From positions 1 to 45,228 of the IMG/VR virus record IMGVR_UViG_3300044645_000552: DNA of 45,228 bases; one strand, written 5' to 3'. The position numbers and the translations under genes are program-made. Below the pieces are notes generated by a model. The model was not told the origin of the DNA, made no database searches, and saw nothing but the letters and a program-made list of their open reading frames with translations. Below, one piece after another: positions 1-45,228 of this stretch. Numbering within the stretch: position 1 is the stretch's first letter; each line of letters opens with the position of its first letter. Source of the stretch: a virus.

Positions 1-184
1 TAAGTTCATAGATGGGAATCAATGATACCGTTATAGGATCAAAAACAAATCTATTAAACGTAAGCACATAGTTTGAACTTGCATTGTTTATAATAATGCT
101 GTGTATAACAAGTGACAGTCCTGTACACACAATTTGCGTACTTCCTGTTGTAGACACTATTCCTTGGTAAGTTACGTTTGCCAT
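1..184 (-). CDS. Partial hypothetical protein (N-terminal 61 residues)
   Basis: An ATG at 184-182 opens a frame that stays open to the left edge, giving 61 residues that begin MANVTYQGIVSTTG. The start lies 2 bases after the TAA stop of the 1,673-aa cargo gene, so it is most likely cotranscribed with it. The visible part is rich in beta-branched residues (VIHSIIINNAS, then YVLTF). That composition suits a beta-structured virion or decoration protein, but I do not recognise the family. The C-terminal part lies outside the window. Confidence 0.6.
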   Translation of the reverse strand, partial: MANVTYQGIVSTTGSTQIVCTGLSLVIHSIIINNASSNYVLTFNRFVFDPITVSLIPIYEL

Positions 185-186
185 TA

Positions 187-3100
187 TTATCTATTCTCTT
201 TTTGAATGGTGATGTCGTATTCTTTAGCAAACTCAGCATCCAGAATTGCTGCGTATGTAAGAGCAGACTTTGTAACAGGAAGCATCTTGAACAAATATTT
301 TGTTGGAAGAGCCTTCTTTCTAGCCTCATCATCAGTGGTTTCTGAATCAAAGTCCATGCCTGTCACCTCTGTTCCTAAATGTGAAGTGAACCTGATCATG
401 TCAGATGTCAGTCCCATAGCTGGGAACATGCTACCGCTTAATAACTTTTGAAACTCAAGAGGATTGTAGAAGAATGAAAGCTCTCCGATGAACTTATCAA
501 CCACCTTTTGAGCATATCTGTGGGCATTTTTTGTAGCCCTATCAGCATCATCGTCATCATCAGGAGCCATAAATCCAAGAGCAAGCATTGAGCCAAGCAT
601 ACTTGTGAGGATCAAAAGTTCCTTCATCTGATTACGAAGATTGGTTCTAATGAGATCCATGAAGTCTTCTCTTGTCATGTTCAGAGTTTCACCTGTCTCA
701 CTTTCATACTTCTCACGAAACTCCTCAAACATCTTATCTAGAGCCTCAATACCAGCATCGTTCATAGCAATGATGTTGTTCAGGTCTCTAGCTCCTTTGA
801 TGATTCCTTTACCAAGAACACTGAACAGCAAACGAATTCTACCAATGTCATATTTCTCTCCAGATATCTCACCTGTAGCATCGTCAATCATCACTGAGAA
901 ATCATCTGAGATTTTTCTAAACTCTGAGAAACGTGTATCCAGAAGCTTGGGAATCCAGTTCTTAAATACCATCATAGATTTTGTCCAGATGGACATGGAC
1001 ATTCTATTAACATCCCCATCAGACAAACCTCCCGTAGCATTTCTAGAAATTCTTCTAGTGAGCTCTGTAAGACGCTGAAGCTCATCCCTATTTGTCAAAT
1101 CAAGACCAGGAATAACAAGCTCACCGTTCTCAAGTTTCTTAATAGCATCTATAGATTTGGTTTTCTTCAACTCCTCCACCTCATTTTCGATAGCCTGTTT
1201 AGCATCTCTATAGGCAGCACCAGACTTGAATCTATCTTTATACTTACTCTTTACATGTTCTCTGATACTAACAATTTTACCATCTACTACCATCATGTTC
1301 TGAAGAAGAGACAGGAATATTGACTTCTCAATAAGCTGTTCTGGTACTCTCATGAAAACCATAAGGGTGTCTGCCAAGCTTCCTCTAGTGAGCTTTGACA
1401 TCCCTGCTTTGTTGTATTGCTCATAAGAAGGGTCATCCTTGAGAGGCATGAATGTATTTACAAGTTGAGCAAACGTTTCTTTATCCTGCTCATTCTCAAA
1501 CTTTTGAAGAGTTAGCTTAGCCTCATTCTTTGCAAACTCTCTAGCCTTGAAATAGTTGCCAGCCTGTGTAGCCACCTGGATGTTACCACCAAACATGTTG
1601 ACAGCTCCAGAGATGAACTCAAATCCCAGGGTTTTTAACTGGAATCCTCTATTAGCAGCTTCGATACTTTTTACAAGAGATGTGGGGTTTCCCTCATTCT
1701 CTTTCCAAATCTCTTTACCAGCCACCTGGTTTACGCTCTTTCTTACAAAGTTCAACACCTTTCCTATGTACAGAGGAGTATCAGAATCTGAAAGAACGTA
1801 CTTCTGATCATACAAAAGTGTTCTTAAGAACTCATCAAACATCTTTGAGTTCTCTTCATTGCCAGGAAGCTCTTCCAATTTTCCATCTTTTCTAACAACG
1901 TCTGATGTACGATTGGTAGCTAGGTGTCCTTTGAACTCTTCAATTGTCTTAACAAGTTTCAGCTGACCCTCAACCTCTGTCATGTATTTATACTTGTTCA
2001 CATGCTGAATGTAAAGGATCATGTTCTTGAACAAGTCTTCACTCACCTCAGAATAGTCATTTGTACCATCCTCCTTGCGAGTGAAATCATATGTAAAGTA
2101 TTTGGGAATGCTATTCTCAAGCTCCCCAGTCACCTCATTAATCTTGCCATATCCAGCATCCTCAACACGAAGACTCAGACTTTCAGCAAAGTTCTTCATG
2201 GGAGAAAGTGTGTTATCCCATGCAAGCTCCTCAGCCATACTCTTTCTAATGAATGGCAGGAAGGTTTTTGCCACAGCGTTCTGGATATAACCAACCTCGT
2301 TAGACTTCTCATTAAACTTAACAATAAAGTTGTAAAGCTCTAACAAGTCTGGATCAGCCAACACCTCTTTATATTCCTTGGAATACCACTTAGACTGAGG
2401 ATGTCTTTTGATGATATAGTTATTAAATCCGTTGAAGTCTTCTCTATCAATATCCCAAAGACGTTTAGCCTGGAGGATATATTTGTCTCTCTGTTCTTGC
2501 TCTTCTTCAGCAGTTCCAGGATAACGATTCTTATTAATCTTATCAATCTGGCTTTCTAGCTTTTTCTTAGCTTCTTTTCTGTAAGCCTCAATATCAATGT
2601 TGTTTTTGAGCCAGTCAATATCTCCCCCAGCAGTAGCTAGCTCATCCACCTTATCATGAAACTCTCTGCTATACTTATAGATCAGTTTATTTATAAGACC
2701 ACCTTTATCATCTTTCTGGTATATCTTCTGAACAAATCTTCTAACATCTCCACCCTTCTTCACAATCTTTTCTCTAATCTTCATCAGCTCTTCTACTTCC
2801 TTAAGAGCATCTTGAGAAGCCTTTCCTTGTGCAGCTCTTGTGAGTTTGTACAGCACCTGCAGAGCTTTAAGAGGAAGTTCAGACACACCTCTAAATGTAG
2901 ATGCCAGTCCTTTTACAACTGCCTCAGCTTTTGTAAGACCAGCAACCAAGTTTCTCTGACCGATGTGCTTATCAGCAAAGTCTTTAGACGCTTGCTTAAT
3001 AATTTGTTGAGATTCAAAAATTGCATCAGACTCACTTCTAAGTTTGTCAAGCACATCTCTTCTTTGTTCAGCAGCCTCTACCTCTTCTTCTGTCTTAGCA

Positions 3101-5208
3101 TCTCTCATCATCTCATTAGTATAGATGAGACTACCGATCTCCCTACCAATGTTTGTAAACACCTCAGAGAACTTGATGTAGCTATTCATCTCTTCTGCAA
3201 AGTCAGAAAGCTCACTGTTTGTAGAGTCTTTTGATGTAGCAGGTCTGTCCTTATAGCTAGTGTTATAATCCTCAACAAGACGGTCACCTTCCTTACGCAT
3301 CACCTCTATCACATCAATAAGAGGAGCAATGTTCATTGTCCCCTGAGCATATCGAATAGCAGTTCTCAGCTTGTTAAGACGCTCCACCTTAAACTCACGC
3401 TCTTCATCAGTGGTAGCTTCTTGCTTGCTATATTGTCTAAGTAATCCATTGAGCTTAGCAATCACCTTATCTAAAGCAGCATATCCTGTAGACTCACTTT
3501 CCTCAGATACAGGAACCAAACGAAGGTCTTCAATCTCACTTTTATTAACAGATCCAATAGCAATCCCTCCCAACACAAACTCTGAGTTGGGATCTTTTGG
3601 ATCTTCTTTTTTGAACTCCATGGAGATAGGAATTGCTCTAATCATTCCAAACTCCTTGATTCCATATTGCTGACGAAGGATGTCCTTATATGTACCAAGC
3701 TGTATATTAAATGCTCCTTGCTTAAACCATGCCACATCATCACCAGAAATGTTCATGAATTTCCAGTCAAGAATGTGAGCCTTACCACCAGGTTCAATAG
3801 CCAGAAAGTCAATTGTACCAGCTTCTTTATTCTTGGGATCGTAAATAATTCTTTCAGACAAAATCAATGTTCCATCAGGGAATGTTGCAATTAAGTCTGT
3901 ATAATACTTCTCCAGCTTATCATACATCTGTTGGCTGGGAAGATTAATCTGTGAAGGTCTAGACAGAGGATTCACTCGTTTAGTACCATCAGGATTGTAA
4001 TATCTATTGTGGATTTCCTCAAAGTCAGCGTGTCCCTCAATACCATATGTTCTCTTGAGCTCATTGAACTTCTTCTCCTGCTCAGTAAACACCTTACCAC
4101 CAAATCTGTTTTTGTACCAAGCTTTAACACGATCTGTTACTCTCTTGAGCACTCTCTCAACCTGTCCATTAGGAAGTTTAATCTGATAGAAGTTATTAGC
4201 CTCTTCAGAATCCAAAAGAGCTGGGTCTGCAGATTTTGTTTTTTCAACTACCTTGTCAATATTATTCTTAGTCTGTTCAAGTTTCTCTAGTACAACTTTC
4301 TGAGCATCAGTGATTTGTAAGTAGATATCTTTCTCTACAATATCATTCACTGTACCAAAAGACTCCTCACCTGTAATCTTTATAGCAGCCTCCTGGAATA
4401 TATTGATTCCAGAATTCTTATAAGATAGTCCCAAAGCATTAAGAATCTTATTCCAGATTCTTCTGAATAGAGACTGGTTTTCCTCTTGAGCAAGTTCTGG
4501 AAATTCTTCTGATCCCTCGTTCTGATTAATAATTATCTCAGCAATCAGTTTATCAGCAGCCTCTTTCTTAATCTTACGGATGTCAGGCTTACCATTAATC
4601 TGATAGTAGGGATTGTTCTTATACTGCTCAAATGTCTCCTTGTAAATCTTGAAGTTTCCAATCTTGGAAATCATCTCGGTTACAAGAGCTGGGTTGGTTT
4701 GCTCCAGAATAGCTGTAGCAATGTGTACCATTTCCTCTGTGAGAGCAACGTTCTCTTTACCCTCAGCTACAGCAATTACACCACGTACCAAATCTGCCAC
4801 ACCATTAATTGATGTAACATCCATGCCAGATGACTTGGCATATTCAGAAAGACTTTTAATAGACACTCCCATTTTCTCCAAAGCTCTCTTCACCTTAGCA
4901 ATAGTTTCTGGAGAAGCTGCTGTAGGAATAGGACCTGTTTCTACTTGGAGGAGTGGTAAGTTTTTAATGTAGTGATTGTAATACGCCTGAACAAGCTGAT
5001 CTGAAGGATCAATAAAGAAAGATCCTTGCTCACCCTCTTTTATAATAGGAGCTTTGAACTCTTTATTAAGGGCATTGATGACAGAGGTTGATTTGTTAGG
5101 ATTACGGAAGTATCCAATGTCCCCATCCACAAAAGCACCATTCTCTCTCAGTTTATCACCGACAGTATCAATAATGTCCTTTCTTATATCGAGTGCACAT
5201 TTGCTCAT
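187..5208 (-). CDS. Large virion cargo protein with embedded PD-(D/E)XK nuclease domain
   Basis: This 1,673-aa protein starts on a TAATG overlap with the RNA polymerase gene, implying coupled translation and coproduction. Around residues 440-520 it carries a RecB/Cas4-type nuclease signature: D467 in GTIDFLA, D481-W-K483 in ILDWKF, and Q503-xxx-Y507. Residues 145-260 resemble the zincin-like region of phage polyvalent proteins (LTEEMVH around H162, then an acidic and helical tail), but the HExxH motif is not intact. Most of the rest is charged, helical and coiled-coil-like. Near the C terminus is a hydrophobic stretch (LLILTSMLGSMLALGFMAP) followed by a DDDDD run. Large proteins next to the RNA polymerase in crAss-like phages are virion cargo, so I infer that this one is packaged and ejected. 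The nuclease may act on host or competitor DNA or in genome handling. The role is inferred; the motif is seen. Confidence 0.8.
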   Translation of the reverse strand: MSKCALDIRKDIIDTVGDKLRENGAFVDGDIGYFRNPNKSTSVINALNKEFKAPIIKEGEQGSFFIDPSDQLVQAYYNHYIKNLPLLQVETGPIPTAASPETIAKVKRALEKMGVSIKSLSEYAKSSGMDVTSINGVADLVRGVIAVAEGKENVALTEEMVHIATAILEQTNPALVTEMISKIGNFKIYKETFEQYKNNPYYQINGKPDIRKIKKEAADKLIAEIIINQNEGSEEFPELAQEENQSLFRRIWNKILNALGLSYKNSGINIFQEAAIKITGEESFGTVNDIVEKDIYLQITDAQKVVLEKLEQTKNNIDKVVEKTKSADPALLDSEEANNFYQIKLPNGQVERVLKRVTDRVKAWYKNRFGGKVFTEQEKKFNELKRTYGIEGHADFEEIHNRYYNPDGTKRVNPLSRPSQINLPSQQMYDKLEKYYTDLIATFPDGTLILSERIIYDPKNKEAGTIDFLAIEPGGKAHILDWKFMNISGDDVAWFKQGAFNIQLGTYKDILRQQYGIKEFGMIRAIPISMEFKKEDPKDPNSEFVLGGIAIGSVNKSEIEDLRLVPVSEESESTGYAALDKVIAKLNGLLRQYSKQEATTDEEREFKVERLNKLRTAIRYAQGTMNIAPLIDVIEVMRKEGDRLVEDYNTSYKDRPATSKDSTNSELSDFAEEMNSYIKFSEVFTNIGREIGSLIYTNEMMRDAKTEEEVEAAEQRRDVLDKLRSESDAIFESQQIIKQASKDFADKHIGQRNLVAGLTKAEAVVKGLASTFRGVSELPLKALQVLYKLTRAAQGKASQDALKEVEELMKIREKIVKKGGDVRRFVQKIYQKDDKGGLINKLIYKYSREFHDKVDELATAGGDIDWLKNNIDIEAYRKEAKKKLESQIDKINKNRYPGTAEEEQEQRDKYILQAKRLWDIDREDFNGFNNYIIKRHPQSKWYSKEYKEVLADPDLLELYNFIVKFNEKSNEVGYIQNAVAKTFLPFIRKSMAEELAWDNTLSPMKNFAESLSLRVEDAGYGKINEVTGELENSIPKYFTYDFTRKEDGTNDYSEVSEDLFKNMILYIQHVNKYKYMTEVEGQLKLVKTIEEFKGHLATNRTSDVVRKDGKLEELPGNEENSKMFDEFLRTLLYDQKYVLSDSDTPLYIGKVLNFVRKSVNQVAGKEIWKENEGNPTSLVKSIEAANRGFQLKTLGFEFISGAVNMFGGNIQVATQAGNYFKAREFAKNEAKLTLQKFENEQDKETFAQLVNTFMPLKDDPSYEQYNKAGMSKLTRGSLADTLMVFMRVPEQLIEKSIFLSLLQNMMVVDGKIVSIREHVKSKYKDRFKSGAAYRDAKQAIENEVEELKKTKSIDAIKKLENGELVIPGLDLTNRDELQRLTELTRRISRNATGGLSDGDVNRMSMSIWTKSMMVFKNWIPKLLDTRFSEFRKISDDFSVMIDDATGEISGEKYDIGRIRLLFSVLGKGIIKGARDLNNIIAMNDAGIEALDKMFEEFREKYESETGETLNMTREDFMDLIRTNLRNQMKELLILTSMLGSMLALGFMAPDDDDDADRATKNAHRYAQKVVDKFIGELSFFYNPLEFQKLLSGSMFPAMGLTSDMIRFTSHLGTEVTGMDFDSETTDDEARKKALPTKYLFKMLPVTKSALTYAAILDAEFAKEYDITIQKENR

Positions 5209-8200
5209 TATCCGCAGCTATTTTGGTTGTTGTCATTAATTGCAGGGAGTCCATCAGGCTGAATTTGACTGGGTTGTCCAGGTGCTTCATCAGTCTCATC
5301 CTGTTCAATCTCTTTTGTAAAGAATGGCAGGATTGCTTGGTCAGCCACCTCATCTACTTGCATAAATCCATTGTCTATCACAGACTTTCTACCATCAGTG
5401 TAGAACTCATTAGCTCTGAATCCATCACCCCAAGCATTGATGGGTTTGTATATAAAGGACTGACGAGCTTCTCCATCAATCACATAATCTTCTGTCAAAG
5501 GATCACCATAATTATCAAGCACCTTCTTGAATAATCCCTTCTTGATGTAAGAGTAATCACCAGCTTTCTTCTTTGCTTCCTTCTCCTTTTTAGTCCCTTC
5601 CTCCCAAGAATATACAAGCACATCACCACTAGCCTCTCTAGCTAATGTAGAAAGCTTCAGAAGCTTTGGAATATCACCTTTGTTCATAGCAGCTTGCAGA
5701 TCTCTGTTTCTACCAAAGTACATGTTGGTGTTATATCTGTTCTTTCCTTTGCTATCTTTTCTCCACTGAGCTTTTCTGGTGGGAACAATATCATCATTAT
5801 TCCAGTTATTCCTTTCAAAGGCATTTAGTCTCAGGAAATCCTCCAGAGCAAACTTACCATTTTTCTCCAATTTAGCCAAGGTTTGATTGTACATTTCCTT
5901 GAAATCACTATAAGGAAGAAGGTTAGTGAAGGCTATCGGAGAGTTGGAAAGACCAGACTGAAGCACAGAAGCCCTAACCAGTTTCTCATAAAGCTGAGGT
6001 TTGCCAAGCACCTTCAGGTATCCTTTCAGCTCATCAAAGGCATATATGAGTTGGTTCTGATCATACACCTTATTATCCTTGTTCTTAATCTGGATGTTGT
6101 TCACCCCATTCTTCTTATCACTAAACTTGGGGTTGAACAGCTTAACTACCTGATTATTATACAGAGGATGGGCAGGATTCTTTCTAACACCATTTATGAA
6201 TGTAGCCATTTCTTTAGCTGCACTCTTAGTATCAGACAATAGAGTTTCCTCGATAAGCTTATTGATCTCTTTATCATTCTGAACAGCCCAGTCAAATACA
6301 TCAGAAACCACCTTCTGGGAAATCTTGATGAAGTCTCTGTCTGGAAGATTTACGTATTTATCAACAATGGTCTCAACCAATTTTCTCATTCTTCCAGAGT
6401 CAGATTTCAGGATTGTGGCATATGCATTTCTGATGTCATTAATTCTTTTAGCCAGCTCACCAACAAAAGAACTTTCCAGCAACTTATCTGCAGAAGAAAT
6501 AATTGACTTCTGAGCATTCTGCAATTGTCTCATCTTCTTGAATACCAAGAAAGGATCGTTGAAGGATGCTGTGTCAAAATTAGTTCCCTGTGTAACCTTC
6601 AGAAGATGACTAGCCATCTTGCTGTATTTCAGAAACTCATCCAGAATAAACTGCTGTTGTGCTCTTTGTTCAGGTGTAAGTTTCTCATTTCCAATCATTT
6701 GCAACAACGCTGTGTCTCCAGGAATCTCAGTCACCTTAGCCAATTGTCCCTCTGTAACACGATATTTCATAGAGGTCTTCATGTCACCTACCAACTCTTC
6801 ATTAAATAACCAGGTAGATCCACTGTTCTCAATTTCACGTAGGAAGTCACGGACAATTGGTTGGTTCATGAAATAGGCTACAGTCTCAATAGGTACACCT
6901 AGTTTAGCTAAGAACAGCCATGTACCAGCCACATTAGGAGTGGCACCAAGCTCCATAATCCAAGGACCCTTGGAGATATCCACATATCCATCGATGAACT
7001 GACCGATGATATCTGAAATATCCTGACCATCAGGGAACTGCTCGCTTCTCTCAGCATTCTTAATCATGGAGAGTGTAGCATATGTTTTATCCCCAATCTG
7101 AATACGATTGTAGTTCTTGAACTTAACGCTAGCATCCTTCAGCCACTTAGCATCCTGTTTACTGATGAATGCAAGCATTGCTGGATCAACATATATAGGA
7201 GAACGCTGGCTGAGAGAGTGGTTGGTCTGGTTTACAGCAGCAATACCAATTGCATACTTACCAGAAACAAACGAATGTCTCAGTCTAGTCATGAAGTCTC
7301 TACTAAGCATGTTACCAGCTGCCTTATAGTCAAACTTGGTCATGCCCAGCTTCTTCACAATCTTATCAGACAGATCTTTCATCTGCTGAGCAGAGTTGGG
7401 AGCAATGAGTCTGCTGAAGTTCCTAGGATGGGAAACTAGGTCTTGACCAGACTGAATGTATTGATTCTCAAGAGATTTTCTATACAATCCATTAACAATT
7501 GCCTCTCTAAACTCAGGCTTGTTTTTGACAATAGTTGATATATAATCCTTAGTTACAGACTCATCAAAAGCTGTTCCAAGGATAGATTGCATAAGTCTTG
7601 AGGAGGCATCATCTCCAAATTTAGAATTCTCTTCTTCAATAATTCTATCAAGCTCTTGCATTTGAGACTCTGTAAGGAATTCACCCTTATCAAACATCTC
7701 AGCAAACTTCTGTTTAGCCTCTTCACCAATTCCAAAATAAGGAATCAGTTTGGTGTTACCTCTACCATCTTTATAGACATTCTTCAAATAGATGAAGAGT
7801 TTGTCAATATCAAAGTCAGATCCAGCTTTCTTAACCAGCTCAGAAGGGATGATTACACTATCACCATATTCCTTAGGAAGGAACTTGGTGATTACAAATG
7901 AATCAATAGAGTTCTGTTTCTGTGTAGGAATACGGAAAGCCATACCAGACAGGATCTTTTTACCCTCGTCTGTTTTGAAATATTCAATAAGCTCCTCATC
8001 GGTCTTATCACTTTCAAACCATCTAGCCACCATGATTTCAGCAACACGCTCACCATCTTTGTTCACATAAAACTTGAGATGATCAGATGCATATCCTTCT
8101 TTACCATTGATTTCTGTACGCTCAGCTCTTACAGACTCAAGCAAAGAAGAGGGCAGCTGAACCTTCTGACCACCATTGATCTTGGGAGAAATCACTTCTC

Positions 8201-11200
8201 TATCTGCAATAGAGTAGAGAATGTTTCTCACTTGCTGGTAGGCAGGAGTAGCTTCCAGAACAACATCACCATTTTCAAATCCTGTGAGAGCCTCACTGAT
8301 GTTGTCATTCATCTCTCTTTTCAACATCTCCTCACGAAGAGTATCAGCAACCTTTTTGAAGTCAGCTATCTCGAATGCTTTCTCATCACCTTTAATTACC
8401 TCTTTGATGCCAAATTGCTTCAGAAGTTGTTGATAACCAACTTTCATCATCTCCTCAAGGAGATCTTGGTTATTTCTAATTTCTGCATATAGAGGAGAGT
8501 CGATCTTCTTTTGTGCTTCAGAAGGTATAGCATACCAAGCTTCCATTCTCTTGTTAAAGTCCTTAACAACGTTTCCAGACTTATCTTTAAGCTCAAAGTC
8601 AACAGGAACACCAGCTTCCATGTAATCCATGGTGATCAGCTTAGTTACCTGAGATCCTCTGGTTACTTGGTTATCTTCTTTAGAAGGCACCTCAGCCTGT
8701 ACGCTCATGATGGCAAAAGGAACATTTGTAATTCCTTCAGCATCAAACTCAGCGGTCATGAACTCACCCTTCTTATTATATACATCGTAACTCTTACGAG
8801 CTCCCACCTTTCTAGCAGTGTTGTACACAGCATAGTCAATCTTCTCAGCTCTCATTTTATCGTAGAGCTTGATAGCATTTGACTCAGGGTTCATCTGATG
8901 TAACACTCTGAAAGACAATGGATAAAGAGCAAACTTATCCAGCATCACATCATTGTAATTGTTACCATCAGCTTTGTTACCAGATACAATAGGCTTCAAA
9001 GGAGTGTAAGCACTGTTGATACTAGGGTTGTTCTTAAAGAAGGCTTTGATAGTTTTCTCATCAGCACCACTCTTTACAAGCTTCTCAAACTCCATGTCAA
9101 ACTTGTACTGCTCTTCCTCTTTATCATTCCACTCACCAGCACGCAGTCTAAAGTTTCTGTAAGCCTGGAGTGTAATCATCCCAGCACCATCGGTCTCATC
9201 CCATGTACCATATCCAGGAAGATCACTAAGTCCTTGAATATCATTCAGTGATACAGTTCTGAAATAGTCTTTATCAAAGTCAGTGTATCCAGGATCTGTA
9301 GTGTCAAAACCTTTGTTATAGGTTTTGTTCATTGCAGAGTTGAAGGCAGAAGAACCACTCATGATTGCCTGTCTTGGGGACAGGAAGTTCTTAATACGCT
9401 TCAGCTCATCAGAGTATTGATAAGGATCAGAATAGAGCACCTTGTGAAGCTCAATGTTATTAATCATGTAATTGATAGTGAGTCTCTTCAATTCCATGTT
9501 AATCTCATCATTGCCAACATTAGTGGTCTTTTCAAATCCAAGATTGTTCAGATCGTAACCATCCATCAGGTTACCATTGTCATCTGTAGATCTTTCTATA
9601 ATTCTATAGTTCTCAAGGGTTTGTCTAAACTTAGCAGTCTCATCATTGATGAACTTCTCAACAGCTGAGTTAACAGCTCTTTGAATAGAAGGATCATTAA
9701 CAATTTCCTCAGCACTGCGCTTATCTTTCAGGATTTTATTCTGCAGATCTTCTCCCAGAATAGCCTTCATGAATCTAAGCTCATTCTTATTTCTACCTTT
9801 TGCTACAGTGCGAGTTTCATCTTTAGCCAAGTTGATCTCATCGATCAGGTAGCCCTTGAATATATTGAGTGTATCGGTGAGACCAGATGTAAGAGATTTC
9901 TCAGAAATGGCGTTACCCATGTACATCATCCATTCCAGAGATGCATCACCAGGAACCAGGTTCAGGTAGTAACCATTGATATTCAAGTTGATTTCCTGAA
10001 TCAAACGATCTCTGTAAGAAAGCTTAGAAGATTCTTTCTTCTTTCCAGTTTGCTGGTTTATCAAACCATCAGCATATGCTGTCTTTAGAAACTTCTCAGC
10101 ACCCTCAATCTTCTTACCAGTCTGAAGATCGAACATCTTGCCAAGAATAACAGAGTTCTTAGCAAACGTGTCTGTTGTCAGGTATTCATATTGAGTACCA
10201 GCGAGTTCTGAAAGATTATCAATATCAATCAATACATCATACAAATCACTCGCAGCGTTGGTTCCAATGAATGTCTGTGTGCGTTCACCATTAACATTGA
10301 AATATGTACTGCTGAACTCAGGATTGTCAAGCTTAGCCTGAATCTCAGCCAGCTCACGCAATCTACCAGATATCTTCAAAAGCTTATAACCAACTGTAGC
10401 AATCTGCTCAGCTTTGTTAATGCTGTCAGCAATACCATCAACAGCTGTATTAAATTGCTTCAAATCCTTCGGACTAAGAGAAAGCTTAACATCATTTACA
10501 TCAAACTCAATTCCAAGAGTTTGCAGAAACTTCACTCTTCCCTCAGGGGTTGCTTGATAACCACTCAGTGCACCACGTTTACCAACGTACACTTTCTTAT
10601 CAGTATCATATTCAAAATAAGGATTCTTATTTTTAAGAATGTCTCTGATGCTGTTGATATAATCTTCTCTCAACTGGTTGGTAGCTGTAGTGAAGTTGGA
10701 ATCACCTACAACAACATCCCCATTATCCAGAATGTAAACATTCTTCACATCAGGGTTCTGCTTCTTGAAGGACTTCCAGAATGCTGTCAGCAGTCGAACA
10801 TCATGCATATCTGTCAAGCTAGTTGTCAGATTTGCCTTAACGTTGATGTTCTTATTTTTGGTGAGACGAGTGTAGAGAGCCTGGTAGTTAGCATCCTCAA
10901 GTGCCATCTGACGAATGATTTCCATCATGTCATCAATGTTACGAGCACTGTGAGCTCTATTGAGGATAGCCATGTACACCTCTGTAGCAGGCATCAACTT
11001 TACACCATTGATGGAAGAAGGGATAGTTTCCAGAGTTCCATCAACAAGTCTTCTTGTAACAGGAATAGTAGAAAGCAGGAGCTTAATTGCACCATTAGCT
11101 TTCTTGAAGTTATCTATCTTGGTAGCATCCTGCCAATCGTATTTCTTAGAAGCATCCTGATCTCTAAGCTGAACATTATCATTTTCATCAAACTCAATGC

Positions 11201-14200
11201 TGTAGCTCTTCAGTTGTTCCTCATGCTTTTTAGTAATCTCATCCCATTGGTCATTGACGCTCTTCCAAAGTGTGAGGGCTTCTTTGGTCTTTCTCTTAGC
11301 TTGCTCCTCAGAGATTTCTCCGCTAGCCAAAGCATCTTGAGCAGCTCCAGCTTTCTGAGCAATAGCTGACATCACCTCCTCCTTAAGCATTGGATAGATT
11401 TCACTCTTTTTCAAATCCAATGCCTGGAATAAACCTTGATTTGTTTCAATCAGCTTTCTCAAAGTGACATATGTCATGTGCTGAATAATGTCACCAATGT
11501 TCTCACCTCTCATATTCTTGAGGCGGAACTCAGCATCATCAGATATGATAGCCTCCTCAATATCCTGAAGACCCACCTTAGCAAAGGCAAGCTTGGAATG
11601 ATAGGGAGAATATGTCTTATAATATCCTGTGCCAATCTTTTCAAAAAGCTTCTCAGTGTTGTTTTTTGCAGATTTGCCAGTAAAGAAAGACTTAATAAAG
11701 TTTACCAGATCAGAGAATAGCTTAACGATAAACGGTCTTCCATCAGCAGGTTTAGCTGGAACCTTACCATCTTTTACATAATCTCTGAACTCTTCAGCCA
11801 GTTGTTCTTTAATCTGCTGACGAGTAGCTTCAGAGTATTTAACTGTTTCTCCTGTAGGTCTATCTACAAAAGTTCCTTTTCTATTCTTAAACTCATTGAT
11901 GATGGCTGTTTGTTCAGCATCATCTGTGAACATCTTCCACACAGCCTCAAATACCTCGTGGTAGATTGTACCCACCTCAGCATTCTCATAGACATAGATA
12001 GCTCCATCTTGAAGCATACCCCATGCCTGAACACCATTTGTGTTCTGAAGAATATTCTTAACTCTGTATACAGGAATGTTGGGGAAGTTAGCCTTTAACC
12101 AAGACTGCACCTTGTTCCAATCCTCACCCTCAAACTTCTCAAGTTCTTCCTTAAGTCTAACACGAAGAACTGTTCTGTCAGGAGCAGATGTAGCTTGCTT
12201 GCTGAACAACTTCATTTGTTCAGGAGTGATATCATCTTCTACAAGATCTTCTACAGCCTCTTCTATATCACCCACAGTTGCTTCAAATTCACTCTGAGCT
12301 TGTTGAGCTTGATATTCAGAAAGTGCTGGAGTGAGAGTTTTAATTATATTTCCTCTGATGATTTTCTTAGCATCTTCTTCTGTAGCCCCAGTGTCCATTA
12401 TAGCCTGAAGAGCTTCTTTAACATCTCCTTCTTTCAGGACAGTGAGTCCTTTAGGATCGTTCTGCAAAAGTTTATCACCATCAGCAAAGAAGACAATCTT
12501 CAATCCAGACTTAGATGTATAAGTGTTCTTCTTCTTTCCAGAAAGATCATATTCAACTTTCTCAGCAGCAGGAGCTTCAGCAGGCTTAGCTGCTGTAGGA
12601 GCACCAGGCTTAATCACTGTAGCTTTCTTGGTAGCCTTTATCTCAGGAATTGTAAAGCTCTGAGCTGTTTCAGGCACCATGAAATATATACCCTCTCTGT
12701 TCACATCACTAGGAACTGTGAGAGGTCTAATCTGTGTTGTAAGGGGAATCTGTTTAGCATCTCTTTGTTTTCCATCAGGATCAACCTTGGATAACAAGAA
12801 AGATTGGTAGTTCTTCCATGTTCTGGAAGTCACCTCACCAGAGTCAGAGATAGATGTAATTTCCTCATAGGGCTCATTCCAATCAAGCTTCTGTCCACCT
12901 TTTACCATTGTGGCATTTACATTATTGTACATGCCAGACAGAATGGTTTTGAGCATAGACTCATTCTCTCTAATTGAACTAGGTGTAAACTGAATGCTTT
13001 CACCTTTTCCAGAGAGGAACAATCTTGGCTCAGAGAACATACCATCTACATCAACACGATCAAACCAGATGCTGTTATAGCCAGAGTTATTTTTAGGAGT
13101 GCCCCAGTATACAACAGACTTCAGCCAGTTGATTACACGCTTGGCTTCTGTAGATTGTAAATTACCATCTCTATATACAATGTCAGCCAGGGTTTTAACT
13201 GCCTGATAAACTGTATTCACTTCATTCTCAGTGAGTTGTCTGTTCTGAAGCTTTACATATCCTGTTGGAGTTTCAAGGAACGGTAAACCTTTCGGATCAT
13301 TATATACAGTAGATCCTTTCTCAATAGATTTTTCCACTGTAGGAATAATGATCACCTGATCAGTTCTAAGATCATCACTAGTGATTAATCCAGAATCTTC
13401 TACAGCAACCGCAGCATTCTTCACCCTAACATCATTACCATTCTGATCTTTGGTAGTTACATATTGAGGAACACCAAAAGAGGGTTCTACATTGTGACGA
13501 GTGAGTGTAGGATTCTCAAGAGTGTTAGTTCTCCAGGCTTTGTATTGAGCCTTCAAAGCTTTTACAACCTCATCAGGTGTGCCCTTTCTAAACATGCTCA
13601 CCTTCTTACCAGGAGTCTTGCTCCACTTATCATCCCACTCTAGGTCTTCCAGAGGGAACACCTGATAGATTACACTATTAAGAGGATTAACTTCAGCAAC
13701 AGGCTGACCCATTGCTTCTAGTGTAAGCTCCTGGGTGGTTGGTTCTTTGAATATAGCCTCACCATTCTCGTCTACCAAGAAGAAGTTCTCAGCATTCTCA
13801 GGATCTTGCTCCACCATTACAAGAGCAATAATCTTTGACTTCTCTACGGGAGGTGCTGTAGGATCTGCTTCATCAACAATTCGTTGTGTAAATCCTTCTA
13901 AGCCAAGCTCCACCTCATTCTTCTCAGTTACATATATACCACGAATGTTATCTTTGTTCTTGAGCTTTCCGAAGTTAGCACCAAATCTATTTGCTCTCTC
14001 ACCACCAGAAGCTACTGTAGCACTAACAACCACTCTATCAGACTTCTTACTATCAGCCTCATAGGTGGCACTTGATTGAAGAGTCTGTTGATCATTAGTA
14101 AGTGTGCCAAGAATAGCATTTTGCAACTCAGCATCTTTTCTCATTCTATCTTCTTCAGCAAGCTCTTTCTTATAACGATCAGCTGCCTCTTGGAATCTAC

Positions 14201-17200
14201 TGAGAATCAATGACTTAGCACCAAGTTCTTGACTGATTTCAGACAGAGTGTTCTGAAGACCAGTCATTGCTTCTCTAAGCTCACCAAGTGTACGTTCATT
14301 AGGAACAACATCAAGCTCATCAATTTCAGCAAGCTCTCTGTCAAATTCCATCAAGTCCCTCATCAGGTTTGGATTAGCCTGTATGTAGGACTGGTAATCA
14401 GGCCAAGCACCTCTAAACTCCAAATCTCTATTTAAGAATTGACGAAGACCCTCAGGAGCAATAGGCATTCCTGGGTACTTCTTCTCAAACTTCTCAATAA
14501 GATTTAGTGCATAGTCAACAGCATCTTTTAGAGCCTTGTCAACACTATCCATTAACTTGGACAGACTATTGATATTCTTACCTGTCTCAAGAGTCATGTC
14601 TTCTAAATAAGACACTTGCTCTTTCAACTCTTCAAGAAACTCTTTGCTATCTGTAGGAAGCTCATCAATGTTCTGAGCCATGTCAGAAACATAGGACAAG
14701 TTAAACTCAAGTTCTTCTTTCTGAGCTTCCAGTGCATCAATCTCAAGACGCAAAGATTCTCTCAATCTTGAGAGTTTATTTGCAGCTTTGATTGCTTTAT
14801 TAGTGGCAGATTTAAACGTGTTCTTCTTTGTAAGGTCTCCTGATTTAATTTGCTCTTCCACCTTGGAGAGCTCATCATTCACCTTAGCAAGCTCTTCACG
14901 TTTCTTTGTGATGAGATCTTTTGTACTATCAAGCTGTGTAGAAACTTCGTCAAAGAGGTTACTAAGTATTTTTAATCTACTACCTCTTCTTGAATCTATG
15001 TCTTCTTTTGTTTTTCCAGAAGCTTTTCTTTTTGCAATATCAGCACTGTCCTGTGCTGTAAGAGGATTTCCAAATGTAAATATTCCTTCAGCAAATCCTG
15101 TTTTAGCTTCAAATGAGTCAAGTCCAACTTCTGTTTCTCTGATTTTTCCTTTCTTATCTTTATATACAAAATAAAGTTTACCACCATCGTACACAAGTCT
15201 TCCAGGTATTTTGCCACCTTTACCCTTTCCTGTATTCCAATATACAGGATTGTTCATGTTTCTCATGTAGAAGCTAGCATTTTCATTACTAGCAACAGCA
15301 CTAACCTTGCCTAACTTATAATCAAGCAGGACATCCTTGCTAACATCCTTTACATTACCATTGGAATCCTTTATCTTAATTGTACCATCCTCATTCTCAC
15401 CAAGAATAGTGAGTCTTGGAAAACGATACACTTCTTTACCATTCTTATCATACTCAACAACCTTTCCTAAGAAATACTCAGTGCCAATCTGAATATCCTG
15501 CTCACCAGTTTTGGTTTTTATCTTTACAACCTCTTCAGTTTCACCAACTTCTTCACCTGGTGTTTCACTAAGAACATCATCATATTTCTTAGGGTTTGTC
15601 TTAATATCGTCAAACTCTTCAAGGAAAGACTTCCTACGAAGAGATAGCTCAATTACATCTCCAAGCTTAGTCTTTAAATCATCCTTCACTTCAGATGTTA
15701 CATCAAGACCATTGATCTGTGAGATGGCTGTAGCAGTTGCCTCTTCACTAGGTTTGTTGTTCTTGATTATGGCTGTTAGAATTGAAGCTGTATCAATCCC
15801 ACGATCAGATAAAGGTGAATTCAACTGAGGGATGCGAAGATCATAATTAGCTATCTTTGATGCAGCATATACCATCTTGTCTATAACAAGAGGGGAGTAC
15901 TTTCTACTACCATCTTCATTTATCTCACCAGAATATCTAAGATTAAAAGAGTTGTAGAAGTTATTTATATATTCAGCAGTCTTTTCTAAAGTGTTGATTC
16001 TCTGAATATACTGATCAGAGGTGTCGTTGATATTAGCAAGTCCTTGTTCCTTAAGAGAAGCAAGACCTCCAGCAGTTATTGCTGTTCTTTTTAACTCAGC
16101 CATATCATCCACAACCATATCAAATCTGCCATGCTTAACACGAGATGCCAAATAGTTGTGCATCATATCATGACGAAGATCTCTAGCCTCAAGCTCATCA
16201 CCATTAATTACAGCATCTTGCTCTTGCTGTTGGAGGGCAACACCACGATTAATACTTGCCATCTTATCTTTAAACGCATCCTTAAAAGAAGGTGTTGAGT
16301 TAAGAGTATTTAGAAGCTGTTCTGTATTGCTTTTCTTAGTAGAGCTCTCTTGGTAGATTCCTCTAGCCTGCATCAATCCACCAGTGATACCTCCAAGTAC
16401 CAAGCTCTCCATACCTTCTTTAGAAGCGAAAGCACCTACACCCTTACCTTCCTCATCTCTACCAACAAATCCGTACAGAAATGCATCTGTCCAAATACTA
16501 GCCTCATCTCCCTGCATTCCTTTACTAAAGTAGTTCTGTGTACCTACTTGCAGAGCAAACTGACCAACTTCCTGAGCAGCTTCTTTAGGATCAAAGAAGT
16601 ATCTACCCACTCCAGTAACCTTATCATACAGCTTGCCAAACTTGCTAGTTGTAGCTTTAGCCACATATTTACCACCGTCTAGTGCAATTTCTTCTGTAGC
16701 ACCAACCAAACGGTTTGCTGCATTTTTACTATTCTTGTATGTAGATCCAAGGAGATAGGGAAGTTGTTGGAATTCTGTAGCACCCAATAGAGCCATGTTT
16801 CCAAGGAAGGAGGTGTTACCCACCTTACTTGCCATAGCATCTATCTTCTCAAGTTCCTGACCACTAGGCTCAGCCCCACCATGGTCTAGTTTATATTTCT
16901 CAATTAAATCATTTCTAAATGATGTGGCTGTTTGCAAAGCCTCAAATGATGCTTCACCAGCAGCAGAATATGCAGCCACTGCAAGTTGTCTACCAATATC
17001 TCCAATCTCAGCAAATCTACTTGTCTGTGCAGCAAGTTCCCCAAGCTTAGATGTTCTAGTTGCAATATCTGCAATAGAAGTAATTTCCTTCTCAAGAATT
17101 GCAGCAGCCTCAATATTCTTTGCATTTGAGAAAGCTCTTGCTGTGTTTCTCAAAAGTGGGCTGAAAAGTTTGAATGCCTCAGCAGACTCTGCACCAGCAG

Positions 17201-17852
17201 CCAATCCTCTACCTATTAGAGAACCTGCTTTCAAAAAACCAGCATTTGCAATGTTACCACTTACCATGGCACCAACAGCAAAGCCAGAGTTTTTGATCAA
17301 CTTATCAAAAAGAAAGTTTGCAGTGAACCAGTTATCTGTAGAATACCAAGCAGAGTTCTTCTCAATATTTGTGTAGTAGTTAGGGAGGTATGTCTGATCC
17401 ACCTCAGTGTTCCATTCATCAAGTCCCTTCATTACATCATTTGAATAGATGTCAGAGAAACTACCACCAGTTGCCCATTTACCTACACCATATAACATAC
17501 CAAAGCTACCAGCAACAGTGGTAGCAGCAAGATTCACACCCTTTAATATACCATTTGTAGCCTTGTCCCAGTTTGACTGAGCATTGGCTTTCTGGTCTTC
17601 AATATCCAAAATCCCAGCAGAATACACATCATATCTCCTGTTTGCATACAACTCACCAGAACTTATGGTGGGAAGCATAGCAGATTTGACAGGACCAGAT
17701 CCAAAAATAGGGTCTGCCTCTCTTCCTCCAGAAAGTCCGTTTACACCAGGTCTACTTAGTCTGGGCACAGGTGTTGCAGGATTATCCAAAGAAGGAAGTT
17801 CCTGGTTTGTGTTAAGTAGAACAGGGTTTAAATTTTGATCAAAATCTGGCAT
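5208..17852 (-). CDS. Giant crAss-like virion RNA polymerase (single-chain, DFDID catalytic motif)
   Basis: An uninterrupted 4,214-codon gene. The catalytic metal-binding motif of two-barrel RNA polymerases is present as D3346-F-D3348-I-D3350 in GSDFDIDK. It is preceded by FRIPTQKQNSID, which corresponds to the R-x-P-T ... S segment of the beta-prime barrel. An upstream segment with K3015 (NTARKVG) and R3065-GSQVTKL is the likely first barrel. Single-chain polymerases of this kind (phi14:2 gp66, YonO) are known, and in crAss-like phages they are packaged and transcribe early genes after ejection. The N-terminal 100-260 residues contain Gly/Ala-rich amphipathic segments. Residues about 780-930 look like SH3-type beta barrels, 950-1130 form a long coiled coil, and about 1735-1760 is an Ala/Pro/Lys linker. 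A zincin-like segment lies at about 1930-2060 (H1965-E-V-F-E1969, second His lost). The length suggests that proteins separate in some relatives are fused here. The start lies 8 bases after the 868-aa gene. Confidence 0.92.
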   Translation of the reverse strand: MPDFDQNLNPVLLNTNQELPSLDNPATPVPRLSRPGVNGLSGGREADPIFGSGPVKSAMLPTISSGELYANRRYDVYSAGILDIEDQKANAQSNWDKATNGILKGVNLAATTVAGSFGMLYGVGKWATGGSFSDIYSNDVMKGLDEWNTEVDQTYLPNYYTNIEKNSAWYSTDNWFTANFLFDKLIKNSGFAVGAMVSGNIANAGFLKAGSLIGRGLAAGAESAEAFKLFSPLLRNTARAFSNAKNIEAAAILEKEITSIADIATRTSKLGELAAQTSRFAEIGDIGRQLAVAAYSAAGEASFEALQTATSFRNDLIEKYKLDHGGAEPSGQELEKIDAMASKVGNTSFLGNMALLGATEFQQLPYLLGSTYKNSKNAANRLVGATEEIALDGGKYVAKATTSKFGKLYDKVTGVGRYFFDPKEAAQEVGQFALQVGTQNYFSKGMQGDEASIWTDAFLYGFVGRDEEGKGVGAFASKEGMESLVLGGITGGLMQARGIYQESSTKKSNTEQLLNTLNSTPSFKDAFKDKMASINRGVALQQQEQDAVINGDELEARDLRHDMMHNYLASRVKHGRFDMVVDDMAELKRTAITAGGLASLKEQGLANINDTSDQYIQRINTLEKTAEYINNFYNSFNLRYSGEINEDGSRKYSPLVIDKMVYAASKIANYDLRIPQLNSPLSDRGIDTASILTAIIKNNKPSEEATATAISQINGLDVTSEVKDDLKTKLGDVIELSLRRKSFLEEFDDIKTNPKKYDDVLSETPGEEVGETEEVVKIKTKTGEQDIQIGTEYFLGKVVEYDKNGKEVYRFPRLTILGENEDGTIKIKDSNGNVKDVSKDVLLDYKLGKVSAVASNENASFYMRNMNNPVYWNTGKGKGGKIPGRLVYDGGKLYFVYKDKKGKIRETEVGLDSFEAKTGFAEGIFTFGNPLTAQDSADIAKRKASGKTKEDIDSRRGSRLKILSNLFDEVSTQLDSTKDLITKKREELAKVNDELSKVEEQIKSGDLTKKNTFKSATNKAIKAANKLSRLRESLRLEIDALEAQKEELEFNLSYVSDMAQNIDELPTDSKEFLEELKEQVSYLEDMTLETGKNINSLSKLMDSVDKALKDAVDYALNLIEKFEKKYPGMPIAPEGLRQFLNRDLEFRGAWPDYQSYIQANPNLMRDLMEFDRELAEIDELDVVPNERTLGELREAMTGLQNTLSEISQELGAKSLILSRFQEAADRYKKELAEEDRMRKDAELQNAILGTLTNDQQTLQSSATYEADSKKSDRVVVSATVASGGERANRFGANFGKLKNKDNIRGIYVTEKNEVELGLEGFTQRIVDEADPTAPPVEKSKIIALVMVEQDPENAENFFLVDENGEAIFKEPTTQELTLEAMGQPVAEVNPLNSVIYQVFPLEDLEWDDKWSKTPGKKVSMFRKGTPDEVVKALKAQYKAWRTNTLENPTLTRHNVEPSFGVPQYVTTKDQNGNDVRVKNAAVAVEDSGLITSDDLRTDQVIIIPTVEKSIEKGSTVYNDPKGLPFLETPTGYVKLQNRQLTENEVNTVYQAVKTLADIVYRDGNLQSTEAKRVINWLKSVVYWGTPKNNSGYNSIWFDRVDVDGMFSEPRLFLSGKGESIQFTPSSIRENESMLKTILSGMYNNVNATMVKGGQKLDWNEPYEEITSISDSGEVTSRTWKNYQSFLLSKVDPDGKQRDAKQIPLTTQIRPLTVPSDVNREGIYFMVPETAQSFTIPEIKATKKATVIKPGAPTAAKPAEAPAAEKVEYDLSGKKKNTYTSKSGLKIVFFADGDKLLQNDPKGLTVLKEGDVKEALQAIMDTGATEEDAKKIIRGNIIKTLTPALSEYQAQQAQSEFEATVGDIEEAVEDLVEDDITPEQMKLFSKQATSAPDRTVLRVRLKEELEKFEGEDWNKVQSWLKANFPNIPVYRVKNILQNTNGVQAWGMLQDGAIYVYENAEVGTIYHEVFEAVWKMFTDDAEQTAIINEFKNRKGTFVDRPTGETVKYSEATRQQIKEQLAEEFRDYVKDGKVPAKPADGRPFIVKLFSDLVNFIKSFFTGKSAKNNTEKLFEKIGTGYYKTYSPYHSKLAFAKVGLQDIEEAIISDDAEFRLKNMRGENIGDIIQHMTYVTLRKLIETNQGLFQALDLKKSEIYPMLKEEVMSAIAQKAGAAQDALASGEISEEQAKRKTKEALTLWKSVNDQWDEITKKHEEQLKSYSIEFDENDNVQLRDQDASKKYDWQDATKIDNFKKANGAIKLLLSTIPVTRRLVDGTLETIPSSINGVKLMPATEVYMAILNRAHSARNIDDMMEIIRQMALEDANYQALYTRLTKNKNINVKANLTTSLTDMHDVRLLTAFWKSFKKQNPDVKNVYILDNGDVVVGDSNFTTATNQLREDYINSIRDILKNKNPYFEYDTDKKVYVGKRGALSGYQATPEGRVKFLQTLGIEFDVNDVKLSLSPKDLKQFNTAVDGIADSINKAEQIATVGYKLLKISGRLRELAEIQAKLDNPEFSSTYFNVNGERTQTFIGTNAASDLYDVLIDIDNLSELAGTQYEYLTTDTFAKNSVILGKMFDLQTGKKIEGAEKFLKTAYADGLINQQTGKKKESSKLSYRDRLIQEINLNINGYYLNLVPGDASLEWMMYMGNAISEKSLTSGLTDTLNIFKGYLIDEINLAKDETRTVAKGRNKNELRFMKAILGEDLQNKILKDKRSAEEIVNDPSIQRAVNSAVEKFINDETAKFRQTLENYRIIERSTDDNGNLMDGYDLNNLGFEKTTNVGNDEINMELKRLTINYMINNIELHKVLYSDPYQYSDELKRIKNFLSPRQAIMSGSSAFNSAMNKTYNKGFDTTDPGYTDFDKDYFRTVSLNDIQGLSDLPGYGTWDETDGAGMITLQAYRNFRLRAGEWNDKEEEQYKFDMEFEKLVKSGADEKTIKAFFKNNPSINSAYTPLKPIVSGNKADGNNYNDVMLDKFALYPLSFRVLHQMNPESNAIKLYDKMRAEKIDYAVYNTARKVGARKSYDVYNKKGEFMTAEFDAEGITNVPFAIMSVQAEVPSKEDNQVTRGSQVTKLITMDYMEAGVPVDFELKDKSGNVVKDFNKRMEAWYAIPSEAQKKIDSPLYAEIRNNQDLLEEMMKVGYQQLLKQFGIKEVIKGDEKAFEIADFKKVADTLREEMLKREMNDNISEALTGFENGDVVLEATPAYQQVRNILYSIADREVISPKINGGQKVQLPSSLLESVRAERTEINGKEGYASDHLKFYVNKDGERVAEIMVARWFESDKTDEELIEYFKTDEGKKILSGMAFRIPTQKQNSIDSFVITKFLPKEYGDSVIIPSELVKKAGSDFDIDKLFIYLKNVYKDGRGNTKLIPYFGIGEEAKQKFAEMFDKGEFLTESQMQELDRIIEEENSKFGDDASSRLMQSILGTAFDESVTKDYISTIVKNKPEFREAIVNGLYRKSLENQYIQSGQDLVSHPRNFSRLIAPNSAQQMKDLSDKIVKKLGMTKFDYKAAGNMLSRDFMTRLRHSFVSGKYAIGIAAVNQTNHSLSQRSPIYVDPAMLAFISKQDAKWLKDASVKFKNYNRIQIGDKTYATLSMIKNAERSEQFPDGQDISDIIGQFIDGYVDISKGPWIMELGATPNVAGTWLFLAKLGVPIETVAYFMNQPIVRDFLREIENSGSTWLFNEELVGDMKTSMKYRVTEGQLAKVTEIPGDTALLQMIGNEKLTPEQRAQQQFILDEFLKYSKMASHLLKVTQGTNFDTASFNDPFLVFKKMRQLQNAQKSIISSADKLLESSFVGELAKRINDIRNAYATILKSDSGRMRKLVETIVDKYVNLPDRDFIKISQKVVSDVFDWAVQNDKEINKLIEETLLSDTKSAAKEMATFINGVRKNPAHPLYNNQVVKLFNPKFSDKKNGVNNIQIKNKDNKVYDQNQLIYAFDELKGYLKVLGKPQLYEKLVRASVLQSGLSNSPIAFTNLLPYSDFKEMYNQTLAKLEKNGKFALEDFLRLNAFERNNWNNDDIVPTRKAQWRKDSKGKNRYNTNMYFGRNRDLQAAMNKGDIPKLLKLSTLAREASGDVLVYSWEEGTKKEKEAKKKAGDYSYIKKGLFKKVLDNYGDPLTEDYVIDGEARQSFIYKPINAWGDGFRANEFYTDGRKSVIDNGFMQVDEVADQAILPFFTKEIEQDETDEAPGQPSQIQPDGLPAINDNNQNSCG

Positions 17853-17860
17853 AGGAATAA

Positions 17861-20467
17861 TTATTCAATTGTCGAGAAGTCAAAATTAGGATATTCTTGC
17901 TTGAGCTTTTTTATCAGAACATCGTCTGTTAACTTATTAAGGTTTTGTCTACCTTGTTCATAGCCCACTCTAGACTGCAAATCAGGACCAGAAAGTGGGA
18001 AAGTTACCCATCTTCCTGCTTTATTTTTGATGTTTATGTATGGAGTAAACAATCCAGGGTCGCTCATATCCTCCTCAAGATCTGCAGTAATTTCATACTT
18101 TCTAATTCCAGGGAAATCACCAAAACTTTTTTGCATTACAGATCTGTCAGGATTACTGGTGAGGTTTGTATTTCCACGACCAGCAGCAAGTCTCATTGTT
18201 TCGTTCTTTCTAGGATTTGCATATCCTGGTCCAAAATATCTAATTACATCACTTTCAGAAACCACCAAGTCTTGAAGATTGCTTGGGTCCTTTTCACTTT
18301 TAATTCTCACTAAGTACTTGTCACCAGCTTGCTGAATAAACACTCGCGTGTCTTTTAGATTGTCATCCTGAAGCATTGCTGATGCTGTTGTAATATTGTA
18401 ATCTTTATTAGCAGCAATGCTAAGAATATCTGTAGCTGTAATCATCTGGCTAAGTCTCTGAACCATAACAGGAGCCAGCTTTCTATCTTTACCTAAAGGA
18501 AGTGCTTTTATCTGAGGAACGAACACAGAAGCTATTGGAGCAAGTGCTTCTGAATAAAGATCCTGGTCAGCTCTAGATATTTCTGAATTTATTTTATTAA
18601 ACTTATTGTAGTAGTTACTAACTCCAAGCAAGGCAGATCTCATTTCACTAGAACCGACTGGTTGAGTTCCCCATTCTCTTTTTGGAATTTCGACAGTTCT
18701 TTTTACACCATTTACATCATAATTCAATCTTATATATCCAGCTGGTGCTTTGTCTACACTCAACGTAGCTTTTCCACTATTTATATCATCTACAATTTGC
18801 TTTGGAGTTTTAGCAACACCAACCATTGATCTAGTAGTAGGATCGTAAAATTGTAGATTTACAGGCTTTCCATTATTGATGCCTGACAGAAATGAATTAG
18901 ATTCTTGAAGCTGGTTACCAAATTTACGTTGAAGCTCAGTATCAACTTGTCTTCTAATTTCCTTTTCCTTGTCCTCAAGAGAAGACAAGAATGCCTTTTC
19001 TTTAGAAAGTTGTTGCAATAATCCAACAGCAGAAGCGGGAACCTTTTTGAGTTTAGAGGGAACGCCTTGATTGTTCTCCCAGTCACTCAGCATCTCATTC
19101 ACCTTATCTGCACCATATTTAGTGCTTAACTGATCAATGATTCCTTGAACCTTGTCTTTTGAAGCAGAAACCTGACCTGTAAATATTTCAACAGATCTAA
19201 GCCTTGTATCAGTTGGATTACCTAAAGCTGTCCAATCTGTTGCAGCTGGATCACCGTATAGCTCAATTCTCTTTAAAGCGTTTTCTTCAGCTTTAAGTTC
19301 TAGATCTTTTAGTTTAAGATCATAGTTAGCATTAAACTCTCTAACACGTTGATTAAATTCAACCTGCTTTTGCTTCATTTCCTCCACCCAATTCATCTGC
19401 TGTCTAATTGGGTTTGACACATACTCTTTCACCTGGGTTGTCCAAGAGAAGCCATTTGCAAACTCTTTGTAGAACCCATCCTTGTAAATGTTATATTTTA
19501 CACCATCTGGGTTATTCTTGGCGTTACTTATGTTTTTTACAAGCTCTTCGTCCAATATGCCAGGCTTACCATCTTTACCAAGCATTTTCTCATATTCTTC
19601 AATATCACCTCTAATCTCTTCAGAAAGCTTGGGATCTGTGACAATACCTTGCTGACCTCTCAAATATTCAAGTTTTTCCTGAACTGCTTTCTTCTGTGTA
19701 GCATAATTTGCTTGTGCTACACCTACCAGTTGATCTGGTGTAACATTTCTAAATTGATACCTCGCATCAATACTAAGCTGATTTACATCATCTGGAGTGA
19801 GAGACGCTGCAACTGCTTGTTTGATCTGAGCCTCGCTGATCCCTTCAATCTTGTAACGCTGCATTGCATCAGCAATCTCTTTGGTATTGATTTTACCGTC
19901 AACCACTTTAAAAGGAATATCATACTGCTGAAGCTTGGGATGGAGAGCTTTGATAGCCTCCATTGCTTTTTTCTTAACATCCGTATAAGGAGTGTATCTA
20001 TCTCTAAACTGCAGGTTTACATCATTTGAAGTTAACCAAGAGTTAGCCTTTTGGTTAAAATCCCAAATGTTAGCTTCCGAAGACTTTCCTTCCCCTCTAG
20101 CTTTTTCCAGAGCAGCAATCTCTTTTCTATACCAAGCTGTTGAGCTTACAGCATTTTGAACACTAGAATCTTTTGTAATTTGGTTAGTCATCCCAGACAC
20201 AGAGTTCACCAACTGAAAGTTGGAGAAATCTCCAGCAGCCACTGTTCTCAGATTGTTGCCAAGCTCATTAAGTTTGGATTGCAAATATGCCTTATCTACA
20301 TCACGAACTACATCTAGACCAGCAATATTGTCTATCTGGGTCTGGATTTTTTGCACACCCTCATCATAGCGTCTCTGCTTTTCCATACCCACCTTCACCA
20401 TAGCTTCCACAGGAAGCTGCTGGATGTAGGGATTAAACTGGGGGATTATATCGGTAAATGAAGCCAT
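17861..20467 (-). CDS. crAss-like conserved virion (cargo) protein, 868 aa
   Basis: This protein belongs to the conserved set next to the RNA polymerase in crAss-like phages. Its N terminus (FTDIIPQFNPYIQQLP ... KQRRYDEGVQKIQT) is a pattern I associate with that family. Residues 40-130 are helical, and about 370-420 and 480-520 form charged coiled coils. The C-terminal third is mixed alpha/beta. There is no enzyme motif, signal peptide or clear membrane segment. It is the first gene of the cluster 868 aa, RNA polymerase, nuclease-cargo protein, with an 8-base gap to the polymerase gene. It probably accompanies or scaffolds the polymerase in the capsid and during ejection. A candidate Bacteroidota promoter lies just upstream. 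The function is inferred from position. Confidence 0.8.
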   Translation of the reverse strand: MASFTDIIPQFNPYIQQLPVEAMVKVGMEKQRRYDEGVQKIQTQIDNIAGLDVVRDVDKAYLQSKLNELGNNLRTVAAGDFSNFQLVNSVSGMTNQITKDSSVQNAVSSTAWYRKEIAALEKARGEGKSSEANIWDFNQKANSWLTSNDVNLQFRDRYTPYTDVKKKAMEAIKALHPKLQQYDIPFKVVDGKINTKEIADAMQRYKIEGISEAQIKQAVAASLTPDDVNQLSIDARYQFRNVTPDQLVGVAQANYATQKKAVQEKLEYLRGQQGIVTDPKLSEEIRGDIEEYEKMLGKDGKPGILDEELVKNISNAKNNPDGVKYNIYKDGFYKEFANGFSWTTQVKEYVSNPIRQQMNWVEEMKQKQVEFNQRVREFNANYDLKLKDLELKAEENALKRIELYGDPAATDWTALGNPTDTRLRSVEIFTGQVSASKDKVQGIIDQLSTKYGADKVNEMLSDWENNQGVPSKLKKVPASAVGLLQQLSKEKAFLSSLEDKEKEIRRQVDTELQRKFGNQLQESNSFLSGINNGKPVNLQFYDPTTRSMVGVAKTPKQIVDDINSGKATLSVDKAPAGYIRLNYDVNGVKRTVEIPKREWGTQPVGSSEMRSALLGVSNYYNKFNKINSEISRADQDLYSEALAPIASVFVPQIKALPLGKDRKLAPVMVQRLSQMITATDILSIAANKDYNITTASAMLQDDNLKDTRVFIQQAGDKYLVRIKSEKDPSNLQDLVVSESDVIRYFGPGYANPRKNETMRLAAGRGNTNLTSNPDRSVMQKSFGDFPGIRKYEITADLEEDMSDPGLFTPYINIKNKAGRWVTFPLSGPDLQSRVGYEQGRQNLNKLTDDVLIKKLKQEYPNFDFSTIE

Positions 20468-20481
20468 GGCGTGTTAAGTTA

Positions 20482-20512
20482 CAAATTTAATAGGAAGAAT
20501 TAGAATTTCCAA
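20482..20512 (-). promoter_or_regulatory. Candidate Bacteroidota promoter for the cargo/RNA polymerase cluster
   Basis: Read on the minus strand, TTG (20512-20510) is followed after 20 bases by TAAATTTG (20489-20482). This matches the TTG-N17-23-TAnnTTTG consensus of Bacteroidota sigma factors. It sits in the 86-base gap before the 868-aa gene. The predicted leader would be only about 10 bases, which is a weakness. Confidence 0.42.
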
Positions 20513-20539
20513 GAGATCTAACAAATTTTGGTAAATCGC

Positions 20540-20558
20540 TATAACTGAATCAGTTATA
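20540..20558. repeat. 19-base perfect palindrome (9+1+9) overlapping a stop codon
   Basis: TATAACTGA-A-TCAGTTATA is a perfect inverted repeat with a one-base centre. It covers the TAA stop (20556-20554) of the 1,181-aa gene and lies upstream of the candidate promoter at 20482-20512. It could be a dimeric operator or a weak hairpin. On the minus strand no T-run follows, so it is not an intrinsic terminator for the genes present. Confidence 0.5.
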
Positions 20559-23500
20559 TATTTTTTAAAGCTTTTACAATAGAGCTGTTTCTTTCCTCAA
20601 TCTTCTTTCCGTTTTTTGCAGTTTTTGAAGATGTTGTAGAACCAACTGTAGGGATAGAAAACTGAGCAAGCTGGAAGTTCTGAGCTCTGAAGTTAGGATC
20701 GTAGCGGTAGTTATACAAGTTCTCATAAACTTGTAAAGTTCTGTTATCCAACTTGTTCTGAGCAATTTTGCTAGCCATAGAGTTGAGAGCAGCCTGTGTG
20801 GTAGCCTTTGTTTTGGACAAAGCTGTAGCTTGTCTTTCGTATTGCTTATCTAGAATACCCAGGTTAGTTAGATCATACTGGTTGAGTAGATTTCTGTTCT
20901 GCTCATACACACGTTGTTTCTCAGCCTGATTCAGTCTGAATTGCTCACCCAACACTCTTTGGTTTGCTCCATATTCTTGAGCAGCAAAGGCAGATTGAGC
21001 AGCTGGGTTGTATCCAACCATTTGCTGTTGTCTTCTTAGAGTAGCTCTGTTCTCGTTTAGAATATCTTGGAGAGAAATGTCAATAGGAGTGGCAAGTCTA
21101 GGCTGGAGTTTCTGAGCCCATACGGGTTCCACCTGATTCTGAGACATTGCAAACATCTCACCAATCAGCTGGTTTGGATCAAGTTGCTCTATGTCAGTGG
21201 GTCTGAGATATTGCATAGCTTGACCTAACAAGCTGTTAATCAATGAAGTGTCGTTTTTCTTAACAGGAGGAGTGACAGTTTTCAGAATATTTGGAGCAGG
21301 ACCTGTAAGTCTTGGAACTACAGGCTTAAGTTCAGGGAATCCTTTGTATGCCTTACCCAAATCCAAAGGTCCTAATTTATCCTCATCATACAACGCTTTG
21401 GCACTAACTGTCTGTTGACCAAGATCACCATCCACCTGTATGTCACTTTTTACACCAAGTTTCTTTGCCTCTCTGTTATATGCTTTCTGGAAAGCTCTAA
21501 CGTCAGCATCGCTAGAAGGATCAAAACCAGCCCAGTCATACCAAGGATTTCTCCTCTTCAGAGCTTCAACATCCTGAATTGTTACACCTCCAAAGAGCTT
21601 AGTAGTAGGATCTTGTGCTTGACCTTTAGGAACATATCCCAATGCTTCAAGTCTTGTCAGTCTTCTTCCAACCTGAGCCTTAGGAACATTAGCTCCTCTC
21701 TTGGCTTGCATCACCTTACCCTTAGCCAGACTATCAGCATTGAGTCCCATCTCTTCAGCTGTGTCATTAATTGCGTTCTGAACAGCAGCAGCGTTTGTTT
21801 TGAAATCAGCGTATTGCTTAAGCTTCATGTTTGCACCTTTAATGTTTGCAGCTAAAGAGTTGAATTTCAGCATGTCAAATGGTGAGTTAGGATCTAGATT
21901 ATCTAGCTTTTCAGAGCTCTTGTCGATAATCTTATTTTGTCTTTGCTCTTTCTTAGCAAGATCTTTTACGTAGGTTTTGAACTTCTTACCCTTAGCTTTA
22001 GGATCACCAATCTCACCTAAGAACTGATTAGGGATCTTCAGGTTACCATACACTACCATGCTGTTCTCACCATCCCCATTAGGAAGCTCTACAGCAGGCT
22101 CATTTCTTTCCACCTCTACATCAGCATCAGCCTTTGTTCCATATTCAGCATAGTCTGTGTAAGAATCAGGAGCACCATATTTTACACCAATACCTGTACG
22201 TCCTTTTCCATCACTCTCATCATGAGACTGACCTCTAAACATAATAGTTTGTCCTGTAGAAGGCATGTAGGGATTGTGAGAAATAGGCTCAGCATATCCA
22301 CCCCATGTGGTTTCAAGTTGTCCACCAAGAGCCATGTTTGTGAGAAGTTTCTCATCATCACTAATGAAGTTATCTCTGAGATTTCTAATCTCTCCACCAG
22401 CTCTAAGCATGTCTGCATCTTTTGGTGGTCTGAGTAAATCACTCACCTTGTGATCTCCAAAATGTGTAATCACCTGGGGCTGCCATGTATGACTAATCCA
22501 TTCATACTCAGAGGTTTGTCCTCCGTTCTCTTGTTGAACAGGAACAGGTTGTGGTAGGGTAAATGTTCTGGAAGGGAATCCTTCTTTCCATGCATCATAG
22601 TATCCCTGTCCACCTCCAAATCCTTTTTGCATTGTCTGCATTAATTGAGGAAGTGTAAGAGCATCGTAGTTAACACTTGGGTCAACCTTTCCTAAAACAT
22701 TTCTCATGAAATATTGTGGGTTTCTCTTAACCTTATTGAACTCTTTATTAGCAAGTGTATAAAGAAGTCTATCCTTAGCCAGCTCAGGATTCTGTGCAGC
22801 AAATGCTTGATATGCAGCTTCAAATTCCTTCTTCTTAATTTTATCTCCATATCCTGTAAGACCCTCATCTAAATAATCAGCCATTTCCCTAGCACTCTGT
22901 CTAGCAGCCTGTCTTTCAGCAGCTGCCACTTCCTTATCCCATGCAGCATTTGCTCTAGCATCAACTTTACTCTGTGCTCTATCAGCTTTATTTCTAGCTT
23001 CTTCAGCTTCACACTTACCATTCTTTTTAGTAAGATCTCCAGGTTGTGCTTTTGGAACAAACCCACCACGTCTTAAACCAAACATATCTTGAAACTGAAC
23101 ACCAGCTTGCGAAGCTGCGATTCTGCCCATATTTTCGGAAGACTGTTTGTTATATTCTCTGATCTGTTTCTCACTTGTATCAACCATGTCACCAATCAAG
23201 GTTCCTGCAAACTTTCCAATCATTCCACCAACAGGACCTCCAATAACCATACCAGCAGCCTGACCAATTCCTCCACCAATCTTTGAACCAGCATCGGGCT
23301 CACCAGTAATAGCACCACTAATTGTTTGAAGAAAATCTCCTCCGCCACCACCCATAAATTGACCAAAGTTCCCATCATTAAGTGCTGCTTTCAAACCACC
23401 TCCAGCTTTGAATTGCTTCACCTTACTACTATCACTCAGGGGCTCATATCCCATATCTGAGTAGATGGTGTTGGGAGCAAAGGTGTTCATAATCTCTGTG

Positions 23501-24099
23501 GGGTTGCCACCAATCTGATTGATTACAGCACCATCTTCAGCAAGAACATTTGTTCCTACACCATAAGAAGGGAACATTTGTTCTGGTTGATATACAACAT
23601 CTTCGTGTCTAACATATTGATTCTGAATGGGTTGCATAGGAACAGACTCTGCAGCCTGAGCTTGTACACCTGTCAGCTCTTTATTTTGTCTAGCTTTTCT
23701 AACAGCTTGTCTCTGACCCTTAATCATTGACGCTCCTTGAATAATATCCAATGCAGGCTCTATATATGAAGTAGCACCTACACCCTTGGCACCTACAGCA
23801 GACTTACTTTTCAACGCAGAACCTGGGACATTAACAGGCTTCATCATTGCATCGATGTCAGGAGCTTGGGCAAGGGGAAAGTCAGTCATCAACTGTTGAC
23901 TCATCTCTCTTCCACTAGGAAGAGTTCTTGTACCTGCCTGAGCTTTATCCACCTTATTTTCACGCATGGCTTTTTTAAATTCTTTACCATGAGCTTTCAT
24001 AAATGATGCTTCATCAGGGAACTTCTTGTAGAATTCCTTCTCAGATTTAACACCAGCGATTTTGAGCATTTGTGCTTTCATATTATTTATATTTATCAA
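20554..24099 (-). CDS. Internal virion protein with glycine-zipper segment and peptidoglycan-binding-like domain
   Basis: A 1,181-aa cargo-type protein whose start overlaps the end of the preceding gene by 17 bases. The N terminus (EFYKKFPDEASFMKAHGKEF) leads into a low-complexity region. Residues about 255-305 form a Gly-rich hydrophobic glycine zipper (GGGIGQAAGMVIGGPVGG), suited to membrane insertion. Around 610-690 is a conserved-looking module (GQSHDESDGKG with H626, then DVEVERNEPAVE and MVVYGNLKIP) of a kind I recall from Bacteroidota phages; its role is unknown. Residues about 850-895 fit a peptidoglycan-binding_1 repeat (D866-VRAFQKAY ... QVDGDLGQQTVSA). Residues 960-1160 are helical and Gln/Asn-rich. 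Three KAQxG motifs (KAQAG, KAQPG, KAQVG) mark segment boundaries. I infer a role in envelope penetration together with the 1,099-aa protein. Confidence 0.8.
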   Translation of the reverse strand: MININNMKAQMLKIAGVKSEKEFYKKFPDEASFMKAHGKEFKKAMRENKVDKAQAGTRTLPSGREMSQQLMTDFPLAQAPDIDAMMKPVNVPGSALKSKSAVGAKGVGATSYIEPALDIIQGASMIKGQRQAVRKARQNKELTGVQAQAAESVPMQPIQNQYVRHEDVVYQPEQMFPSYGVGTNVLAEDGAVINQIGGNPTEIMNTFAPNTIYSDMGYEPLSDSSKVKQFKAGGGLKAALNDGNFGQFMGGGGGDFLQTISGAITGEPDAGSKIGGGIGQAAGMVIGGPVGGMIGKFAGTLIGDMVDTSEKQIREYNKQSSENMGRIAASQAGVQFQDMFGLRRGGFVPKAQPGDLTKKNGKCEAEEARNKADRAQSKVDARANAAWDKEVAAAERQAARQSAREMADYLDEGLTGYGDKIKKKEFEAAYQAFAAQNPELAKDRLLYTLANKEFNKVKRNPQYFMRNVLGKVDPSVNYDALTLPQLMQTMQKGFGGGQGYYDAWKEGFPSRTFTLPQPVPVQQENGGQTSEYEWISHTWQPQVITHFGDHKVSDLLRPPKDADMLRAGGEIRNLRDNFISDDEKLLTNMALGGQLETTWGGYAEPISHNPYMPSTGQTIMFRGQSHDESDGKGRTGIGVKYGAPDSYTDYAEYGTKADADVEVERNEPAVELPNGDGENSMVVYGNLKIPNQFLGEIGDPKAKGKKFKTYVKDLAKKEQRQNKIIDKSSEKLDNLDPNSPFDMLKFNSLAANIKGANMKLKQYADFKTNAAAVQNAINDTAEEMGLNADSLAKGKVMQAKRGANVPKAQVGRRLTRLEALGYVPKGQAQDPTTKLFGGVTIQDVEALKRRNPWYDWAGFDPSSDADVRAFQKAYNREAKKLGVKSDIQVDGDLGQQTVSAKALYDEDKLGPLDLGKAYKGFPELKPVVPRLTGPAPNILKTVTPPVKKNDTSLINSLLGQAMQYLRPTDIEQLDPNQLIGEMFAMSQNQVEPVWAQKLQPRLATPIDISLQDILNENRATLRRQQQMVGYNPAAQSAFAAQEYGANQRVLGEQFRLNQAEKQRVYEQNRNLLNQYDLTNLGILDKQYERQATALSKTKATTQAALNSMASKIAQNKLDNRTLQVYENLYNYRYDPNFRAQNFQLAQFSIPTVGSTTSSKTAKNGKKIEERNSSIVKALKNI

Positions 24100-27000
24100 G
24101 CCATTTACCAGACTTGGCTTTTGGTTTATTATAGTTGGTAAAATTAAGTAAGTTGTCTAGTTTTTCCAAGGGATACTCGTCAGCTCTATTTACACTTTTG
24201 CCATTCTCTGCTCTGAAATGTTCTCTTGGATATTCCACCACCTTGGTTCCATCAAATGTATAGTTCTTACCAGGATACATCATTTTAGTATCTCCTGTGT
24301 CAGACACTCCGAGCAATGGTTCTAACACCCCTTCCATGGTGATTTTATTAGAATTAATTTCAACAGGCTTTCCCCAGTTCTGAGGATTCCAATAGCCCAT
24401 ATCATCTTTCACCACACCACCATCTTCAAAATTTTTTCTATTAATATAATCACCTTCTTGATTAATAAATGATAAACCAGGCAGTGCTCTATTAACATAA
24501 CCAGTGTTACCTTTCCACTCATTAGCTATGCTTTTGGGAATTCTCCCAAGAGGGTTTCCTTTAACTGCCACTACTGTTGGCATTTCATAGTAGGGATTAT
24601 TCCTAAACCCACTAGATGTATTTTGAATGATAGTTTTGGGAAAGTTGAGATTTGTTGCTCTGTTGACTGCCTCAATTCCTTTATCTAATGTAGGTTTATA
24701 GTTTTGTAAGAATTTAAGATAAAGTTCTTGTAAAAGAGGATCTTTGGTAGATCGTATTTTTGAAAGGATCTCACGCTGAGTCCAACTACTAGAAATACCT
24801 TGTTTTTCAACTTCTGCTGCTCTATCAAGCATACCAGCTTCCCTAAGTGCGACTATCCTATCAGCATGTTCTTTTGCAATATCAGGATATAGATTTCTTA
24901 CTTCTTCAGGAAGTGCTTCAGCTATACGTTTTCCTTGTGTGCCCATCATATTTACATCTTGAAATGTTCCAGGTCTAACAAGTGTAAATCCTTTATCAGT
25001 TGATCTTGCTGCTTGATTCCAAAACAAAGGGGCACTATTCTTACTCATACTTAAATCAAGAGTCATCGCACTTCTTGGAAGATCTCTAGCCTCTGTCAAC
25101 ATTGCATTCTTAACAGCATCAGGAGTCATATCAAAGTAACTGTGACTTGTAATATCTCCTGGAATGCGAGCTTTTAATGCTCCTGTATTGAGTGCATTTA
25201 TAAGTCTTGTTCTAGTGGGTAAGTCAGCAGTAGCTCTCCATGCTTTTGCAGTGCTTGTCATAACTGGATCTAATGTCTTAATTCCAGCACGCATTCCACT
25301 AACTAACGGTAAAGCCCCTAGTGCATGAGCTGCTGCTGGAATAATTCCTCTAGCAGCATTTTCAAAATCCTCCATGGTAACATTTTTACCAAGAGGGAAA
25401 AGAGGGGACACTATGCGATTAACATCTGATACAAAATCAATTCCAGAATCAACCATCTCAAGAGGATTAATCATGTTCACAACAGTATTAAGCCCGCTTG
25501 ATCTACTTTCACCTTTTGAGAAGTTTTCAGGAATTCTTTCTCCTCTCACTGTATATCCAAAAGCTTCTACAGGATTTGTAAGAATCTCCCAAGCTCTTGA
25601 TCCTGTAGACTGAGGTGTAGCAGGTCTAATTTCTCCTTGTCTTTCTATAGCTTCTCTAGAGGCTTTTTGTTTTCTTGCTTCATCCTCTTGCTTTTTTGCT
25701 ACAGCTTTTTGAGCTGCCACAACTCTTCTATTTTGTTCTATTTGAGCAATCTGTGATTGTGTAGGGATGCCAGACTGTGTAGCCAAATCTCCCATCATAG
25801 GACCAGTGGAATATCTTTGTGTAAGAAATCCTGTCTGAGCTTGGGGAACCTCGTCATCAAACTTATCCAGCCATCCTCCGTTCTTACTGATGGTCTTTGG
25901 TTTCCAATCTAGCCCTTGTTGATAGAAAGACATCTCTGCTCCATTCTGAGCACTAGGGAGTGTCTTCTTAGCATAGGGACCTTCTGAAGGAGCAGCTCCA
26001 GCTGTGCGTGCGTATGTAAATCCTACAGAACCAGGAAGACTTCCTCCCATGGCGTACATAGGAACAGTCTGATCAGCACCAGCCATAGGAGGTTGAAGAT
26101 TACCACCATCAGCAAATCTTACAGCCCTATTCCATTCAGGTTTTTGTTCTTCAGCTTTTCTAACAGATTTTATAAGGGTACTAAGTTTTCCTACATCACC
26201 CTTAGATCTTTGTGGTGTCGTTGGAAAATTTTCAACCCACTCAAACCCTTTTGCAGGTTTACCCATAGATTTAGGAGGATTATCTCTATTTCCTTCACGT
26301 TGTTCATAACTTCCATCAGGAAATTTCTTTAACCAACCTGTGTATGGTTTAGAAAGAATTGGAATTTCTGTTTGTTTTCTATGAAAGAAATCATCAAATT
26401 GATCATCTCTTAACATAGATGGTGCAGGTTGATTATAATGCGCAATCCATTGATTGCGAAAATTATTAACATATTCTCTAGAATAAGGAGTTACAGGATA
26501 AACACCACCCTCCTGATATTTATCTAGCCAATTGTTTTCTGTAAGTTCACCACCATCTCTCCAAGCTCCACCCCATGCAGGATTGAAATTAAATCCTTTG
26601 TCTGTGAGTCCTCCCATTGTTCCCTCAATAGCCCCACCATCTTGTTTCTTCTTTGGAGTTTTCTTTACTTCTTTATATCCTCTAAGCCAGTCTTTTTTGT
26701 AAAGTTTTAGTCCTGGATCTTCAATTTTTATTTTTCCTTTTGGTGTACCCACTTCATGTCCTAATATATCCCACGTATCAAAAGGTGTACCCCCAGTATA
26801 TTCAAGCATGTACTTTCCCTTGTAATTTTCTATGGGCTTTCCAACAGAGAAATATGGATCTGGGTAGTGCGTGATATTTCTTCTTTTGTATTCTTCCAAA
26901 ACTTTTGGATCAAGGGGTTTTGATCTAACAACGCCACTGGTACGCAAATCTTCAACTCCTTCTACATCACCAATTTTTCTATAATAAGCACCAGGTTTTG

Positions 27001-27382
27001 ATTTAAATCTTGGATCAAGTTTTCCAAGTACACCAAGTCTCTTAGCAGAACCAAGTCCCATCAAACCTAGAGGATCTAAAACAACATCTGTCAGAAAAGC
27101 TCCAGCTGCATTCTGAATACCCATTGCCTCAGAAGGAGTTTGGTATTTTCCTGTAATCATTTGTGTTGCAGCTTTTTGTGGAGCTGATAACACCTCAGAA
27201 AGGTTCTCTGCTAGGTTGGGATGGAAGCCTGTAAGTATTGTTCCAATCTGTGCTTTGTAGGGCTCAGCACCTCCAGCAATAGCACCAAAGAATCTCCTTT
27301 GCTTATCTGTAAGAGGCTGTCCGTGCACTTCCTTATCGTGCAGAATTTCTCTAGCTTTAGCCTTGGTGAGTTTCTTTGCCAT
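24083..27382 (-). CDS. Large virion cargo protein, 1,099 aa, with repeated WLDK(Y/F) and AQxG motifs
   Basis: It starts on a TAATG overlap with the 289-aa gene. The N terminus (KAREILHDKEVHGQPLTDKQ ... FFGAIAGG) is a module I recall from internal or minor virion proteins of Bacteroidota phages. Residues 125-220 form a globular domain (YYRKIGDVEGVEDLRTSGVV ... YFSVGKPI ... YMLEYTGG) of unknown function. The motif WLDK[YF] occurs three times, at W285, W504 and at the extreme C terminus (GKWLDKYK). AQxG occurs as KAQIG, SAQNG and QAQTG. Residues about 590-720 hold hydrophobic helices (NPLEMVDSGIDFVSDV, IIPAAAHALGALPLVSG) compatible with membrane association. I place it among the ejected cargo proteins by size, composition and position. 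No enzymatic assignment is made. Confidence 0.78.
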   Translation of the reverse strand: MAKKLTKAKAREILHDKEVHGQPLTDKQRRFFGAIAGGAEPYKAQIGTILTGFHPNLAENLSEVLSAPQKAATQMITGKYQTPSEAMGIQNAAGAFLTDVVLDPLGLMGLGSAKRLGVLGKLDPRFKSKPGAYYRKIGDVEGVEDLRTSGVVRSKPLDPKVLEEYKRRNITHYPDPYFSVGKPIENYKGKYMLEYTGGTPFDTWDILGHEVGTPKGKIKIEDPGLKLYKKDWLRGYKEVKKTPKKKQDGGAIEGTMGGLTDKGFNFNPAWGGAWRDGGELTENNWLDKYQEGGVYPVTPYSREYVNNFRNQWIAHYNQPAPSMLRDDQFDDFFHRKQTEIPILSKPYTGWLKKFPDGSYEQREGNRDNPPKSMGKPAKGFEWVENFPTTPQRSKGDVGKLSTLIKSVRKAEEQKPEWNRAVRFADGGNLQPPMAGADQTVPMYAMGGSLPGSVGFTYARTAGAAPSEGPYAKKTLPSAQNGAEMSFYQQGLDWKPKTISKNGGWLDKFDDEVPQAQTGFLTQRYSTGPMMGDLATQSGIPTQSQIAQIEQNRRVVAAQKAVAKKQEDEARKQKASREAIERQGEIRPATPQSTGSRAWEILTNPVEAFGYTVRGERIPENFSKGESRSSGLNTVVNMINPLEMVDSGIDFVSDVNRIVSPLFPLGKNVTMEDFENAARGIIPAAAHALGALPLVSGMRAGIKTLDPVMTSTAKAWRATADLPTRTRLINALNTGALKARIPGDITSHSYFDMTPDAVKNAMLTEARDLPRSAMTLDLSMSKNSAPLFWNQAARSTDKGFTLVRPGTFQDVNMMGTQGKRIAEALPEEVRNLYPDIAKEHADRIVALREAGMLDRAAEVEKQGISSSWTQREILSKIRSTKDPLLQELYLKFLQNYKPTLDKGIEAVNRATNLNFPKTIIQNTSSGFRNNPYYEMPTVVAVKGNPLGRIPKSIANEWKGNTGYVNRALPGLSFINQEGDYINRKNFEDGGVVKDDMGYWNPQNWGKPVEINSNKITMEGVLEPLLGVSDTGDTKMMYPGKNYTFDGTKVVEYPREHFRAENGKSVNRADEYPLEKLDNLLNFTNYNKPKAKSGKWLDKYK

Positions 27383-28251
27383 TATTTGTAAGAGATTTGA
27401 GCAGGTGTAACAATAAACTGGCTTACAAGGTGAGCATCAGAACGATTGTCAAGGATGTGTCTCACCTTCAACTCTTTAGCTCTCAGAGGTTCTTTTTTAA
27501 AGGATCTCTTGCCATAATCCATATTAGCCTGATTTACAATCTTGTCTATAGACAGAGATTCACAGGTGGTTAGGAACAGAGGTTCTGACTTGCTCTTAAC
27601 CAAAGACCAGAATGTGTTATACTGATAGAAATTATCACTCTTGGTGTAGGTGATAGTCTTGCTTTCAGTGTTGTAAATAGGATAGGTCAGGTATTTACTC
27701 AGGTTGTTGAGAGGTTTGGGAACCAGCTCAAGTACACCTGTAGATTGCTGACCATTGTACAGAACAGCCTTGTTGAACCATCTATCGTCTGTTTCAATTC
27801 TAGCATTATCATTCCACACACCAGTGGTGGATGCAAAGTATTTGTAAGCCTTTGTATAGTCCTTTACATTCTGAAGAATCTCATCGTTATATTGATAAGC
27901 AAACGGATATTCTATAATGTAAGGTTCAATATTTCCGTAATAGTAATTGTATATTTCTGGGTTGGTCAGATGTCTCCACAGACACGCATTTCTAGATATG
28001 GTGAATGTTGAGTTGGTTATTTGGTTGGGTGAAATAAATACATTTACAGAAAATGACCTACTAGTTTTGCATTTTCCTGTAGACTGAATAGTAATCACAT
28101 TAACAGCATCGTCCACTGTATAAACCACCCCATCAATAAGCTCTTGCAAAGTGACACCCGTAGCAAGAACATTCCCACGATCATCAGTGATGGTGAAAGG
28201 TCCCACTCTAGGAGAGGCTTTTGTAAGCTTTATGATTATTGTTTTAGACAT
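27382..28251 (-). CDS. Virion structural protein, 289 aa, N-terminal domain shared with the 218-aa protein
   Basis: Residues 1-72 (I-K-L-T-K-A ... GPF ... GVTLQEL ... STGKC) align by eye with residues 1-72 of the 218-aa protein encoded at 37521-38177, conserving LT-x-A, GPF, a GV-L-G pattern and a terminal G-x-C. This points to one beta-sandwich module used twice. The remainder (WRHLTNPEIYNYYYGNIEPY, then LKVRHILDNRSDAHLVSQF) is aromatic-rich and probably contacts other tail parts. The start is 11 bases after the muzzle gene and the stop overlaps the next start as TAATG, so it is translated with them. The likely role is a tail or muzzle accessory protein, inferred from position. Confidence 0.7.
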   Translation of the reverse strand: MSKTIIIKLTKASPRVGPFTITDDRGNVLATGVTLQELIDGVVYTVDDAVNVITIQSTGKCKTSRSFSVNVFISPNQITNSTFTISRNACLWRHLTNPEIYNYYYGNIEPYIIEYPFAYQYNDEILQNVKDYTKAYKYFASTTGVWNDNARIETDDRWFNKAVLYNGQQSTGVLELVPKPLNNLSKYLTYPIYNTESKTITYTKSDNFYQYNTFWSLVKSKSEPLFLTTCESLSIDKIVNQANMDYGKRSFKKEPLRAKELKVRHILDNRSDAHLVSQFIVTPAQISYK

Positions 28252-28262
28252 CTAATTATCGT

Positions 28263-31200
28263 TTAACAAGGACCCATTACAGTGATGATACCAGTTCCAC
28301 CAGTGATTCCAAGAGTTCCAGTGTTAGCACATATGTTTTGAGTGCTTACATAAGTTCCAGAAAGCGGTGTTCCTGTTCCACAATCCTCCCACTCAATGCT
28401 TATAGACTCAACAGGCTGAATCTGGTACGTTGTACAGTTTGTACCAAAAGCTGTTGTGGTGGTAGTCGTAGTGCTTGTACTAGTAGTTGTTGTAGTGGTT
28501 GTTTGTCCAGGGCACAGGCAAGTTCCAGAAATACCAAGATCCAGAAGATTTGCACTGTATGGCTGATAGATATTGAAGCAAACAACAGCTCCAGAAGCCC
28601 CGCCACCTGCTATATAGTTTCCATTACAATCGAAGTAGAAATATCCAGCATCATCTGTTATCTCAGCATCATGACACTCACAGGCAATTGTGGTAGTAGT
28701 TGTGGTGGTGCTTGATGTGCTACTTGTTGTTGTAGTGGTAGTGATTTCCTCACAAGCTGTTCCAACTAGGTCACATCCTGTATAAGCAGTTGTGGTTGTG
28801 GAAGTTGTGGTGGTGATACATGTACCCGCAATCAGGTTAACAATCAATGCTCTGTCAGCGTAATAAATTCTATCATTACATACACACACCTGCTGGGTTT
28901 CATCATCCAGGATGGTCACTGCAGGATGTAACACATTGTTGCAATCATAGAAGTCGTATTGCTGTGTAAATCCTGTGAAGTTGCTCACCTCATAAGTGTT
29001 ACATGTACACACAAATGCTGTTGTTGTTGTAGTGGTGGTAGTAGAACCAGGCTCACCAACAAGTGCTTCAAGTGTTGTACAACAATCGTTCAATCCAGAA
29101 TAGAAGAAGTTATTCTCAGCAATATACCAGTTAGGAATGTAGCTATGGAAACTAATCCAACTCTTGGTGTTGAAGTTGAATGAAAGGGTCCAGCTTCTGT
29201 TACAGAAATATGCCTCATCTGTCAGATAAACCACCTCACGAGTGACAATTGGAGGAACAGTGGTTGTTGTAGAAGTTGTACCAGGAATAGATGTTGTACT
29301 AGTGCTACTTGTAGAAGAAGATGTAGTGCTAGTTGAGTTTTGTGGGTACACATTATCAATATAGAACTCCTGTGTTACAGGGTCATACTTAATATCTGTT
29401 CTCTTTGGTGTATAGTCAAGCTTGGTGATGATCACTCTGTCATACTTAGAGTCGTACACACCATGCAGTCCTAATCCATCAAAGTGGTTATCCACATTTA
29501 CGTTAGGGAAATATCTCAGGATTTCAAAAGCCAAGTGGTCTGTAAAGAACCTGTTCACTCCAGATCCAAAAGCAGATAAATCAACCGCTTCGTTTCCACT
29601 AATCAAAAATATCTGTCCTCTTTTAGCATCAACCGTCACTTGTCCCTGAGGGATTTTCAGAAGCATCTTGTGCTGACATCCTACGTATCCAAGATCAGTT
29701 TCTGCAAAGTCAACAGGAGGGGAAGATCTAAATAGAAGATCATTACCCAGATATGCAGCTTGTGGGTTGCTTGTATTAATTGTAAGCAATGTGTTATACA
29801 ACAAGCTCTTGTTCTCAAATCTAGCCAACACAGCCTTGTTCTGAATACCATCAAGACTTACCAGCTTTCCAAAGTTCTGAGGAAAGTCAAAATAAGATAA
29901 TGGTTTGTAAATCAACCAGTTATTAGCTCTGTTGTCTGGATCTGTCTCTTGTGTATCAGAATAGATTGCTCTGAAAGGATAGTTTGTGTAACAGATGTTA
30001 CTCCAGTCATTAGGCAGATGCGTGAACACATTCTCCTTATTCTGCTTAGAATAAGTTACATTATAATAGTAGGTATTGTCATTAGCAATAGATACATTGC
30101 TCTCCTGAACCCAATCATCAGGAATACTATTACTTACATGCGGCCAGAAGTCCCCTTCTTCTGTATTAAACGCTTGACGTAAATCAACATTATAAGAAGA
30201 CTCACAATAGAAGTATGGAATACCATAAGCAAAAAGGTACATCTTCCCATCGTAATAAGTTCTTCCAGGAGCATCTTCAGGAGTCTGAGAATTAGGACAA
30301 TCAAGGTTGTGAGCCTTGAATGATATGAAGTTTTTCAATATAACACCAGCAGCCTCAACATTACTAAGAACAGATCTTGCTGAGAACCAATACTTTGGAT
30401 AGGCTACATTACCAATCTCATCATAGAAAATGTCACTATCATCAGGAGCACCTACACGATTGTCAAAGAAGAATGGAAGCTTGGTCTTGAATGCAAACTT
30501 GCTGATGAATGTATCTCCACCAAATATAGTTTCATATGTTGTGGCAGTTACAGGAGTGATGTCTCTTTGGAACCCTGTATCAATTGTGTTGTATGAGTAG
30601 ATCTGTCCATACTGACCTACAGAAAGGTTCTTGATAGAAGCGTAATAAGATACAACATTTATTGGAACATTCTTTCCAGGAGCATTACAATCTGCAGCAG
30701 GATTTGATCCATCCCCAAGAGCAAATCTAGAGTTGTCAACCAGTCCTGTTCCAGACAAGCTTGGCGTATCGCTTGGGAAAAGAAGGGGATCTATAGGTCC
30801 TGTGAAAGATAATGTAGATGAACTAGTTAATGCAATTGTTGTATTAGAGATATTTGCAACAGCCACAGGTGTAGTGAAAGAGTTCACTGTAACACACCCA
30901 ACAGAAGCAATTGTTACAAATGTTCCAATTCCTGTAACAATATCAGTGTAATATACTAAAGATGGAATAAACCCACCAGTTTTACATAGCTCGTATACAC
31001 CGTAGCTCTTTGTAGTAGTGATGTTTCTCTCAGAAGTCTTTAGATATACAGAAGACTCTCTTTGGAAGTTGTTGATAGGATCTTCGCCACTTCCAACACT
31101 TTGTACACCAGGAATCAGGTATTGAGCAATGTCAAGAGGTCTTTGCTTGATTCCCAAGTTGTTAGCAATAGGTGCACTGTAATCATAGCTAGCTATCGAG

Positions 31201-33932
31201 TTGAAAGAATACGCATAGTTTCTTCTAACAATAGCGTTTGCATATATGGTTAAGTAAGCCTGGTATGCAGAAAATAACACAGAAACATCTGTTGGTGTTG
31301 TGATGCTTGCAATACTAGAAGCAGAACCAAGAGCATCTAGCTGTGCCTCTTTACTTATCAGTCTGTAAAGAGCATTGTTTCTCACCTTAGTGAAGTGTGC
31401 AATACCAGCACCAAATATTACATTCTCTAGTCTAAGAACATCTCCAAGGAACGGCTGTCCGAAGGATGTCTCAGGAGAGTTGAATATCTGTCTGTATTTC
31501 AAATCATTATCGACAAAAGGATTGAGTTGAGCAGGATTACAAATACCAAATCCTACAGAATCAACCTCTTCTATTTCATATCCACTATTTGTACCATCAA
31601 TAAAATAAGGTTTGATCAGAGACCAAACAATAAATGTTCCAGGACCAGTTGTTGCAAGAACCACCTCATTCAGTGCTCTTGGAAAATTACCATCTCTATC
31701 TTTACAAGCTACATTTGTTGGATTGTTCTGACAGAAATCACACCAGTTGGTGTATGGTGCTGGGGCAGGAGATCCCCAAGGCATAATTCCATTTGTTGGA
31801 GGTATGTATAGAAAATCTCTACCAACAGTTGGTAAACGTGTGATAACCTTGTATATCTTGTATGTATTGGAGATAATGCATACCTTTTTTGCATCTCCTG
31901 TTCTAACTCTCGGTTCTATGAGAGAACAAACAGAAACAGAATCTCCAACATTTAGAACATCTGTTGTCTCTATCTCATTTATGTAGCAATCAATATATTC
32001 TACAACTATACCGTTCTCATATGCAGTGATGGTGTAGTTTCTACAAATACCATTTATAGAATCAGCAACATCAGTATTTGCTGTATATGCGTTACTTTTA
32101 TCAAGAAGGAAAGGATCTGGTCTTAGGTCGTTATAAGGGTAGTTGGGGAAATAATAGTCAGTCTCTTCTCTAGTGTATTTACCGACATTTCTAAGAATAC
32201 CCTTGGCTACAATAGACTTATCAGGTCCTCTATCAGAACGAACAATCTTAAATCCAGCAATGCTATCTTTCTGCTCTTGTGTAAGATTGGAATTAGCAAT
32301 CAATGTTGCAACATAGGCTGTGTCAATTCTTACACCAATTGGGAACACAGCATCCTTCTGCATCACCATAGATCCAGGTGATGAGTAGAGGGCAGACTCA
32401 AATATAGGACTTACAAGTACATCTGGGAACTTGTGGTGTCTGATAGGTTTATCAGCCAAGTCTCCCCAAAGATCTTCGTTACATGGATATTTTTCTACAG
32501 ACTCCCAATACGCAAACTCACCATACTGGTAAGGTCCTTTGTAATTAGCGGCAGGAGAATATCCTGGAGAGAATCCTGTAAGAGTGGCTGTGTTATAAAT
32601 TTTCCAATACGGACTATATCCTATTGTACCTATTGTATAATCAGGGTCACCAATGAAGTCAGCATTTGTGTTAGGAACAGGAGATGCGTCAAGTGTGGTA
32701 GCTGTTCTTCCAGGAATATGAAAACCATCTGTCTGCTTACCATTCTTCAGGAGAAACACTATCTCAAATGCATACACCTCATCACGCAGGTACCCACGCA
32801 GGTTTGTGGCATTCAGCCCATCAGCGTAGGTTTCCGTGTTAGGAATTCTCCAAGTTTCCCACTGAAGCTGAATCTGATTAGCAATCTGCTGATAGTTAAC
32901 TCGGTCAATGGATGTGAGATTATCCCAAACAAGAATATCACGAACTGCTGTAATGTCCTGAGCAATCTCGTAATAAGGATACTTGTTGAAAATATCATCA
33001 ATCAATAGACGAATGTCTGACTTATTCTGACCAGTGTATGTGACTATTTGTTCATTATCACTAATGAAATACGTACCAATCAGCTCTACAGATGTAATGC
33101 CGTTGATGGTCTTAATCACTGCCAAGTTAAAATACTGAAAGAGCCCAGTGATATCTAAATTACTAACCCTCACTCTAATAGACTTACCCACCTGATAATT
33201 AAAATTAGGTGTGGTAATGCTTATATCAGCAATAGGTGTAGGATTTGTAACAGAGAAATACGAGGTGTATCCCTGACTTACAGAGTCAGAATACTGAATA
33301 GCAAACTGGTATGTACCAGCTTGCAAGTCTCCACCAGTGGTAACATCAACTACATCCAATTGAGGAATGTTGAAATCAGGTTGAACATTCAACTGATTAC
33401 AATCAATCTCATTGGTGAAAGTAGGGTCGCAAAGGTTTGCTCCAGATTGGAGCTTGTAGGGGATATTCTCCAGATCTAGATAGCGTCTGGGATTGTAACC
33501 ATCTGTCCAATACACCTCAGTGGTGCAATTAGTAAGTTTGTGGACAGCCTTGTGAATTGGATACTTGATATTGAAATTCAAGCACTTAGCATTGATGTAA
33601 GTGCGATAGACACAATCATTATTATCCATATACCCAATCTCACTATCTCCTGTTTCAGGATTAGCAAGAAAGAATACATGTTTACTCTTCTCATTAATAA
33701 AGTGTTCACCAATCAGTTGGTAACCCTCAGGAAAATTAAGGCAAAGCTCATTCCCTGGCTCATTCTGGTAGTTAACAGAATTTGAGTCAAAGTTCTCTAC
33801 AGCAGCATTCAATGCATACGTGAGCTTACCCTTAGGAATCTGATTAACAGACTGGTCTAAGTTTAAGCCAGTGGTTGCGTTGTTATACTCCGCCCTAATG
33901 TTACCCTGGTTAGTTGTTTCTTCTCCAGCCAT
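28263..33932 (-). CDS. Tail muzzle/nozzle (P22 gp10 / T7 gp12-like) protein with Thr-linked C-terminal modules
   Basis: A 1,889-aa protein. The N terminus (GLNLDQSVNQIPKGKLTYAL ... VFFLANPETGDSEIG) and overall beta-rich make-up match the crAss-like tail stabilisation or muzzle protein, which closes the tail below the ring proteins. A late segment, WISFHSYIPNWY preceded by CNRSWTLSF, is typical of that family. What is unusual is the C-terminal 350 residues. A Ser/Thr-rich insertion at about 1533-1560 interrupts the core. Poly-Thr linkers follow at about 1629-1638, 1706-1715, 1729-1749 and 1810-1828. Between them are small Cys-bearing beta modules beginning CTC-x-YEV, CHDAEI and CTTYQI and ending G-x-C. 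These look like surface-exposed add-on adhesion domains. The start overlaps the Cys-rich ring gene by 23 bases. Confidence 0.82.
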   Translation of the reverse strand: MAGEETTNQGNIRAEYNNATTGLNLDQSVNQIPKGKLTYALNAAVENFDSNSVNYQNEPGNELCLNFPEGYQLIGEHFINEKSKHVFFLANPETGDSEIGYMDNNDCVYRTYINAKCLNFNIKYPIHKAVHKLTNCTTEVYWTDGYNPRRYLDLENIPYKLQSGANLCDPTFTNEIDCNQLNVQPDFNIPQLDVVDVTTGGDLQAGTYQFAIQYSDSVSQGYTSYFSVTNPTPIADISITTPNFNYQVGKSIRVRVSNLDITGLFQYFNLAVIKTINGITSVELIGTYFISDNEQIVTYTGQNKSDIRLLIDDIFNKYPYYEIAQDITAVRDILVWDNLTSIDRVNYQQIANQIQLQWETWRIPNTETYADGLNATNLRGYLRDEVYAFEIVFLLKNGKQTDGFHIPGRTATTLDASPVPNTNADFIGDPDYTIGTIGYSPYWKIYNTATLTGFSPGYSPAANYKGPYQYGEFAYWESVEKYPCNEDLWGDLADKPIRHHKFPDVLVSPIFESALYSSPGSMVMQKDAVFPIGVRIDTAYVATLIANSNLTQEQKDSIAGFKIVRSDRGPDKSIVAKGILRNVGKYTREETDYYFPNYPYNDLRPDPFLLDKSNAYTANTDVADSINGICRNYTITAYENGIVVEYIDCYINEIETTDVLNVGDSVSVCSLIEPRVRTGDAKKVCIISNTYKIYKVITRLPTVGRDFLYIPPTNGIMPWGSPAPAPYTNWCDFCQNNPTNVACKDRDGNFPRALNEVVLATTGPGTFIVWSLIKPYFIDGTNSGYEIEEVDSVGFGICNPAQLNPFVDNDLKYRQIFNSPETSFGQPFLGDVLRLENVIFGAGIAHFTKVRNNALYRLISKEAQLDALGSASSIASITTPTDVSVLFSAYQAYLTIYANAIVRRNYAYSFNSIASYDYSAPIANNLGIKQRPLDIAQYLIPGVQSVGSGEDPINNFQRESSVYLKTSERNITTTKSYGVYELCKTGGFIPSLVYYTDIVTGIGTFVTIASVGCVTVNSFTTPVAVANISNTTIALTSSSTLSFTGPIDPLLFPSDTPSLSGTGLVDNSRFALGDGSNPAADCNAPGKNVPINVVSYYASIKNLSVGQYGQIYSYNTIDTGFQRDITPVTATTYETIFGGDTFISKFAFKTKLPFFFDNRVGAPDDSDIFYDEIGNVAYPKYWFSARSVLSNVEAAGVILKNFISFKAHNLDCPNSQTPEDAPGRTYYDGKMYLFAYGIPYFYCESSYNVDLRQAFNTEEGDFWPHVSNSIPDDWVQESNVSIANDNTYYYNVTYSKQNKENVFTHLPNDWSNICYTNYPFRAIYSDTQETDPDNRANNWLIYKPLSYFDFPQNFGKLVSLDGIQNKAVLARFENKSLLYNTLLTINTSNPQAAYLGNDLLFRSSPPVDFAETDLGYVGCQHKMLLKIPQGQVTVDAKRGQIFLISGNEAVDLSAFGSGVNRFFTDHLAFEILRYFPNVNVDNHFDGLGLHGVYDSKYDRVIITKLDYTPKRTDIKYDPVTQEFYIDNVYPQNSTSTTSSSTSSTSTTSIPGTTSTTTTVPPIVTREVVYLTDEAYFCNRSWTLSFNFNTKSWISFHSYIPNWYIAENNFFYSGLNDCCTTLEALVGEPGSTTTTTTTTAFVCTCNTYEVSNFTGFTQQYDFYDCNNVLHPAVTILDDETQQVCVCNDRIYYADRALIVNLIAGTCITTTTSTTTTAYTGCDLVGTACEEITTTTTTSSTSSTTTTTTTIACECHDAEITDDAGYFYFDCNGNYIAGGGASGAVVCFNIYQPYSANLLDLGISGTCLCPGQTTTTTTTSTSTTTTTTTAFGTNCTTYQIQPVESISIEWEDCGTGTPLSGTYVSTQNICANTGTLGITGGTGIITVMGPC
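28449..29337 (-). repeat. Cluster of poly-Thr/Ser codon repeats in the muzzle gene
   Basis: Five degenerate ACN-codon tracts lie in one reading frame, at about 29260-29337, 29018-29044, 28789-28815, 28686-28745 and 28449-28506. On the plus strand they appear as runs of GTGGTAGTAGTTG-type triplets. They alternate with Cys-containing modules of about 14 to 65 residues. Similar tracts occur in three other genes of the window (37935-37955, 38200-38220, 40575-40628). Confidence 0.8.
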
Positions 33933-34866
33933 ATCTGCTTACTCTGTTTGGAAGTTCGTACATGTTGAATCTATTCAGATCCTGTACAATTCTTCTTTGT
34001 TTAGCGTATACATCTTGCTTCTTGATCTCGATATCAGCCATGATGAATGCCTCATCAGACAATTGCTTGTAGTAAGCAAGCTTAGTCTGAAGTTGGTTAA
34101 ATGTCTCATCATTGGTCTGATTGGTGAGGGTCTCAAATACCTTGTATTTGATGAAAGCCTCAATGTACTCTCTGATACGGTAGTTATCAGGGATCAGCTG
34201 GTTTCCTCCACCATCATATTCTGTGGCATAGAAAACCAGATGCACAACTCCATTTCTGAAGTTGGTTACAAACTTATTATCTCTAATATCAAAACTGTCA
34301 GCAGCAGAACTGTTGAAATTAGCACAGTCAAGTGCACAGTCTGCTCTAACAGAAATGTTTCCAGGTTTCAGCAAATATTTCTTTTCGTAAGCAATATTCA
34401 GCTGATTATTAGTTTTATATACAGCCTGAGTTATCTCAAGAGGACAGGTGCAGTTACAGGATGGTTGTGTACATACAGAACATGCAACACAGGCTGCTTG
34501 ATTACATGCACCACAAACATCACCACCAACAGTGACAGGGCTCACTTGAATGGTGGTTTGACCAACAGCTTGGGAGTAGAAAGAGTTAGCTGACTGATAG
34601 GGATATCCACTTACATATGTGCACATCCAAGCTTCTCTGACAGCAAAGAAGTTATCAGGAAGTCTAGCTTCAAAGTCCTCGATATATAGAGTTTCTTCAG
34701 AAATAACATAAGTAGCCCTACCCAACTTTCTGAGACATTTGTCCAGATAGGTGGGAAACATCAGATCATCCACAGCTCCTGTATCGAAATAGCTTTTCAG
34801 TTCCTCCTTTACGGTGGAATAAACTATCTCAGGAGATGTGAAATTATATTTGTAATAGTAGGACAT
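33910..34866 (-). CDS. Head-tail ring/adaptor protein with eight-cysteine insertion
   Basis: This 318-aa protein precedes the muzzle gene, a position held by ring or tail-tubular proteins in crAss-like phages. The helical N terminus (PEIVYSTVKEELKSYFDTG) and helical C terminus (YREYIEAFIKYKVFETLTNQ-like, then KLAYYKQLSDEAFIMADIE) match the gp4-like adaptor plan with a beta insert between. That insert contains eight cysteines at residues 118, 121, 126, 129, 132, 137, 139 and 141 (CxxC-x4-CxxCxxC-x4-CxCxC). They could bind metal or form disulphides in the virion. It starts 5 bases after the IHF-like gene and overlaps the muzzle start by 23 bases. The ring role is inferred; the Cys pattern is seen. 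Confidence 0.68.
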   Translation of the reverse strand: MSYYYKYNFTSPEIVYSTVKEELKSYFDTGAVDDLMFPTYLDKCLRKLGRATYVISEETLYIEDFEARLPDNFFAVREAWMCTYVSGYPYQSANSFYSQAVGQTTIQVSPVTVGGDVCGACNQAACVACSVCTQPSCNCTCPLEITQAVYKTNNQLNIAYEKKYLLKPGNISVRADCALDCANFNSSAADSFDIRDNKFVTNFRNGVVHLVFYATEYDGGGNQLIPDNYRIREYIEAFIKYKVFETLTNQTNDETFNQLQTKLAYYKQLSDEAFIMADIEIKKQDVYAKQRRIVQDLNRFNMYELPNRVSRYGWRRNN

Positions 34867-34871
34867 TTAGC

Positions 34872-35348
34872 TTATTTTTTCCATTCGTAATATAGATGCT
34901 GATATTTTTCGTTGGTTTTTAAATAGTGGGATAGTAGTCTAGATGTCACTCTAGAGGGCTTGAAATACCAAAGCTCCAGATGTTTCAGTCTAGCTGTTTC
35001 TTTAAACCACATCCACCCAAAGAAATAACCCTCTGTGTGGTAGTTAAAGTTGTAAATTACCTTACCCTTCTCTTTAGTTTTTTTCCAGTCTATTGGGAGG
35101 TTTATGAACTCTTTCCCATCAACACCCTTAATCTTCCTTCTCTTTTTCTTGTTTATGGCAAACTCTCCAAATCCAAAAGGAAGCTTTGCTCTTTCTCCTG
35201 TTTCTAGGATGTACTCTTTATAAGCATCTGTGAAAGAGTAAATGATGTTTCTCCACTCATCAAAGCTTAGCTTTATTGAGGGGTGTTTCTTACAGAACTG
35301 ATTGTAGTTTTCTTTACTTGCACTTCTCCAGTCAATCTTGACTCTCAT
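34872..35348 (-). CDS. IHF/HU-like protein, 158 aa
   Basis: The layout fits an HU/IHF fold with an insertion. A helical N-terminal half (LSFDEWRNIIYSFTDAYKEY) is followed by LPFGFGEFAINKKKRR (GFGEF at 59-63, the hallmark HU turn and arm base). Then come a G-K-E-F-I-N-L-P segment like the HU P-x-T-G-E-x-I-x-I-P, an inserted aromatic stretch (residues about 95-125), and WYFKPSRV (129-133) matching the F-K-P-x-K of HU. IHF-like subunits were predicted in crAss-like virion gene blocks, which fits this position between two ring-type genes. It may bend DNA or sit structurally in the neck. The assignment rests on motif order and not on a search. Confidence 0.55.
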   Translation of the reverse strand: MRVKIDWRSASKENYNQFCKKHPSIKLSFDEWRNIIYSFTDAYKEYILETGERAKLPFGFGEFAINKKKRRKIKGVDGKEFINLPIDWKKTKEKGKVIYNFNYHTEGYFFGWMWFKETARLKHLELWYFKPSRVTSRLLSHYLKTNEKYQHLYYEWKK

Positions 35349-36076
35349 TAACGAGTATTTGGAGCGTTAGGTGCTTGACCATCTATTCCATCATCTGTCA
35401 TATCTGTATCAAGCCTGAAATATGTTTGCAGAAGTTTTTGAGATGTAAGTTCGAGCACTTGTTTCTCTAGATATCCAGGAAGGGCAAACTCTTTGTCCAA
35501 AGGGTTTTTGCACCAATCATCATCACTAGGCTGGCAATCTCCACACCCAACAGCAGGATACATTACCTCATTAGGTACATCATCTTCAAACAACGCAGCA
35601 ATTCTAATAGCTTTTAGAAGAGGGTTGCTTACATACAAGTAATCATTAATTATCCAATAATAGGACTCATTTTTAATAATAGGAAGCTTGAGCAAATTGA
35701 TGTAACGGTTGATAGTAATTTCCTTCAACTTCTTACCCATCCCACCCATAGCATTGATAGACCAAACACCCTGAATCAAATATTGGTAGTTGCCCTCAGA
35801 AATGCGAGGGAGCTTAAATTTACTTCTTGCTACAGAGCAAGGATCTACATATCCACAGCATTCAGAGATTGGCACCTCTATCATCTCTAAACAAGGGATA
35901 GTGGTGAACAGGGTTGATGTAGCCCACAGCTTTCTAAGGTTGGTTTCCCTTTTGATTAAAAGGAGACTGTTATTTCTAATCTCAGATGCAATAGCTCTAT
36001 CTGTCACTAAGCTATCTGTAGACAGAAGCTTGTGCATAGAGCGTACATCAGAAACCAATTTCCTTAAAGTTGCCAT
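35348..36076 (-). CDS. Ring/connector-like structural protein, 242 aa
   Basis: The gene is joined by TAATG overlaps to both the phosphoesterase gene and the IHF-like gene. The N-terminal half is helical and basic (TLRKLVSDVRSMHKLL ... RAIASEIRNNSLLLIKRETN). The middle has IEVPISECCGYVDPC and a beta region (YYWIINDYLYVSNPLLKAIRIAALFED), and the C-terminal half has CGDCQPSDDDWC and a helix (LEKQVLELTSQKLLQTYFR). A beta core followed by a closing helix is the plan of crAss-like head-tail ring proteins, and the 243-aa protein at 41757-42488 follows a similar plan. The family is inferred from context. Confidence 0.6.
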   Translation of the reverse strand: MATLRKLVSDVRSMHKLLSTDSLVTDRAIASEIRNNSLLLIKRETNLRKLWATSTLFTTIPCLEMIEVPISECCGYVDPCSVARSKFKLPRISEGNYQYLIQGVWSINAMGGMGKKLKEITINRYINLLKLPIIKNESYYWIINDYLYVSNPLLKAIRIAALFEDDVPNEVMYPAVGCGDCQPSDDDWCKNPLDKEFALPGYLEKQVLELTSQKLLQTYFRLDTDMTDDGIDGQAPNAPNTR

Positions 36077-37326
36077 TATAAATACTGTTTGAATATATTA
36101 GTCATACCATCCTCATAATCAATCAGGAACACTGTTAACTCAGCCTTGGTCACTGTATATCCATTCTTGTCATCCCAAGAGCTCTTTGCTTTAGAAAGAG
36201 CAGGGAGTTGATAGAACTTAATACCATTGAAATCCAAGCTCATCTCATGATGCTTGTCTCCTGTAAAGATGTAGAAATGTTCATATTCTGACCAACTGTG
36301 CTTGTATTCCATTGGGAATAAGTGAGCCAGTTTTGCAGGCTTTAGAGCATCACCATGATTGAACATCATCAATGTTCCACCAAATTCTGCATACTTTCTA
36401 TATCTTGGAGATATCTCAAAGAGCACTCTGAAATTGTTTCTGAAATAAGTTTGCAACCAGCTAGCCAAGTGCCAACCCACAAACTCATCATGATTACCAG
36501 AAACAAATATTACCTCTAACGCTGTAACCTTCTCTAAGAGAAGATTGATTGCTTTCACCTCATGTTCACATATTTTGCGAAAGCTTTCGTGGTAGGAGAG
36601 AATGTTCTGTTGAGGTGTTCCTCTTGTAGTTGTTCCAGTGAACTCACTGTTAAATTCGTCCGATCCTATAACATACGTTGCATAAGTAATGTTATTGGAC
36701 AAAGTTGCTTGGTTAAGAATTATTTCTAACTTCTGCAAAAATGTGTTAAATCTCTCTTCTATATTGTTGTCTCCATAAATATCGAGCTTGTTGAAATGAG
36801 CATCTTGTTTATTGATTACAAGACATCCTTCTCTTTTCAGCTCATTGTACGGAGGTTCTTTAACTGTTGGAGCACTAGGTTCATAGCTCTCTAGAAATGA
36901 GATGAAACTATCTTGGAAAACCTGCTCATTCTTTTTTCTTCCCAACCAAGCTTTCACTTGGTAGTGAGGAGTCTCAGCGTTTCCCCAGTAGTTCTGGACG
37001 TATTTAGTTATTTCCCATTTGGTTGTGTCAATCTTGCACTTCTCAATCAACTCATCTAAACTCTTGATTTCTTCTTTAGAGTTGAATACCACCTCACCAG
37101 TTCCTTTAGATACATCCTCAACAAATCTTACCAATGTATCTTCTAGCTCACTTATATAATTCCCTGATTCAGCTTCTGATGTTTTCCCCTCACCATTCCT
37201 TAATTCCTCTAGCAAATTTGCTACCTCCATTTCTGTAATTCCAAGTCTTTCAGCGTAAAATTTCCTACTTCTCTTCATTCGCAGGAGCTGTTCTAACTGC
37301 TGCAAAAGGTGTTGATTTCCAGACAT
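36076..37326 (-). CDS. Calcineurin-like metallophosphoesterase with N-terminal HTH
   Basis: A 416-aa protein. Residues about 8-45 form a helix-turn-helix-like segment (SRKFYAERLGITEMEVANLL). From about 170 the metallophosphoesterase motifs appear in order: D175-A-H177, GSDEFN, GN278-H279-DE, N-H-G-D, and GD357-K-H359-H360. The spacing is like the Mre11/SbcD and YfcE families, so a phosphodiesterase or nuclease acting on nucleic acid is likely. It is the first gene after a strong terminator and a good promoter, so it heads a transcript whose other members are structural. It may process phage DNA during packaging or damage host DNA. The catalytic class is well supported; the substrate is not. 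Confidence 0.88.
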   Translation of the reverse strand: MSGNQHLLQQLEQLLRMKRSRKFYAERLGITEMEVANLLEELRNGEGKTSEAESGNYISELEDTLVRFVEDVSKGTGEVVFNSKEEIKSLDELIEKCKIDTTKWEITKYVQNYWGNAETPHYQVKAWLGRKKNEQVFQDSFISFLESYEPSAPTVKEPPYNELKREGCLVINKQDAHFNKLDIYGDNNIEERFNTFLQKLEIILNQATLSNNITYATYVIGSDEFNSEFTGTTTRGTPQQNILSYHESFRKICEHEVKAINLLLEKVTALEVIFVSGNHDEFVGWHLASWLQTYFRNNFRVLFEISPRYRKYAEFGGTLMMFNHGDALKPAKLAHLFPMEYKHSWSEYEHFYIFTGDKHHEMSLDFNGIKFYQLPALSKAKSSWDDKNGYTVTKAELTVFLIDYEDGMTNIFKQYL

Positions 37327-37354
37327 GCAAAGTGGATTTTAGTTAAAATTAGAG

Positions 37355-37387
37355 TAAAGGTACGAAATAAATTTTATATTTTCCAAA
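37355..37387 (-). promoter_or_regulatory. Bacteroidota-type promoter for the phosphoesterase/tail operon
   Basis: On the minus strand TTTG (37387-37384), 21 bases, then TACCTTTA (37362-37355). This agrees with the TTTG-N19-21-TAnnTTTG consensus except for the last base. It lies directly downstream of an intrinsic terminator and about 30 bases before the ATG at 37326, giving a leader of about 24 bases. Confidence 0.62.
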
Positions 37388-37430
37388 TTATTTTAACCAA
37401 GCCCGTTATCAGTTCTAACAAACTTAGTTA

Positions 37431-37464
37431 AATAAAAACTCCCAGGGGTAGACACCCCCAGGAG
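37431..37464 (-). terminator. Intrinsic terminator ending the capsid/fibre operon
   Basis: Reading the minus strand, CTCCTGGGGG (37464-37455), a 6-base loop and CCCCTGGGAG (37448-37439) form a 10-bp stem with two G-T pairs, followed by TTTTTATT. It lies 57 bases after the stop of the 218-aa gene and before the promoter at 37355-37387. This is a textbook Rho-independent terminator. Confidence 0.85.
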
Positions 37465-37520
37465 ATACCCCGTAAAACCAACAAAACAGGGTTTTTAATA
37501 TCACCATAACTCATTGGTTT

Positions 37521-38177
37521 TTAAGGAGTATGGGGTTGTGTTGTTATAGGATTGTTCACTCTGTAGTAAGTACTTGTAGTGGCTCCTGGGGAGTTGTGTG
37601 CATAACTAGCTGTATACAAGCTTCCCACAACACCAGATACACAAGGATTGAAGTTGGTGTAACCAATGAAATAAATATTTGCTCCTCCAGATGTACGCAC
37701 TTGAATATATGCGTATTGTCCAGTAGGGATGCTTATTGTACCTGCTAATGATGGGGCTGTAGGACATTCAGGGATTGTAAATCCATTTATCAACTGTGTC
37801 CATGTTAAACCAAGAGGTTCTGGCTGAGTTCCCAAGAAAGGAGGAGGCTGAATTGAATAGTACACCTCAGCATTATTAATATTACCGTTACCACTCTCAG
37901 AAGACAAGTAAATCATCAGATTCTCAGGAGCTAATGTAGTGGTGGTTGTGGTGGTACATATAGTCAGTGTAAGATCTATATAGTTTGTGCAAGCTCCGCT
38001 AGACATCACCCTGACAATAGTTGTACCGTTAGGTGCTATGTAGGAAGTATACCCAGCCAAGAGAGCTGCTTTAGACACCCCCACCTCAAAAGCTGATGTA
38101 TACCCATCAACATCTGAATACAGATTGAAGGGTCCTGTGTCAGCCCCAGCAGTAGTAAGAGTTATTGTAACAACCAT
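37521..38177 (-). CDS. Two-domain structural protein with poly-Thr linker, 218 aa
   Basis: Residues 1-72 form a beta domain (TITLTTAGADTGPF ... GVSKAALLAGY ... SSGAC) that shares its pattern with the N terminus of the 289-aa protein at 27382-28251. A linker of seven Thr (75-81, following Cys74) leads to a second beta-rich domain of about 135 residues without recognised motifs, with a Pro/Thr-rich tail (NPITTQPHTP). It is the last gene before the terminator and starts 13 bases after the 78-aa gene. It is probably a virion surface or fibre-associated protein, inferred from the neighbouring collar fibre. Confidence 0.68.
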   Translation of the reverse strand: MVVTITLTTAGADTGPFNLYSDVDGYTSAFEVGVSKAALLAGYTSYIAPNGTTIVRVMSSGACTNYIDLTLTICTTTTTTTLAPENLMIYLSSESGNGNINNAEVYYSIQPPPFLGTQPEPLGLTWTQLINGFTIPECPTAPSLAGTISIPTGQYAYIQVRTSGGANIYFIGYTNFNPCVSGVVGSLYTASYAHNSPGATTSTYYRVNNPITTQPHTP

Positions 38178-38190
38178 AACTTATTGATTC

Positions 38191-38427
38191 TTAAGCAATT
38201 GTGGTGGTAGTAGTGGTTGTAAGTTGACAAATAGCCAGTTCTAGTTTTTGGAGGATGGTCGTAAGATCATCACAAGTGTCAATGCCTGTGCAAGGAAGAT
38301 TGGGACCTACGTACTTGATTAAGTTGGAGATCTTCAGCTTGGTGTCACAAGGATCTGCTCCACAGTTAGTTCCTGAGGGTACAATACTGCCTCCTGTAAA
38401 ACAAGGACTGGTTGGTAAACAAGACAT
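38191..38427 (-). CDS. Small Cys/Thr-rich structural protein, 78 aa
   Basis: The pattern GTNCGADPCDTKLKISNLI, then YVGPNLPCTGIDTCDDLT and a short helix (ILQKLELAIC), is one I recall from small proteins next to fibre genes in Bacteroidota phages. The protein ends with seven Thr and IA, immediately followed by TAA. In the muzzle protein the same TTTTTTTIA string continues into a Cys module, so this one looks like a linker that has lost its distal domain, or a deliberate Thr tail. NCGADPCD recurs in the 388-aa protein (DCGADPCDNVD). The likely role is fibre attachment or oligomerisation; this is inference. Confidence 0.6.
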   Translation of the reverse strand: MSCLPTSPCFTGGSIVPSGTNCGADPCDTKLKISNLIKYVGPNLPCTGIDTCDDLTTILQKLELAICQLTTTTTTTIA

Positions 38428-38438
38428 TTAAGTTAGTT

Positions 38439-39542
38439 TTATGGGATGTACATAATGTAATAACAAGCCAGAACAGGGGGAATATTATTGTGAGACAAGC
38501 CACCTCCTGTAGAGGAATTTGTCACAGTGACATTAATATTAGTGAGGCCTGTTGTAGAAGATCCTGTAATGTCTGTTGTGGGTCCTTCGTTAAAGTTACC
38601 ACCACTTCCAAAGTGTCCTGTATAATCCTCATTCCATACGTTAGGAAGCGTGTGAGTGTGTCCAGGATCTATAATGTTTACAGAGGCTGCGTGCGTGTGT
38701 GCAGGAATCTGTGTAGTATCAAGAACAACATTGTTTGCACCAGTGATCATAGACAGTGTATAGTTGGGATTACCAGCAATACCAGGATCTACAGCAGCAT
38801 TATATGCACCCCCACCAGGAACAGCTGTAACACTTACAGGCAGTCTTCCACGCTTATCAGGAGTACCATTTGCACCATTGCACAAGTAGATTTTATCCCA
38901 ACCAAGACCAGCAAGACCTACACCACCAGCATCAAAGTTGGTGAGAGGACCGTAGTATTCAACAACTGTGTAAGGAACCATTTTGGTGTACTGCTGTCCT
39001 GAAGAAGCAGTGCTTGCAATGTAAGCAGCGATCAGACCATTCAGGTCAGCAAGCTTTACGTAGTTTGTACTTACATCAAGAGCAAGAGCTGCTAGGTCAA
39101 TCTCAAGCTGACACACCTTATCAATTGTAGCTTGGAGAACATCATGCGTATCATCAGAATCTACAACACCACTCAGACAACTAACATCATAGTTAGCGTT
39201 CAGTGTAGCAAGCTCAGCAACAATATCATCAACTTGTTCTTGAAGATCACAAGCAGCCTTGATGAGGGCTGTGACAACATCCAGTACTGATATAGTTGTA
39301 CAAGGTGCACATACAGGGAGATACTGACTTACCAGATTACAAATGATAGCTTCATCAATAGTTAAATTGATTCCTGTACCATCCAATGTACCAACGAGGA
39401 AAGTGGTGATTTGTTGTTCTACATGTGCAAGTGTATCACCGTTCTCAATACCAAGCTCAGGAATGTCAACTCCTGTATATTTAACGCACTGGTCTGAAAC
39501 AATCTCAGCACATCCGTTATAACAATTATTGCAGTTGCTCAT
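38439..39542 (-). CDS. Tail-collar-type fibre protein, 367 aa
   Basis: The C-terminal half has the phage tail-collar layout: GWDKIYLCNGANGTPDKRGR, then PAHTHAASVNI with DPGHTHTLP, and a terminal HNNIPPVLACYYIMYIP. These His-rich repeats coordinate metal in collar or short-fibre trimers. The N-terminal 45 residues (CVKYTGVDIPELGIENGDTL) resemble the attachment segment shared with neighbouring small proteins, and residues about 100-180 form helical coiled coils for trimerisation. It begins with a TAATG overlap with the 87-aa gene. The likely function is a receptor-binding or head fibre. Confidence 0.82.
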   Translation of the reverse strand: MSNCNNCYNGCAEIVSDQCVKYTGVDIPELGIENGDTLAHVEQQITTFLVGTLDGTGINLTIDEAIICNLVSQYLPVCAPCTTISVLDVVTALIKAACDLQEQVDDIVAELATLNANYDVSCLSGVVDSDDTHDVLQATIDKVCQLEIDLAALALDVSTNYVKLADLNGLIAAYIASTASSGQQYTKMVPYTVVEYYGPLTNFDAGGVGLAGLGWDKIYLCNGANGTPDKRGRLPVSVTAVPGGGAYNAAVDPGIAGNPNYTLSMITGANNVVLDTTQIPAHTHAASVNIIDPGHTHTLPNVWNEDYTGHFGSGGNFNEGPTTDITGSSTTGLTNINVTVTNSSTGGGLSHNNIPPVLACYYIMYIP

Positions 39543-39805
39543 TATTTGTATTTTAAAATTTTTACTCTGCTAGCGATTTGCTCAACGGTGTAACTGCTAG
39601 CATAATCAGGGTTACACCATTTGAATGTAAGAATTCTCTTGTAGTTCAAGAGATCAATAATTGCTGTAGCAGGAACAGGTTGGTTTAACATGTATACAAC
39701 ATTGTTGTATAGGTTAGCACCTAATTCATTCAGCTTATGGTCTATGTCGTGCAGTAGAGCAGGGATTGTTGAACAATCAGTGCTTACCAATCTTGGATAT
39801 AACAT
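39542..39805 (-). CDS. Small conserved-type protein, 87 aa
   Basis: A short protein with a helical N terminus (IPALLHDIDHKLNELGANLY), NVVYMLNQPVPATAIIDLL, and a beta C terminus (RILTFKWCNPDYASSYTVEQ). Its first 29 bases overlap the 46-aa micro-ORF, and its stop overlaps the fibre start. The spacing shows translational coupling. I recognise no domain. A fibre accessory or chaperone role is possible from position only. Confidence 0.6.
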   Translation of the reverse strand: MLYPRLVSTDCSTIPALLHDIDHKLNELGANLYNNVVYMLNQPVPATAIIDLLNYKRILTFKWCNPDYASSYTVEQIASRVKILKYK

Positions 39806-39917
39806 TTTTAAAAGATTGTTTTACTTGTGCTGCAGCAGCATGACAAGCTGCGCACAATCCATTAATTAGTTGACATCCGCATCCAAACTTTGCTCCACAT
39901 TTTCTGCAACTTGCCAT
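39777..39917 (-). CDS. 46-aa Cys-rich zinc-ribbon-like micro-protein
   Basis: The ATG at 39917-39915 follows the TAA of the 185-aa gene by one base. The frame ends with TGA at 39779-39777 and encodes MASCRKCGAKFGCGC, then INGLCAACHAAAAQ and a basic helical tail. The cysteine pattern C4-xx-C7, C13-x-C15 and C22-xx-C25-H26 suggests a small zinc ribbon or knuckle. It fills the otherwise empty gap between two genes and overlaps the next start by 29 bases, a packing that argues it is real. The role is unknown. Confidence 0.62.
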   Translation of the reverse strand: MASCRKCGAKFGCGCQLINGLCAACHAAAAQVKQSFKNVISKIGKH

Positions 39918-39918
39918 A

Positions 39919-40476
39919 TTAATAGAAGTTTATTACGTAATTGTTACCAGAGCAATTACAGTTATTCTTCACAAAGTTATTCAGCATTTTCTGTGCCTGA
40001 TTATACAGCGTAGTGGCTGTATCAAGAGCACAGTTGTTAGCAGCAGCAATTGCTCCTTGGATAAAGAAATAGATGGTGTTTAAATCCACCTTTGATTGGG
40101 TTTTGATAGCCTTATCGCACTCCATCATATCAAGCTTCATGAATGCCTCATCAAATCTCTCCTGAAGTTGGTCAACACGTAGAATTGTTTTTTCTACATA
40201 GTTGGTAATAGCAGGAGTGATGGAATATTTCAGCTTGTATATTCCATCAGGTAGGGGCACAAGAGCAGCACCAGTTGCTGTAATTCCAAGAGACTCAGAA
40301 TTAAACAGGTTGTAATCATTCACCGTAAAAGGAAGAACAACAGTTCCAAAAGATGGAACAGTGATTTCGATGGTGGGATTTACAGGAGTGGTGACATATG
40401 TGGATGCATCAGCAACGCCCAACAACATCTTGTTGTATGTAGGAAGAACTAGTATATCAAGGTTTAACGTGGGCAT
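39919..40476 (-). CDS. Structural protein with beta N terminus and helical C terminus, 185 aa
   Basis: Residues 1-95 are beta-strand-rich (LDILVLPTYNKMLLGVADAS, TIEITVPSFGTVVLPF, DGIYKLKYSI). Residues 100-165 are helical (ILRVDQLQERFDEAFMKLDM, then TIYFFIQGAIAAANNCALD), and the end is NNCNCSGNN. Such sandwich-plus-helix proteins sit beside fibre genes in related phages and may be a head or tail decoration base. It follows a terminator-like hairpin, so its level may be lower than that of the 388-aa protein. The family is not named with confidence. Confidence 0.62.
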   Translation of the reverse strand: MPTLNLDILVLPTYNKMLLGVADASTYVTTPVNPTIEITVPSFGTVVLPFTVNDYNLFNSESLGITATGAALVPLPDGIYKLKYSITPAITNYVEKTILRVDQLQERFDEAFMKLDMMECDKAIKTQSKVDLNTIYFFIQGAIAAANNCALDTATTLYNQAQKMLNNFVKNNCNCSGNNYVINFY

Positions 40477-40483
40477 GACTCTT

Positions 40484-40531
40484 AAATAAATAAGCCAGAG
40501 GATTGAGTTTTAATCCTCTCACCTCTGGCTT
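40484..40531 (-). terminator. Terminator-like hairpin between the 388-aa and 185-aa genes
   Basis: On the minus strand AAGCCAGAGG (40531-40522) pairs with CCTCTGGCTT (40501-40492), a perfect 10-bp stem with a 20-base loop, followed by ATTTATTT. Inside, AGAGGATT and AATCCTCT can form an alternative 8-bp stem that competes with part of the outer one. It probably works as a partial terminator or a 3-prime-end stabiliser that sets the 388-aa gene apart from the genes downstream. Confidence 0.55.
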
Positions 40532-40562
40532 AGGTTATATGATATTATTTACAACTCCTCTA

Positions 40563-41729
40563 TTACGGGATCAAGGTAGAAGTGGTAGTTGTAGAGGGCC
40601 ATACAGTGGTGGTAGTAGATGTAGTTGTGATACATGTGTTGTCACCAGTGATAGTACCCAGAGCAGCAGTAAGAATGCTGTTGATGCTTGTAGCTTCAGC
40701 AGAACCAGCCTCAGCAGCGATGATTACCATGTTATCTTCCATGATATAGTCTCCCCACTGATAAACAGTCTTATCATACTCATTGAATCTGATATAGAAA
40801 GTATCGTAGGTAGTACCAGCAGATACCCAGCTCTCAAAGTTCTCGTTGTAACCCACCATTCTGTAGAGGTGCTTCAGGTAACCAGCTTGGTAGCTGTAGA
40901 AGTTCTTCTCCAATTGGATAATCTCATCAGAAGTACCAGTTGGATAAGAAGAACGCTGCACAATAACAGGGGTAGCGATTACATTACAAGCATCAGCAAC
41001 AATGAAGTCAGCAGTTGTAGCAGGACCCAGGATAACGAAGGTGCGGAACCACATTCTGTCATACTCATAAGGGAAAGCTGCAACATCACACGGTTGTCCG
41101 TATTTAGTCAGAGGCTTACCAGTAATACGCAGAATTGCAGAAGCATCGTTACCCAGACGCTGGAACTGATAGAAATCACTGAAGGTGATGTTATCAGGGT
41201 TGATGCCAGGACCTTGCTTTTCAAAAGCCAGAATGATGCTGTCAATCAAAGCAGGAACATCAACATTATCACAAGGATCAGCACCACAATCGCAACAAGG
41301 AGCCTGTACAGTTACACTACGAGTGAAACCATTGAAGTACAGAGTGTCCAGGTAGCTAGAGTGAGCACGCAAAGTAACAGTAACAACGTCACCACACTTT
41401 ACATTCCAGCTTGTAATGTCTGTAATCTGGGTTACAGGGGTAGGACATCCTTCCACCTTGTAAAACTCAGTTACGTTAGAGTTACAACCAGAACCAGAAG
41501 GGCAACCCTTGATCTTGTCAGAACGCTTAGAACCTTGCAGATAAGTGTTTGTTCTACCTTGAGCTACATAGAAGTAGGGGGCAGCAGCAATGTTTACAGC
41601 AGTGGCAACAGTGTAGTCATTCTTGAAGAAGCCCACCTTACCAGCTGTGAGGTCTTGAGTAGAACCGCTATTGGCAATACCACTACCAACAGGAACCACG
41701 AAGACCGTAGTTAAAGAAAAATCAGCCAT
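40563..41729 (-). CDS. Probable abundant capsid/tail structural protein, 388 aa, with Thr-rich tail
   Basis: The protein is beta-rich throughout (FSLTTVFVVPVG; VTVTLRAHSSYLDTLYFNG; MWFRTFVILGPATTADFIV). It has a Cys cluster (APCCDCGADPCDN), a helix containing EKNFYSYQAGYLKHLYRMV, and ends with a Thr/Ser tail (TTTSTTTTVWPSTTTTST). By eye its codon choice (frequent AAC, CTG, GGT, CGT-type codons) resembles the MCP gene more than the neighbours, which suggests high expression, as does the hairpin just after it. It may be an auxiliary capsid or major appendage protein; position and codon use are the only evidence. Confidence 0.65.
   Translation of the reverse strand: MADFSLTTVFVVPVGSGIANSGSTQDLTAGKVGFFKNDYTVATAVNIAAAPYFYVAQGRTNTYLQGSKRSDKIKGCPSGSGCNSNVTEFYKVEGCPTPVTQITDITSWNVKCGDVVTVTLRAHSSYLDTLYFNGFTRSVTVQAPCCDCGADPCDNVDVPALIDSIILAFEKQGPGINPDNITFSDFYQFQRLGNDASAILRITGKPLTKYGQPCDVAAFPYEYDRMWFRTFVILGPATTADFIVADACNVIATPVIVQRSSYPTGTSDEIIQLEKNFYSYQAGYLKHLYRMVGYNENFESWVSAGTTYDTFYIRFNEYDKTVYQWGDYIMEDNMVIIAAEAGSAEATSINSILTAALGTITGDNTCITTTSTTTTVWPSTTTTSTLIP
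40575..40628 (-). repeat. Thr/Ser codon tract at the C terminus of the 388-aa gene
   Basis: ACN codons encode TTTSTTTT-VWP-STTTTST, the same triplet pattern as in the muzzle gene and at 37935-37955 and 38200-38220. Confidence 0.7.
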
Positions 41730-41756
41730 TGTTTTTTATTTAAAGGTTAAAAATAC

Positions 41757-42488
41757 TTATTCGTTTGTTTGAATTCTCATCATTGAGCTTTGTACAGCAG
41801 ATTGATTTTCAGTGTACATAGCCAGGTTTTGTACTGTCAGATCCAGAAGCTCATCTTCAAGATAGGTTTCAAGCTCACAGTTTTGATCTACAGAGGGTGT
41901 TCCATCAAACTTAACATATCCTGCCTTATCGATGTATACAGGATATCTCATGTAAGAGATGTATATTTTAGTTGGAGTGAACGTACCATCTGTGAAAATA
42001 CTTATCTCATCTGAAGACAGAAAGTTGAATGTTTCCTGATACTCAAAGGAAGGTTTGTAATGGTTGTTGTTCAGAAGCAGGGAAAGATCACCGTGCTTTG
42101 ACAAATCTCTATTTATCCAAATCTTCCTATCCTTACATCTCCCCTTGTCAGCCAGTACATAACTATCAATATAGAACATGTACTTGGGAGTGAGTAGGTG
42201 TATGTTTGCAAACCACTGATTAAGCTCAGCATTCTTGACAGACAGTGTGAGAGGCTGGTTGTTATATGTTACAACCAAACTCTGAAGGTCTTCGTAACGC
42301 TTTTTAAAAGCGTCCAAACCAAAACCGCTCACCACACTAAAACCATCTACCTTCTGTTTGATCAGCTTAATCTGAGCCTCATTGAGAGCTAAGATCTTAT
42401 CTTCCAATTGGATCTGTTGATGATCATTAGTAGATAGTTTATTTAGTCGCTGGTCGATCTTGTATAATAAACTATCTACAGGTATCAT
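41757..42488 (-). CDS. Head-tail ring/connector-like protein, 243 aa
   Basis: Residues 1-50 form a coiled-coil helix (LLYKIDQRLNKLSTNDHQQI ... LNEAQIKLIKQK). The middle is beta-rich (YMFYIDSYVLADKG, TKIYISYMRYPVYIDKAGYV), and the end is a helix rich in Glu and Leu (CELETYLEDELLDLTVQNLA). A beta core with a YPVYID strand followed by a closing helix recalls the ring proteins beneath the portal in crAss-like phages. Its ATG overlaps the stop of the 322-aa gene as ATGA. The assignment is by pattern and position. Confidence 0.62.
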   Translation of the reverse strand: MIPVDSLLYKIDQRLNKLSTNDHQQIQLEDKILALNEAQIKLIKQKVDGFSVVSGFGLDAFKKRYEDLQSLVVTYNNQPLTLSVKNAELNQWFANIHLLTPKYMFYIDSYVLADKGRCKDRKIWINRDLSKHGDLSLLLNNNHYKPSFEYQETFNFLSSDEISIFTDGTFTPTKIYISYMRYPVYIDKAGYVKFDGTPSVDQNCELETYLEDELLDLTVQNLAMYTENQSAVQSSMMRIQTNE

Positions 42489-43453
42489 ACAGAAGCTAAT
42501 TTTTTAGATTTCAACTTTTGTTCGAGGGTAATCAAATCTTCTTGATTATCATCATCGGCAAGATGTTTTACCAAATCATCCTCATCTTTTGCCACTTCAA
42601 ACTCACCTTCGTAAATCTTACCATTAGCCTTCAGTCTGTAAACTGAGTGTGTAAGGGCTTGTTTTACAAGGTCTTTAATATGGAGTAAGTTTTCCTTCAT
42701 ATCTGCAAATCGAGTGAACACCTCTACAGGGTTCAGCCCTTGATATTTGCCATTCTTGAATTCAGTTTGTTTAAGGACGTTATCTACTAGATTATATACA
42801 GCTTCCTCTTTTGTATCTTCTGTAACAGGCAAACCAAGCAAGCGAGCTACCTTTCTCTTCTTTTCAGGAGTCATAGCATCAAACTTGACAATAGCCTTGT
42901 TGATGAGTTGCTTCTTCTTGAACAGAACAGCATTTTCAATTTCATCATCAGCTACATAGAACTGAATATCAGCAGGATATTCACCACGCTCCCAAGCTTG
43001 ATAACTAGAAGCAATTGTGGGGTGAACACGCAACCAAGAGAATGCAAGTTCTTGGAGAGGCATACTAAGATCAAAGAAGTTGTCACCATCTACCAGCTTT
43101 ACAGGCTGTACGTGGAGAGCATCATCTGAGGATGTTGAGAGTCCATAGTTCCAAAACTTAGAACGAGGTCCCAGGTCAATTCCCCCAAGAGCAACTTCAA
43201 GTTTCTCTCTAAGGTTCTTTACACGTTCAACCTCCAGTTCTCTTTCTAGAGGATCAGAGATTCTGCGGATGTAGTTAGCTTCAGGATCAAGTCCTGTTCT
43301 ATATCTACCATCTAGCTCTTTGTAAGGATACTTAAAAACTCCTGTACCAGGAATTCTAGTGAGTCCTTTAATCGCAAGACCGCCTTGCATTGTCTGCAAT
43401 TGAGAGTTGTTGTACTCTTTCTTAATCGTAGAGATTTTTCCAATCTTACCCAT
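42485..43453 (-). CDS. Conserved-type protein downstream of the MCP, 322 aa
   Basis: A basic N terminus (GKIGKISTIKKEYNNSQLQT) is followed by a region with GTGVFKYPYKELDGRYRTGL, a helical, charged segment (DPLERELEVERVKNLREKLE), QELAFSWLRVHPTIASSY, and a C-terminal half of helices ending in acidic and Lys-rich residues (DDNQEDLITLEQKLKSKKLA). No protease, scaffold or connector motif is identifiable. It is the first gene after the structured 169-base gap behind the MCP and overlaps the next gene by 4 bases. A capsid assembly or neck role is inferred from synteny. Confidence 0.6.
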   Translation of the reverse strand: MGKIGKISTIKKEYNNSQLQTMQGGLAIKGLTRIPGTGVFKYPYKELDGRYRTGLDPEANYIRRISDPLERELEVERVKNLREKLEVALGGIDLGPRSKFWNYGLSTSSDDALHVQPVKLVDGDNFFDLSMPLQELAFSWLRVHPTIASSYQAWERGEYPADIQFYVADDEIENAVLFKKKQLINKAIVKFDAMTPEKKRKVARLLGLPVTEDTKEEAVYNLVDNVLKQTEFKNGKYQGLNPVEVFTRFADMKENLLHIKDLVKQALTHSVYRLKANGKIYEGEFEVAKDEDDLVKHLADDDNQEDLITLEQKLKSKKLASV

Positions 43454-43486
43454 GATGTAGTTAAATTTAATTTGGTTTTAAATTGG

Positions 43487-43617
43487 CAGAGTGAGTCCCA
43501 TCGAAGGGATAGCGATTAGGAATCCCCTAACCCAATCACTCTGTAATTTGAGAGAAGCTCCCCCACTTGGAGGTGGGGGGCATTCTTCTCTCGGTATTTG
43601 GCGCAGCTTAGCTGCAG
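43487..43617 (-). ncRNA. Highly structured RNA element between the MCP and the next gene
   Basis: Three structures are visible on the minus-strand transcript. (1) GCAGC-TAA-GCTGC, within 43601-43617. (2) A long two-part hairpin at 43550-43592: an 8-bp outer stem GAGAGAAG/CTTCTCTC and a 7-bp inner stem CCCCCAC/GTGGGGG. (3) At 43487-43543, CAGAGTGA/TCACTCTG closes a three-way junction holding two hairpins (GGTTAGG/CCTAATC and TCCC/GGGA). No T-run follows, so this is not an ordinary intrinsic terminator. It may protect or process the MCP messenger, attenuate downstream genes, or be a separate small RNA. It fills most of an otherwise gene-free gap. Confidence 0.6.
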
Positions 43618-43622
43618 CAGTA

Positions 43623-45176
43623 TTAGAACTGTGGGATCTCTTCAATCAAGACTGTGCGAGACAGGTCCTCGATGAATACATCACAACGGTCTTTCATCCA
43701 GATCTCGTAACCAGGGAATTTGTTCGCAGAGCTCATACCCTGAGACTTAGCAAAGCCCAAGTGGTGGCGAGTTCCATCGATATATCCCCAAGTCATAGAA
43801 GGTGCACCCTTCATACGAACTTCACGGATGTTGTTAACCAAAGAACCATCAGACATTGGAGACACGTCAAACACCATGAATACAGGGGTAGACTTCTTGT
43901 TCTGTCCAAATTCCAGGTTAGTTTGAGGCAGGTCAAGTTCCTTCAGGTGGATCAGTTCAACACGACCAGTCTCACGAGTAACCATTGCATCGAATGCAAA
44001 GTTGTAAGTGATGTGTTGTCCTTCGCCCTGCAGGTAACGGTTTCCGCTATCAGCCATGAAGGTAAGACCACTGTTCAAAGCGTCATTCTTCAAAGCTTGT
44101 TGGAACACGTCAAAACCAGCTTCGTTTGTATACATTTTAACACGACGATCCTTAACATCAACACGTCTGTAGAACAGGTCTCCAAACACTGAACGAATCA
44201 GGTTAGCAGAGAACTCACCACGGTTGTATTGAACCAGGTTACCGTTGTTACGCATTCTGTGATATACACCAGCAGATGTACGCTTCAGCTCTTGCTTGCT
44301 ACCATGAGTCTTCACAGTACCAGGCTTGCTCCAAATCATACGCTTAACTTTCAACTCAAGCATAGACTTACGCATCCAGAACTCAATAAACGGCTCCCAT
44401 TTAACATCATTACGAGTCAAAGGAAGTTGATTTCTACGCTGAGGAGCATATACCAAGATATCCAGAGGCTTACCAGAAGCATCTCTCATCATCTTGTCAT
44501 CAGCCCACTCAGTGATCTTGTGCTCGAAACCATATGCAGAACCCAAAGATTCAAACATAGTGATCTTCTCACCCAAGCGAGGAAGACCCAGCAGATCCTG
44601 ATCGAATTCACCGATAGCAGCATCAACCAGCTCAAGCTCGATACCAACTTGCAAGAAAGTAGAACTTACGAAATCCACAGTGGGGTTATCGCTCACCAAG
44701 GTGAAGCTATACAGGAAGCCCATGTTCCAAGGAACGGGATCCTTAATAACGTAGAAGCGAGGACCATACTGACGAGAACCAACAGAAACGATAGCGTTCT
44801 TAGAGAACTCGTTGGTATCCAAAACAAGAGAGAACTCTTGACCATCGATACCAGGCTTGCTCAGATTCAGGGTAGAATCAGGAACATTGATGATTTTGGG
44901 GAACTTGTAAGGAACCTGAACTTGCCATTTCCAAGCATCACTATTATTATCGATGTAATAAGGTGTGCTCTTGTTGATCATGTCCAAGAAGTCATTACTG
45001 TACAGTGAGCTCTGAGTGTACAAGGAGATAATCTTCTTGTCATAGTCTGCAGGCTCAGTTGAGTGGAATGATTCCAGGTGGTTAGCGTCGGTCAATTTAC
45101 CTACAGCACGCTTGTCCATAGAGGCTACGCGGGCATAGGTAAAACCAGTTAAACCTGGGATTGTTTGAATTGCCAT
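43623..45176 (-). CDS. Major capsid protein (crAss-like, HK97 fold)
   Basis: A 517-aa protein forming the icosahedral shell. The N terminus (TIPGLTGFTYARVASMDKRA, then SLYTQSSLYSNDFLDMI) and C-terminal segments (MTWGYIDGTRHHLGF ... YEIWMKDRCDVFIEDL) fit the crAss-like MCP pattern, and the length is typical. Its codon choice is richer in C-ending and CGT-type codons than that of the large cargo genes, as expected for the most abundant virion protein. It is the only gene where I see a clear Shine-Dalgarno sequence (AAAGGA, 7 bases before ATG). A structured RNA follows its stop. Portal and terminase would be expected beyond the right edge. Confidence 0.9.
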   Translation of the reverse strand: MAIQTIPGLTGFTYARVASMDKRAVGKLTDANHLESFHSTEPADYDKKIISLYTQSSLYSNDFLDMINKSTPYYIDNNSDAWKWQVQVPYKFPKIINVPDSTLNLSKPGIDGQEFSLVLDTNEFSKNAIVSVGSRQYGPRFYVIKDPVPWNMGFLYSFTLVSDNPTVDFVSSTFLQVGIELELVDAAIGEFDQDLLGLPRLGEKITMFESLGSAYGFEHKITEWADDKMMRDASGKPLDILVYAPQRRNQLPLTRNDVKWEPFIEFWMRKSMLELKVKRMIWSKPGTVKTHGSKQELKRTSAGVYHRMRNNGNLVQYNRGEFSANLIRSVFGDLFYRRVDVKDRRVKMYTNEAGFDVFQQALKNDALNSGLTFMADSGNRYLQGEGQHITYNFAFDAMVTRETGRVELIHLKELDLPQTNLEFGQNKKSTPVFMVFDVSPMSDGSLVNNIREVRMKGAPSMTWGYIDGTRHHLGFAKSQGMSSANKFPGYEIWMKDRCDVFIEDLSRTVLIEEIPQF

Positions 45177-45183
45177 TTTGTTA

Positions 45184-45189
45184 TCCTTT
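45184..45189 (-). promoter_or_regulatory. Shine-Dalgarno sequence of the MCP gene
   Basis: AAAGGA lies 7 bases before the ATG at 45176. The other starts in the window are preceded by A/T-rich sequence without such a motif, so this site sets the MCP apart. Confidence 0.55.
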
Positions 45190-45221
45190 TAAATTTATTA
45201 TGAGAAAATTATAAAAACCAA
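45190..45221 (-). promoter_or_regulatory. Candidate Bacteroidota promoter for the MCP gene
   Basis: TTG (45221-45219), 21 bases, then TAAATTTA (45197-45190) resembles TTG-N17-23-TAnnTTTG with a mismatch at the last base. The implied leader is only about 9 bases and would barely include the Shine-Dalgarno sequence, so the real start may lie farther right, outside the window. Confidence 0.3.
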
Positions 45222-45228
45222 GAATTGG

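Follow-up and report, generated by a model that had tools for sequence, protein, structure and literature searches.

The window, meaning the whole stretch of DNA analysed, was the 45,228-base virus record IMGVR_UViG_3300044645_000552. At one end of it, two large genes adjoined on the minus strand, one for a cargo protein of the crAss001 gp49 type (P0001) and one for a 4,214-amino-acid polypeptide. P0001 was composed of a degenerate zincin-like N-terminal region, a nuclease domain and a long C-terminal region. The features were as follows, with residue numbers referring to P0001:

187–5208, minus strand: gp49-type cargo protein P0001, 1,673 amino acids (family profile against crAss001 gp49, E = 7e-18; cr108_1 gp052 matched over the full length)
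4723–4737, minus strand: degenerate zincin-like EExxH, residues 158–162 (HEIIH at the same place in homologous locus L035 only; zincin fold unconfirmed by fold search)
3574–4167, minus strand: predicted RecB/MGME1-type PD-(D/E)XK nuclease domain, residues 348–545 (AlphaFold2, Foldseek, and Pfam PF12705 in homologues)
4030–4044, minus strand: motif Ia GxxxH, G389–H393 (invariant in 70/70 homologues and in a 32-row alignment including cr108_1)
3853–3855, minus strand: motif I glutamate E452 (invariant in 70/70)
3808–3819, minus strand: motif II GTxD, G464–D467 (G, T and D each in 70/70)
3760–3768, minus strand: motif III D481-W482-K483 (D and K in 70/70; the same D-W-K as MGME1 D251-W252-K253, PMC6237815)
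3688–3702, minus strand: motif IV Q503-xxx-Y507, here Q503-L-G-T-Y507 (70/70)
190–3210, minus strand: C-terminal gp49-like region, residues 667–1673 (family profile aligning crAss001 gp49 and, partly, phi14:2 g065)
5208–17852, minus strand: 4,214-amino-acid polypeptide (blastp matches to crAss001 gp47, crAss001 gp50 and phi14:2 g066)

The 4,214-amino-acid polypeptide contained a gp47-like N-terminal part (residues 75–784), a zincin-like HEVFE site at residue 1965 and the virion RNA polymerase, with the motif DFDID at residue 3346. These three parts were joined in one chain in the window and were separate genes in crAss001; cr4_1 had a giant ORF resembling that of the window. The stop codon of this polymerase ORF and the start codon of P0001 overlapped by one base (TAATG). 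With the DFDID motif in the upstream ORF, this agreed with an earlier note on this DNA, according to which P0001 is translated in overlap with the virion RNA polymerase. The polymerase ORF was immediately upstream of the P0001-like gene in all homologues extending that far, and the P0001-type gene adjoined the virion RNA polymerase gene in the same order in the homologues, crAss001, DAC15 and cr4_1. Virion genes were found further upstream of the 4,214-amino-acid ORF, including that of the major head protein (43623–45176, minus strand; PHROG match, E = 8e-31). The nearest relative of this head protein in the phage collection was that of a cyanophage, Leptolyngbya phage Lbo-JY46 (26% identity). 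A search of the Lbo-JY46 record with the nuclease profile gave no match.

The whole-family profile aligned with crAss001 gp49 in the N- and C-terminal parts and skipped the nuclease, a domain that gp49 did not contain. The genes of P0001 and gp49 each followed their polymerase gene. By profile match and by position beside the polymerase, crAss001 gp49 and phi14:2 g065 were the counterparts of P0001; both are recorded as detected in virions and, unlike P0001, both were without the nuclease domain. In crAss001, gp49 was found in virions by mass spectrometry together with gp47 and gp50 (PMC6235969, PMC10172136). On the evidence of these orthologues, P0001 is predicted to be present in the virion and ejected. 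The description of P0001 as an ejected-type virion protein in the earlier note therefore held for its counterpart gp49 as a detected virion protein, and extends to the window's phage by orthology.

The full window protein gave no significant match to Pfam, PHROGs or PADLOC. In viral contigs, a search with the whole protein found 36 relatives, and one with the profile of the domain found 80 loci. The previously cited residues D467, D481-x-K483 and Q503-xxx-Y507 were located where claimed, and D481-W-K483 was confirmed in the translation, but that motif set had left out H393, the histidine of motif Ia, and E452, the glutamate of motif I. D467, D481, K483 and Q503, for which invariance had been the proposed check, were retained in 70/70 homologues with pairwise identities down to 25%, as were G389, H393, E452, G464, T465 and Y507. 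Only 25 of the 321 columns of this 70-row domain alignment were invariant. In cr108_1, which was approximately 25% identical, E452, D467, D481, K483, Q503 and Y507 were all kept. Among 32 homologues, 12 matched Pfam PDDEXK_1 (PF12705), with a best E-value of 3.7e-5. When the protein was shuffled, 30% of the shuffled sequences contained the loose pattern D...DxK...QxxxY, which was thus not significant alone, and 0.4% contained the full set GxxxH...E...GxD...DxK...QxxxY. Since the residues were conserved in homologues, we accepted the nuclease signature as real, with the D...DxK...QxxxY pattern being insufficient by itself.

An AlphaFold2 model of residues 335–655, built with 70 rows, had a pLDDT of 91 and a pTM of 0.86. 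In this model, residues of about 348–545 have a PD-(D/E)XK core fold. The profile of the nuclease domain matched no nuclease structure by sequence, and the fold search alone succeeded. The best solved matches of Foldseek against the PDB were MGME1 (8xa9, 4.9e-4; also 5zyu) and RecE (3h4r, 1.1e-3), followed by EXO5, the Cas4-family ACE1, AddAB, AdnAB and Cas4, and 72 matches at E ≤ 1e-3, many labelled PD-(D/E)XK, were obtained in the viral structure library. The TM-scores of the Foldseek matches were low (about 0.3–0.5), a counterpoint to the fold assignment. The comparison with Cas4 and AddB folds that had been suggested as a check thus yielded a confident model with matches to the Cas4 family and AddAB, and the assignment to a RecB-like PD-(D/E)XK domain was sustained by the invariant motifs, the Pfam matches of homologues and the fold matches to MGME1, RecE, EXO5, the Cas4 family and AddAB. 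The reading that the motif arose by chance in a structural protein rich in helices would be in keeping with the frequency of the three originally cited motifs in shuffles and with the lack of a significant Pfam match for the window's own sequence. It was refuted by the conservation and fold results, namely the invariance, the PF12705 matches among homologues and the confident fold with its structural matches, and its probability is negligible.

Among the fold matches, human MGME1, a mitochondrial RecB-type exonuclease, shared all five motifs with the window domain, including D-W-K. The corresponding MGME1 residues are H180 (motif Ia), E223 (motif I), D238 (motif II), D251-W252-K253 (motif III) and QhXXY (motif IV) (PMC6237815), and the step from E to D was 15 residues both in MGME1 (E223, D238) and in the window domain (E452, D467). 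MGME1 differs in being a stand-alone enzyme, with an identity of about 13% to the window domain. The Fe-S nucleases Cas4, AddB and EXO5 have the PD-(D/E)XK core and QxxxY in common with the window domain, but the Fe-S cysteines are theirs only. The nuclease domain contained zero cysteines in 70/70 members, and thus the Fe-S cluster of Cas4 and AddB is absent. A Cas4-type Fe-S nuclease was rejected on this ground; the label "Cas4-type" used previously was appropriate for the fold and not for the cluster. The RecE exonuclease is Fe-S-free. The Escherichia coli enzyme is part of a recombination pair.

In 2021, Yutin et al. (PMC7886860) described PDDEXK domains in some crAss-like phages, within the large proteins of the transcription block. 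These domains belong to the same superfamily, gene block and phage order as the window domain. The text of PMC7886860 names neither the residues nor the position; in the present analysis, the domain was assigned to the gp49 counterpart and was intact in 70 viral-contig members. Beyond that report, each genome was found to have a single copy, carried by one or the other of two cargo proteins. The earlier note knew of no described function in crAss-like phages; the domain itself has precedents, in PMC7886860, which assigns it no function, and in cr4_1 gp27, which was annotated "exonuclease" by the depositors. In the literature searched, neither the residues nor the alternation between gp47 and gp49 was described, and no functional test of the cargo nuclease was found.

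In crAss001, the nuclease profile located the domain in residues 1729–1880 of gp47, another virion cargo protein. Carriers of this gp47 type were crAss001, DAC15 (gp078), cr116, cr106, cr85, Dulem 41 and, in its recoded reading, cr124. Carriers of the gp49 type were the window's clade, cr108_1 and cr4_1 (Suoliviridae), where the nuclease was in gp27, directly after the giant polymerase ORF, as in the window. For nine reference phages, whole-record searches with a joint profile detected one copy each, embedded in a cargo protein (the cr4_1 copy, split into two adjacent rows by recoded stops, was counted as one), and for phi14:2 they detected none. A second, weak row of cr108_1 (0.004) fell in its replication-block exonuclease. 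In crAss002, the domain was a free-standing 332-amino-acid gene (gp_4), four genes upstream of the terminase gene gp_8. Exactly one copy was present in 20/20 long viral contigs searched; these had been chosen for holding the protein, so the count speaks for a single copy and not for universality.

The gp47-type copies retained GxD, DxK and QxxxY, except for Dulem 41 with QxxxL. In those inspected, GxxxD stood in place of GxxxH, or this motif was not clear, and the glutamate of motif I was missing. This loss of some motif residues, and the adjacency to the polymerase, would suit a module of the virion polymerase complex that binds DNA but is catalytically dead. In the 70 gp49-type members, down to 25% identity, every residue for metal binding and catalysis was invariant, which makes a dead module very unlikely. 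We consider it probable instead that P0001 is a gp49-type virion cargo protein with a competent, Fe-S-free exonuclease of the RecB/MGME1/RecE type, which would be ejected with the polymerase and act on DNA ends.

The profile of the cargo nuclease matched crAss002 gp_4 with an E-value of about 1e-8 and the same motif set. Against replication-block nucleases, it reached only 0.006 for cr108_1 gp038 and did not score for phi14:2 g046 and cr4_1 gp29. Given these values against that of crAss002 gp_4, an origin from the replication-block exonuclease was not favoured. As support for the domain tree was weak, no direction of transfer between gp47 and gp49 is claimed. crAss002 gp_4 is a PD-(D/E)XK exonuclease of the structural block near the terminase, free-standing in contrast to the cargo-fused window domain, and is presumably the PDDEXK_a of PMC7886860. 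We tentatively propose that one relocatable exonuclease module is maintained in crassviruses and carried in the virion, in gp49-type, gp47-type or free-standing form, and that it may be an undescribed processor or attacker of DNA ends before transcription.

The place of crAss002 gp_4 near the terminase would also be expected of a domain that works in assembly, on packaged ends or branched concatemers near the portal, its presence in virions being a carry-over. The cargo zone of crAss001 is close to the portal vertex (PMC10172136), which is compatible with such a role. In most lineages examined, however, the domain was fused to cargo and not to packaging proteins, and phi14:2 was without it. 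A role in assembly is therefore unlikely.

According to the probable reading of P0001 as an injected end-acting exonuclease, the protein would be carried in the phage head and injected together with the virion RNA polymerase, ahead of the reading of any phage gene. Judged by its family, the nuclease would most likely depend on a divalent metal and act as an exonuclease on DNA whose ends are free or single-stranded. Its substrate may be the phage's own entering linear ends, which would be trimmed or resected before end joining; we regard this target as a serious possibility, somewhat short of an even chance. crAss001 has direct terminal repeats (PMC10136315), and MGME1 is described as acting on DNA ends in PMC11551736. 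We rank the processing of own ends slightly above an attack on the DNA of the host or of rivals. This preference is based on the terminal repeats, on RecE and MGME1 acting on DNA ends, on the crAss002 relative near the terminase, and on circular host DNA being without ends. As counterpoints, the replication block of crassviruses codes for another PDDEXK nuclease, which could process ends after expression, and the gp47-type copies have motif Ia His replaced by Asp, lack the motif I Glu and, in Dulem 41, have QxxxL. Since phi14:2 has no copy, the nuclease function is not indispensable in all crassviruses. A target other than the phage's own ends, host, rival or defence-made DNA, or packaging appears improbable.

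Alternatively, the target of the injected nuclease at the start of infection could be DNA of the host or of rivals, as raised in the earlier note, or DNA that host defences make; the nuclease would then be an effector of a polyvalent protein. Polyvalent proteins have an injected multi-domain architecture (PMC5512222). In the account of Iyer et al. 2017 (PMC5512222), they are very large and delivered with the DNA. Zincin-like and ART-PolyVal domains were present in relatives of P0001. The concept fits because cr4_1 gp27 (L128, 8204–13615, TAG-recoded) combines ART-PolyVal above the Pfam cut-off, an apparent zincin motif HEILH, at a position similar to the EExxH of P0001, and the PD-(D/E)XK nuclease in one chain. 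Delivery before gene expression, as expected from the orthologues, and the long, variable N-terminal extensions of some relatives would also agree with an attack. On the other hand, a lone RecB/MGME1-type exonuclease is expected to need ends or single strands, which intact circular host DNA does not offer, and the nuclease itself was not variable within the clade. No publication describing the breakdown of host DNA by crassviruses came up in a non-exhaustive literature search. Given the polyvalent architecture, an attack on host, rival or defence-made DNA is only a little less probable than the processing of own ends.

In P0001, the nuclease was the sole clearly intact effector domain, unlike in polyvalent proteins, and ART-PolyVal was not seen in a Pfam scan of the window protein. 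The zincin-like site was degenerate. The sequence of the N-terminal region suggests a zincin; its model had low confidence (pLDDT 68) and no structural match, which left a zincin fold unsupported. With EExxH rather than HExxH and no structural match from this low-confidence model, a zincin-like metallopeptidase is not claimed for this region.

Crassviruses are among the most abundant human gut viruses, and a 2023 review describes the role of their PDDEXK nucleases as unclear. An intact exonuclease that entered together with the virion polymerase would act before any phage gene product, and its task would have to be either the preparation of the incoming genome or an attack on a target in the host. 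This is directly testable with the exact active-site residues, the cultured crAss001, which has the domain in gp47, and phi14:2, which is naturally without it.

The P0001-like open frame was approximately 450–550 amino acids longer upstream than that of the window in L024, L002, L003, L006, L011, L026 and L030. These extensions had no significant Pfam match where scanned; L011 gave a weak match to ART-PolyVal (0.046). In L031 (1551–7842), the P0001 homologue was divided over two overlapping frames near the C-terminus, which indicates a frameshift or an assembly error. The polymerase ORFs of L017 (1–5988) and L022 (1–6087) had an insertion of about 240 amino acids just past DFDID, between the equivalents of window polymerase residues 3379 and 3458. 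In cr108_1 (L037, 7904–19494), the polymerase was divided at the DxDxD region over gp054 and gp053, which were about 290 bases apart; the catalytic motif is probably interrupted by an intron or another insertion.
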